35,734 nt of DNA from positions 1 to 35,734 of IMG/VR virus record IMGVR_UViG_3300030103_001111; one strand, written 5' to 3'. Shown piece by piece: positions 1 to 35,734 of this stretch. How positions within the stretch are numbered: the stretch's first letter is position 1; each line of letters opens with the position of its first letter. This DNA comes from a virus. The position numbers and the translations under genes were made by a program. The notes beneath the pieces are model-generated. The model was not told the DNA's origin and did not search any database. It was given only the letters and a program-made list of their open reading frames with translations.

Positions 1-1
1 A

Positions 2-166
2 GGTGGTAATGACTTTGATGATCGTAAAATCAAAGAAATTATAACTGAAACAGGAGTGATACAAGCATCAGGAGTAGTTGCGCAGCTTTTAGCAGACTCT
101 TTAACTGATCCAGAAGCAAAAAGTGAAGGTGATGTTGAAAAAAAGTCACAGGAGACGACAGAATAG
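2..166 (+). CDS. Tail assembly chaperone, upstream reading frame (5' truncated)
   Basis: Open frame entering from the left edge and ending at TAG 164-166; 54 C-terminal residues remain. No recognisable domain survives. It lies directly before the tape measure, where siphophages keep the G/GT-type tail assembly chaperone pair. The sequence A AAA AAG near its end (139-145) is a classical slippery heptamer in the correct phase, and the -1 frame continues as a chaperone-like ORF to 351. In this family both the short product and the frameshifted product coat the tape measure during tail assembly. Function is inferred from position and frameshift architecture. Confidence 0.7.
   Translation, partial: GGNDFDDRKIKEIITETGVIQASGVVAQLLADSLTDPEAKSEGDVEKKSQETTE
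139..145 (+). other. Probable -1 programmed ribosomal frameshift site (A AAA AAG)
   Basis: In the upstream frame the codons read GAA AAA AAG TCA. Slipping back one base on A AAA AAG gives AAA AAA GTC and enters the downstream frame, which stays open to the tape-measure start. The heptamer is the most efficient bacterial slippery type and sits where lambda G/GT-like frameshifts occur. No clear downstream pseudoknot was identified by eye. Confidence 0.7.
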
Positions 167-351
167 AATGGCAAATTTATATGCAAATCTGTTTAGGCAT
201 GATGCAAATGCGACCTGTAGACTTTTGGGATATGTCACCTAGAGAGATGTGGGAAGCTATAAAAGGTTTCAAACAATTCTACGCTTCAGAGCCAGAAAAA
301 CCCATGACTAATGATGAACTTGAAAATTTAATGGAATTATATCCTGACTAA
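139..351 (+). CDS. Tail assembly chaperone, -1 frameshift extension (GTA TAC-like)
   Basis: A frame open from 139 to TAA 349-351, with no plausible start codon before ATG 181. The stretch W-Q-I-Y-M-Q...RPVDFWDMSPREMWEAIKG resembles the small tail assembly chaperone family known from gene transfer agents and lambdoid phages (a G-L-G-x-L-R-L-x-P-x-x-F-W-x-M-T-P-x-E type motif). Conserved-looking residues begin upstream of the only ATG, which supports translation by -1 frameshift from the preceding frame. The stop overlaps the tape-measure start as TAATG. Independent initiation at ATG 181 is the alternative. Confidence 0.7.
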   Translation, partial: KKVTGDDRIEWQIYMQICLGMMQMRPVDFWDMSPREMWEAIKGFKQFYASEPEKPMTNDELENLMELYPD

Positions 352-2288
352 TGGCAACAGTTGACGAACTTAAAATATTAATAAAAGCTGAGACTAAAGA
401 CCTTAGAAAGCAGCTTGACCATACTAATAAGCAGTTAGACAAAACAAGTAGGCAGTCAAAAAAAGCAGGACAGACTATAGTTGCTAGCTTTAAAAAAGCC
501 GCCATAGGTGTAACAGCCTTATCAGCAGTTGCAGTGAAACTAGGTTCTGTCATAGCAAAGGTTGGAATGGAGTTTGAGGATTTGAAAGACTCTTTAGATA
601 CCGTGTTTGGCAGTATGAAAGCAGGTGATGCTGCAATGAAAAGAGTTTTTGATTTTGCAGCAACTACACCATTTCAAGTAGAAACAGCAACAAAAGCATT
701 TATTGCACTTAAGTCAGTAGGCATAGAGCCTACTAATAAAATGTTACAGACTTTTGCTGATACTGCATCAGTATCTGTAGATCAGTTAGGTGTATTTGAG
801 GCATTGGTAAGGACAGTGCAAAGATCAGCAGCAGGAGGGTTAGGCTTAGAAGAATTAAATATGCTTAGTGACAGGGGTATACCTGCACTAAAAATATTAT
901 CTGAAGAGTTAGGTTTGACTAAAGATGATATTGCTAAGTTTGGTAAAACTGTAGAAGGTGCAAAACTTATAACTGATGCCTTGCAAGAAGGGTTAGATAA
1001 AAGGTTTGGCGGTGCTATGGAAAATAAAATGGACAACCTATCCACAAAAACATCCAACATGACAATCGCTTTCAAGCAACTAGCAGATGAAGTCTTCCAA
1101 AGTGGATTAGGTAAATTCTTTGGAAATATGGCAGACACTTTAAGAGAAGCAGCAGAATCAGCAGTGAGAGCCAGTCAAGCTATCAGAGGAGTAGGCACAG
1201 GAGTCAAACTTTTAACACCGCAGTTTGGTGAAAGGATGAATCCTCAACAAAAATTAAATGTTGAAAAAGAAACAATCAAAAAAAATATAGAATTGTTAAA
1301 CGCTGCAAAAGATCCCTTAGTAGCTAGACATTTAGCAAATCAAGGACAAAATCGTACAGGTGATGGTGTCACTGGTGCAGTTGAAGCCATAGGAGCTGCA
1401 GCAGGTAATTTATCTGGTGAGCAAGTTTTGCTTCCATTATCACCAGAAGAAGAATCAAGACTAGATACAATCTTAGAAAAAATCCGAGAACTTGATGCAG
1501 AATATATGCACTTAGTTGTGACAAACGGTAAGCTGACACAGACACAAAAAGATGATCTTATGAGACAAGGTGAACTACAAAATAGTTTGACTTTTATTAC
1601 AGGTTTATTAAAAAAAGATATAGGTGCTTCACAACAATTAGCTTTTGCAAGAGATAATTTAACAGAGATTTACAGTCAAAACGAAGAGGCATTACTTAGA
1701 CTAGGATTCACACAAAAACAGATAGAAACATTATTAGATGAAGAAATAAAAAAACTTGGTGAAGTAAATGATGCTTTTGGAGAACTAGGACCTGTTATAG
1801 CAGAAGCCACCAATCAATTTACAAACGACTTTGTTCAATCATTAATGGATGGTGAAAACGCTATGGATAGCTTTAAGAACCTATTCAAAGACATGGCAAG
1901 ACAGATTATTGCTTCTGCCTTACAAATGCAGATCATCAAGCCGATTATGGATGCTATGTTTACCGCAGTAGGTCTACCAGTTAGCGCTAAAGCAGGTGGC
2001 GGTAGAGTGCAGAAAGGTATGCCAACCTTAGTAGGAGAACGAGGAGCAGAGATTTTTGTACCAAATACAGGTGGCACAATAATGAACAACATGAACAGCA
2101 AAAATGCTTTATCAGGCGGTGGTGGTATAACTGTAGTACAACATAACAACTTTGCTTTAGGTGTAGGTGCTACCGCTAGAGCAGAAGTTGCGAAACTTTT
2201 ACCACAAATACAAGAGTCTAGTAAGGCGGCAGTATTAGAAGCCGCCGCTAGAGGCGGTTCATTTAGAAGGGGGTTGATGGGTGGCTAG
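351..2288 (+). CDS. Tail tape measure protein
   Basis: 645-residue protein that sets tail length and occupies the tail lumen. The N-terminus (about residues 1-45) is a charged, coiled-coil-like helix. Residues about 46-75 form a hydrophobic Ala/Val/Gly stretch, followed by the typical tape-measure region with phrases such as FAATTPFQVETATKAF and LNMLSDRGIPALKILSEEL. The C-terminal part is helical, then Gly-rich (KAGGGRVQKGMPTLVGERGA), a common tape-measure ending. At roughly 1.5 angstroms per residue the tail would be near 95-100 nm, which suits a siphovirus. Start ATG overlaps the chaperone stop (TAATG). The gene is followed by an 8-bp overlap with the next tail gene. Confidence 0.93.
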   Translation: MATVDELKILIKAETKDLRKQLDHTNKQLDKTSRQSKKAGQTIVASFKKAAIGVTALSAVAVKLGSVIAKVGMEFEDLKDSLDTVFGSMKAGDAAMKRVFDFAATTPFQVETATKAFIALKSVGIEPTNKMLQTFADTASVSVDQLGVFEALVRTVQRSAAGGLGLEELNMLSDRGIPALKILSEELGLTKDDIAKFGKTVEGAKLITDALQEGLDKRFGGAMENKMDNLSTKTSNMTIAFKQLADEVFQSGLGKFFGNMADTLREAAESAVRASQAIRGVGTGVKLLTPQFGERMNPQQKLNVEKETIKKNIELLNAAKDPLVARHLANQGQNRTGDGVTGAVEAIGAAAGNLSGEQVLLPLSPEEESRLDTILEKIRELDAEYMHLVVTNGKLTQTQKDDLMRQGELQNSLTFITGLLKKDIGASQQLAFARDNLTEIYSQNEEALLRLGFTQKQIETLLDEEIKKLGEVNDAFGELGPVIAEATNQFTNDFVQSLMDGENAMDSFKNLFKDMARQIIASALQMQIIKPIMDAMFTAVGLPVSAKAGGGRVQKGMPTLVGERGAEIFVPNTGGTIMNNMNSKNALSGGGGITVVQHNNFALGVGATARAEVAKLLPQIQESSKAAVLEAAARGGSFRRGLMGG

Positions 2289-3150
2289 AATAATAGATAT
2301 GCCAAGCACTCCTAACTTTGTGAGTAGCGAGTTTTCTTTATACAGAGCAATAGGACAAACAGCTTCACCGTTTACAGGAAAACAGAAAACGCAAGAGTTT
2401 GATGCTGTATTCTGGCAAGCACAGGTTACTTTGCCACCATTAAACAGAACACAGGCTGTTGAGTGGCAGTCATTTCTAATGCAATTAAAAGGCACTACAA
2501 ACCATTTCAAGTTTGCTGACCCTGATGCCCTAACCAACACAGGATCGTTCGGTACAACGCACCTAATAGCCGAGAATAGGGTATCTAACACTAATGTTGT
2601 CCTTTCAGCAAACAACTCCAATAGCAGTATATCAGCAGGAACTGCGATATTTGCAAATGCAAAAATAGGTGATTTTATACACGTTACAGGCATGACAAAC
2701 GATGCAAATAATGGCACACATAAGATTACAGCAGTAAACACAACACAAGTAGTTTTTGTAGACAGTGTTCTAACTGACGAATCAAGTACAGGAAGTTGTA
2801 AAGTGCAGATGAATGTAAAAGGTGCAACTGGCTTAAATCTAAAGACAACTGGAAGCAATAGCGGCAGTATAAAAAAAGGTGATTATTTAGGTGTATTAGG
2901 TGCAGCATCTGCTTCAGCAAATCCAGTTCAGTTAGTAATGGCTGTAGAAGATGCGACTGAGACAAGCGGTAGTCCAAATCAATTTGCTGTACGAACAGAG
3001 CCAAAGTTAAGATCAACATTAGCTACTGGACACTTTGTAAGATTTGATGCACCAAAAGGTTTGTTTAGACTTTTAGATAATACTGTTGATTGGAACGCTG
3101 ACCATAGATCACTATATGGCATCAGCTTTGGTTGTATTGAGGTGGTTTAA
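2281..3150 (+). CDS. Distal/minor tail protein
   Basis: 289 residues beginning with GTG that overlaps the tape-measure end. The N-terminal part (TPNFVSSEFSLYRAIGQTAS, then LPPLNRTQAVEWQSFLMQLK) and the C-terminal end (FDAPKGLFRLLDNTVDWNAD, ending LYGISFGCIEV) match a common phage family encoded just after the tape measure, probably a Dit-like hub protein. Between them lies a Ser/Thr/Asn-rich section (about residues 85-190) longer than I remember for this family and possibly an inserted beta domain. Assignment rests on gene order plus these end motifs. Confidence 0.75.
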   Translation: MARIIDMPSTPNFVSSEFSLYRAIGQTASPFTGKQKTQEFDAVFWQAQVTLPPLNRTQAVEWQSFLMQLKGTTNHFKFADPDALTNTGSFGTTHLIAENRVSNTNVVLSANNSNSSISAGTAIFANAKIGDFIHVTGMTNDANNGTHKITAVNTTQVVFVDSVLTDESSTGSCKVQMNVKGATGLNLKTTGSNSGSIKKGDYLGVLGAASASANPVQLVMAVEDATETSGSPNQFAVRTEPKLRSTLATGHFVRFDAPKGLFRLLDNTVDWNADHRSLYGISFGCIEVV

Positions 3151-3779
3151 TGGCTACAAGAGCAGGTATAGATAGTGCAATAGAAGCAAGGTTAGGACAA
3201 GACCACCAAGAACTTTTTATTGCTGTAAAAGCAGAGTTTGATACAGATGACATACTTGTCTGGACTGGAAATGATGATCTAATTATAAACTCTGAAACTT
3301 ATACAGGCGCAGGTACATTACTTGCGATATCAAGCATTGAAGATACTTTAGACCTCAAGCCTACAGGTATATCTATTGCTCTATCTGGTATGGACTCTGA
3401 TGTGTTAAATATGGCTCTGACTGAAAACTATCAAAACAGGGACATTAGTGTGTTCATGGGTTTTTTGATGGGTGGTAGCAACGAAGTAGCAGGTGTACTA
3501 AAGGTTTTTGCAGGTCGCATGGTTTCTCTTTCAATAGACGACACAACGGATGGTGCGACAGTTTCGGTTGAAGCTGAAAATAGATTAATTGATTTGGAAA
3601 GACCTAGCAATTTAAGATATACAGCAGAGAGTCAAAAGTTTATAGATTCTTCTGATACATCACTTAACAGAGTACAACAATTACAAGACAAACAAATAGC
3701 TTGGGGTCAAAAACAAGATGTACAAAGCGGAAGTGGAGGAATGCACGATGATCCTTATGATTATGTAACACAAAGATAA
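3150..3779 (+). CDS. Minor tail protein (DUF2163-like / baseplate hub)
   Basis: 209 residues. The patterns VWTGNDDLIINSETYTGAGT, ISSIEDTLDLKPTGISIALS, VFAGRMVSLSIDD and ENRLIDLERPSNLRYTAESQ are characteristic of the tail protein placed between the distal tail protein and the NlpC/P60-like protein in many siphophages and in gene transfer agents (DUF2163 neighbourhood). It is probably structural in the tail hub. ATG overlaps the preceding TAA, and its own TAA overlaps the next ATG (TAATG), so the tail-tip genes are translationally coupled. Confidence 0.75.
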   Translation: MATRAGIDSAIEARLGQDHQELFIAVKAEFDTDDILVWTGNDDLIINSETYTGAGTLLAISSIEDTLDLKPTGISIALSGMDSDVLNMALTENYQNRDISVFMGFLMGGSNEVAGVLKVFAGRMVSLSIDDTTDGATVSVEAENRLIDLERPSNLRYTAESQKFIDSSDTSLNRVQQLQDKQIAWGQKQDVQSGSGGMHDDPYDYVTQR

Positions 3780-4204
3780 TGAAAAAACTGCCAAATTGGG
3801 AAATAGAGTTTGACACGGTAGTAAACAGAAATCTGTACACTCCTTTTGAATGGGGAAAATGGGATTGTGTACATCTTACAAACACATTTATAAAAGCCAT
3901 GACAGGTGAAAGTCTTTTACCTAGTAATTGGAAATGGCAAACTAAAGAACAAGCAATGCAAAGTATCTTTAAATATGGAAAAGGTAAAGGTTTAGTAGCA
4001 GCAATAGACAACGCTATAAAACTGAAAAGTGGTATAGATGCTATAGAAATACAGTATATGTCTAAAGGAGATTTTGGAGTACACAAGGAAGAAACAGAAC
4101 TTGCTTTTGTTTTTGATGGTTATGCTTCATTAGGTGTTGATGCTGATGGTCTTGTCATAGATGATGATATAGACATTTTAAAAGTATGGAGAATCAATGG
4201 GTGA
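3779..4204 (+). CDS. NlpC/P60-like tail peptidase (DUF6950-like)
   Basis: 141 residues. The motif FEWGKWDCVHLTNTFIKAMTG matches the W-G-x-x-D-C nucleophile region of phage NlpC/P60-like proteins (also annotated DUF6950), with Cys at about residue 30. Such proteins sit at the tail tip and are thought to cleave peptidoglycan cross-links during entry. The catalytic His is not obvious; H101 in GVHKEETE is a candidate, so activity is uncertain. Gene order (hub protein, this gene, long tail-tip protein) equals the gp13-gp14-gp15 order of gene transfer agents. Overlaps the next gene by 8 bp. Confidence 0.72.
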   Translation: MKKLPNWEIEFDTVVNRNLYTPFEWGKWDCVHLTNTFIKAMTGESLLPSNWKWQTKEQAMQSIFKYGKGKGLVAAIDNAIKLKSGIDAIEIQYMSKGDFGVHKEETELAFVFDGYASLGVDADGLVIDDDIDILKVWRING

Positions 4205-6992
4205 CAAAGTAAAAAAAGCTTTAAAAATAGCAGCAGTTATTTTTATAGTTACTAGAATACCTTTTTTAGCAAATAAAAAATTTGTTACCGATGCAGCTTT
4301 TTTTACATTAGAAGGCGGAGCAGCTTTAGCCGCAAAAGCATTTGCTTATACTTTAGCATTAGGTGTACTTAGCAAAGGAATAAGTGCAACTGGCGGTAAC
4401 TTTGGTTCAAAAATATCATCTCGTGCGCCTACAGAGCCTAGACAAATAATATATGGACAAACAAGAGTCGGTGGCACTATGACTCATATATCAACTACAG
4501 GCACAGACAATCACTTGCTACACATGGTTTTTGTGATAGCAGGACATGAAGTTAATAGCCTTGAAGCAGTCATACTAAATGATGAAACATTGACGACATC
4601 ATCTTCTACTATTAGTGGCTCAACTGTTTTTACCGCTACAAATTCTAAGTTTACAAACACAGAAAACCCTAACGATTTTGGCAGTGGTCGTTTAGTTCGT
4701 TTTACCTTCCAAGATGGATCGCAAACAGCAGTAGACGGATTCATGGATGCACAACTTGCAGCTATAACAACAACAGATAAATATACAGATATGGCTTATG
4801 TATATATGCAGTGTGTATTTGATGCTGAAAAGTTTGGTGGAGGTATGCCTAATGTATCTTTTGTTGTCAAAGGCAAAAAGGTTTATGACCCAAGACTAAA
4901 TTCAGGCAGTGGAGGTACAGCATGGAGCGATAATCCTGCACTGATAATTAGAGACTATTTGACAGATACTACTTATGGGTTGAAAGCTAAAAGCGGTGAA
5001 ATTAATGATGGAAATGTAGCAGGGGGCATAACAGCAGCAGCTAATAAATGTGATGAAACGGTAACACTCGCAGATGGTAGTTCTACAGAGAAAAGATATA
5101 CAGCAAATGGTTTTACAAACTTTTCAGCTAATGGTGCAGGAGTTATGAATGGGGTATTACAATCTATGGCAGGATCAATGTCTTATGTTAATGGACAGTT
5201 TCAAGTTCATGCAGGCGCACACCCTACACCTTCTCTGACTATTACAGATGACGATTTGCAACGTCCTCTACAAGTCAGCACAAAATCCAGTACAGGTGAT
5301 TTATACAATACTGTTAAATCTGTATTTGTTGACGGTTCAAATAATTATATTGCTGCTGATGCACCTATATATCAAGATTCAACATTTTTAACGGAAGATA
5401 CACCTAATGGCACAAATTCTGATAAGCCTAACTATGTAAAAACTATGGAAAAGCAGTTGCCATTTACTGTTACTCATACAATGGCTCAAAGACTGCAAAG
5501 AATATCTTTGAAAAAACAAAGATTGGCAACAACTATAGGTGCTGTGCTTGACCTTAAATTCTTAAGATTACAGCCACATGATACTGTGATGATAACGAAT
5601 GAAAGGCTTGGTTATACTTCTAAAATATTTGAAGTTATGTCGGCTGAGATGCTCATAGAAGATAGCGAAGATGTGCCAACGCTTGCTGTAGGCTTAGTCT
5701 TACAAGAAACCGCATCTTCAGTTTATGACTTTGCCACTTCTGATTATCAAACCCCTGTTGCATCTGGAAGCACTCTAACAGTTGGTGACTATGCCTTATC
5801 TCCACCAACCAGTTTATCTGTGGAGACTGACAGCACTACAGTTGATGTTCTTACGAATACCTCTGTTACGGTTACATGGTCAAACGCTAGTTCGCCTTAC
5901 ATAATAGGAACTGAAGTATTATTTAAACGTAATTCAGATTCTGTTTACAGCACCATGTTTGCAAATCAAGGCTCAACTAAACAGCAAATTACAGGATTGG
6001 AAGTAGGAGTGCAGTACAACTTTAAAGCAAGGCATTTGAGTGCAGGTTCATTTTCTGATTTTACATCACAAGTTAATCACACAGTAGTAGGGACGGCTAC
6101 AGCCAAATCAGCATTAACAAACTCTACTGTAGATTACTCTTCTGACGGAACTGGAACTATGCCAGCAAGTAAAGGAGGCACAGGAATAACAAATTTTGCA
6201 AACTCAACACACTTAAACAGCAACACAACTAAGTCAGACGTTGGATTAGGTAATGTTGACAATGAAAGTTCATCAACCATAAGAGGTCAAACAACATCTG
6301 GAAACCATACAGGTACGGTAGGTGGAGCCGCAAACTCAACAATAGTCGCAGGATCAAGTAGAGCCGCCGCAGTCTTAGACTCAAGCAACAGGTTTACAGG
6401 TAGCATATTGCACTCAGGCACAGTCAGAACAGCAGAACAGATAATAGATGCACATGAAAGAGCAACTAATGCTATAGATAGCAGTAACAGGATAACAGGC
6501 AGTATATTTGACGGAACAAACACAAGGACACCTGCAAATTTAAATGACGCTTTTGTAAGAGCAACATCAGGATTAGATTCAAGCGGTAACGTACAGAGAG
6601 CAGTACCTGCAGCACAGATAAATGCAGCACTCACAACGGTACTTACCGCTAGACCTTCTACAACCGCACAATGGGTTACGCAAGATGGAGCAGTCTACTC
6701 ACCTACAGGCACTAACTTTGATATAACGATAACAGCAGACAATGGGACAACGTCAGAAACAGGAGTTTTTAGGTGGTCTTTTGTTAATGTATCAAACAGC
6801 AACGCAGACTATATCAGTGGTTGCACAGAGCAAACAGATTCTACAAGTAGCTTTTCTGTAAGTGTAACAACAGATTTGTCAGGTAACGACCAGAAGTTTG
6901 CACAGGCAACGGTCACTCATGACTCAGGTGAAACCATAGTTATATCTGCACTTTTGTCACAGATTCATGTATCAGGAGGAGGTAAAAATTGA
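4197..6992 (+). CDS. Tail tip / central fibre host-specificity protein (J-like) with fibronectin and fibre-like C-terminus
   Basis: 931 residues. The N-terminus is hydrophobic (about residues 5-65). Then comes the phage tail-tip pattern (SSRAPTEPRQIIYGQTRVGG, HMVFVIAGHEVNSLEAVILN, MAYVYMQCVFD, NPALIIRDYLTD), typical of lambda J-like and gp15-like proteins. A fibronectin-III-like domain follows at about 540-640 (SPPTSLSVETDS through VGVQYNFKARHLS). Residues about 660-720 carry the tail-fibre signature KSDVGLGNVDNESSSTIRG, and the C-terminus is Ser/Thr/Ala-rich with repeated SSNRxTGSI phrases. It probably forms the tail tip and contacts the host receptor; the C-terminal part is the likely specificity determinant. 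Confidence 0.88.
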   Translation: MGDKVKKALKIAAVIFIVTRIPFLANKKFVTDAAFFTLEGGAALAAKAFAYTLALGVLSKGISATGGNFGSKISSRAPTEPRQIIYGQTRVGGTMTHISTTGTDNHLLHMVFVIAGHEVNSLEAVILNDETLTTSSSTISGSTVFTATNSKFTNTENPNDFGSGRLVRFTFQDGSQTAVDGFMDAQLAAITTTDKYTDMAYVYMQCVFDAEKFGGGMPNVSFVVKGKKVYDPRLNSGSGGTAWSDNPALIIRDYLTDTTYGLKAKSGEINDGNVAGGITAAANKCDETVTLADGSSTEKRYTANGFTNFSANGAGVMNGVLQSMAGSMSYVNGQFQVHAGAHPTPSLTITDDDLQRPLQVSTKSSTGDLYNTVKSVFVDGSNNYIAADAPIYQDSTFLTEDTPNGTNSDKPNYVKTMEKQLPFTVTHTMAQRLQRISLKKQRLATTIGAVLDLKFLRLQPHDTVMITNERLGYTSKIFEVMSAEMLIEDSEDVPTLAVGLVLQETASSVYDFATSDYQTPVASGSTLTVGDYALSPPTSLSVETDSTTVDVLTNTSVTVTWSNASSPYIIGTEVLFKRNSDSVYSTMFANQGSTKQQITGLEVGVQYNFKARHLSAGSFSDFTSQVNHTVVGTATAKSALTNSTVDYSSDGTGTMPASKGGTGITNFANSTHLNSNTTKSDVGLGNVDNESSSTIRGQTTSGNHTGTVGGAANSTIVAGSSRAAAVLDSSNRFTGSILHSGTVRTAEQIIDAHERATNAIDSSNRITGSIFDGTNTRTPANLNDAFVRATSGLDSSGNVQRAVPAAQINAALTTVLTARPSTTAQWVTQDGAVYSPTGTNFDITITADNGTTSETGVFRWSFVNVSNSNADYISGCTEQTDSTSSFSVSVTTDLSGNDQKFAQATVTHDSGETIVISALLSQIHVSGGGKN

Positions 6993-7588
6993 CAGTAATA
7001 ACTACAAGTAACGGTTACAAATATAGACCTTTAGAAGAATCAGATGAAACTTTTATGATGGATTGTTTGAAGGATTATCCTATTGGCAGTAATACTATAT
7101 ATCAAAGAAGAAATGAGTTTGCCAATATGCTTTATGTAACGGAAGGATTTGATGAAACTAAAGTCAAAAACAAAACTTCACCACAATCTATAACGATGGT
7201 CACAGAGAAAGCAGACGGATCAGCTATAGGATTTCAACATATAGAAATTGTTAATCTTATAGTTGAATTGCGTATGGGCGCAACACATCCTTCACATAGA
7301 AGGCAAGGACACTCTACAGCAAGACTGATGCTACTTGGAGAGTTTGCATATAACCATCTTGGTTGCACAGGTACTCAACTTGAAATTGTAAATACAGATC
7401 AGGTTTCTAAAGTAGCTGATACTTGGAGAAGTGATATAAGTGCTGACGAAACACAAAGAGATACAGAGAACAAATTTGGTGATGCACAGACTTACACCCT
7501 AAACAAAATACAAATAACTGCAGCAGAACATGAAACTCATAGGGCAGGACACAGCACTTGGGGTTCAGTAACTTACACAATAACCTAA
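6989..7588 (+). CDS. GNAT-family acetyltransferase-like protein
   Basis: 199 residues starting at TTG, supported by a strong Shine-Dalgarno (GGAGGAGG) seven bases upstream and by the TTGA overlap with the tail-tip stop. The central stretch VELRMGATHPSHRRQGHSTA resembles GNAT motif A, with the R-R-x-G-x-(S/A) acetyl-CoA pyrophosphate loop on strand 4/helix 3. The N-terminal part (YRPLEESDETFMMDCLKDYP) also fits a GNAT start. The substrate is unknown; its place right after the fibre gene suggests modification of a virion or host-surface component, which is inference. An inactive GNAT-fold structural protein is the alternative. Confidence 0.6.
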   Translation: MTVITTSNGYKYRPLEESDETFMMDCLKDYPIGSNTIYQRRNEFANMLYVTEGFDETKVKNKTSPQSITMVTEKADGSAIGFQHIEIVNLIVELRMGATHPSHRRQGHSTARLMLLGEFAYNHLGCTGTQLEIVNTDQVSKVADTWRSDISADETQRDTENKFGDAQTYTLNKIQITAAEHETHRAGHSTWGSVTYTIT

Positions 7589-7938
7589 TGCAAGAAGTTG
7601 TAACTCTAATTAATGAAGTAGGATTTCCTATTGCCGCCGCAGGCGGTCTTGGTTTATTTATATGGAAACTAATAAATAGGATTATTGACGGAATGGAAAC
7701 AAAACTAGATACGCTAGATGATAAGCAAGCAGAACTGATATCCAATATGGAAGAAAGGCTCGGAACAAAATTGGACTCACAGCATGGAATACTGGTAGCA
7801 TTGATAGACAGAGTACGCAGTCTGGACAATGAGATCATTCGTCAGGACACACTTATTAAAACAATTTTAGGTGTGCCACAGTTGATAGACAGCAACAAGA
7901 TTGCAAAGGCAGATAGAGATGATCAAAGAAAAGATTGA
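7588..7938 (+). CDS. Small membrane-anchored coiled-coil protein (holin-like candidate)
   Basis: 116 residues from the ATG overlapping the previous stop (TAATG). One hydrophobic segment at about residues 8-27 (INEVGFPIAAAGGLGLFIWK) is followed by a long charged helix likely to form a coiled coil (KLDTLDDKQAELISNMEER onward). This layout recalls XhlA-like or other small phage lysis/membrane proteins, and the gene opens the lysis region. No family-specific motif is visible, so holin function is only a suggestion. Its TGA overlaps the CsgF-like start (TGATG), so the two are translationally linked. Confidence 0.5.
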   Translation: MQEVVTLINEVGFPIAAAGGLGLFIWKLINRIIDGMETKLDTLDDKQAELISNMEERLGTKLDSQHGILVALIDRVRSLDNEIIRQDTLIKTILGVPQLIDSNKIAKADRDDQRKD

Positions 7939-8405
7939 TGAACCTACAAGATAGTGTATTTGCAATTATAGGAATAATTTTGGTTCTTATTGTGGTTGTA
8001 GTACAACAACTGCAAGCAGATGAAATGGTGCATGACTTCAAATCACCATCATTTAACGGACAAGGTACGTCAAGTCATTATCTTACTATTGAGAATCAAG
8101 AGTTCAATAGAGCAGAATCCATAAGAAAGGAAATAGAAGCACTGCGAGAAGAAATAGAAAGGGAAGAAAACAACACAGTAGAAGCTAGATTCATGAGGAA
8201 TCTTACCAGTCGTATCTATGCGAACCTTGCAAGGCAAATAGAAGCATCATTATTTGGCGAGCAAATAAGTAAATCTGGTGAGATGGAATTAGATGGCAAC
8301 ACTATTGAATATGAAATTACAGACGAAGAGGTTAGAGTAACTATCACAGATGAGGATGGCAATGTTACAGAAGTCATTGTGCCTATTGGCGGTTTTACTT
8401 TCTAG
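7938..8405 (+). CDS. csgF: CsgF-like curli assembly protein
   Basis: 155 residues. A hydrophobic N-terminal segment (about 6-22) resembles an export signal or anchor, although its n-region lacks Lys/Arg. Directly after it, MVHDFKSPSFNGQGTSSHYL matches the CsgF N-terminal motif F-(R/K)-x-P-x-F-x-G that, in E. coli, inserts into the CsgG channel. The helical middle (about 60-115) and the C-terminal beta section (IEYEITDEEVRVTITDEDGN, ending VIVPIGGF) parallel E. coli CsgF (IVDIANRDG...NVTDRKTGQ...QVSGL). In curli systems CsgF couples secretion to fibre nucleation at the cell surface. It overlaps the csgG-like gene by 44 bp. The CsgF assignment is strengthened by CsgG being its neighbour. Confidence 0.82.
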   Translation: MNLQDSVFAIIGIILVLIVVVVQQLQADEMVHDFKSPSFNGQGTSSHYLTIENQEFNRAESIRKEIEALREEIEREENNTVEARFMRNLTSRIYANLARQIEASLFGEQISKSGEMELDGNTIEYEITDEEVRVTITDEDGNVTEVIVPIGGFTF

Positions 8406-9162
8406 TTGTACTCTAATGATTGACCCTCTACAAAACAATCTACCACCTGTAGAGTATGTAGAAAAGGCAAGTACAGTTGTTCTACACACAGAGTTAGCAG
8501 ATGTTGATGAGCCTGAAAGAAAACCTGTTATTGCTGTATACGCAAATGATTTTAAAGACCAAACAGGGCAGAGACGATCTAACTCCAAATATGCCACGTT
8601 TAGCACGGCAGTTACACAAGCACCACATGCATACCTTATAAGGGCGCTTAAACACGCAGGAGCGAACAAAAATGGTTTCTTTGAGGTAGTAGAAAGGGTA
8701 TCACTAGATGCGGTTACAAAAGAGCGACAATTGATACGATCCACAAGAGAAACATTTGAAGAAGAACAAAGACTCATGCCACTGAAGTTTGGCGACATGA
8801 TTATGACTGGTGGTGTCCTATCATATGAAGCTAACATAGAAAGCGGAGGGGTGGGGGCAAGGTATTTAGGTATCGGCATGTCACGCAAAATAAGACGTGA
8901 CCAGATAACCGTAAGCCTTAGAACAGTTTCAGTTTCTACAGGTCGTGTGCTTATAGAAACATTAGTTACAAAAACAGTTTTCTCAGCATCACTTGATAAT
9001 GATGTATTTAGATTTATATCTGATGAGACAGAACTGGTAGAATTGGAAGGTGGTACTGTAAAGAACGAGCCAATGAGCATAGCTTTGCAGATAGCAATAG
9101 AAACGGCAGTGCTTCAAACAATAGAAGAAGGAGTGAAACATAATTTTTGGAGGTACAAATGA
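8362..9162 (+). CDS. csgG: CsgG-like outer-membrane secretion pore lipoprotein
   Basis: 266 residues from ATG 8362, chosen over ATG 8350/8356 because GAGG lies six bases upstream and the product then begins like E. coli CsgG: short n-region, hydrophobic core, lipobox L-S-S-C. Conserved CsgG signatures follow: VYANDFKDQTGQ, ATFSTAVTQAP, VTKERQLIRSTRETFEEE (cf. NERKIIRAAQENG), the nearly identical SYEANIESGGVGARYLGIG, DQITVSLRTVSVSTGRVL, FRFI, NEP and AIETAVLQTIEEG. CsgG forms a nonameric outer-membrane channel that exports curlin. In the constriction loop the Phe equivalent to F56 is kept, while Y51 and N55 align with Ser and Thr. It overlaps CsgF at the start and the curlin-like gene by four bases at the end (ATGA). 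Confidence 0.93.
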   Translation: MLQKSLCLLAVLLSSCTLMIDPLQNNLPPVEYVEKASTVVLHTELADVDEPERKPVIAVYANDFKDQTGQRRSNSKYATFSTAVTQAPHAYLIRALKHAGANKNGFFEVVERVSLDAVTKERQLIRSTRETFEEEQRLMPLKFGDMIMTGGVLSYEANIESGGVGARYLGIGMSRKIRRDQITVSLRTVSVSTGRVLIETLVTKTVFSASLDNDVFRFISDETELVELEGGTVKNEPMSIALQIAIETAVLQTIEEGVKHNFWRYK

Positions 9163-9872
9163 AGAAAATTTTACTCATGTTTCTGTTAGCTATGCCATTG
9201 ATGGGTGCTGACAATGAAATATTCGTTGACCAGAGCAGTGGTTCATCAAACTCTAATATGGATTTAGAGCAACTAGGCTCAGGTAACATAATTGGAGGTA
9301 TAGATGCTGAAGCAGGAGCAATGACTGCTCTTGACTTAGATGGCACAGCTATGACTCTTGACATAAATCAGATTGGAGACAGTAACAAATTCTTAGGTGA
9401 CATCACCGCAGATTCATATACTGGCTTCTTTGAATTTGACGGTAATAGCAACACCTTTAACATGAACACAGATAAGACAAACACCTTTGGTGCTGACTCA
9501 TCTAACGTGAATGTTGACGTCACTGGCAATAGTAATACCTTTACTTTAAATCAAGCCACAACTGCTTTAGCCGCTACACTTGATTTAGATTGGATTATAA
9601 ATGGTTCAAGTAACAGCATTACAGCATCCATAGATGTAGATGGTGCTACTAACTACATGGATATAGACGGTTCTGATAATACTGTCACATATGATGGAGA
9701 TGGTTACGCAGGAGGTTATTTCTGGCTTGATCATACGGGCAGTGATAGAACCTTTAATATACAACAAAAATCAACACAAGATAATGACTGGCTCAAGATT
9801 ATTAGTACTGGTTCTACTACTTCAAGCGTTTGTGTTATCCAAAACGATCAAGGCACAAGCACAGGATGTTGA
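9159..9872 (+). CDS. Curlin-like secreted repeat protein
   Basis: 237 residues. Start ATG 9159 has GGAGG five bases upstream and gives a clean Sec signal peptide (MKKILLMFLLAMPLMGA, cleavage before D18). The mature protein starts with a Ser/Asn/Gly-rich stretch and then carries G-x-x-N units with N at about 43, 76, 98, 126, 152 and 174, spaced 22-33 residues. Two of them are exact curlin motifs Q-x-G-x-x-N (QLGSGN, QIGDSN); later ones are GNSNTF, GSSNSI and GSDNTV. E. coli CsgA repeats are about 22 residues with the same motif. It has two Cys near the C-terminus, including the last residue. Probably the substrate of the neighbouring CsgG-like pore; amyloid formation is inferred. Confidence 0.75.
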   Translation: MKKILLMFLLAMPLMGADNEIFVDQSSGSSNSNMDLEQLGSGNIIGGIDAEAGAMTALDLDGTAMTLDINQIGDSNKFLGDITADSYTGFFEFDGNSNTFNMNTDKTNTFGADSSNVNVDVTGNSNTFTLNQATTALAATLDLDWIINGSSNSITASIDVDGATNYMDIDGSDNTVTYDGDGYAGGYFWLDHTGSDRTFNIQQKSTQDNDWLKIISTGSTTSSVCVIQNDQGTSTGC

Positions 9873-10905
9873 TATAGGAAGCATAAGCGAACTTAAAGGC
9901 AACGCACAAGTAGTACGAGACAAACCATACGGAGCAGAAATTGACTTTGGAATACTTAGTTATGACAAAGTAGAAACTGCCAATGGTCGTATGGGTATAA
10001 CATTTATAGATGAGACGCAGATAAGACTTACAGAAAATTCAAAGGTTTTGATTGACGAGTTTATATTTGATCCAAACCCTGACAAATCCAAGATGGCACT
10101 TACCTTTGCAAAAGGTACTGCAAGATTTGTTACAGGTAAATTAAATAAGGTAAGGAAAAAAAATATAAAGATACGCACGAGCAGTGCCACTATCGGAATT
10201 AGAGGGACAGACTTTACGATAACTGTAGATGAGTTAGGCAGGTCATTGGTCATTTTGCTACCTGACATAGATGGTATGTCCAGTGGTGAAATATACGTAG
10301 AAACGGCGGCAGGTATTGTAATACTTAATAAACCATATCAAGCCACAACTACAAGCACATATAACTCCGCACCAACTAAGCCAGTCACTTTAGATATAAC
10401 ACTTGATCTGATAGACAATATGCTGATAGTAAATCCACCTAAAGAAAGTGATAACATCAATGCTGAAGAAGCACAACAAGCAAGTTCTGACTATTTAGAT
10501 TTCTCTGATCTAGATATAGATTTTTTAGCTGAAGATTTTTTAGACAACTCTGAAGAATTAACTTTTACAGAATTGGATATCAACTATCTAGACGTAAACT
10601 TTCTTGAGGACTTATTAAACATCATAGATGCGCTTGCCGTATCAGAAGAAGAGGATAAGTTAAATCAACTCGCTACAGGTATAAGAATAACAGGCACAGA
10701 GATAGGGCAAGATAAAGACACACAAATTACAACCATAATTAGTGGTCAGATAGTTAGTATCAGAAGGGCGGTAGGAGATACATTCAGATTAGATTTAGAT
10801 GGTTCTAGTTCATACACTTTGCTTCTTACACAAAACGGTGTAGAAAATACAGTTAAAGTAAATGGCGGTACAGACAACACAATACAGGTAAAGCAAGGCA
10901 ACTAA
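9784..10905 (+). CDS. Secreted FecR-domain protein with curlin-like C-terminal motifs
   Basis: 373 residues from ATG 9784, chosen because it yields a signal peptide (LLVLVLLLQAFVLS core, A-Q-A cleavage near residue 26); the gene overlaps the curlin-like gene by 89 bp. Residues about 28-200 form a FecR domain: GSISELKGNAQVVR, YDKVETANGRMGITFIDETQ, MALTFAKGTARFVTGKL and IRTSSATIGIRGTDFTITVD. The middle is acidic with DYLDFSDLDIDFLAEDFLD-type Leu/Asp repeats (about 235-285). The last 30 residues contain QNGVEN, GGTDNTI and QGN, resembling curlin repeat units. There is no membrane segment after the signal and no sigma-factor partner, so the classical FecR signalling role is doubtful. It may be exported or help nucleate the curlin-like protein (inference). 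Confidence 0.78.
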   Translation: MTGSRLLVLVLLLQAFVLSKTIKAQAQDVDIGSISELKGNAQVVRDKPYGAEIDFGILSYDKVETANGRMGITFIDETQIRLTENSKVLIDEFIFDPNPDKSKMALTFAKGTARFVTGKLNKVRKKNIKIRTSSATIGIRGTDFTITVDELGRSLVILLPDIDGMSSGEIYVETAAGIVILNKPYQATTTSTYNSAPTKPVTLDITLDLIDNMLIVNPPKESDNINAEEAQQASSDYLDFSDLDIDFLAEDFLDNSEELTFTELDINYLDVNFLEDLLNIIDALAVSEEEDKLNQLATGIRITGTEIGQDKDTQITTIISGQIVSIRRAVGDTFRLDLDGSSSYTLLLTQNGVENTVKVNGGTDNTIQVKQGN

Positions 10906-10949
10906 TGTATGTTTGCTCAAAAGTTCTAATACTGTTATTGTATTTATAA
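10905..10949 (+). CDS. Possible 14-residue leader peptide before the i-spanin
   Basis: ATG 10905 overlaps the FecR-gene stop (TAATG), and the frame ends at TAA 10947-10949, two bases before the ATG of the spanin gene, which has no clear ribosome site of its own. Translation of this hydrophobic mini-ORF could deliver ribosomes to the spanin start. It may equally be chance. Confidence 0.25.
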   Translation: MYVCSKVLILLLYL

Positions 10950-10951
10950 AC

Positions 10952-11350
10952 ATGAATTTATCAGTAGTATTAGGAGGATTGTTATTACTAACAATCGCAA
11001 GCACGGCTTGGTATATTGACTATCAAGCTGACCAAATAAGTACGCTCAAAGGTAATCAGATAGTTTTAGAAACACAGATAGAAGAACAAAATGCTTCTAT
11101 AGAACGATATCTACAACAACAGAAAGCACAACAAGAACAACTTAACATACTGGAAGAAGAAAGAAGAAAGGCTATGCAAGATGTAAACAAGCTGAGAAAA
11201 ACTTTTGCAAACTTAGACCTAGACCAAGAAGCGCTTGCAGACCCAATAGACCTACAGAACAGAATAAATAAAGGATCTCTTAGAGTTTTAACAACTTTAG
11301 AAAAACTTACCAACCCAAAGCAGTTTGATGAAAAATCTAATTCTAATTAG
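10952..11350 (+). CDS. i-spanin-like inner-membrane coiled-coil protein (Rz-like)
   Basis: 132 residues: short N-terminus, one transmembrane segment (about 3-21, VVLGGLLLLTIASTAWYI), then a long charged helix rich in Glu/Gln/Lys (about 30-95) predicted to be coiled coil and periplasmic. This is the layout of Rz-type i-spanins, which with an o-spanin fuse inner and outer membranes at the end of lysis. The next gene, a small lipoprotein, begins inside its 3' end in another frame, the usual Rz/Rz1 arrangement. A TTG start at 10913 in the same frame would add 13 residues; ATG 10952 places the membrane segment correctly at the N-terminus. Confidence 0.72.
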   Translation: MNLSVVLGGLLLLTIASTAWYIDYQADQISTLKGNQIVLETQIEEQNASIERYLQQQKAQQEQLNILEEERRKAMQDVNKLRKTFANLDLDQEALADPIDLQNRINKGSLRVLTTLEKLTNPKQFDEKSNSN

Positions 11351-11702
11351 TCTAGCAATATTTCTAGCTAGCTGCTCTATGCTACAGACCGCAAAGCCTG
11401 TGCAAGTAAAGACAATAGCTGAGCGCACACCTATATACCATCCACCATTACCATACCCAATGAGTCTTACAGAAGTAGATTGGGAGGTCATGACACCAAT
11501 AACAATGCAGGAATACTTAGAAAATTTAGCGGCAGGTGATGCGCCAGAACGTGCTTTCTATACGCTTTCAAGTCAAGAATACCAAAACTTATCTATGACT
11601 ATGAGCGAGGTGACACGGTATACAAGAGATATATTGTCAATAATTAAATACTACAGAGAACTTGATCAGGCAGAAGCTAATCAAGTAGAATTAAACAAGT
11701 AA
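11328..11702 (+). CDS. o-spanin-like outer-membrane lipoprotein (Rz1-like)
   Basis: 124 residues from ATG 11328, starting inside the i-spanin gene. The signal peptide MKNLILISLAIFLASC has lipobox L-A-S-C with lipidated Cys16. Then comes a Pro-rich stretch (TPIYHPPLPYPMSLTEVDWE) as in Rz1-like proteins, followed by VMTPITMQEYLENL, FYTLSSQEYQNLSMTMSEVT and a C-terminal helix, a pattern I recognise from a widespread family of phage lipoproteins next to Rz-like genes. Expected partner: the membrane protein encoded at 10952-11350. Assignment as o-spanin is by architecture and position. Confidence 0.75.
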   Translation: MKNLILISLAIFLASCSMLQTAKPVQVKTIAERTPIYHPPLPYPMSLTEVDWEVMTPITMQEYLENLAAGDAPERAFYTLSSQEYQNLSMTMSEVTRYTRDILSIIKYYRELDQAEANQVELNK

Positions 11703-11721
11703 TACCATATAGGAGAAAATT

Positions 11722-11913
11722 ATGGAGATTATGGAAATTATAAATTGGATTACTTGGATAGTGACAGCAGCTTCTGCAATAGCAGCATCTACTCCAACGC
11801 CAAAAGATGATGCAATCATAGGAAAGGCTTATAAGTTTATAGATGCCCTTGCTCTTAATATTTTAAAAGCAAAGGACAAAGCACCTAGCACACCTAACGC
11901 AGAATCCAAATAA
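11722..11913 (+). CDS. Small membrane protein, holin-like candidate
   Basis: 63 residues with AGGAGA five bases before the ATG. The N-terminal hydrophobic segment (INWITWIVTAASAIAAS, about 6-22) is followed by TPTPKDDAIIGKAYKFIDAL and a Lys/Pro-rich tail. Similar short proteins (one membrane segment plus a TPTPKDD-IGKAYK motif) occur in lysis regions of many phages. The endolysin downstream has no export signal and therefore needs a holin; this gene and the one at 7588 are the two candidates. Stop and next start overlap (TAATG). Confidence 0.5.
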   Translation: MEIMEIINWITWIVTAASAIAASTPTPKDDAIIGKAYKFIDALALNILKAKDKAPSTPNAESK

Positions 11914-12308
11914 TGTCAGAATCGCCTGATGCCTTTGTCTACAAAGCATCCCTAGAAAGGGTGGTTGATGGCGATACTGTTGACGTTACACTTGACTTGG
12001 GATTTGACGTAAAGTTACACAAGCAACGTGTCAGGCTCGCAGGCATTGACACACCAGAGAGCAGAACAAGAAACCTTGCTGAAAAGGCTTTAGGTCTCAA
12101 AGCTAAAGATAGATTAATAGAACTATGCACAGGCACTTTCAAGATCAAGTCACTAGGTAAAGGTAAATATGGAAGGATTTTGGGCATCCCTTATACAGAA
12201 GATGGCGAAGATGTTTGTCAAAAACTCATCAATGAAGGACATGCGGTTGAGTATTGGGGAGGAACAAAAAAAGCCAAAGTCAGAGATGACGGCACATGGG
12301 GAGAATAA
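11913..12308 (+). CDS. Staphylococcal-nuclease-like (SNase) endonuclease
   Basis: 131 residues covering essentially a single SNase (thermonuclease) domain. Active-site motifs are present in order: RVVDGDTVDV (metal-binding Asp), QRVRLAGIDTPE (equivalents of Arg35, Asp40/Thr41 and Glu43 of S. aureus nuclease) and KGKYGRILG (Arg87 equivalent), then LINEGHAVEYWGG. It lacks a signal peptide, so the product should act in the cytoplasm unless released at lysis. Position between a holin-like gene and the endolysin suggests late expression, perhaps for host DNA/RNA degradation. Catalytic residues look intact. Confidence 0.9.
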   Translation: MSESPDAFVYKASLERVVDGDTVDVTLDLGFDVKLHKQRVRLAGIDTPESRTRNLAEKALGLKAKDRLIELCTGTFKIKSLGKGKYGRILGIPYTEDGEDVCQKLINEGHAVEYWGGTKKAKVRDDGTWGE

Positions 12309-12309
12309 T

Positions 12310-12771
12310 ATGCACATATCAGAAGAAGGCTTATCGCTCATAAAAAAATTTGAAGGTTGTCCAACAAAAGGTGGTCTTGCAGTTCCGTACATATGCCCTG
12401 CAGGTGTTCTAACAATAGGCTATGGTCATACAAGAACAGTCAAAGAGCATGACAAATGGACACTAGATCATGCAAGTTACATTCTTAGAGAAGAAATAGA
12501 AGATGAGTATGAGCCATACGTTGAAAAGTTAGTAAAAGTACCTCTAGAACAAAATCAGTTTGATGCACTTGTTGCTTGGGTTTTTAATTTAGGACCAACA
12601 AACTTTAAAGAAAGCACTTTGCTTAAAGTTCTCAATGAAGGCAAATATAATGAAGTGCCTGCACAAATGAGAAGATGGAACAAAGCTAACGGTGAAGTTC
12701 TTGATGGACTGGTTAGGCGCAGAGAAGCAGAGGCCAAGATGTTTGCAGGGGAGGAATGGTTCGCAGTCTAA
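12310..12771 (+). CDS. Endolysin, GH24 lysozyme (E-C-T type)
   Basis: 153 residues from ATG 12310, immediately after the SNase stop. Residues 5-41 (EEGLSLIKKFEG, then YICPAGVLTIGYGHT) are the GH24 phage-lysozyme active-site region: Glu15, Thr35, and Cys29 where T4 lysozyme has Asp. An E-C-T arrangement is known from P1-Lyz-like enzymes. The C-terminal part (NQFDALVAWVFNLGP, MRRWNKANGEVLDGLVRRRE) is typical of the family. It has no signal peptide or SAR segment, so release depends on a holin. It hydrolyses peptidoglycan glycan strands for host lysis. Confidence 0.93.
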   Translation: MHISEEGLSLIKKFEGCPTKGGLAVPYICPAGVLTIGYGHTRTVKEHDKWTLDHASYILREEIEDEYEPYVEKLVKVPLEQNQFDALVAWVFNLGPTNFKESTLLKVLNEGKYNEVPAQMRRWNKANGEVLDGLVRRREAEAKMFAGEEWFAV

Positions 12772-12995
12772 TGGCTCTATCTAAGAAACAAAACAAAAGA
12801 CTAGGCGCTATATTGTCAGTCATGTTTGAAGAAGATACACCACAAGAACATTTACAAGAAATAGTAGCAGATGGATATGTTGCTAAGAACGGTGACGATT
12901 TTGCTATCACACCAAAAGGTCTAGATGAAAAAAACAGACTCTGCACGTTGGCAGGTCTTAATATTAAATACAGTACAGAAAAAGATAACAAATAG
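12771..12995 (+). CDS. Small hypothetical protein
   Basis: 74 residues from ATG 12771 (overlaps the endolysin stop, TAATG); an in-frame ATG at 12756 directly follows GGGGAGGA, too close for normal spacing. Basic N-terminus (SKKQNKRLGAILSVMFEED), then EHLQEIVADGYVAKNGDDFA and ITPKGLDEKNRL, a pattern reminiscent of small winged-helix proteins, but no family is recognised. It is the last gene of the rightward late block before the convergent junction. Confidence 0.6.
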   Translation: MALSKKQNKRLGAILSVMFEEDTPQEHLQEIVADGYVAKNGDDFAITPKGLDEKNRLCTLAGLNIKYSTEKDNK

Positions 12996-12997
12996 AG

Positions 12998-13084
12998 TTA
13001 TTGCCTCGTCTCAGAAAGTTAGTAGTTTTGTGAAGGGGTGTGAAAGCGTACCCCAAAACTAACCTACGCAAAACAAGACAATAA
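12998..13084 (+). terminator. Convergent-junction stem-loop, probable bidirectional terminator
   Basis: Fills the gap between the converging units ending at 12995 and 13091. Nested complementary blocks: TTATTG (12998-13003) with CAATAA (13079-13084), GTCT (13008-13011) with AGAC (13076-13079), GTTAG (13018-13022) with CTAAC (13059-13063), TTTT (13026-13029) with AAAA (13055-13058) and GGGGTG (13035-13040) with TACCCC (13049-13054; the terminal G pairs with T/U), loop TGAAAGCG. The stems are separated by bulges. There is no long T-run, so intrinsic termination is likely but not certain. Confidence 0.5.
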
Positions 13085-13090
13085 CCCAAA

Positions 13091-13645
13091 CTATTTCCAA
13101 TGGCTGCCTTCATACCAACCAACCAATGAATATCTTACACCTTCTGTAACTGGTGCAACTTTATGATATATAAAAGATGGAAACACTATCACAGTACCCT
13201 GTTTTTTTAAAATATCTTGATTAGGCGTTTCTATATCATCAGAAAACATAAACTCACCACCTTTATATTCTGACGGTTTAGATAGTTGTACTGTAACTCC
13301 TAACTTACGCATAGATGCTCTATCATCAAGTCTCATGTCAAAGTGATTGTCATAATGATTGCCAACACTATACTCTGCAATCTGAAATTCACGCATACCA
13401 TTTAGGTCAAAACCAAAAGACTCACTATTAGCCATCACAATATATGGCTCTATTATTTCGTTAATCTTTTGATTTGTTTCTGTGCCGTAAGAAAAACCTG
13501 CAATAGTTGATGTACGCATCTGTTTGTCAATCAAGTTGTTGCCAACTTTACCTGTTTGTTTTGATTCTGCATCAAAAAAAGATTTAATATCGGAGCATAC
13601 AGACTCAGTAATTTCAGAATCCCATGCGTACCACAAACTATTCAT
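13091..13645 (-). CDS. 2-oxoglutarate/Fe(II)-dependent oxygenase
   Basis: 184 residues. Double-stranded beta-helix dioxygenase signature: H101-x-D103 in YDNHFDMR, distal His161 in SFIYHKVAPVTEG, and Arg171 ten residues later in RYSLVGW, the 2-oxoglutarate carboxylate ligand. KGGEFMFSDD and GTVIVFPSFIYH are typical of the prolyl-4-hydroxylase/PKHD-like family. Such genes are frequent in marine phages, with unproven substrates (protein side chains or nucleic acid bases). It is the last gene of the leftward unit from 15888 and overlaps its upstream neighbour by four bases (ATGA). All metal ligands appear intact. Confidence 0.9.
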   Translation of the reverse strand: MNSLWYAWDSEITESVCSDIKSFFDAESKQTGKVGNNLIDKQMRTSTIAGFSYGTETNQKINEIIEPYIVMANSESFGFDLNGMREFQIAEYSVGNHYDNHFDMRLDDRASMRKLGVTVQLSKPSEYKGGEFMFSDDIETPNQDILKKQGTVIVFPSFIYHKVAPVTEGVRYSLVGWYEGSHWK

Positions 13646-13860
13646 TGTTTTTTACTTTCTTCCTCTAACCACAAAGTCGTAATTAAAAAATTTTCTACTA
13701 TTGAATGATCTTTTTGTATTTCCTCAATATCAGATAATAGGTAATTTCTAAGGCTGCCATGATCAAGTTCTAGTACTTTTTTATAAAGTTTATTTGTTTT
13801 GCGATATATTTCTACTTGTATTTCTCTAATATCTTTACCATACAAATCATTTTTCACCAT
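13642..13860 (-). CDS. Small hypothetical helical protein
   Basis: 72 residues, charged and mostly helical (IREIQVEIYRKTNKLYKKVL, LLSDIEEIQKDHSIVENFLI). No family recognised. GGAGA lies seven bases before its ATG, within the 3' end of the upstream small gene (14-bp overlap), and its TGA overlaps the oxygenase start. The coupling suggests co-expression with the oxygenase. Confidence 0.6.
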   Translation of the reverse strand: MVKNDLYGKDIREIQVEIYRKTNKLYKKVLELDHGSLRNYLLSDIEEIQKDHSIVENFLITTLWLEEESKKQ

Positions 13861-14014
13861 TTTCTTTCTCCAATCTTTTTCTATTTTTCCAAGCCTCTAG
13901 CTTCCTATTCCATAACTGTATAGTTCTTGGTTTTAATTTTTTTTTGCTTACCATGTGCAGATGCTCATCTACGTTGCTTTTCTGCCAATTTTTATATGCT
14001 TGCTGTAAATCCAT
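13847..14014 (-). CDS. Very small basic protein
   Basis: 55 residues beginning MDLQQAYKNWQKSNVDEHLH, very Lys/Arg-rich in the second half (KKKLKPRTIQLWNRKLEAWK). The ATG is preceded by GGAGAG at good spacing (AAGGAGAGATAC-ATG). It fills the otherwise empty gap between the genes at 13860 and 14025 and overlaps the next gene by 14 bp. No family recognised. Its basic nature would suit nucleic-acid or protein binding, but this is only composition. Confidence 0.6.
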   Translation of the reverse strand: MDLQQAYKNWQKSNVDEHLHMVSKKKLKPRTIQLWNRKLEAWKNRKRLEKENGEK

Positions 14015-14024
14015 GTATCTCTCC

Positions 14025-14243
14025 TTACTTGTTTATGTACCAAAGTTCAAATCTTTGCCATATCTCTCTTCCCAAGTAAAACGGCAAAAATACGATTAAT
14101 ATCCAACCAAAAATGACTATAAATATAATACCTACAAAGGTGTAAAAGAACACGTCTCTAAGCTTATCAAAAAATTTATATTTATTGTTCGTGATTTTTA
14201 ATGGTCTTCCCCATTCATCATGCGGTTCATTAGGCTCTCTCAT
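14025..14243 (-). CDS. Small membrane protein
   Basis: 72 residues. Polar N-terminus (MREPNEPHDEWGRPLKITNN), then a long hydrophobic span (about 31-57, FFYTFVGIIFIVIFGWILIV) followed by FLPFYLGREIWQRFELWY. Probably one or two membrane passes. GGGGG precedes the start by seven bases. No family recognised; an inner-membrane accessory protein of the early leftward unit, possibly affecting host envelope or superinfection, but nothing in the sequence shows that. Confidence 0.6.
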   Translation of the reverse strand: MREPNEPHDEWGRPLKITNNKYKFFDKLRDVFFYTFVGIIFIVIFGWILIVFLPFYLGREIWQRFELWYINK

Positions 14244-14246
14244 AAT

Positions 14247-14450
14247 TTACCCCCTATTGCTTCCGTAGTTATAAAATATACCAGTCAATGCAAGTTCTGC
14301 TCTTTTGCCTATCCTTACCTTGTCATTCTCCCATCTTGATATAACTGATCTATTAGGCTCACCTGCACTGTAATATCCTAATTTTGCAGCTAATTCTGCT
14401 TGTGATAGGTTGTACTTAGTTCTTAAATACTTTAGTTCTTCACCATTCAT
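14247..14450 (-). CDS. XRE-family helix-turn-helix regulator
   Basis: 67 residues from the ATG overlapping the preceding stop (TAATG); an in-frame ATG twelve bases earlier is possible. LKYLRTKYNLSQAELAAKLG followed by NRSVISRWENDKVRIGKRAE is a standard XRE/Cro-C1 helix-turn-helix (helix 2 SQAELAAKLG, recognition helix with SVISRWEND). The protein is only the DNA-binding domain, with no peptidase or ligand domain. It lies inside a unit whose own promoter contains the TGTTTACA palindrome, so it is one candidate for the repressor of that operator family. Confidence 0.82.
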   Translation of the reverse strand: MNGEELKYLRTKYNLSQAELAAKLGYYSAGEPNRSVISRWENDKVRIGKRAELALTGIFYNYGSNRG

Positions 14451-14935
14451 TATTTCCACCATTTTGGTTTATCAACACCTTTGTTCCATGCGGCATAGTG
14501 TTTTTCGTTAATCATGTAATCACGATAAGCCGCAACGTGATTGTACTTTCTCTTATATTTGTCAGGCATAGCCTGAGCAAAACTCGTCATTTCACCTTCC
14601 TGTATGTTCATTGGAAAGCGCAACAGACCTTCTTGCAAATCTCCCCATGATTTGTGGTTATGTCCATATCGTAATTTAAACTGCGAACATAACTCAACCC
14701 AATGCAAAAGCAACCACCTATAATTTTCATGGGTAGTTCTTGCCCATATAGTGCAAGGGTGATTTACAAAAGCAGGTTTATAAAGGTCATAAGCATCACA
14801 ATACTCTTTCGGTGAAAGTATTCTGTGTGCGGTGCATAACATTTGTGCGCTTTCTAGCGGCATCTTGCAAATTAATTTATCAGGCAAGTCTATAGCTGCC
14901 AAATCTGGTTCTAGTCTAACTGCAAATATATTCAT
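14450..14935 (-). CDS. Conserved phage protein of unknown function
   Basis: 161 residues. MNIFAVRLEPDLAAIDLPDK, then ICKMPLESAQMLCTAHRILS, FVNHPCTIWARTTHENYRWL and SFAQAMPDKYK match a family I recognise from many marine phages (D-K-H-V-V-K-M-x-x-E-x-A-Q-L-L-x-T-A-H-R and H-P-C-x-x-W-x-R motifs), but its function is not established to my knowledge. Here the usual D-K-H-V-V-K-M start of the motif is D-K-L-I-C-K-M, so one frequently conserved His is replaced. Soluble, no signal peptide. Coupled to the genes on both sides by overlaps. Confidence 0.72.
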   Translation of the reverse strand: MNIFAVRLEPDLAAIDLPDKLICKMPLESAQMLCTAHRILSPKEYCDAYDLYKPAFVNHPCTIWARTTHENYRWLLLHWVELCSQFKLRYGHNHKSWGDLQEGLLRFPMNIQEGEMTSFAQAMPDKYKRKYNHVAAYRDYMINEKHYAAWNKGVDKPKWWK

Positions 14936-15888
14936 AGTTTTACCTCATAATCTTTTTGGACTACACCTACATCTTTGCTTCCTCTAAAGTGTGCTTTTAC
15001 AAATGTGTGCTTTCCGTTTTTAAGTCTGCGTAAATGTTTTCTTACACTGTGAAACTTTGTGCCTTCTGACCTGCTGCCATTACTGCACCCTGTACCGCTC
15101 TCGCTTCCATAAAGGTCTAATTTAAGCGTTTTATGCTCCCATGTAGGCTTTGCCCTTAGATCGCTAGCTTTGTACCTGCTGCGGCTTTCTAGCACCTGTG
15201 GTTTGACGCCTTGTACTTGCTTAGTAGCAGTAATCTGTGGAAAGTGCATCATCAACATAAATGTTACAAGACAGGTTGATATGCTGCTCGCCCATCTTTG
15301 CATTGAACGGTTGGTATACATGCCTTCACTGTCACTACTAAAATCTGTGCAGTAAGCAAAAGGATTACTGTCTTCATTCTCATTCAGTTCATATTTGAAT
15401 GTAGAATCTGTGTAAAACTCCATCAAATATAAATTAGGATCAAACACAAAAGCATCTTCACTCTTTATGTAGGGTATAGAACTAACACTATATTGACCTT
15501 GCAGTTTGGGATTAGCTTCGGCAATTTCTTTTTCTGTGGCATCCCACAACATATCACAGACAACCATGTTAATCGCTATGTCGCCTGCATCAACTTGCAT
15601 GAAACACATTTCATACGGCAAGCAAAAAATTACTTCATTAGATATTTTGTCTGCTTCTTCTTCTGTGAGGTGATCTTCTTTAACATCAACATAAAACTTT
15701 TGTGAAAGTTGTATGCTGCGCGTCAACATCTTGAACCATGAGTGCATGACTTCCAAACCTAAAGTATCAGGCTCTATGTGATCAGGCATTACCCAACTTT
15801 TTTTGAATACTGCGTTTGGGTCTTTTGTGTGCTTGGTATCAAAAGTTTTGTATGTATGCAGTAATTTTTCTAATATTAATTTATTCAT
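14932..15888 (-). CDS. Hypothetical protein, first gene of an operator-controlled leftward unit
   Basis: 318 residues with GGAG nine bases before the ATG. The first ~215 residues are acidic to neutral without a motif I know (EVIFCLPYEMCFMQVDAGDI). The C-terminal ~60 residues (FHSVRKHLRRLKNGKHTFVK then AHFRGSKDVGVVQKDYEV) match a short basic segment, V-R-x-H-x-R-x-L-K-x-G-K-x-x-x-V-x-x-H-x-R-G, that recurs in unrelated phage proteins. Promoter and palindromic operator lie immediately upstream (15920-15950). Function unknown. Confidence 0.65.
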   Translation of the reverse strand: MNKLILEKLLHTYKTFDTKHTKDPNAVFKKSWVMPDHIEPDTLGLEVMHSWFKMLTRSIQLSQKFYVDVKEDHLTEEEADKISNEVIFCLPYEMCFMQVDAGDIAINMVVCDMLWDATEKEIAEANPKLQGQYSVSSIPYIKSEDAFVFDPNLYLMEFYTDSTFKYELNENEDSNPFAYCTDFSSDSEGMYTNRSMQRWASSISTCLVTFMLMMHFPQITATKQVQGVKPQVLESRSRYKASDLRAKPTWEHKTLKLDLYGSESGTGCSNGSRSEGTKFHSVRKHLRRLKNGKHTFVKAHFRGSKDVGVVQKDYEVKL

Positions 15889-15919
15889 ATCAATTTATCT
15901 CCATAGAAAATATTAAGAC

Positions 15920-15950
15920 AATATAGCCATGTTGTTTACATTTGTAAACA
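15920..15950 (-). promoter_or_regulatory. Leftward promoter P1 with palindromic operator
   Basis: On the minus strand: TTTACA (15948-15943), 17-bp spacer, TATATT (15925-15920). The -35 lies in a perfect palindrome TGTTTACA-AA-TGTAAACA (15950-15933), so a bound repressor would block polymerase. ATG of the regulated gene is at 15888. The same palindrome occurs at 27048-27065, and a near copy at 16980-16997. Confidence 0.75.
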
Positions 15951-15951
15951 C

Positions 15952-16128
15952 TTAATGATACTTTCTTTTATCTTTGCCGTACTTGATAACATCATGTACA
16001 ACTTCCCATTCAGAAACTGTCAGAACATTTTTTACCTCACCTAAAGGTAAGTCTAAAAGATTAACACCATGCACTTGACTGTATTCTTCAAGCACTTCTT
16101 CTAACAAACTAGGATTAACTGCCATCAT
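15952..16128 (-). CDS. Small hypothetical protein
   Basis: 58 residues from ATG 16128, chosen because AGGAG is seven bases upstream; ATGs at 16146 and 16134 are alternatives. Acidic helices (NPSLLEEVLEEYSQVHGVNL) then a mixed C-terminus. No family recognised. Last gene of the five-gene unit from 16936; its stop abuts the palindromic operator P1. Confidence 0.55.
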   Translation of the reverse strand: MMAVNPSLLEEVLEEYSQVHGVNLLDLPLGEVKNVLTVSEWEVVHDVIKYGKDKRKYH

Positions 16129-16360
16129 TGCCATACTCCTCATCATAAAAGTATTCTGCCATTTGATCTATATCATGATTTGACAGACCTCCTTTGGCTA
16201 TAGTCATTTGTAAAAAATCAATCATAGCTACAACTATAGGCTTAACTTTGCTAACTTTCTCAACGTAATCAAGACACTCTAAAAAAAGATCTTCTCTTTC
16301 TCTTAGATGCCAAAGATCACGCACCATTGGTTCTATTTCTATAATGCTATGCTTACTCAT
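16115..16360 (-). CDS. Small hypothetical protein
   Basis: 81 residues, helical and acidic (MSKHSIIEIEPMVRDLWHLR; ends FYDEEYGNDGS). No family recognised. It overlaps the genes on both sides, at its 5' end by four bases (ATGA) and at its 3' end by 14 bp, so it is translated as part of the small-gene unit from 16936. Confidence 0.55.
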   Translation of the reverse strand: MSKHSIIEIEPMVRDLWHLREREDLFLECLDYVEKVSKVKPIVVAMIDFLQMTIAKGGLSNHDIDQMAEYFYDEEYGNDGS

Positions 16361-16548
16361 GCAAACACCTTTCCGTTCATCAATACAGATGCTATATAAC
16401 CTGTATGGTCACGCAGAACCCAATATCTTCTGTCACCTCTGCCATGTATGGCTGATAACTCTTCTACAGGGTAACAATAAGTAAAGCCACTATCAGCACG
16501 GTCATGTTGATATAGTCTGACCGCATCACCAAATAATAATTTATTCAT
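16357..16548 (-). CDS. Small hypothetical protein
   Basis: 63 residues (MNKLLFGDAVRLYQHDRADS; GDRRYWVLRDHTGYIASVLM). Short beta-rich composition suggesting a small barrel (SH3/KOW-like look), but no family is assigned. Start overlaps the upstream stop as TAATG. Confidence 0.55.
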   Translation of the reverse strand: MNKLLFGDAVRLYQHDRADSGFTYCYPVEELSAIHGRGDRRYWVLRDHTGYIASVLMNGKVFA

Positions 16549-16688
16549 TACACATTCCTCAATTTACGCTCTAGTTTCAAGGCATTGTTATGCTCTTTTT
16601 CACTATATGTATTTCTTGAAAGCTGCTCTAATGCAACACCCATCAGAACTAATTCATGTTCTGTAACTTCTAATACAATTTTTTCCAT
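16548..16688 (-). CDS. Very small hypothetical protein
   Basis: 46 residues, MEKIVLEVTEHELVLMGVAL through LKLERKLRNV. Start and stop both form TAATG overlaps with the neighbouring genes, which strongly supports translation in the series. Amphipathic helical sequence resembling small regulatory or anti-host phage proteins; no family recognised. Confidence 0.6.
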   Translation of the reverse strand: MEKIVLEVTEHELVLMGVALEQLSRNTYSEKEHNNALKLERKLRNV

Positions 16689-16936
16689 TACACTAACTCC
16701 CTTACAGTATCAACGTCAGAATGAAAATTAGAATCTTCTAACGCTTCTACAAATGTTTCAAAGATACTGTCTCTGTCCCATTGGTTGAACTTAGATACAA
16801 TAAGACCTAACACCTCAGCATCGCTAGGTGCGGCATCTTGTACATATGCTTTTGCTTTTACGTCTTTGATAAGTGCAGGCATTACAAGTTTTATTACTTC
16901 GTCGCTGCTTAGATTTTCAGTATTAAGATTTGTCAT
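16688..16936 (-). CDS. Small hypothetical protein, first gene of operator-controlled unit
   Basis: 82 residues, acidic (MTNLNTENLSSDEVIKLVMP; FNQWDRDSIFETFVEALEDS). GGAG precedes the ATG (GGAGACATTAA-ATG). No family recognised. Directly downstream of promoter P2 and its operator-like palindrome, heading five overlapping small genes, a layout typical of early host-takeover clusters. Confidence 0.6.
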   Translation of the reverse strand: MTNLNTENLSSDEVIKLVMPALIKDVKAKAYVQDAAPSDAEVLGLIVSKFNQWDRDSIFETFVEALEDSNFHSDVDTVRELV

Positions 16937-16969
16937 TTAATGTCTCCAATTTATTTACTTAATATGTAG

Positions 16970-16998
16970 ATTATATACATGTTTACAAAAATAAACAA
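16970..16998 (-). promoter_or_regulatory. Leftward promoter P2 with imperfect operator
   Basis: Minus strand: TTGTTT (16998-16993), 17-bp spacer, TATAAT (16975-16970). An imperfect copy of the palindrome, with two mismatches in one half (TGTTTATT-TT-TGTAAACA, 16997-16980), overlaps the -35 and spacer. The following leader (ATATTAAGTAAATAAATTG) nearly repeats that of promoter P3. Drives the gene starting at 16936. Confidence 0.7.
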
Positions 16999-17013
16999 GT
17001 ACTTTTTGTACTT
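16997..17013 (-). terminator. Terminator hairpin of the recombination unit
   Basis: AAGTAC-loop-AGTACTT hairpin directly after the stop of the Ref-like gene (17020); read leftward it is followed by the T-rich TGTTTATTTTTG. Its base touches the operator of P2, so termination of one unit and control of the next are packed into about 40 bp. Confidence 0.5.
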
Positions 17014-17019
17014 TATTTT

Positions 17020-17337
17020 TTAGAAAGGAAGGTGGTCTGATTTCTTTTGTAATAACTGTTCTACTTGTTCTAACAATTCATATTCGCTACCGTAGGCTTC
17101 TACGAATCTTTTTTTGTATGGATGCCTGCTTATTGGCTCTGCATCACTACCCATTCTGTGATGCTCAAAACAGAGGGGAAGTATTTTCATATGTGCGTCA
17201 ATCTTAGTTTTGCCTTCAATATGGTGAATCTCCGCAGGAACGCCATACATGCCTTGTAAGCGACAAACGATACAACCTAGTTGGCTTACCCTATCCATGT
17301 GGTTTTTTTCTTTAGAGGTAGGGTTTCTGCCCTTCAT
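17020..17337 (-). CDS. Ref-like HNH nuclease (RecA-dependent nuclease family)
   Basis: 105 residues. C-I-V-C near residue 23, then EIHHIEGKTKIDAHMKILPL, CFEHHRMGSD, ISRHPYKKRFVEAYGSEYEL: the zinc/HNH pattern of the P1 Ref-like family of recombination-enhancing nucleases. The arrangement Cys-x2-Cys, His-His, Cys-x2-His-His fits structural zinc plus catalytic His. It ends the leftward recombination unit that includes ERF and a RecB-like nuclease, consistent with a role in phage recombination or DNA processing. A generic HNH endonuclease is the alternative. Confidence 0.8.
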   Translation of the reverse strand: MKGRNPTSKEKNHMDRVSQLGCIVCRLQGMYGVPAEIHHIEGKTKIDAHMKILPLCFEHHRMGSDAEPISRHPYKKRFVEAYGSEYELLEQVEQLLQKKSDHLPF

Positions 17338-17679
17338 TTAAGCATTATATCTTTTTTGTTCTTCTCTTCTGTTGACCATTTTAGTCCGCCACTCTTCAAA
17401 TCCTATTTCTAGCGCCTTCAACTCTACACGCAGACTTGATAAGTTTGACTTACTCACCGCATGTCTAAGTCTTGTTTTGTAAAGTTCAGGATTGTTTTCT
17501 GCATAAACTTCTTGTGAGGCTACAGTCTTATGACCTTCTGACATGGCAATCATCTTTAACTGTGCAAGCAATTTTTTTATATCTGCTTCGCATCTTAGTA
17601 TTTCATACTCAGCATCACGAATAGGCTTAGATAGCTTCCTTATTTGATCAATCCATAGTTCTTGATGTTCTTGATTCAT
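17338..17679 (-). CDS. Hypothetical helical protein of the recombination unit
   Basis: 113 residues, strongly helical and charged (IRKLSKPIRDAEYEILRCEA; SSLRVELKALEIGFEEWRTK), ending in a basic stretch. The A-x-x-x-W-R ending resembles small coiled-coil proteins encoded next to single-strand annealing proteins in other phages. No named family. It overlaps the upstream gene by ATGA and abuts the nuclease gene, so it is probably co-translated. Confidence 0.6.
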   Translation of the reverse strand: MNQEHQELWIDQIRKLSKPIRDAEYEILRCEADIKKLLAQLKMIAMSEGHKTVASQEVYAENNPELYKTRLRHAVSKSNLSSLRVELKALEIGFEEWRTKMVNRREEQKRYNA

Positions 17680-18005
17680 TCTAGATCATAGTTAGTTAGA
17701 ACAGAGCATTTACCAACAATCATGTCACCATATGCAGTTAATCCATTCTTTTTGAGATAACTTCGCCACTTGACAGTAGCCATCACATTAACTTCATTAG
17801 AACTATCAAACTTACCCTCTTCATCAATGATTGCATGACATTCTCTGCCGTTGTGAGTTACATGTATTAATTCAATCAAACCGCTTTTTGTCCATGACTG
17901 CATTTCTTTTAGATCAGGTCTAGTTTCATACTCAACAAAATCTATAAACAACCCCTCTTCATTTGGCACATCTGATATGTGCAAAACATCAAAAGTATCA
18001 CTCAT
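17676..18005 (-). CDS. DUF3846-like hypothetical protein
   Basis: 109 residues. The C-terminal part reads LKEMQSWTKSGLIELIHVTH, CHAIIDEEGKF, N-x-x-A-T and DMIVGKCSVL, which follows the DUF3846 pattern (L-x-x-L-Q...Y-I-E-x-V...DEEGK...D-x-I-V-G). DUF3846 proteins are common in phages and plasmids and have no established function. Soluble; ATGA overlap with the next gene and a 2-bp gap after the previous one. Confidence 0.5.
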   Translation of the reverse strand: MSDTFDVLHISDVPNEEGLFIDFVEYETRPDLKEMQSWTKSGLIELIHVTHNGRECHAIIDEEGKFDSSNEVNVMATVKWRSYLKKNGLTAYGDMIVGKCSVLTNYDLE

Positions 18006-18007
18006 GA

Positions 18008-18355
18008 CTAAAAAGGAGCAGTTTCTTCATCTAAAGAAAGTCCTGCACTAAGATATTCTAAACCTGAGTCTGCTCTTTGATTCCAACAACCAAACTTGTA
18101 TTTCTCTTTATCAAAATAAACTCTGCCGCCAATATCAGGCACACGGTCATGTATTTTGCTTTCAGGAGTATTGACGTGTATCAAGCCTGCACTGAACATC
18201 AATTCATGTTTTTCTTTGCCATCACGATTTTGACTCTTAACAATAACACCATATCTTTTCTCGCCGTTTATTTGCATGTTACCTCTAAACACTACCTCCG
18301 ATTGCCCCTCAGGGAAGAAAGCACCCTTTAACTCATCATCATATTTTTTTTCCAT
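18008..18355 (-). CDS. Hypothetical beta-rich protein (possible ssDNA-binding/DUF736-like)
   Basis: 115 residues with two beta-rich segments: KGAFFPEGQSEVVFRGNMQI and VPDIGGRVYFDKEKYKFGCW, the second ending LEYLSAGLSLDEETAPF. The G-x-V-x-x-x-x-x-x-Y-x-x-x-x-W...YLS pattern is reminiscent of DUF736 and small OB-like proteins, and the acidic C-terminus recalls SSB tails. Placed between a DUF3846-like gene and the ERF region, an ssDNA-binding role would make sense, but this is inference with no diagnostic motif. Confidence 0.4.
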   Translation of the reverse strand: MEKKYDDELKGAFFPEGQSEVVFRGNMQINGEKRYGVIVKSQNRDGKEKHELMFSAGLIHVNTPESKIHDRVPDIGGRVYFDKEKYKFGCWNQRADSGLEYLSAGLSLDEETAPF

Positions 18356-18357
18356 AA

Positions 18358-18627
18358 TTACACCTTTACTAATCTATATTTATAACCTCTGCTGCCTGTT
18401 ATGCGTTTGCGCTCTATAACTTCAACATTCATATCAAGCGGCAGTCCAAATCTTTCTCTGCATTCCATTTTACGCATATTTCTAATTGCTGCGCTTATTG
18501 TGGGTTCTCCAAAAAATTTTCCTGTAACCCTTTTTATTTCAGATTGTAAGTCCCAAAATGTCCACCAATAACCACTTTCCATACATTTATACACGCACAA
18601 ATTTAAATCAGGACTCTTGCTCTTCAT
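18358..18627 (-). CDS. Small winged-helix-like protein
   Basis: 89 residues from ATG 18627, preferred because AAGGAG sits six bases upstream; ATG 18642 would add five residues. WWTFWDLQSEIKRVTGKFFG then EPTISAAIRNMRKMECRERF looks like a winged helix-turn-helix with recognition helix ISAAIRNMRK, followed by a beta wing (VIERKRITGSRGYKYRLVKV). Likely DNA-binding; role unknown. Starts within the end of the ERF gene (20-bp overlap). Confidence 0.55.
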   Translation of the reverse strand: MKSKSPDLNLCVYKCMESGYWWTFWDLQSEIKRVTGKFFGEPTISAAIRNMRKMECRERFGLPLDMNVEVIERKRITGSRGYKYRLVKV

Positions 18628-19303
18628 CACTGTCTCCTTCATATAACTTTACAAGATCATTTAATGATTTCTTGGTTGCGTTTACTGCAGCGATATGTGC
18701 TTTGCTTATAACTGATTTATTAGCAGCATATAACGTCTGACATGTTTCTTTATCAGGATGTTTTAAAAAACTACGACACAATTCAAGGAATGCTTCTTCA
18801 TCATCAGCAGATGCTAGCAAGTTGCCTTCTTGGTTTACTAAAAGATATTTAGCATCTTCTTTTATAACATTTGCTTTTGGTGCAGGTTTAGACTTGGCTA
18901 TTTTTTTGGTAATCTCTTCTGCCTTGTTACCATCATCATCTGCAGCACCAATACCACAAGCCAAAGATAAAGAGTATCTACGCGCATACGTGAGCGCACT
19001 ACCATATCCGTGCGGTGTTTGCTTGTCAGCAGGCACAAATATTTTGCCTGTTTCTAATTTAGAACCATGCCCTATAAATACAGTCTCTATACACACTCCC
19101 CCTTCTACCTGCTCAGATATTTGTTGATACAAAACTCCTTGCTCTAGTAGAGGCTCTTTGACTGCCTGTATTACATCTTCCAAAGTTGCATATGGACTAC
19201 CTGACTTATTCTTACTGCTTTTAAAGTAGTCATTAGTTGCAGACCTGTTTGCGTCGCTGATTTTTTTCTGTGCTTCAACGATGGCACTTATCAATTTATC
19301 CAT
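18608..19303 (-). CDS. erf: ERF-family single-strand annealing protein
   Basis: 231 residues. SPYATLEDVIQAVKEPLLEQ, FVPADKQTPHGYGSALTYAR and RYSLSLACGIGAADDDGNKA are the core motifs of the ERF recombinase superfamily. These proteins form rings that anneal complementary single strands, promoting genome circularisation and recombination. The C-terminal third is Lys/Glu-rich and variable, as usual. Together with the RecB-like nuclease upstream it forms an exonuclease/annealase pair similar in logic to Red alpha/beta. GAGG precedes the start (GAGGTAAAC-ATG). Confidence 0.92.
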   Translation of the reverse strand: MDKLISAIVEAQKKISDANRSATNDYFKSSKNKSGSPYATLEDVIQAVKEPLLEQGVLYQQISEQVEGGVCIETVFIGHGSKLETGKIFVPADKQTPHGYGSALTYARRYSLSLACGIGAADDDGNKAEEITKKIAKSKPAPKANVIKEDAKYLLVNQEGNLLASADDEEAFLELCRSFLKHPDKETCQTLYAANKSVISKAHIAAVNATKKSLNDLVKLYEGDSDEEQES

Positions 19304-19305
19304 GT

Positions 19306-20094
19306 TTACCTCAAATTAAATAATTCAATAGCTGCTTCTTTTTCTTTATTTGACCATTTCCAATCATCAAAGTCAGGAACTAAAAGTCTAGCTATTTGGT
19401 TAATATCATCAGAGTAGGAAAGCAACTCCATCATAGAGTTACATGCCCTTCTGACCACTCTCATATGCTCTTCAATATCAGATACAGGCACAGTCTTAAC
19501 CATTTGCTTGGTCTTGCTTGCATATACATAGTCAATTAAAGGAACAGCATCTAACGCAGTTGCGTAAATAGATAACTGTCTGCTATAAGAATTCGGTAGT
19601 TTACTAGGCATGCGGTTGGTGGTTTTTATATCACGCACCACACCATCATAATAAAGGTCATAGTAGCCAATAATCGGAACAGGTATTTCTTCAAACTCAA
19701 GCTTGATCTTACCTTGTGTTTCTATGGGTTTTCCTAGTTGCCTGTAAAACGGAATAGATATTTTTACATACTCTATTAGCATGTCTCTTTCAGCTTTAGA
19801 TTTAGTTCTATCAAAATAAAGATTGCCCTGTCTAGCTTCCTTTTCTTTTTCATCATAAACGCTCAAAGCAAAGTCAACCAAGCTACGTTCAGACAATCTC
19901 ATATCATCTAAAGATTTTTCTATGGTGTTGTCTGTTGCAGTACCTCTCCAAAAAGCAGGTATGCCTAAGTTTTCTGTATAGCCGCTAACCTTTAAAAGCC
20001 AACGTGTAGGATTTTGTATGTATTCATTTATTGAAGATGCGCTTAGATGGTTTACATTGTGCGCTTCAAAAGGATTGTTACTTATTGTATTCAT
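19306..20094 (-). CDS. PD-(D/E)XK RecB-like exonuclease
   Basis: 262 residues from ATG 20094 (a longer frame reaching 20148 would cross the promoter). N-terminal NHLSASSINEYIQNPTRWLL is the typical start of RecB-like Cas4-type nucleases. The catalytic part is PIIGYYDLYYDGVVRDIKTT (Asp, then D-x-K) followed by YSRQLSIYATAL, the conserved Gln-containing helix. It probably resects DNA ends for the ERF protein encoded next. First gene of the leftward recombination unit, with its promoter at 20120-20148. Confidence 0.87.
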   Translation of the reverse strand: MNTISNNPFEAHNVNHLSASSINEYIQNPTRWLLKVSGYTENLGIPAFWRGTATDNTIEKSLDDMRLSERSLVDFALSVYDEKEKEARQGNLYFDRTKSKAERDMLIEYVKISIPFYRQLGKPIETQGKIKLEFEEIPVPIIGYYDLYYDGVVRDIKTTNRMPSKLPNSYSRQLSIYATALDAVPLIDYVYASKTKQMVKTVPVSDIEEHMRVVRRACNSMMELLSYSDDINQIARLLVPDFDDWKWSNKEKEAAIELFNLR

Positions 20095-20119
20095 TTTATA
20101 TATCAATTTATGTGGGCAT

Positions 20120-20148
20120 ATATTAATACAAAATGGGTGGATATGCAA
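20120..20148 (-). promoter_or_regulatory. Leftward promoter of the recombination unit, divergent control region
   Basis: Minus strand: TTGCAT (20148-20143), 17-bp spacer, TAATAT (20125-20120). The region 20095-20172 separates divergent units and also has GCATAT (20116-20121) and ATATGC (20141-20146) as an inverted pair, a plausible site for the adjacent Cro-like protein. No clear rightward -35/-10 was found. Confidence 0.45.
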
Positions 20149-20172
20149 TATTAAATGATGTATCCTGTAATC

Positions 20173-20391
20173 ATGAAACTGAATGAGTATTTAAAATTTA
20201 ACAAAATTACGCAATTAAGCTTTTTACAAGCATCTAAAGAATTAGGTGGTGAGTTTAGTATTCATGCAGTTTCTAAATGGTGTCAAGGACAACGCATACC
20301 TAGACAAGATGAAATGTATATCATATACCGTCTGACAGACGGACAAGTTACCCCTAATGATTTTTATAACTTGCCTGAAAAAAGTAAGTAG
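20173..20391 (+). CDS. Cro/YdaS-like helix-turn-helix regulator
   Basis: 72 residues from ATG 20173; ATG 20155 or 20158 in the same frame is possible and neither has a clear ribosome site. KITQLSFLQASKELGGEFSI then HAVSKWCQGQRIPRQDEMYI and LTDGQVTPNDFYNLPE follow the Cro/YdaS pattern (helix-turn-helix, K-W-x-x-G-x-R-I-P, G-x-V-T-x-N-D-F). First gene of the rightward replication unit, divergent from the recombination unit, a classic place for a lambda Cro-like switch protein. Second candidate for binding the palindromic operators. Confidence 0.75.
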   Translation: MKLNEYLKFNKITQLSFLQASKELGGEFSIHAVSKWCQGQRIPRQDEMYIIYRLTDGQVTPNDFYNLPEKSK

Positions 20392-20407
20392 TACATAATG
20401 GGTGCAT

Positions 20408-20752
20408 ATGTCAATAGAAGCAATTAATTGGTGTAAGACCAAAAACTGCAACACACCTTCAACTAAACTTGTTCTTGTATGGCTTGCCAACTATGCAGAC
20501 CAAGACCATTCTTGCTTTCCAAGTGAGAAACATCTTGGGGAACTTTGCGGCATTTCTGACAGGCAAGTTCGCAGGTGTATAGACTGGTTAGAAAAAAATG
20601 ACCTGCTTACCAAACAACGTAGATTTGGTACTTCAAACAGGTATTTTCTTAATGTGGACACCAACGTCCTTATGGTTAGGACACGAGCTTCCACCTATAC
20701 TAAAGATAAAATAAATAATAAAAAAGGGGGTAAAAATGCACTTGCAGGATAA
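20408..20752 (+). CDS. Helix-turn-helix phage replication-type protein
   Basis: 114 residues. STKLVLVWLANYADQDHSCF, PSEKHLGELCGISDRQVRRC and IDWLEKNDLLTKQRRFGTSN give the winged HTH_36-type domain found at the N-terminus of phage replication initiators. The protein ends soon after the wing in a basic tail (KDKINNKKGGKNALAG), so it is only the DNA-binding part. ATG 20408 is used; GTG 20402 is the alternative. Overlaps the primase-helicase gene by 17 bp, supporting a role in loading or regulating replication. Confidence 0.75.
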   Translation: MSIEAINWCKTKNCNTPSTKLVLVWLANYADQDHSCFPSEKHLGELCGISDRQVRRCIDWLEKNDLLTKQRRFGTSNRYFLNVDTNVLMVRTRASTYTKDKINNKKGGKNALAG

Positions 20753-22439
20753 GTTATTAGAAAACGGAATTAGATTAAAAAGTTTTACGGAGGGTACACA
20801 CAAGGTAAAGTGTCCAAAGTGTCAACCACCACACAACTCTGCAGACAGACCACTATCAGTTACAGTAGATGTAGATAATGTTGTTTGGTTTTGTCATCAC
20901 TGTGAAGACACTGGATCAGTACATGATGAAAGGTCAAATGTTAAAAGTATTACACCTACCAAGAAAAAAATTGTTGAGCCTGTGAAAATAGATAACACGA
21001 GTGATACAAAGTTTTTAGATGATTATTTTATAAATAGATCAATATCTAGAGAAACATACAAACATTTCTGCATACACTCCAAAGATAAAAAGTGGATAGC
21101 TATGCCCTACAATCCACATAACAATAGATGTGACAACATAAAGTACAGAACAGTTGACAAAAAATTTAAGCAGACACCTAACGCTAAAAAGTCTTTATAT
21201 AATTATGGCTCAGTAAGGGATGCAAGCACTGTTGTTTTTGTAGAAGGTGAAATAGATGTACTTAGCCTTTGGGAAGTTGGCATAAAGAACGCAACAACAC
21301 TACCTGATGGCGCGCCTGCAAAGGTAAATTTTAGGGAGGGCGACAAGCGGTTTAGCTGCCTACAAACACATCCATTAGAAAAAGCAAAAAAGATTATTTT
21401 ATTTGTAGATAATGACGGCGCAGGTGAAAACCTTAACAAAGAATTATTGCACAGATATGGCAAAGACAAATGTTGGTATGTAGAGGTTCCCAAAGATTGC
21501 AAAGATGCAAATGACATTCTAGTAAAACATGGCGCTGCCAAATTAAAGCAGATAGTAGAGCAAGCCAAGCCATACCCTGTTGATGGTTTGTACACCGTAA
21601 ATAATTACACATCACAGGTTATTGATCTTTACAACGGCAACTATACTAAGCCAATAGAAGTAGGTTTTCCCTCTGTAGATCGCATTTATAAAGTTTTAAA
21701 GGGTACTTTCCATGTATGGACAGGCATACCAAATCATGGCAAGTCTACTGTTCTTGATCAGTTTTTAGTAAGCATTGCGCAAAGACATGGTTGGAAGTTT
21801 GCGATGTTTAGTCCTGAACACTCTACAAGCATGCACATAAGACGTCTAGCACAGATAGTTACAGAAAAGCCATTTGACAAAGGATTTGAGGGCAGAATGT
21901 CTACTGATGAACTGCATAATGCTTTAGATTGGGTAAAAGAGCATTTTTACTTTATTGAGACTAGAGAACATATACCTAACATACAAAAAATATTAGAGAT
22001 AGCAAAACAAAGTGTGCAGAAGTTTGGCATAAATGGGATTGTTATTGACCCTTATAATGAAGTTGATGCTAAACGACAAGGCAACTACAGAGAAGATGAG
22101 CACATCAGAGACTTTATATCTAACTGCAAGAAGTTTGCGCGAAACACAGATTGCACAGTTTGGGTAGTGGCACATCCAACAAAGATGCAAAAAGAAAATG
22201 ATGGCGGTTATGCACCACCTACTGCTTATGACATAGCAGGGGCTTCACACTGGCACAACCAAAGCGATGCAGTGGTTACAGTGCATAGGGATTTTGATGA
22301 TGATTCTATAAACATAATAACTAGAAAAATAAGAGAGCAAGGCTTGTATGGTCAGATTGGACAATGCACTTTGGTCTATAACCACAAAAAAAGAGTCTTT
22401 GAAGAACGCACCTTAGACGTAAGCGACTACACAATATAA
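20736..22439 (+). CDS. Primase-helicase (T7 gp4/Twinkle-like)
   Basis: 567 residues with GGGGG six bases before the ATG. Domains in order: zinc-binding (C26, C29, C53, C56 in KCPKC...WFCHHC); TOPRIM (VVFVEGEIDVLSLWE at about 166, FVDNDGAGENLN at about 221, DANDIL); and a RecA-fold DnaB-type helicase with Walker A GIPNHGKST (about 330), Walker B NGIVIDPYNEVD (about 433) and a sensor-like VWVVAHPTKM. Full length for the family. It primes and unwinds DNA at the phage fork. No phage DNA polymerase is seen in the window, so the host polymerase is probably used. Confidence 0.93.
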   Translation: MHLQDKLLENGIRLKSFTEGTHKVKCPKCQPPHNSADRPLSVTVDVDNVVWFCHHCEDTGSVHDERSNVKSITPTKKKIVEPVKIDNTSDTKFLDDYFINRSISRETYKHFCIHSKDKKWIAMPYNPHNNRCDNIKYRTVDKKFKQTPNAKKSLYNYGSVRDASTVVFVEGEIDVLSLWEVGIKNATTLPDGAPAKVNFREGDKRFSCLQTHPLEKAKKIILFVDNDGAGENLNKELLHRYGKDKCWYVEVPKDCKDANDILVKHGAAKLKQIVEQAKPYPVDGLYTVNNYTSQVIDLYNGNYTKPIEVGFPSVDRIYKVLKGTFHVWTGIPNHGKSTVLDQFLVSIAQRHGWKFAMFSPEHSTSMHIRRLAQIVTEKPFDKGFEGRMSTDELHNALDWVKEHFYFIETREHIPNIQKILEIAKQSVQKFGINGIVIDPYNEVDAKRQGNYREDEHIRDFISNCKKFARNTDCTVWVVAHPTKMQKENDGGYAPPTAYDIAGASHWHNQSDAVVTVHRDFDDDSINIITRKIREQGLYGQIGQCTLVYNHKKRVFEERTLDVSDYTI

Positions 22440-23128
22440 TGAAAGATGTAAAAGATTTATATGATGCTGCTGCATCACGATATGACAATATGTATCAAGA
22501 AGACAAAACACTTATAAAAGCAGAAAACATGTTTTTATATGAAAACCTACCAACAGTTGGAGTGAAGTCCATTTTAGACTGTGGTGCAGGTACTGGTCTG
22601 TTTGCTGATCTTTTTGAAAAAAAATTGTGGCATACAAAATACAAGGGTGTAGATATAAGCGAAAAGATGATAGAGGTTGCTAAAAACAAACATGTAACCC
22701 TTGATTTTGAGGTAGCAGACTTTATGGAATATGAGGATCATAATACATATGACCTTGTAGTGAGTTTGTTTGCAATTCCTGACTATTGTGGAGAAAAAGG
22801 AATTATAAAGATGCGCAGTCATTTAAAAGAAAATGGTTTGATGTACCTTACATTCATAAATAAAAACGGTGGTTACAACGCTCTATGTCATGAAGAGATG
22901 AATTCTGATGTAGAAACTACTAAATTTTCCTATCAAGAAATAAAAGACATTTTAAAAAAAATGGAATATGATTGGTCGTACATTTTGGGTTTTTCTAGTT
23001 TGGAGTATAATGATGCAAAAGGATCGTTTAAATTTAAAGACTCAGTTGAGGCTATATATACAGATATGGAATATAGAAAACATAATCTTAAAAACTGTAA
23101 GTATTATCTTTTAATCTTACAAGCATGA
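22439..23128 (+). CDS. SAM-dependent methyltransferase (class I)
   Basis: 229 residues. Motif I SILDCGAGTGLFADL (about 45-58), then YKGVDISEKMIEVAKN with the ribose-binding Asp, DFEVADFMEYED and YDLVVSLFAIPDY. Class I Rossmann methyltransferase of the small-molecule/protein type; it lacks the N-P-P-Y or P-C motif of typical DNA base methyltransferases, so the substrate is open. Stop-start overlaps on both sides (TAATG, ATGA) couple it to the primase-helicase and to the PAPS-reductase-like gene. Confidence 0.82.
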   Translation: MKDVKDLYDAAASRYDNMYQEDKTLIKAENMFLYENLPTVGVKSILDCGAGTGLFADLFEKKLWHTKYKGVDISEKMIEVAKNKHVTLDFEVADFMEYEDHNTYDLVVSLFAIPDYCGEKGIIKMRSHLKENGLMYLTFINKNGGYNALCHEEMNSDVETTKFSYQEIKDILKKMEYDWSYILGFSSLEYNDAKGSFKFKDSVEAIYTDMEYRKHNLKNCKYYLLILQA

Positions 23129-24261
23129 AACTTAATCTTAATATAAGTGTATTTGATGCAGCTTTAAATAGACTGCAAGAGGTTTATGAGCAAGGACACA
23201 CTGTAGTTATTTCTCAAAGCGGCGGTAAAGATTCTACTATCTGCATGGAGTTAGCAATAATGGCTGCAGACGCAGCAGGCAAATTACCAATCAATGTAGT
23301 ACATCGTGATGAAGAAATACTTTTTCCAAATACATATGAGTACTTGGACAGAGTTGCAGCAAGACCTGAAGTCAATATGCACCACGTCTACGCAGGGCAA
23401 CCTGTAGTGAATGTATTTAATCGCAGCTTGCCGTATTGGTGGATATTTGATGAATATATAGACCCATCTGATTGGGTAAGACAACCGCCAGATTACGCTT
23501 ATAAAATAGAAGAAAAAAATATCAACGCATTGGTTACACCAGAAAGATTTCATGTAGATGAAGGCAAAGACCTTTATGCCTGCATAGGCTTACGTGTGCA
23601 AGAAAGTCCGAACCGAAGAATGGGTTTATTTTCTAGTAAAGGTCATATAACCAAGCCAAATGACAGAGGCGTAAAGTATGTTAGACCGATATATGACTGG
23701 ACAGATGGTGATGTATGGAAAGCTATATCTGATTTTAAATGGGATTACAATCACGCTTATGATGTTATGGTCAAGCACGGCAGATCAAAAAATAAACTGC
23801 GTATAGCACCTTTGACAATGACAACTGCAGGCATACCAGATTTACAGTTAGCACAAAAGGCATGGCCTCGTTGGTTTGACAAAGTGTGTCATAGACTTGA
23901 CGGCATACGGACAGCAGCACAGTTTGGAAAAATATCTTGTCAACCGATCAGAAAGTCTGGCGAAACATGGGAAGAATGTTTTAAAAGGGAGTGCATAGAA
24001 GATGCACCTGATTGGATTGCAGAAAGAGCAGTAAAAATAATGGGTGTTGAACTCAAAAAGTTTGACAAGCAAAATGGTTCTGACATGGATTTTCCACAAG
24101 TAAATTCTATAAGAGCAAATCCAAATGGCTCTTGGAAAAAATTGGCTATGAATATGTATAACGGAGATCCCTTCTCTCTAAAACAAGGCTCGCTGCCGTA
24201 CATGGAGCCAGAATATTTTAGGGAAGGTGCAGGTACATGGGGCGGCAAGCCTACTTTCTGA
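23125..24261 (+). CDS. PAPS-reductase-like PP-loop ATP-pyrophosphatase family protein
   Basis: 378 residues. VISQSGGKDSTICMELAIMA (SGGKDS at 32-37) is the PP-loop. VVHRDEEILFPNTYEYLDRV and LYACIGLRVQESPNRRMGLF follow the phage/DndC-like PAPS-reductase superfamily, and PIYDWTDGDVWKAI is typical. The catalytic E-C-G-x-H tail of true PAPS reductases is absent, so sulfate reduction is unlikely. The PP-loop suggests adenylation chemistry, for instance thiolation or other base or tRNA modification. Occurs with a small conserved protein and a ParB-like protein in overlapping order, a recurrent phage association whose function is unresolved as far as I know. Confidence 0.85.
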   Translation: MKLNLNISVFDAALNRLQEVYEQGHTVVISQSGGKDSTICMELAIMAADAAGKLPINVVHRDEEILFPNTYEYLDRVAARPEVNMHHVYAGQPVVNVFNRSLPYWWIFDEYIDPSDWVRQPPDYAYKIEEKNINALVTPERFHVDEGKDLYACIGLRVQESPNRRMGLFSSKGHITKPNDRGVKYVRPIYDWTDGDVWKAISDFKWDYNHAYDVMVKHGRSKNKLRIAPLTMTTAGIPDLQLAQKAWPRWFDKVCHRLDGIRTAAQFGKISCQPIRKSGETWEECFKRECIEDAPDWIAERAVKIMGVELKKFDKQNGSDMDFPQVNSIRANPNGSWKKLAMNMYNGDPFSLKQGSLPYMEPEYFREGAGTWGGKPTF

Positions 24262-24530
24262 TGGTTTTATCTGAGTTTGAACATGAGATTGAAAACGCCG
24301 ATTGGATATGGGCAAAGTCATATGCTGACACTGCGCCACATTGGTATATACGAGATTCAGAACATCCCCTTTTGTATGGCATGTTATTACATCAAATAAA
24401 AGAGCACGGTGTAGATGAAAACTATACAAATGACAAAGGCAATACATACATCTGCAGATATTTATATTATGGCAACTACAAGTATTGGTGGATGCGACCA
24501 GTAATTAACAGAGCAATAATCAAGGAGTAA
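24261..24530 (+). CDS. Small conserved phage protein
   Basis: 89 residues from the ATG overlapping the preceding TGA (TGATG). NADWIWAKSYADTAPHWYIR and YLYYGNYKYWWMR follow a family I recognise as W-x-x-A-K-x-x-x-x-x-P-H-x-Y ... Y-x-Y-x-x-x-G-x-x-Y-W-x-M. It is common in phages and bacterial accessory regions and uncharacterised. Its fixed position between the PAPS-reductase-like and ParB-like genes suggests membership in the same functional set. Confidence 0.65.
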   Translation: MVLSEFEHEIENADWIWAKSYADTAPHWYIRDSEHPLLYGMLLHQIKEHGVDENYTNDKGNTYICRYLYYGNYKYWWMRPVINRAIIKE

Positions 24531-24533
24531 AAA

Positions 24534-25343
24534 ATGGCTAGAACTAAAGGCAAGGCAGAAGTAGAAAAAAAGAATAAAGTCTTAGAGGCTTTAGATATCA
24601 AATATATTACACACGACAAAATCGTGCCTAATACATACAACCCAAACAGACAATCAGATGATGAATTTGAATTGCTTAAAAGGTCTATGACAGAAGATGG
24701 TTTTACACAACCCATAGTCTGTGTACATCACGAAGAACAAGAAGGCATGTTCAGAATAGTTGATGGGGAGCACAGGTGGAGATGCTCTAAAGAATTAGGC
24801 TATGAAGAAATACCTATAGTAGTAACTCCAATGACTTATGAGCAAGCAAGAATAGCGACACTCAGACACAACAGAGCAAGGGGTTCAGAAGATATTGAAC
24901 TTACATCTGAGGTTCTACGAGATTTAGAAAAGTTAGGCGCTTTAGATTGGGCTCAAGACAGTCTTATGATGGACGACCTAGAATTACAAAGAATGATAGA
25001 AGATATACCTGCTCCTGAAGCTATGGCTGATGAAGAATTTGGTACTGCATGGATTCCAACCGATTCAGATTCAGCAGAAGATAGCGTAAAAGGCACAGAA
25101 CACAAAACTGCTGACGGAACTATGATCAAGGCTCTTACACCTGAAGCATTATCTGCACAAAGACAGGTAGAAAAAAAGATAGCAGAAGCTAAAACGGAAG
25201 AGGAAAGAACTATGGCAGTTCAAGCCGCTAACTTCTATAGACTTAATCTTGTATTCAGTGGAGACGAAGCAGATATTGTAAAAGGAGTATTGGGTGACGA
25301 GCCTGCAAATGCTCTATTAATGCTTTGTAAAGCACAAAACTAA
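24534..25343 (+). CDS. ParB-like nuclease/Srx-fold domain protein
   Basis: 269 residues. A basic N-terminus, then the ParB/Sulfiredoxin-fold domain: VPNTYNPNRQSDDEFELLKR, GFTQPIVCVHHEEQ, FRIVDGEHRWRCSKELGYEE (D-G-E-H-R motif near 77-81) and IPIVVTPMTYEQARIATLRH. The C-terminal half is acidic and helical. The family includes chromosome-partition ParB CTPases, DndB-like proteins and phage nucleases or NTPases; there is no ParA partner or HTH domain here, so partitioning is unlikely. Preceded by AAGGAG. It closes the replication-modification unit. Confidence 0.8.
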   Translation: MARTKGKAEVEKKNKVLEALDIKYITHDKIVPNTYNPNRQSDDEFELLKRSMTEDGFTQPIVCVHHEEQEGMFRIVDGEHRWRCSKELGYEEIPIVVTPMTYEQARIATLRHNRARGSEDIELTSEVLRDLEKLGALDWAQDSLMMDDLELQRMIEDIPAPEAMADEEFGTAWIPTDSDSAEDSVKGTEHKTADGTMIKALTPEALSAQRQVEKKIAEAKTEEERTMAVQAANFYRLNLVFSGDEADIVKGVLGDEPANALLMLCKAQN

Positions 25344-25351
25344 CTAAATCG

Positions 25352-25374
25352 GCTTACAGAAACGCGTTTTAAGC
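25352..25374 (+). other. Hairpin after the ParB-like gene
   Basis: GCTTA-(CAG)-AAA-CGCG-TTT-TAAGC can fold into an eight-pair stem with a three-base bulge, nine bases past the stop. There is no T-run downstream. The remainder of the gap (25375-25441) shows no gene. Confidence 0.3.
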
Positions 25375-25441
25375 AACGAAAAGGTCGTGGGTAATGGTAT
25401 AGCATCCCCTTAACTATGCGGCTTGCAGGTCATTGAGCAAT

Positions 25442-25470
25442 AAAAAAGACCTCTTACGAAGTCTCTTTTA
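25442..25470 (+). terminator. Convergent terminator
   Basis: AAAA-AGAC, loop, GTCT-(C)-TTTT between converging units (ParB-like gene from the left, cyclotransferase-like gene from the right). Flanking A- and T-runs allow intrinsic termination in both directions. Confidence 0.6.
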
Positions 25471-25477
25471 TCAAAGT

Positions 25478-25945
25478 TTACTTTACTAATCTAAAGTCCC
25501 TTTGTTCTTCTCTAGCATACGCATCTTTTATTGCATACTTTAAGTAAGTTTCATCTAGAGCAAAGTCATCATAACCTTCCATTATGCAATCTAGATAAGG
25601 CATGCTAGGTGGATAGACTGATGTACTGTTCATAAAGTAAATCATAACCTTGTCAGTATCAAAATCATCTGCAAGGTTAGGAACCTTACAAATCTTTTTT
25701 CCATAAAGGTTAGGATAGCCTTCATATATGTCTAGCGCAGCTTCACATCTTTGGGTTATCCTCCAAAGACCTAGCGGCACTAAGGCATCTTCTTTTTCTT
25801 CAATGTCTGCTACACCTCTGAATTTAAGTTCCCATCCGTGCAGCAACATGGTTCCGACTGGTTGAGCATCAGGACATCTTCTGCTCATTTGGTCTACGTT
25901 AAGATTACTTCCGTAAGCTCCGTATAAGTAAGTTTTATATTTCAT
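25478..25945 (-). CDS. Gamma-glutamylcyclotransferase-like (AIG2/GGCT fold) protein
   Basis: 155 residues. YLYGAYGSNLNVDQMSRRCP is the GGCT substrate-loop motif (Y-G-S-N-L), followed by PVGTMLLHGWELKF, PLGLWRITQRCEAALDIYEG with catalytic-type Glu75, and YPNLYGKK. These enzymes release 5-oxoproline from gamma-glutamyl amides. AGGAG precedes the start. It is encoded 15 bp after an amidoligase, and amidoligase-GGCT pairing is an association proposed from comparative genomics of the amidoligase superfamily (Iyer and Aravind). The pair probably makes and unmakes a gamma-glutamyl or isopeptide-type modification; the target is unknown. Confidence 0.85.
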   Translation of the reverse strand: MKYKTYLYGAYGSNLNVDQMSRRCPDAQPVGTMLLHGWELKFRGVADIEEKEDALVPLGLWRITQRCEAALDIYEGYPNLYGKKICKVPNLADDFDTDKVMIYFMNSTSVYPPSMPYLDCIMEGYDDFALDETYLKYAIKDAYAREEQRDFRLVK

Positions 25946-25960
25946 ATTTTCTCCTTGTTA

Positions 25961-26995
25961 TTAATTAAGTTCTATTTCACGCTCTGCAAAGTAACTTTTG
26001 ACTGTTTGATCAACACCATCTAGCCATCCGTTATCTTGTTCTGTATTAGGGTTTCCTGCTTGTCTTTGTAGTACCCATATTTTTTGTAAATCATTATCTC
26101 TTGTATTCCTGCAAAGGTAGTCATAAGCAGCATCCCTATCTAATGAGCTTTCTCTAGCACCTGTGTAAAGATCATTCAGTTCATCATTTCTAAGTATGGT
26201 CACAAAAGAACCATACCTGCCGCCTTCTTTCTCAACCTTCCAACCGTTATATCTTCTGCTATAAAAAACATCATATCCATTGTTCTCTAAGATGTTTCTT
26301 ATCATGTTATAAGGTCTGTTTTTGTTTAATGTCACAGTTCTTGTACCTGCAAGCTGAACACTTCTCTCAACAAAGGTCTGCAAAAAACTTAACCAATTTA
26401 CAATTTTAGTAAAATTCAAAGTACCACTGTGGTGTCTGAACTCTATAGTTCCGTATGTAGTTAGCTTGTTAAGATTTACTTTGTAGTATTTACCTGCAGC
26501 ATGTGCAAGTCTGTTTTTGGTGGGTTGTCTCTTGATTCTGTTTTTGTTAGGCACAACACTGTCACACCAATTAGCATTACCTCTTCTGCTTCTAGGCATT
26601 ACAAGGTCAATTTGTGCTTCATAGTCTGCGTATCTTTCATAAACAGTTTGTATCTGTCTTACTGTAAGATCATCAACACCTAAATGTATGTGTAACCCAC
26701 ATCTTCTAGTAACGGTTATACCCTCTATAGTCTCTAGGGCATCACACACCTTTTTAAGTTCAGCTACACCTTCAACACCTTTTAGAATTGGTGATACTAT
26801 CTCACCACAAGTAGTATAGTTAGGAAGACTTCCATCTGTAACAATTTTCCAATAGTCAGTCACCCTATGCGTATATCCCTCAAAGTGGCAAGCAACAACT
26901 TGGTTAAGTTTGTGTGCTACCGCTTGTATATCTGCACCTTCAAACTCCATTTCTATTCCAAATGTTCTGTCTGTTATGGTTGGTAAGTTATTCAT
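25961..26995 (-). CDS. Amidoligase (COOH-NH2 ligase) family protein
   Basis: 344 residues. TFGIEMEFEGADIQAVAHKL (E15, E17: the E-x-E metal-binding start of glutamine-synthetase-like ligases), ITVTRRCGLHIHLGVDDLTV (H-x-H near residue 103), NKLTTYGTIEFRHHSGTLNF and TKIVNWLSFLQTFVERSV are the signature motifs of the putative amidoligase family. These are predicted to form amide bonds using ATP. Expressed from promoter P3 with a perfect palindromic operator, with GGAG before the start, and followed by the GGCT-like gene. Full length; key acidic and His residues present. The substrate cannot be read from sequence. Confidence 0.88.
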   Translation of the reverse strand: MNNLPTITDRTFGIEMEFEGADIQAVAHKLNQVVACHFEGYTHRVTDYWKIVTDGSLPNYTTCGEIVSPILKGVEGVAELKKVCDALETIEGITVTRRCGLHIHLGVDDLTVRQIQTVYERYADYEAQIDLVMPRSRRGNANWCDSVVPNKNRIKRQPTKNRLAHAAGKYYKVNLNKLTTYGTIEFRHHSGTLNFTKIVNWLSFLQTFVERSVQLAGTRTVTLNKNRPYNMIRNILENNGYDVFYSRRYNGWKVEKEGGRYGSFVTILRNDELNDLYTGARESSLDRDAAYDYLCRNTRDNDLQKIWVLQRQAGNPNTEQDNGWLDGVDQTVKSYFAEREIELN

Positions 26996-27034
26996 TTCAA
27001 TTTATCTCCTTCAATTTATTAACTTAATATAGTG

Positions 27035-27065
27035 ATTATAGGTGAATTGTTTACAAATGTAAACA
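27035..27065 (-). promoter_or_regulatory. Leftward promoter P3 with palindromic operator
   Basis: Minus strand: TTTACA (27063-27058), 17-bp spacer, TATAAT (27040-27035): a near-consensus sigma70 promoter. The -35 lies in the perfect palindrome TGTTTACA-TT-TGTAAACA (27065-27048). The leader ATATTAAGTTAATAAATTG closely repeats that after P2, and GGAGATAAATTG repeats that after P1. Drives the amidoligase gene. Confidence 0.8.
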
Positions 27066-27093
27066 CTTATTTGCACAAAATGTACTATTTTTT

Positions 27094-27123
27094 TTGACAG
27101 TAGTTTAGACTTGCAGATAGAAT
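27094..27123 (+). promoter_or_regulatory. Rightward promoter of the packaging/head unit
   Basis: TTGACA (27094-27099), 18-bp spacer, TAGAAT (27118-27123), about 30 bp before the small terminase ATG. Divergent from P3, with the operator palindrome about 30 bp upstream of the -35, so one protein could influence both directions. The rest of 26996-27154 holds no gene. Confidence 0.65.
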
Positions 27124-27154
27124 GCTCAACACAGGATATAAATACTGATAAATA

Positions 27155-27712
27155 ATGGTTAAAAAAAAGGCTACTCCAAAAAAACTAACCCTTACAAAAA
27201 AGGAAGAGATACGAAATAAATTTGTACAAGGCATAGAAGATAACAAAGGCGGACGTAAGCTATATACAATAGATGAACTAGCATCTGATTACGGAGTACC
27301 AAAACCCACACTATACAAAACTGCCCAAAGAGAAGATTGGGCAATGCAACAAAAACGATTCCAAGATAAATACCTCATAGAACTTGATGAGCGCAGAAGA
27401 AAAGAGCTTGTACAAGAAGCCGTACAGTTTGACAAAACAAGTCTGCAACTAGCAAAAGGCTTGATGGGGCAGATAGCGCAAAGTCTAAGACAAAATACTG
27501 AAGAAGATAGAATCAAGCCACAGGTACTCAATACACTTAGTCAAGCACTAGGCTCTGTACAAAAAGTAGGCAAGCTAGCTTTAGGGCAGGCAACAGACAA
27601 CGTAAACGTAGAAACAAATGCAAAAGACGAAGACACATTCAGAGAAGCTTTGGGACTTTTGGACAACATTGCCGAGCAACGCAGAAAAGGCAACGCTAAG
27701 TCTGTACACTGA
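27155..27712 (+). CDS. Terminase small subunit
   Basis: 185 residues. Lys-rich N-terminus, then a helix-turn-helix (LYTIDELASDYGVPKPTLYK, TAQREDWAMQQ) of the kind used by small terminases to recognise packaging sites, followed by helical oligomerisation sequence. Directly upstream of and overlapping the large terminase gene (95 bp), with a promoter at 27094-27123. No strong ribosome site is visible before ATG 27155. The packaging (cos/pac) site is usually near this gene but cannot be located from sequence alone. Confidence 0.82.
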   Translation: MVKKKATPKKLTLTKKEEIRNKFVQGIEDNKGGRKLYTIDELASDYGVPKPTLYKTAQREDWAMQQKRFQDKYLIELDERRRKELVQEAVQFDKTSLQLAKGLMGQIAQSLRQNTEEDRIKPQVLNTLSQALGSVQKVGKLALGQATDNVNVETNAKDEDTFREALGLLDNIAEQRRKGNAKSVH

Positions 27713-28922
27713 TTGGATAACTAAGGCAAGACCAAAACAAATCAGTCCCCAAGAAAAGCATCACATATGGTTGATACTTGCGGGTCGTGGTTGGGGTAAG
27801 ACTAGAACAGGGGCGCAAGACATAGCTTTGTACGCTTTACGCAATCCTGACAGTTTATGTGCAGTTATAGCACCTACATTTGGAGACCTTAAAAGAGTTT
27901 GCTTTGGTGGTCCTAGTGGTTTGCTGTCAATCATACCTGATGATTGTTACTTTACTTCAAGAGGGAGAAAGTCATATTCAGAAACTACTGCAGAAATACG
28001 TTTGGACAATGGCAGTAAAATTATTGGGTACGCAGCAATAGAGCCAGACAGGTTAAGGGGTCCGCAGTTTCACAGAGCATGGTGTGACGAACTAGCAGCA
28101 TGGCGTTATCCAGAGACATTTGACCAGTTGATGTTTGGTTTGCGTTTAGGCGATAACCCACAATGCGTAATCACAACAACACCAAAACCTACACCGCTAA
28201 TAAAACAGCTAATAGAAAGAGAAGATGTAATAGTTACGTCTGGTAGTACATTTGAGAATGTAGACAATCTAGCGCCTAGTGCGTTAGCCATGTTAAAAGA
28301 AAGATATGAAGGCACTACTTTAGGAAGACAAGAATTATATGCAGAGGTAGTAGACTCTATAGAAGGCGCGCTATGGACAAACAAATTAATAGATGAGGCA
28401 AGGCTGTCTGCAGATGAAGAAAGAGACCTCACTAAAATAATAGTCGCTATTGATCCTGCAGTTACTAGCGGAGATGGCTCTGATGAAACAGGTATCGTAG
28501 TAGTAGGCAAAGATGCAAATAACGAGTATTATGTTCTTGAAGATGAGAGCGGAAAGTATTCTGCAGATCAATGGGGAAGAAAAGCCATTAATCTTTTCTA
28601 CGAATGGGAAGCTGATCAGATAGTAGCAGAAGTCAACAACGGTGGTGATTTGGTGGAAAGACTATTAAGAGGTATAGACCCTAACGTCAATTACAAAAGT
28701 GTACATGCCACACGAGGCAAGTTAGTTCGTGCTGAGCCTATAAGTGCTTTGTATGAACAAAGACGTGTACATCATTTAGGTACGTTTCCAGAGTTAGAAC
28801 AACAAATGACTACATATACAGGTGAGCGACCAAAACCAAGCCCTGATAGACTAGATGCTCTTGTGTGGGGCTTGTCCGAAATAAGCAAGTCACAAGGTCA
28901 GGTAAATTGGAGAATAAGCTAA
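27618..28922 (+). CDS. terL: Terminase large subunit
   Basis: 434 residues from ATG 27618; a TTG at 27669 would give a shorter start with less overlap. ATPase: Walker A ILAGRGWGKTRTGAQ (about 55-62), Walker B HRAWCDELAAW (about 155-160), and coupling-type VITTTPKPTP. Nuclease: IVAIDPAVTSGDGSDETGIV (about 277), further acidic residues in ADQIVAEVNNGGD, and DRLDALVWGL near the end. Standard length and organisation for HK97-type phages. It packages DNA into proheads. Stop and portal start overlap (TAATG). Confidence 0.95.
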   Translation: MQKTKTHSEKLWDFWTTLPSNAEKATLSLYTDWITKARPKQISPQEKHHIWLILAGRGWGKTRTGAQDIALYALRNPDSLCAVIAPTFGDLKRVCFGGPSGLLSIIPDDCYFTSRGRKSYSETTAEIRLDNGSKIIGYAAIEPDRLRGPQFHRAWCDELAAWRYPETFDQLMFGLRLGDNPQCVITTTPKPTPLIKQLIEREDVIVTSGSTFENVDNLAPSALAMLKERYEGTTLGRQELYAEVVDSIEGALWTNKLIDEARLSADEERDLTKIIVAIDPAVTSGDGSDETGIVVVGKDANNEYYVLEDESGKYSADQWGRKAINLFYEWEADQIVAEVNNGGDLVERLLRGIDPNVNYKSVHATRGKLVRAEPISALYEQRRVHHLGTFPELEQQMTTYTGERPKPSPDRLDALVWGLSEISKSQGQVNWRIS

Positions 28923-30952
28923 TGGCATCAGTTTTAGATAATATAAAAAACGTCTTTACAAAAACACCAGAAAAAAAAGATGTAGGTAACATGGTAGGAT
29001 ATTTTGGCGTAGGTACTTCCAAATCAAGAAATTATAAATACGAAGAGTTAGCCGAAGAAGGCTACATGAAAAATAGCATCGTTTATAGATGCGTAAACGA
29101 AATAGCCAAAGGTGCTAGTGCAGTACCATTTATGGTGAAAGCAGGAGATCAGGTTTTAGATAGTCACCCTATCATCACCTTAATGAGCCGACCTAATCCC
29201 TTGCAATCCCATAGTGAGTTCTTCAACAGCATCTTTGGTTTTCTTTTATTAAGTGGTAATGCTTACATACTTAAAGTAGGTTCAGATGTAGGCGCACCAA
29301 AAGAACTGCATTTATTGCGTCCAGACAGAATGGTAGTCAAGGGCGGCAGCAATCCTATACCAGACAGATATGATTATGTATTAGGTGGCAGAGTGCAGGC
29401 CTCATATGAGGTAGATGAAAGATCAGGTTTTAGTGAAGTTAAACATGTAAAGCTATTTAACCCTCTTGATGATTTTTATGGCTTATCACCAATGTCAGCA
29501 GCAGCAATAGAAGTAGATCAACACAACATGGCAGGTAAGCACAACATCAACCTGTTAAGTAACGGTGCAAGACCAAGCGGTGCAGTAATATTTAAACCGC
29601 AAGATGATGGTGGGTTTTCAGTCAATCTTACAGAGTCACAAAGACAACAATTAATAACAGACCTAAATAATAGATTTAGTGGTACAGCCAACGCAGGCAG
29701 ACCATTGTTATTGGAAGGAGATTTTGACTGGAAAGAGATGGGTTTAAGTCCGAAGGACATGGACTTCTTAAATTTAAAACATATGGCAGCTACAGATATA
29801 GCTTTATGCTTTGGCGTACCTAGTCAATTAGTTGGCGTACCAGATGCGCAGACTTATGCCAATGTAGCGGAAGCAAGACTAGCACTGTATGAAGAGACTA
29901 TTATTCCACACCTAAGAAAGCTTGAATCTGACTTCAATGAATGGTTAGTGCCTATGTTTGGGGACAACCTAGAGTTTACTTTTGACATAGATAAAATACC
30001 TGCACTCGCAGAAAGAACTAAGAGGATATATGAGAATGTTACATCTGCGGTCAGAGAGGGAATAATGACAAGAAATGAGGCAAGAGAAGCCATAGGCTTG
30101 TCACCTATTGATGGTGCAGATGACCTCTATATAAGTGCTACATTGTTACCAATTGGAGATAATGAGAATGAACAGCCAGACAATCCAACATCTGAAGAAG
30201 AACTAGATGCATATGTAGAGCCTGAAGAAGATGAAGAACTAGAGATGGAGTTTTTAGAAGAAGATGAGAAGGCTTTATCTGATATAAATACAACACCTAC
30301 TGACGGCATGGCAGCAGAAGCAAGGCGTGGCTTAGATTGGCGTAAAGAACACAACAGAGGTGGCACTGCTGTAGGCGTAGCTAGAGCCAACCAACTTGTA
30401 AATAAGGAGAGGCTATCAATAAGCACAGTAAAAAGAATGTTTAGTTTCTTTTCTAGGCACGAAGTAGACAAGCAAGGACAAGGCTTTAGGCAAGGGCAAG
30501 AAGGCTATCCAAGCGCAGGGCGCATAGCTTGGGCGCTTTGGGGAGGAGATGCAGGTTTCTCATGGGCAAGAAAGGTACGTAATCAAATAGAACGTGAAGA
30601 AGAAAAATTGTTTGCACAAGATGACCACATAGATATAAAACTTGTTGAAGAAAAAAATATAACAGGTGCAGTAAAAAAAGGTTTAAAAAAGAAAGTAGAT
30701 GATCACAATGAAAAGCATGGTGACAACCCTACAAAAAGAGCCACTTTACGTATGCTAGAAGCAGTTTTTAGAAGAGGTGTAGGTGCTTACAGAACCAACC
30801 CTCAATCAGTGAGACCGTCAGTAAGATCACCTGAGCAGTGGGCATACGCCAGAGTAAACAGTTTTCTTGCGGCACTGAGAACAGGCAGATTCAGAGGCGG
30901 CAAGCATGACACAGATTTATTTCCAAAAGGGCATCCATTAAGCAGCAAGTGA
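28922..30952 (+). CDS. Portal protein with two C-terminal accessory domains
   Basis: 676 residues from the ATG overlapping the terminase stop. Residues ~1-425 are an HK97-family portal (MKNSIVYRCVNEIAKGASAV, PNPLQSHSEFFNSIFGFLLL, LHLLRPDRM, FGVPSQLVGVPDAQTYANVA, REGIMTRNEAREAIGL). After an acidic linker come two domains I recognise from other phage head proteins: ~460-557 (RRGLDWRKEHNRGGTAVGVA, FFSRHEVDKQGQGFRQGQEG, YPSAGRIAWALWGGDAGFSW) and ~580-673 (AVKKGLKKKVDDHNEKHGD, LRMLEAVFRRGVGAYRTNP, WAYARVNSFLAALRTGRF). Typical portals are 400-500 residues, so this is a fusion. The extra domains are of unknown function and may enter the head or be cleaved. Confidence 0.92.
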   Translation: MASVLDNIKNVFTKTPEKKDVGNMVGYFGVGTSKSRNYKYEELAEEGYMKNSIVYRCVNEIAKGASAVPFMVKAGDQVLDSHPIITLMSRPNPLQSHSEFFNSIFGFLLLSGNAYILKVGSDVGAPKELHLLRPDRMVVKGGSNPIPDRYDYVLGGRVQASYEVDERSGFSEVKHVKLFNPLDDFYGLSPMSAAAIEVDQHNMAGKHNINLLSNGARPSGAVIFKPQDDGGFSVNLTESQRQQLITDLNNRFSGTANAGRPLLLEGDFDWKEMGLSPKDMDFLNLKHMAATDIALCFGVPSQLVGVPDAQTYANVAEARLALYEETIIPHLRKLESDFNEWLVPMFGDNLEFTFDIDKIPALAERTKRIYENVTSAVREGIMTRNEAREAIGLSPIDGADDLYISATLLPIGDNENEQPDNPTSEEELDAYVEPEEDEELEMEFLEEDEKALSDINTTPTDGMAAEARRGLDWRKEHNRGGTAVGVARANQLVNKERLSISTVKRMFSFFSRHEVDKQGQGFRQGQEGYPSAGRIAWALWGGDAGFSWARKVRNQIEREEEKLFAQDDHIDIKLVEEKNITGAVKKGLKKKVDDHNEKHGDNPTKRATLRMLEAVFRRGVGAYRTNPQSVRPSVRSPEQWAYARVNSFLAALRTGRFRGGKHDTDLFPKGHPLSSK

Positions 30953-31770
30953 TACCACAAACTAAACAGTTTCACAATATAAGAAGAGGGCGTATAAGCG
31001 CCAAACGTGAAGCTGCAAGACAGCTGAGAATTAGAAACAATCTTGAACGCATTGCGCAAAAAAGACTAACAACTTTATTTAGAAAGTTTGTACGCACAAA
31101 GGCTTATCTTTACAGAGAGTTTGGAGTCTATGATCTTAATAGCGCAATACAAGATATAAATGAAGAGTTACTACCCTTGATGTCACAGCATTACAGAAAA
31201 ACATTCCGTACTGTTTTTGCATCTGCAAATGAAATACATGACAGAGGCACAAAAGAAGAAGAAGTTTTTGTTATGGGGCAGAATGTAGACTTTGAAAGAT
31301 TAGTGGCATCTTATTATGCAGGCAGGACATTAGCACTTACTGGTGTATCAAGAAGAATAGCAAACAAAGTAGATAGAATAATTAGAGATGGCAGAGCAGA
31401 AAATCTAACACTAGCACAAATATCAAAAAACATTGCAGATCAAGTAACCCCAATAGCTAGGGGCAGAGCAGCAACCATAGCGCGTACAGAAACGCACAAT
31501 TCTGCAAGTTTTGCGCATCATAGCTACTATGTAGCAGCACAAACAAACTTAGGCATGTCCGTAGTTAAACAGTGGGTGTCAGCAGGTGATGCAAGAACAA
31601 GAACAGCACATAGTGTTGCAAACGGACAACAAAGACCAATGGAAGAGGACTTTATTGTAGGCGGTACTCCTATGGGTTACGCAGGTGATCCAAGAGGTGG
31701 TGCTAGAAATGTAATTAACTGTAGATGTGTGATTGTTTACGCAGATGAACAAGATGTTGTGCTTAATTAA
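30949..31770 (+). CDS. Head morphogenesis protein (Mu gpF / SPP1 gp7-like)
   Basis: 273 residues from GTG overlapping the portal stop (GTGA). Arg/Lys-rich N-terminal helices, then GRAATIARTETHNSASFAHH, VVKQWVSAGDARTRTAHSVA, NGQQRPMEEDFIVGG, MGYAGDPRGGARNVINCRCV: the MuF domain. These minor head proteins associate with the portal and are often injected or needed for infectivity. Length is typical and no toxin domain is fused at the C-terminus. Confidence 0.93.
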   Translation: MIPQTKQFHNIRRGRISAKREAARQLRIRNNLERIAQKRLTTLFRKFVRTKAYLYREFGVYDLNSAIQDINEELLPLMSQHYRKTFRTVFASANEIHDRGTKEEEVFVMGQNVDFERLVASYYAGRTLALTGVSRRIANKVDRIIRDGRAENLTLAQISKNIADQVTPIARGRAATIARTETHNSASFAHHSYYVAAQTNLGMSVVKQWVSAGDARTRTAHSVANGQQRPMEEDFIVGGTPMGYAGDPRGGARNVINCRCVIVYADEQDVVLN

Positions 31771-31796
31771 TCATTCAGATACTATATGTAGACATA

Positions 31797-32873
31797 ATGC
31801 CAATACCGAAGCCAAAAACAGGAGAAAGTAGAAGCAATTTTATGAGTCGTTGTATGGGAGATAACACTATGACGGAAGAATATGACACTGACCAAAGGCT
31901 AGCAGTCTGTAACTCAAGTTATAATTCCAAAGAGGAAGAACAGGTCAACGATGAAAAAAGAGAGGTGAGCAAAGATGTGTTCACTACAGAAGCAGAAGCA
32001 CAAGCAAGAGCAGAAGAAATAGGATGCTCTGGCACACACAGCCATGATGAAGATGGCAACACAGTGTTCATGCCTTGCGGTTCGCATGCAGATTACACCA
32101 GACTTACAGGAGAAGAACTTGACAATGAAGAGTCAGGTTATGGTTACGGTGGTCGCATGAAGCCTAAGAAAAAGAAACCTAAAAAGAAAGAAGCAGGCTG
32201 TACATGTGATGACAATATTTCAGAACTAAAATCTTATGTTGAAGTACATTCTGAAATAAAAGCAGATGCTAATGAAGATGGCACGTTTGAAGGCTACGGC
32301 TCTGTTTTTAACAATACTGATTTAGGCAATGATGTAATCAAAAGCGGTGCTTTCACAAAAAGCCTGCAAGAAAGAGGCACAAGAGGTGTCAAACTTCTAT
32401 ACCAACATAAATCAGATATGCCTATAGGTGTGTTTGATGAGATAAGAGAAGATTCACATGGACTTAGAGTCAAGGGTAGATTGGCTTTAGGTACAACAGC
32501 AGGCAGAGATGCTTATGAATTATTAAAAATGGGTGCATTAGATGGTCTTAGTATAGGCTTTCGTGTAAACCCTAAAGAGGTTTCTTTTGATAAACGCAAT
32601 AACCAACGCATTATCAAAGAGGTAGACTTAATGGAAATTAGCCTTGTTACTTTCCCTATGAATCCGAAAGCTACGGTTCGTCAGGTAAAGGGTGAGGAGA
32701 TTTCCATAAGGGAATGGGAGAGTGGATTGCGTGATGCTTTCAACCTGTCTCGTTCAGAAGCGAAGGTTGCAGCAAAAGCTGTTAATCAGGCATTTACTCA
32801 GCGAGAGGTTGATGATAATGCAGAAGTGGTAGAAGCCATTAAAAAATTAACATTAATTATTAACCAACTCTAA
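31797..32873 (+). CDS. Prohead protease (HK97 U35-type) with Cys-rich N-terminal extension
   Basis: 358 residues. The protease domain (about 150-305) has AFEGYGSVFNN-type sequence (FEGYGSVFNNTDLGNDVIKS), VKLLYQHKSDMPIGVFDEIR with catalytic-type His, LKMGALDGLSIGFRV with catalytic Ser, and DLMEISLVTFPMNPKATV. About 145 residues precede it: KPKTGESRSNFMSRCMGDNT, EYDTDQRLAVCNSSYN, EEIGCSGTHSH and a Lys-rich patch (KPKKKKPKKKEAGCTCDD). The first of these Cys motifs is a short segment seen at the start of other phage proteases and portal-region proteins. It matures the capsid by cutting scaffold or delta domains. The last ~50 residues are helical. Confidence 0.92.
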   Translation: MPIPKPKTGESRSNFMSRCMGDNTMTEEYDTDQRLAVCNSSYNSKEEEQVNDEKREVSKDVFTTEAEAQARAEEIGCSGTHSHDEDGNTVFMPCGSHADYTRLTGEELDNEESGYGYGGRMKPKKKKPKKKEAGCTCDDNISELKSYVEVHSEIKADANEDGTFEGYGSVFNNTDLGNDVIKSGAFTKSLQERGTRGVKLLYQHKSDMPIGVFDEIREDSHGLRVKGRLALGTTAGRDAYELLKMGALDGLSIGFRVNPKEVSFDKRNNQRIIKEVDLMEISLVTFPMNPKATVRQVKGEEISIREWESGLRDAFNLSRSEAKVAAKAVNQAFTQREVDDNAEVVEAIKKLTLIINQL

Positions 32874-32882
32874 GGAGCAATT

Positions 32883-34100
32883 ATGTCTGAAGATATAAAA
32901 AATGCTATAAATGAAATTGGTCATACTTTTGAAGAATTTAAAAAAGCTAATGACGAAAGACTTGATAGCATAGAAAAAGGGCAAAATGTTGATACTCTAG
33001 TTGATTCAAAACTTGAAGCTATTGAAGAAAAACTTAATAGCCTTGAGGATATCAACCAAGAAATCACACAAGCCAAACAAGCTCAAGACGGAATCAAAGA
33101 GCAGGTTGAAAATCTTGAAACTCTTATGAAGAGACCAAACTCAGGATTGGAATCCAAGCAAATTGATGAAGGTCTAGCAGCTTTTGATCTTTACTGCAGA
33201 AAAGGACTAGAAGGTCTTGATGATGCAGAAAAGAAAGCATTAACCGTCAGCAATGACTCAACAGGTGGATATCTTGCGCCACCAGAATATGTAAGAGAGT
33301 TACTAAAAACTGTAACTGAAATCTCACCTATTCGTTCTCTAGCAAGAGTAAGAAGCACTGGATCAAGATCAATCCAAGTGCCTAAAAGGACTTCTCAATT
33401 CTCTGCCCAATGGGTGTCAGAGCAAGGCACAAGGTCCGAAACTACTGGTTACGAAGTAGGATTGGAAGAACTGCCTGCACATGAGTTGTACGCTTTGGTA
33501 GATATCTCTGAGCAAAACTTAGAAGATACTGTCTTTGATCTAGAAAGTGAGATGCAATCAGAGTTTGCAGAGCAATTTGCAAAAGCTGAAGGAACTGCAT
33601 TTGTTAGCGGTAACTCAGTTGGTAAGCCTGAAGGTTTATTAACTAATGGCGATGTTAGCGAAGCCAATTCAGGTAACGGCACAGCATTATTAGCTGATGG
33701 TCTTATCACATTGGTACACAGCATCAAATCTGAGTACAGCAGAAATGGTTCTTTTGTTTTTAACAGAGGCACTTTATCAGCTATCAGAAAGCTAAAAGAT
33801 ACTGCAGGACAATATGTGTTCCAAGCAGGTATGTCTCTACAAGCAGGTGTTCCTAATACTATATTGGGTTACCCTTATGTAGAAGCTACTGATATGCCAG
33901 ACGTAGGTGCAGGTGCTTATCCTGTCTTGTTTGGTGACTTCAGAAGAGCCTACATGATCGTAGACAGAGTTGCTTTAGCTGTTACAAGAGATCCGTTCAC
34001 ACAAGCTACTTCAGGTAATGTTAGATACATTGCAAGAAGAAGAGTTGGTGGGCAAGTTGTACAAGCCGAAGCTATTATTAAACAAAAAGTATCAGCGTAA
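32883..34100 (+). CDS. Major capsid protein (HK97 fold)
   Basis: 405 residues with AAGGAG before the start. Residues ~1-85 form a charged coiled-coil delta/scaffold domain (SKLEAIEEKLNSLEDINQEI), followed by the HK97 capsid: SNDSTGGYLAPPEYVRELLK, SPIRSLARVRSTGSRSIQVP, FAEQFAKAEGTAFVSGNSVG, NTILGYPYVEATDMPDVGAG, VLFGDFRRAYMIVDRVALAV. The upstream protease probably removes the N-terminal domain between about residues 95 and 125. Full length and intact. Confidence 0.96.
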   Translation: MSEDIKNAINEIGHTFEEFKKANDERLDSIEKGQNVDTLVDSKLEAIEEKLNSLEDINQEITQAKQAQDGIKEQVENLETLMKRPNSGLESKQIDEGLAAFDLYCRKGLEGLDDAEKKALTVSNDSTGGYLAPPEYVRELLKTVTEISPIRSLARVRSTGSRSIQVPKRTSQFSAQWVSEQGTRSETTGYEVGLEELPAHELYALVDISEQNLEDTVFDLESEMQSEFAEQFAKAEGTAFVSGNSVGKPEGLLTNGDVSEANSGNGTALLADGLITLVHSIKSEYSRNGSFVFNRGTLSAIRKLKDTAGQYVFQAGMSLQAGVPNTILGYPYVEATDMPDVGAGAYPVLFGDFRRAYMIVDRVALAVTRDPFTQATSGNVRYIARRRVGGQVVQAEAIIKQKVSA

Positions 34101-34114
34101 GCGAGGAGTAAATT

Positions 34115-34579
34115 ATGAAAGACTTATCTAATAATATTAACCCTGCTGTTTCTATTATCAATGCGGTTAAAACTGCGGCAGGTAATGGAACTGGTGTTGA
34201 CTTACAAGGATATGAAAGTGCAACTGTATTAGTTGATGTTGGAGCAGAAGGAGATACTTTATCTAGTTCTGTTTATTTTGAGGTTTCTTTAGAAGAATCT
34301 GATGATGACTCAACTTATACTGATGTCGCTCAAGCGGACATCGTAGACGGTACTATCGCTGCAGGGGGAATCTTCCTAAAGCTAGATGGTACAGCAGGAG
34401 GTAACCCTGATTCAGCAGGCGGTATCTTCCGTGTAGGCTACGTTGGCAACAAGAGATACATTAGAGTTGTACTAGCTAAGACTGGAACTCACTCCAACGG
34501 TACACCTATCGGTGCTATGGTTGTGAGAGGAGCCGCTAGACATAGCGGAGACAACGCTTTTACAGCACATAACGCTTAA
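34115..34579 (+). CDS. Head decoration/structural protein candidate
   Basis: 154 residues, Gly/Ala/Asp/Val-rich and beta-type (GYESATVLVDVGAEGDTLSS; VYFEVSLEESDDDSTYTDVA; NKRYIRVVLAKTGTH). Such a protein directly after the capsid gene is frequent in HK97-type phages, and the sequence resembles a family annotated only as phage structural protein. GAGG precedes the ATG. Possibly a capsid decoration or head-completion protein; no catalytic motif. Followed by a strong hairpin. Confidence 0.6.
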   Translation: MKDLSNNINPAVSIINAVKTAAGNGTGVDLQGYESATVLVDVGAEGDTLSSSVYFEVSLEESDDDSTYTDVAQADIVDGTIAAGGIFLKLDGTAGGNPDSAGGIFRVGYVGNKRYIRVVLAKTGTHSNGTPIGAMVVRGAARHSGDNAFTAHNA

Positions 34580-34587
34580 TTTAGCAT

Positions 34588-34617
34588 GGGAACGTGGGGG
34601 TTTTGCCCCCACAACCC
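34588..34617 (+). terminator. Strong GC hairpin behind the capsid genes
   Basis: GTGGGGG (34594-34600), loop TTTTG, CCCCCAC (34606-34612), extended by GGG (34588-34590)/CCC (34615-34617). No T-run follows, so partial termination, RNA processing or 3'-end protection of highly expressed capsid mRNA is more likely than a full stop. GC content here contrasts sharply with the surroundings. Confidence 0.55.
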
Positions 34618-34632
34618 TAAGGGAGAAAATAA

Positions 34633-34965
34633 ATGTCAAAAAGTTATAAAATTTTAGTTCCTAAACCTGCAACAGCAAATAAAGAAGGCACTGATGTAAG
34701 GTTATATATGGCAGACGAAGTTGTTGAAGCCAAAGAAGATTGGCAATCAGATGTTATGTCTATGTTTGTAGATAACGGTTGGGCAATGGAAGTCAAAGTA
34801 AAGGGTAATGCCGAAGAAGCAGGCGAGCCTGTGAGAGCAAGAAACAAAAAAGGACAATTAGTGGCAGATGATCCAAGCACACCTGATGTCAATGAGGCAT
34901 GGGAAGGTGGCGAAGCACCTAAGAAAACTACTAAAAAAAGAACGACTAAGAAGAAAAAGGCTTAG
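34633..34965 (+). CDS. Hypothetical protein with Lys-rich tail, head region
   Basis: 110 residues, GGGAG before the ATG. N-terminal MSKSYKILVPKPATANKEGT, DVRLYMADEVVEAKEDWQSD, MFVDNGWAMEVK form a small beta/alpha domain. The C-terminal ~20 residues are almost only Lys and Thr (APKKTTKKRTTKKKKA), a tail suited to binding DNA or acidic partners. No named family; head-tail connection region by position. Followed by a 90-bp spacer without a gene. Confidence 0.6.
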   Translation: MSKSYKILVPKPATANKEGTDVRLYMADEVVEAKEDWQSDVMSMFVDNGWAMEVKVKGNAEEAGEPVRARNKKGQLVADDPSTPDVNEAWEGGEAPKKTTKKRTTKKKKA

Positions 34966-34978
34966 TTAGGAAACCCTA

Positions 34979-34995
34979 ATCACTAATTTAGTGAT
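34979..34995 (+). repeat. Perfect 8+1+8 palindrome
   Basis: ATCACTAA-T-TTAGTGAT lies in the spacer between 34965 and 35055. A smaller pair, ATGGT/ACCAT, lies near 35021-35034. Could be a weak hairpin or operator; TAATAT just downstream could act as a -10, but no convincing -35 is seen. Confidence 0.35.
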
Positions 34996-35054
34996 AATAT
35001 TAATTCAGCAGATGCTAACGATGGTAGAAACCATGAACAATAAAGGGAATATTT

Positions 35055-35408
35055 ATGAGTGCAGGCTATCATCATTTCATCATAGAACAGGGAGCGACCT
35101 TTGGTCAGACTCTAACATTAAAGGACTCTAGCGATACTTTAATCAATCTTACTGGCTATACGTCAGCAGAAATGGACTTGAGGGAGACTCCTGAGAGTTC
35201 ATCTGAGGTTATCACACTCACCACAGCCAATAACAGAATCGCATTGGGCGGTTCAGCAGGCACAGTTACACTTACTATATCAGCAGCCGATACGGCTAAT
35301 TTAACGGCAGGAGACGGTGTTTTTGACCTTGAGATAGTAGATGGTAGCAGTAGGGTGTATCGCATATTAGAAGGCACTTATACGATCAGGAGGAACATCA
35401 GCAGATAA
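35055..35408 (+). CDS. Conserved phage structural protein
   Basis: 117 residues. FIIEQGATFGQTLTLKDSSD, INLTGYTSAEMDLRETPES, LTTANNRIALGGSAGTVTLT, ISAADTANLTAGDGVFDLEI, VYRILEGTYTIRRNISR follow a common phage family (Q-G-A-T-F, L-T-G-Y-x-A, I-x-L-G-x-x-x-G-x-I-T-L-x-I-x-A, G-x-Y-D-L-E), a single beta-sandwich domain of the type also found at the N-terminus of BppU-like proteins. Exact role unknown; a neck or appendage component is likely. AAAGGGAA precedes the start. Confidence 0.65.
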   Translation: MSAGYHHFIIEQGATFGQTLTLKDSSDTLINLTGYTSAEMDLRETPESSSEVITLTTANNRIALGGSAGTVTLTISAADTANLTAGDGVFDLEIVDGSSRVYRILEGTYTIRRNISR

Positions 35409-35734
35409 TGGCTATATCAAAGGTCACAACCTCCAATACCAATACAATAAACAAAGTAACCGTAACTGACGGAGATGCTATAAGCATCATAACTGTAGGC
35501 ACACAGGGTCTAGCAGGTGCGGCAACACTATTAGGAAAATCTACTGAAGCAGAAACAGTAGGCTCTAGTGATGCAGGCTCTACAGTAATATACGACCACA
35601 GCAACGCTAGATGGCTTGCAACCACGTCAAGCAATGCAACATCACTTAATACCAAGCTAGCAGGTCTAGTATTTACAGCAGGTGGGGCAACAGTTACAGG
35701 AGTTTTAGACGAGGACAATTTAGGCAGTGACAGC
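35408..35734 (+). CDS. Structural protein, 3' truncated by window edge
   Basis: The frame stays open from ATG 35408 (TAATG overlap) to the last base, 109 residues. MAISKVTTSNTNTINKVTVT, SIITVGTQGLAG, STVIYDHSNARWLATTSSNA, LTTGG-like FTAGGATVTGVLDEDNLGSD indicate an Ala/Thr/Gly-rich beta protein similar to those following the preceding family in other phages, perhaps a fibre or virion surface protein. No end, so no firm assignment. Confidence 0.6.
   Translation, partial: MAISKVTTSNTNTINKVTVTDGDAISIITVGTQGLAGAATLLGKSTEAETVGSSDAGSTVIYDHSNARWLATTSSNATSLNTKLAGLVFTAGGATVTGVLDEDNLGSDS

Follow-up and report, generated by a model that had tools for sequence, protein, structure and literature searches.

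Gene content and conservation of the locus

The DNA analysed here (the window, 35,734 nucleotides; IMG/VR record IMGVR_UViG_3300030103_001111) derives from an uncultivated marine phage with a siphovirus-like genome encoding a tape measure, a distal tail protein and a J-like fibre. Five overlapping genes, in the order TM-coil (transmembrane plus coiled-coil), csgF, csgG, curlin-like and fecR, adjoin genes for spanins and lysozyme (Table 1). An earlier note based on the sequence alone had described the last four as an overlapping plus-strand set at 7938-10905, and this observation is confirmed; fecR has its likely start at 9784 and overlaps the curlin-like gene by 89 bases.

Table 1. Features of the export module and the adjoining lysis region (positions in the window)
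Feature	Positions	Strand	Evidence
TM plus coiled-coil protein (phrog_18771 family)	7588..7938	+	phrog_18771 3.6e-17
csgF	7938..8405	+	PF10614 3.7e-17; start overlaps TM-coil stop (TGATG)
csgG, lipoprotein pore	8362..9162	+	PF03783 2.4e-44
Curlin-like secreted beta protein, likely cargo	9159..9872	+	AlphaFold2 all-beta model, BFVD matches
fecR: signal peptide, FecR domain, acidic linker, curlin-like C-terminal end	9784..10905	+	PF04773 4.5e-12
FecR-domain part (residues 31-185), switches with cyclase gene	9874..10338	+	tree and pair comparisons
Curlin-like C-terminal unit of FecR (residues 344-373)	10813..10902	+	24.5 bits
Site of CHASE2 adenylate cyclase gene in AC+ relatives; empty in window	10906..10912	+	
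i-spanin (Rz-like)	10952..11350	+	phrog_739 1.1e-8; ORF from 10913
o-spanin (Rz1-like lipoprotein)	11325..11702	+	phrog_812 1.1e-16
Small protein, hydrophobic stretch, lysis region	11722..11913	+	phrog_9685 5.3e-12, family without assigned function
Staphylococcal-nuclease-like protein	11913..12308	+	PF00565 4.1e-13
Phage lysozyme	12169..12771	+	PF00959 1.8e-42

Profile searches assign the two pore genes and the FecR-domain protein to the families that the note had named (Table 1). A profile built from 11 phage CsgGs matches the solved E. coli-type CsgG (3.3e-64), the lipobox cysteine is invariant in 11 sequences, and csgG has a pN/pS of 0.04-0.07 against five close relatives. The solved CsgF aligns weakly (E 0.23) and in its N-terminal, CsgG-binding part only, while residues H33, F35, P38, F40 and G42 are invariant in 10 phage CsgFs. 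CsgE is the gate or adaptor of the curli pore. As the note had stated, it was not found within the window; pelagiphage and alphaproteobacterial type VIII secretion (T8SS) modules likewise lack CsgE according to the accessible part of PMC9599517.

The third gene encodes a putative curlin. Its product has no Pfam curlin match, and PF07012 (curlin repeat) is absent from the window at E<=1. An AlphaFold2 model of the protein is all-beta (pLDDT 75, pTM 0.73) and groups with 'Curlin associated' phage proteins, which make up three of its four best BFVD matches (the fourth is unnamed; two at E<=0.001, the best at 1.1e-4; TMq 0.66-0.71); a PDB fold search with the same model returned nothing below E 0.05. 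The gene has a pN/pS of 0.09-0.12 against five close relatives, and its product is likely the cargo of the export module.

In 158 loci fetched by CsgG, fecR lies 3' of csgG wherever at least 2.6 kb is available there (94/94), and both csgF and the TM-coil gene lie 5' wherever at least 1.6 kb is available (127/127). We therefore rejected a chance resemblance of the four genes, given this co-occurrence, which the note had expected in related phages, and the Pfam family matches. The note had overlooked that the TM-coil gene belongs to the conserved set, as well as the two properties of FecR described below. This gene is very probably the one named 'HK' in the accessible part of PMC9599517, but it has no kinase domain: we rejected a histidine kinase because Pfam and NCBIfam give no kinase family for it in the window, HTVC008M or Melnitz. 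The TM-coil gene may encode the phage's holin, as suggested by a second, weak match to the holin family phrog_4898 (8.4e-5) and by its occurrence in lysis regions without csg genes, although it precedes csgF in HTVC008M and Melnitz as well. Among 63 relatives fetched by the TM-coil gene, five lack the csg block at the same place in the lysis region, and there the TM-coil gene runs directly into the lysis genes; we found no published description of such csg-less relatives.

The module lies, as claimed, between a membrane/coiled-coil gene and spanin-like genes, with the lysozyme gene following, and it is this position that makes late expression, also proposed by the note, probable. Promoter-like sites are at shuffle level (21 versus 19.7 +/- 4.7) and terminator-like sites about so (5 versus 3.6 +/- 1.4).

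The two ends of the FecR protein

An alignment of 14 FecR proteins has a signal peptide-like N-terminus, judged by eye; the AlphaFold2 model (32 sequences) was too poor (pLDDT 43) and was left out of the fold search. At the other end, the window protein scores 24.5 bits with a matrix built from 90 bacterial curlin repeats, a score reached by none of 2,000 shuffles of its tail (maximum 24.4, q99 16.3). The shuffled q95 is exceeded by 47 of 50 distinct tails in a FecR-selected sample and by 43 of 53 in a window-like sample selected by CsgG. None of 73 bacterial FecR tails reached the phage q99 (the bacterial set comprised 75 proteins from the best 80 matches listed). HTVC008M-like modules have no FecR end above q95 (0/33), though a terminal beta-x-beta-x-Q is retained in 32 of them. 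A second, separate curlin gene comes 3' of 16 of 28 weak-tail modules but of 0 of 59 strong-tail modules, and the window has none. The end is loosely constrained (median pN/pS 0.43-0.53). We found no published description of a curlin-like end on a phage FecR protein.

Cyclase-bearing (AC+) relatives differ from the window downstream of fecR. In one of them, L062, a 587-residue protein with CHASE2 (1.1e-27) and cyclase (7.9e-18) domains is encoded between fecR and Rz; the adenylate cyclase domain PF00211 was not found in the window, which thus represents the cyclase-less state. Its type of FecR domain is strongly conserved: the median pN/pS of the domain is 0.066 in cyclase-less modules (102 pairs) and 0.085 in AC+ modules (556 pairs), so the cyclase-less domains are not decaying.

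Gain and loss of the cyclase follow the FecR domain. On trees of 163 modules (HTVC008M-like L185-L264, L002, L003, L085-L087, duplicates and entries in which curlin had no match or genes were short left out), the cyclase state requires 3 changes for the FecR domain, 12 for the linker and tail, 24 for CsgG and 25 for curlin. The first 80 loci had been fetched by FecR peptides, two of them within the FecR domain, and supplied 26 of the 34 cyclase-less entries; because this biased the selection, the test was redone on loci that had been fetched with CsgG or curlin alone, 151 being kept of 294 (143 dropped: 24 with a gene missing, 36 truncated or short, 36 with <1.5 kb of downstream sequence, 47 duplicates). 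In this set, with 24 cyclase-less modules, the changes number 1 for the FecR domain, 9 for linker and tail, 18 for CsgG and 20 for curlin. Domain and cyclase switch together in 10 of 13 independent pairs, oppositely in none and not together in three (p 0.002). Viral relatives that belong to one sample are not independent of each other. Exceptions are L253/L255 and L074/L081, in which the cyclase differs and the FecR domain does not, and L084/L316, which are cyclase-less with a FecR domain only 69-70% like that of the window.

A cut-off of 0.80 identity for a 'window-type' FecR domain was dropped as too strict in favour of trees, as 4 of 21 cyclase-less entries in the pair comparison and 5 of 6 in another set fell below it (0.69-0.78). 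In the latter set and in the 151 modules, no AC+ domain exceeds 0.68 and every cyclase-less domain lies above this value; in the FecR-selected sample, the AC+ module L081 reaches 0.77 identity to the window domain.

The association might reflect physical linkage only, with fecR and the cyclase gene swapped by recombination as one block, an explanation that we regard as possible but doubtful. The linker-plus-tail tree needs fewer changes (9-12) than those of CsgG and curlin (18-25), and hence part of the switch events moved the whole fecR gene. Against linkage as the full explanation, close pairs keep the intervening tail while domain and cyclase flip (tail and domain identities of 91% and 62% for the window and L065, 97% and 58% for L009/L266, 90% and 67% for L056/L301), and positions separating the AC+ from the cyclase-less state number 9 of 155 in the domain, among them 80, 88, 110, 133 and 138, and 0 of 188 in the linker and tail. 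We found no published description of this co-switching.

Relation to known systems

The arrangement is not 'under-described', as the note had held in an interpretation whose gene assignments, position, timing and lack of CsgE otherwise largely stand. The order HK - CsgF - CsgG - CsgA/B - FecR - (CsgA/B) - AC in podo- and myovirus pelagiphages is given in the accessible part of PMC9599517, and those of PMC7029224 and PMC9004378 discuss phage csg genes, with hypotheses including sibling capture, uptake and lysis. The modules of HTVC008M and Melnitz share the order TM-coil ('HK'), csgF, csgG, curlin, fecR with the window, whose CsgG is 46% and 40% identical to theirs, respectively, and whose FecR is 39% and 36% identical. 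The window differs from them in its siphovirus-like genome, strong curlin-like FecR end and adjacent lysis genes, and in lacking a cyclase, a second curlin and, compared with the published description, an upstream histidine kinase. In published phage modules, the adenylate cyclase and second curlin are frequent, not universal.

With E. coli curli (CsgA-G) the window has CsgG and CsgF homologues in common, the CsgG-binding N-terminus of CsgF being the conserved part; unlike bacterial curli, it has no CsgE, a divergent cargo and an added FecR protein. Alphaproteobacterial CsgG was found at 8 places in 7 of 385 genomes, and none of the five strongest csg loci, whose neighbourhoods were fetched, has a FecR match within about 8 kb. 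Of 61 bacterial loci that lack csgG, 9 have FecR beside a CHASE2 cyclase, and the accessible part of PMC9239204 describes the pair as a single cluster in Campylobacterota. AC+ relatives such as L062 also hold the CHASE2 cyclase directly downstream of fecR, whereas the bacterial FecR/CHASE2 loci examined have no csg genes and a FecR without a curlin-like end, and the window has no cyclase.

Interpretation of the module

On our best reading, the set represents a type VIII (curli) export module of the published kind, in a minimal, cyclase-less form, which the phage carries as cargo within its lysis region. As judged from sequence comparisons, pore, partner, secreted curlin-like beta protein and curlin-ended FecR are conserved jointly under purifying selection. 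The reading that we favour, at a probability of about 0.55, is that a late export module would coat the infected cell and that FecR would tie curlin to signalling or anchoring. The curlin protein would be exported by CsgG and CsgF late in infection and cover the surface of the dying cell with an amyloid-like coat, which may hold cells, debris and virions together or block other phages. The FecR protein would remain periplasmic or sit at the outer membrane, where its curlin-like end may join or nucleate the cargo, a CsgB-like or CsgE-like job; a nucleator role outside the cell is uncertain because the CsgG pore would hardly let a folded FecR domain through. The FecR domain would interact with a partner. 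In cyclase-bearing relatives the most likely candidate is CHASE2, the adenylate cyclase's sensor in the periplasm, and in the window a different domain type would work without a cyclase. Counting against a coat, Buchholz et al. report no clumping of Melnitz-infected cells in the accessible part of PMC9004378.

More tentatively, FecR could be a two-ended sensor. Its curlin-like end would feel, within the periplasm, the pore or the curlin being exported, and its FecR domain would relay this export state to the CHASE2 cyclase, whose cyclic AMP would report it to the host cytoplasm. Modules would toggle between this signalling state and the cyclase-less state, in which the window is, through exchange of the FecR domain together with loss or gain of the cyclase. 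If true, phages would supply a FecR/CHASE2 signalling pair that is ready-made.

A lysis aid, proposed for Melnitz in the accessible part of PMC9004378, appears unlikely as an alternative to the coat. The CsgG/CsgF outer-membrane pore would permeabilise or depolarise the envelope and the other genes would be passengers, consistent with the position of the module between the TM-coil gene and the spanins and lysozyme, with the finding that 36 of 87 distinct modules have lysis genes no further than 3 kb 3' of fecR, and with the csg-less relatives, in which the same TM-coil gene leads straight into lysis genes. However, the adjoining spanins already handle the outer membrane, these five relatives manage without the module, the modules of HTVC008M and Melnitz are distant from recognisable lysis genes, and the curlin and FecR genes are conserved as strongly as the lysis genes and never missing. 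Purifying selection acts on every gene, including that of the cargo, and a bare pore would need no such conservation. The csg-less relatives offer natural controls for the effect of the module on lysis, release and host aggregation.

Two further proposals are very improbable. An ungated CsgG that admits small nutrients into the infected cell (PMC7029224 and PMC9599517, accessible parts) fits the missing gate but leaves the conserved secreted cargo and FecR protein unexplained. Equally improbable is control of the module by FecR as an iron-dependent regulator and the upstream gene as a histidine kinase, a proposal in the accessible part of PMC9599517 to which the PF04773 domain lends itself: this domain is all that the window shares with FecI-FecR-FecA iron citrate signalling. 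Pfam matches the FecR domain only, a signal peptide takes the place of the N-terminal anti-sigma domain, no ECF-type sigma region 4 (PF08281) was found in the window of a possibly incomplete record, the curlin-like end is absent from the bacterial FecR set, and the upstream gene belongs to no kinase family. We therefore rejected FecR as a classic iron regulator. Curli-type export genes of marine phages have been published but left unexplained, partly because FecR was taken for an iron regulator and the 'histidine kinase' for a kinase regulator; concrete partner candidates now come from FecR's curlin-like end and from the joint switching of its domain and the CHASE2 cyclase.

Five overlapping genes in the lysis region

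The window, an IMG/VR virus record, encodes siphovirus-like tail proteins (tape measure, distal tail protein and J-like fibre) within its 35,734 bases, together with terminase, portal and major head proteins, and its nearest phages by protein are distant (Microcystis phage Mae-JY09 for the terminase, 49%; Roseobacter phage CRP-406 for the tail fibre, 36%). The tail fibre gene is followed by an acetyltransferase-like gene and then by five overlapping genes, with overlaps of 1, 44, 4 and 89 bases; 7 bases separate fecR from the Rz-like ORF, and spanin-like genes, a small protein, an SNase-like gene and a lysozyme lie 3' of fecR. This layout confirms the placement between a membrane/coiled-coil gene (TM-coil) and the spanins proposed in the earlier note, whose CsgF, CsgG and FecR identities also held in profile searches. 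Its curlin-like reading of the third gene is backed by a structure model and not by profile: the protein has no match to the curlin profile.

Genes of the module and two further genes of the window
Gene	Position	Strand	Basis
TM-coil	7588-7938		
csgF	7938-8405		above Pfam cut-off
csgG	8362-9162		above Pfam cut-off
curlin-like gene	9159-9872		structure model
fecR	9784-10905		above Pfam cut-off
phosphoadenosine-phosphosulfate-reductase-like gene	23125-24261		
amidoligase-like gene	25961-26995	minus	

Relatives were sampled as best-80 match lists, and the phages are not independent of one another. Among the matches listed, 158 loci fetched by CsgG bear out the predicted co-occurrence: fecR is present in all 94 that extend 2.6 kb or more downstream, and csgF and the TM-coil gene in all 127 that extend 1.6 kb or more upstream. 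The five-gene set is a unit, and all its genes are under purifying selection relative to close relatives. The set itself is not new, because the available parts of three papers describe its order or some of its genes: podo- and myovirus pelagiphages carry histidine kinase, CsgF, CsgG, CsgA/B and FecR, often with a second CsgA/B and an adenylate cyclase (PMC9599517), so that the arrangement was not under-described as first thought; pelagimyophages carry csgF/csgG, with "sibling capture" (PMC7029224); and Melnitz carries csgF/csgG, for which a lysis role was proposed and no clumping was seen (PMC9004378). In open-licence PubMed Central we found no paper that treats curli and CsgG together in a marine siphovirus, none on a FecR domain together with curlin, and PMC9599517 alone on FecR, curli and adenylate cyclase in phage.

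The TM-coil gene is very probably the published "HK". Membership of phrog_18771 is common to the genes of the window, HTVC008M and Melnitz, and no kinase family of Pfam or NCBIfam matched. Among the matches listed, 63 loci fetched by the TM-coil gene itself extend 1.8 kb or more downstream, and in 58 of them csgF and csgG follow it. Five (L347, L361, L406 and the similar L365 and L367) lack csg, and there the TM-coil gene leads into lysis-region genes: a membrane protein of 159-160 aa (phrog_1544 in L347), an SNase-like gene and lysozyme, the SNase-like gene lying 5' of the TM-coil gene in L361 and L367. Because the TM-coil gene occurs without csg in these loci, the csg block behaves as cargo of the lysis region. 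Since csg-less lysis regions keep the gene, it may have originated there and been carried with csg into HTVC008M-like phages, which would run against the myovirus-to-podovirus direction proposed in the available part of PMC9599517. Two TM-coil copies, tandem or close together, precede csgF in loci L085 and L087, and each Melnitz record has the gene at two places.

The curlin-like end of FecR

Tails were scored on a curlin matrix built, independently of phages, from 90 repeats of five alphaproteobacterial chromosomal csg loci. The last 45 residues of the window FecR scored 24.5 bits, a value reached by none of 2,000 of its own shuffles (maximum 24.4). Among the matches listed, 47 of 50 distinct tails in the FecR-selected sample exceeded the shuffled 95% point and 41 the 99% point; of 53 tails in the window-like sample selected by CsgG, 43 and 40 did so; no HTVC008M-like tail did (0/33), yet 32 of the 33 keep the terminal strand motif. 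None of 73 bacterial FecR tails listed reached the phage 99% point, and three exceeded their own. Selection on the FecR tail is weaker than on the FecR domain. Of 87 distinct modules listed that extend 2.5 kb or more downstream, none of the 59 with strong tails is followed by a second curlin gene, versus 16 of the 28 with weak tails. Since the contrast largely reflects a single division between two phage groups, it is suggestive, not conclusive, evidence that the tail takes the place of the second curlin.

The FecR domain and the CHASE2 cyclase

In some relatives a CHASE2 adenylate cyclase gene lies directly 3' of fecR (in L062, CHASE2 1.1e-27 and cyclase 7.9e-18); none was found in the window, a 35,734-base record of a possibly incomplete genome. 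The cyclase state is tracked by the FecR domain (residues 31-185). Between the cyclase-less window and cyclase-bearing L065, CsgG is 99%, curlin 94% and the FecR tail 91% identical, versus 62% for the FecR domain; two further pairs differing in cyclase behave alike (L009 and L266: 99%, 98%, 97% and 58%; L056 and L301: 99%, 94%, 90% and 67%). A CsgG tree with 80 rows shows 17 changes of state, and in 13 independent pairs the FecR domain switched with the cyclase in 10, oppositely in none and without difference in three (p 0.002). Across 163 modules, 34 of them cyclase-less, the FecR-domain tree needs 3 changes of state, versus 12 for the linker and tail, 24 for CsgG and 25 for curlin; an improved FecR-domain tree required 2 changes, versus 26-34 in 50 label shuffles. 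Because the first sample had been fetched by FecR, we repeated the test with 151 modules retrieved through CsgG or curlin alone, obtaining 1, 9, 18 and 20 changes, respectively; in this set the FecR domains of all 24 cyclase-less modules have identities of 0.69-0.98 to the window, and all cyclase-bearing ones at most 0.68. Where the cyclase is absent the domain is not degenerating; its median pN/pS there is 0.066 (102 pairs) versus 0.085 with cyclase (556 pairs), the pairs not being independent. Linkage alone, with fecR and cyclase moved together, could explain part of the coupling, as whole-gene fecR swaps occur too, but close pairs keep the intervening FecR tail while domain and cyclase flip. 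The HTVC008M-like L253 and L255 differ in cyclase with identical FecR domains, possibly through recent loss.

Origin and role

A CHASE2 cyclase adjoins a FecR-domain protein, without csg genes, in 9 of 61 bacterial FecR loci among the matches listed, and in Campylobacterota most CHASE2 cyclases cluster with a FecR-domain protein, probably in a common pathway (PMC9239204, available part). FecR was nearby in none of five alphaproteobacterial csg loci examined. Most simply, phages would have combined curli export with a FecR/CHASE2 signalling pair, both of them bacterial systems, and the FecR protein with its curlin-like end would form the join. We infer that curlin-like cargo is exported as a beneficial surface coat, which might aggregate hosts, retain virions or exclude other phages. 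A lysis pore would fit the module's position in the lysis region, but it leaves the conserved cargo and FecR unexplained and fits poorly with the spanins that adjoin the module.

Some database records are odd. With a length of 1,499 bases and 37.6% identity in its CsgG match, OR851715.1 ("Salmonella phage S.Kent 1-2-1") resembles a piece of bacterial csgG entered under a phage name. Five MAG contigs with a phage-type module or FecR (L084-L088; G021 contigs), filed under Maricaulis, Planctomycetaceae, Pirellulales, Rhodobacteraceae and Woeseiaceae, are probably phage contigs binned with bacteria; one bin holds four CsgG contigs.

Follow-up and report, generated by a model that had tools for sequence, protein, structure and literature searches.

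The window, by which we mean the whole linear virus record of 35,734 bp analyzed here, carries an amidoligase and a gamma-glutamyl cyclotransferase (GGCT) as a compact two-gene operon. On balance, we lean toward the view that the two genes make up a phage operon in which one enzyme forms gamma-glutamyl-type amides and the other cleaves them, a make-and-break couple expressed early and serving host takeover or the exclusion of competitors.

The pair is less unusual than the original prediction implied, being common in clostridial prophages and in the Ca. Heliusvirales gut phages. The pairing is also not new: public pipelines annotate it, and several papers discuss it. Passages in three publications (PMC11253131, PMC11318856, PMC10580990) cite Iyer et al. 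2009 for the pairing as a proposal from comparative genomics with no known substrate, in agreement with the original prediction. New here are a quantification of the pairing that carries no bias for GGCT, evidence that both enzymes keep their catalytic residues, an operator regulon conserved in the phage lineage of the window, and the caution that an apparent four-gene block represents one evolutionary event. The couple is widespread among phages and prophages. In the minimal form seen here, just two genes served by their own promoter, operator, and terminator and stable across the phage lineage, it is tractable for finding the substrate; both proteins are small and soluble, and in one a catalytic residue is clearly identified for mutation. 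Through the conserved operator, expression of the pair would also be tied to that of early genes, narrowing the possible timing and purpose of its action.

Genomic setting

The gene order points to a tailed phage, with a tape measure, tail and fibre genes, an endolysin, and a leftward early block, followed by a primase-helicase, a methyltransferase, PAPS-reductase-like and ParB-like genes, and then terminase, portal, protease, and capsid genes. The pair is encoded on the other strand, in the interval from the ParB-like gene to the terminase, as an isolated leftward unit with rightward gene blocks on both sides and a gap of 15 bp between its two open reading frames. Assignment of the reading frames at 25478-26995 to an amidoligase and a GGCT was correct, the coordinates being exact and both proteins scoring above the curated cut-offs of their families. 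Among phage protein families, they fall in phrog_2443 and phrog_2520, respectively.

25961-26995, minus strand: Amidoligase_2 (PF12224) protein, 344 aa; family profiles, motifs, fold model, dN/dS
25478-25945, minus strand: gamma-glutamyl cyclotransferase (PF06094), 155 aa; family profiles, catalytic residue, fold model, dN/dS

The amidoligase

The amidoligase matches the PF12224 profile with 99.7 bits (E 3e-28; curated cut-off 22). It contains the motifs GIEME (E15/E17), TDGS, GEIVSP (E65), CGLHIH (H102/H104), and IEFR (E185/R187), and 19 aligned sequences, with identity down to 22%, have 23 invariant columns, which include G13, E15, E17, D54, S56, E65, H102, H104, E185, and R187. The putative metal- and ATP-binding motifs GxExE, E, HxH, and ExR are kept in all 19, and their residues may be the equivalents of the catalytic residues of glutamine synthetase.

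An AlphaFold2 model (pLDDT 75.5) predicts a fold of the glutamine-synthetase/GCS (YbdK) type. In Foldseek, YbdK (1r8g, E 5.5e-4), annotated in E. coli as putative glutamate--cysteine ligase 2, is the only match below E 0.001, and TM-scores are low, at about 0.35. VIA-align superposes the model on glutamine synthetase (Z 12, rmsd 3.4, 207 residues aligned) and also lists GmaS-type gamma-glutamylmethylamide synthetases (Z 11.2 and 10.0). Confidence in the fold is moderate because Amidoligase_2 has no relative among PDB sequences: a search of these with the amidoligase returned chance matches only (haemagglutinin, TDP-43), and the family profile matched none. Short matches appear in hhalign, of GTIEFR with GTVEVR of YbdK and of CGLHIH with SGMHCH of GlnA, but their probability is negligible and they are too weak standing alone. 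YbdK/glutamate-cysteine ligase and glutamine synthetase therefore resemble the window amidoligase in predicted fold and short motifs but differ from it in lacking full-length sequence similarity (hhalign probability under 2% for the profile against YbdK and GlnA).

The Amidoligase_2 fold is common to enzymes that activate the gamma-carboxylate of glutamate with ATP and pass it to an amine. A cytosolic amidoligase of this kind would spend ATP on linking a carboxylate to an amine of the target molecule, the donor most likely being the gamma-carboxylate of L-glutamate.

Beyond the Pfam match, residues 218-344 (25964-26344, minus strand) form a lineage-specific C-terminal extension in which no known domain was found; its tail is strongly conserved, with GWLDG...ER..ELN at the extreme C terminus.

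The gamma-glutamyl cyclotransferase

The second protein matches PF06094 (GGACT) with 30 bits, against a curated cut-off of 22.8, and its model is of high quality (pLDDT 90). The best structural match is human GGCT (E 1e-8, TM 0.71), not GGACT or ChaC. In the profile alignment, E75 of the phage protein falls on the position occupied by Q in 3cry and by A in 2rbh, two entries that we take to be E98 mutants of human GGCT; E75 is thus the equivalent of human E98, because it aligns with the position mutated in those two structures. Both E75 and the YGSN loop are invariant in 17/17 GGCT sequences. The human enzyme (2pn7, 3cry) therefore shares the fold, the YGSN loop, and the catalytic Glu, whereas identity is about 25% and the phage protein is shorter. 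Estimates of dN/dS against close relatives, where they converged, are 0.03-0.16 for GGCT and 0.08-0.21 for the amidoligase, and these low values place both genes under purifying selection.

GGCT-fold enzymes cleave a gamma-glutamyl amide by cyclizing the glutamyl part to 5-oxoproline, a chemistry that requires a free alpha-amino group. The phage enzyme would accordingly be expected to attack gamma-glutamyl amides, yielding 5-oxoproline and the free amine, and together the couple may install and remove, or remodel, a gamma-glutamyl cap. If the two enzymes had the same substrate and acted at the same time, making and breaking one bond would be a futile cycle. Because neither protein shows an evident signal peptide on inspection, the acceptor should be cytosolic; candidates are proteins, precursors of the envelope, and amines that are polyamine-like or act in signalling. 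The targets put forward in the original prediction, a host protein, a wall peptide, a phage protein, or a defence metabolite, are likewise candidates only.

Transcription unit and operator

The promoter of the pair lies just outside 25478-26995. With the elements that follow, it gives the pair the anatomy of a self-contained operon, having its own promoter, operator palindrome, and terminator-like hairpin.

27035-27063, minus strand: sigma-70-type promoter TTTACA-17-TATAAT, 11/12 match; architecture conserved in relatives
27048-27065, unstranded: operator-like palindrome TGTTTACA-AA-TGTAAACA overlapping the -35 element; conserved before the amidoligase in relatives
15933-15950, unstranded: second copy of the palindrome, an exact one, ahead of the leftward operon 15888-13091
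16980-16997, unstranded: third, imperfect copy, before the leftward early gene 16688-16936
27073-27085, unstranded: second conserved box, GTACATTTTGTGC on the minus strand, recognized by eye just upstream of the -35 element
25439-25472, minus strand: terminator-like hairpin after GGCT, with a 15-bp stem, GUAA loop, and U-rich end
14247-14462, minus strand: HTH_3 (Cro/CI-type) protein, 71 aa, in the leftward operon headed by 14932-15888

An isolated unit with a near-consensus promoter had been predicted, and both the strand arrangement and the promoter match agree with this. Promoter-like matches as such are not enriched in the window (5 found, 6.8 expected from shuffles), nor are palindromes with 8-bp arms (4 found, 3.8 expected). 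Support for the promoter and operator comes instead from exact repetition and conservation: the 16 specified bases of the palindrome occur exactly twice in the window and in 0/300 dinucleotide shuffles, and the palindrome stands at the same place in 17 of the 18 related amidoligase upstream regions inspected. The pattern GTTTAY-N4-RTAAAC occurs one to three times per record in nine related records, in which a reversed control pattern gave no match. This conservation, together with the repeat of the exact sequence, justifies the "phage operator" of the original prediction, the palindrome presumably acting as such.

Copies in the relatives precede the amidoligase and an early gene like 16688-16936 and, among the closest relatives, also the operon headed by 14932-15888. 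The recurrence of the palindrome before the amidoligase and early operons suggests that the pair belongs to a small phage-controlled regulon. A candidate for the protein that binds the operator is the 71-aa HTH_3 protein, which has homologues in all six large relatives compared. Since its promoter carries the same operator, the operon would be read alongside the phage early genes, and early expression of the pair is probable, given an operator common to early-type genes.

The hairpin after GGCT is absent from the list of a simple terminator scan, and the stretch as a whole, with a z of -1.2, folds only a little better than shuffles. The second box has a counterpart, GTACTTTTTGTAC, beside the 16980 operator (16999-17011). 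Of the form GTAC-N5-GTGC/GTAC and palindrome-like, this box is found immediately ahead of two of the three operators and recurs in relatives; it is possibly the site of a second regulator.

A temperate lifestyle was considered as the reason for the operator and set aside, as no tyrosine integrase was found in the window or in seven relatives; the search was for tyrosine and not serine integrases, in records that may be incomplete, and is not decisive.

Two further genes are associated with the additional operator copies. The last gene of the operator-controlled leftward operon encodes a 2OG-Fe(II) oxygenase (PF13640; 13091-13645, minus strand), and a Ref-like RecA-dependent nuclease (PF16786; 17020-17337, minus strand) is encoded beside the third copy.

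Distribution and pairing

With the amidoligase alone as the query, viral contigs yielded 21 loci, at 41-95% identity, and GGCT is directly downstream in every one. Bacterial genomes searched with the amidoligase motif alone gave 80 loci, at about 22-29% identity and mostly in Clostridia; GGCT is downstream in 74, adjacent in most, and three of the six exceptions are contig ends. The original prediction named loss of active-site residues and lack of pairing in related genomes as the outcomes that would speak against it. Neither was observed, because the active-site residues of both enzymes are kept in divergent relatives and the pairing is present in nearly all.

Most of the bacterial loci are prophage-like, 43 of the 80 encoding, where the large terminase would be expected, a protein family that we infer to be this terminase from its position and from the annotation of similar records. 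About 11 of the 80 have instead a TraG-type ATPase, with CHAP or DUF6103 proteins nearby, as on conjugative elements. A role specific to the virion is weakened by this presence of the pair on clostridial loci with conjugation-type genes.

Phages and such loci face the same host defences, which would suit a counter-defence or metabolic salvage function in which the target is a host gamma-glutamyl metabolite or signal, to be destroyed or capped by GGCT and the ligase. GGCT-family enzymes do degrade gamma-glutamyl peptides, and the operator of the pair is common to early genes. We nevertheless judge this function unlikely, and find it equally hard to credit that its aim would be to free amino acids or to block a defence: the closest structure is GGCT rather than the glutathione-specific ChaC, many of the carrier loci are clostridial and their hosts are for the most part devoid of glutathione, and a pure salvage role would need no ligase.

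In the Ca. Heliusvirales gut phages, the terminase gene comes shortly after the pair. In Bacillus phage 055SW001, about 1 kb separates the two genes, and a Porphyromonas phage has the amidoligase with no neighbouring GGCT annotated.

History within the phage lineage was followed through 80 large-terminase (TerL) relatives, the slot occupied by the pair being visible in 43, or 44 with the window. A single branch of the TerL tree separates the 21 carriers of the pair from the rest, and no loss is seen among them. Relatives that lack the pair have mixed small genes in the slot, with no obvious functional substitute as judged without a family search. A sister sub-lineage (L156, L166, L186) has a conserved gene of ~80 aa between GGCT and amidoligase, making a three-gene unit.

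Co-occurrence with the adjoining genes

The PAPS-reductase-like gene (phrog_2302) lies at 23125-24261 and the ParB-like gene at 24534-25343, both on the plus strand, with a 97-aa gene in between. The pair might be half of a four-gene nucleic-acid module with these two, by which a DNA or nucleotide modification is made or guarded. Among the 44 TerL relatives with the slot visible, PAPS reductase and ParB are both present in 21/21 with the pair, whereas those without it have PAPS reductase in 0/23 and a ParB gene in 2/23; a search of whole records (up to 54 kb) found PAPS reductase, amidoligase, and GGCT all present in 3/18 and none of them in 15/18. ParB-domain proteins also occur near the pair in 45 of the 80 bacterial loci, all of them found through the amidoligase, and in the representative scanned, the ParB-domain protein is fused to a DNA methylase. 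On the TerL tree, however, the pair and the PAPS reductase change once each, on the same branch, and the perfect co-occurrence is therefore not independent evidence, as one change explains both traits. Moreover, a PAPS reductase is near the pair in just one of the 80 bacterial loci, and weakly, and the PAPS-reductase-like and ParB-like genes of the window are on the strand opposite to the pair. The co-occurrence is suggestive only, and a four-gene module seems to us improbable; that such a system would use a gamma-glutamyl group as a temporary cap while a modified nucleic acid or nucleotide is built or protected is more improbable still.

A functional link of the pair to PAPS reductase and ParB was accordingly set aside, a single change on the TerL tree sufficing to produce even the 21/21 versus 0/23 distribution of PAPS reductase.

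Known systems and possible function

The closest parallels are the pairs of clostridial prophages and Ca. Heliusvirales, which comprise the same two families (phrog_2443 and phrog_2520) in the same order, with GGCT just downstream, at a matching location close to the terminase and a ParB-domain gene (PMC3485107, PMC11253131). Named examples are Orf22-23 of C. difficile Tn6164, beside a terminase gene, and Terrisporobacter TPDSL_ph1. They differ from the window pair in sequence (22-45% identical in those aligned), in often having two tandem amidoligases or two GGCTs, and in being co-directional with the head genes, whereas the window pair runs counter to them under a conserved operator of its own.

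The peptidoglycan cassette of podoviruses of the phiEco32, PSA-HP1, and LUZ24 type likewise has an amidoligase and a GGCT among early/replication genes (PMC5498523, PMC11945000), but adds an ATP-grasp protein, a second ligase, and an amidotransferase or aminohydrolase, where the window record has the two genes only. Of the components that define such a cassette, neither ATP-grasp nor GATase (glutamine amidotransferase) gave a Pfam match among the window ORFs scanned, which left out a few small ones in a record that may be incomplete, and a second amidoligase was not found, PF12224 matching once in the record.

For these related cassettes, passages in the literature present an envelope reading that leans on the comparative genomics of Iyer and colleagues: wall remodelling was predicted for those of the phiEco32 type and repeated for marine and clostridial phages (PMC5498523, PMC11253131, PMC11318856). 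Applied to the window in the strict sense of Iyer et al., this would mean cell-wall or surface remodelling for superinfection exclusion, which we regard as possible but doubtful. The lack of an evident signal peptide in either protein fits an action on cytosolic peptidoglycan precursors, to which the amidoligase would add an unusual peptide or amino acid and which GGCT would trim, with the result that other phages or wall-directed agents fail; this version, too, we entertain only tentatively. Two genes are present here rather than the larger cassette, and the gamma-D-Glu of the peptidoglycan stem does not have the free alpha-amino group that GGCT requires. Owing to this requirement, GGCT would be restricted to a newly added gamma-glutamyl group and would not act on the stem gamma-D-Glu.

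For the early make-and-break couple that we favour, the most plausible purpose would be to alter a cytosolic host envelope precursor or another amine-bearing host metabolite, the end served being host takeover or the exclusion of competitors. That the genes of a wider wall-modification cassette were not found here counts against this preferred explanation as well.

Other genes of the window

Homologues of the curli secretion proteins CsgF (PF10614) and CsgG (PF03783, E 2e-44) are encoded at window positions 7935-9162 on the plus strand, with 9147-10905. Genes with DUF3060 and FecR domains come after CsgF/CsgG, and the block as a whole lies between the tail fibre and endolysin genes. Curli genes are reportedly treated in papers on pelagiphages and an OM43 methylophage.
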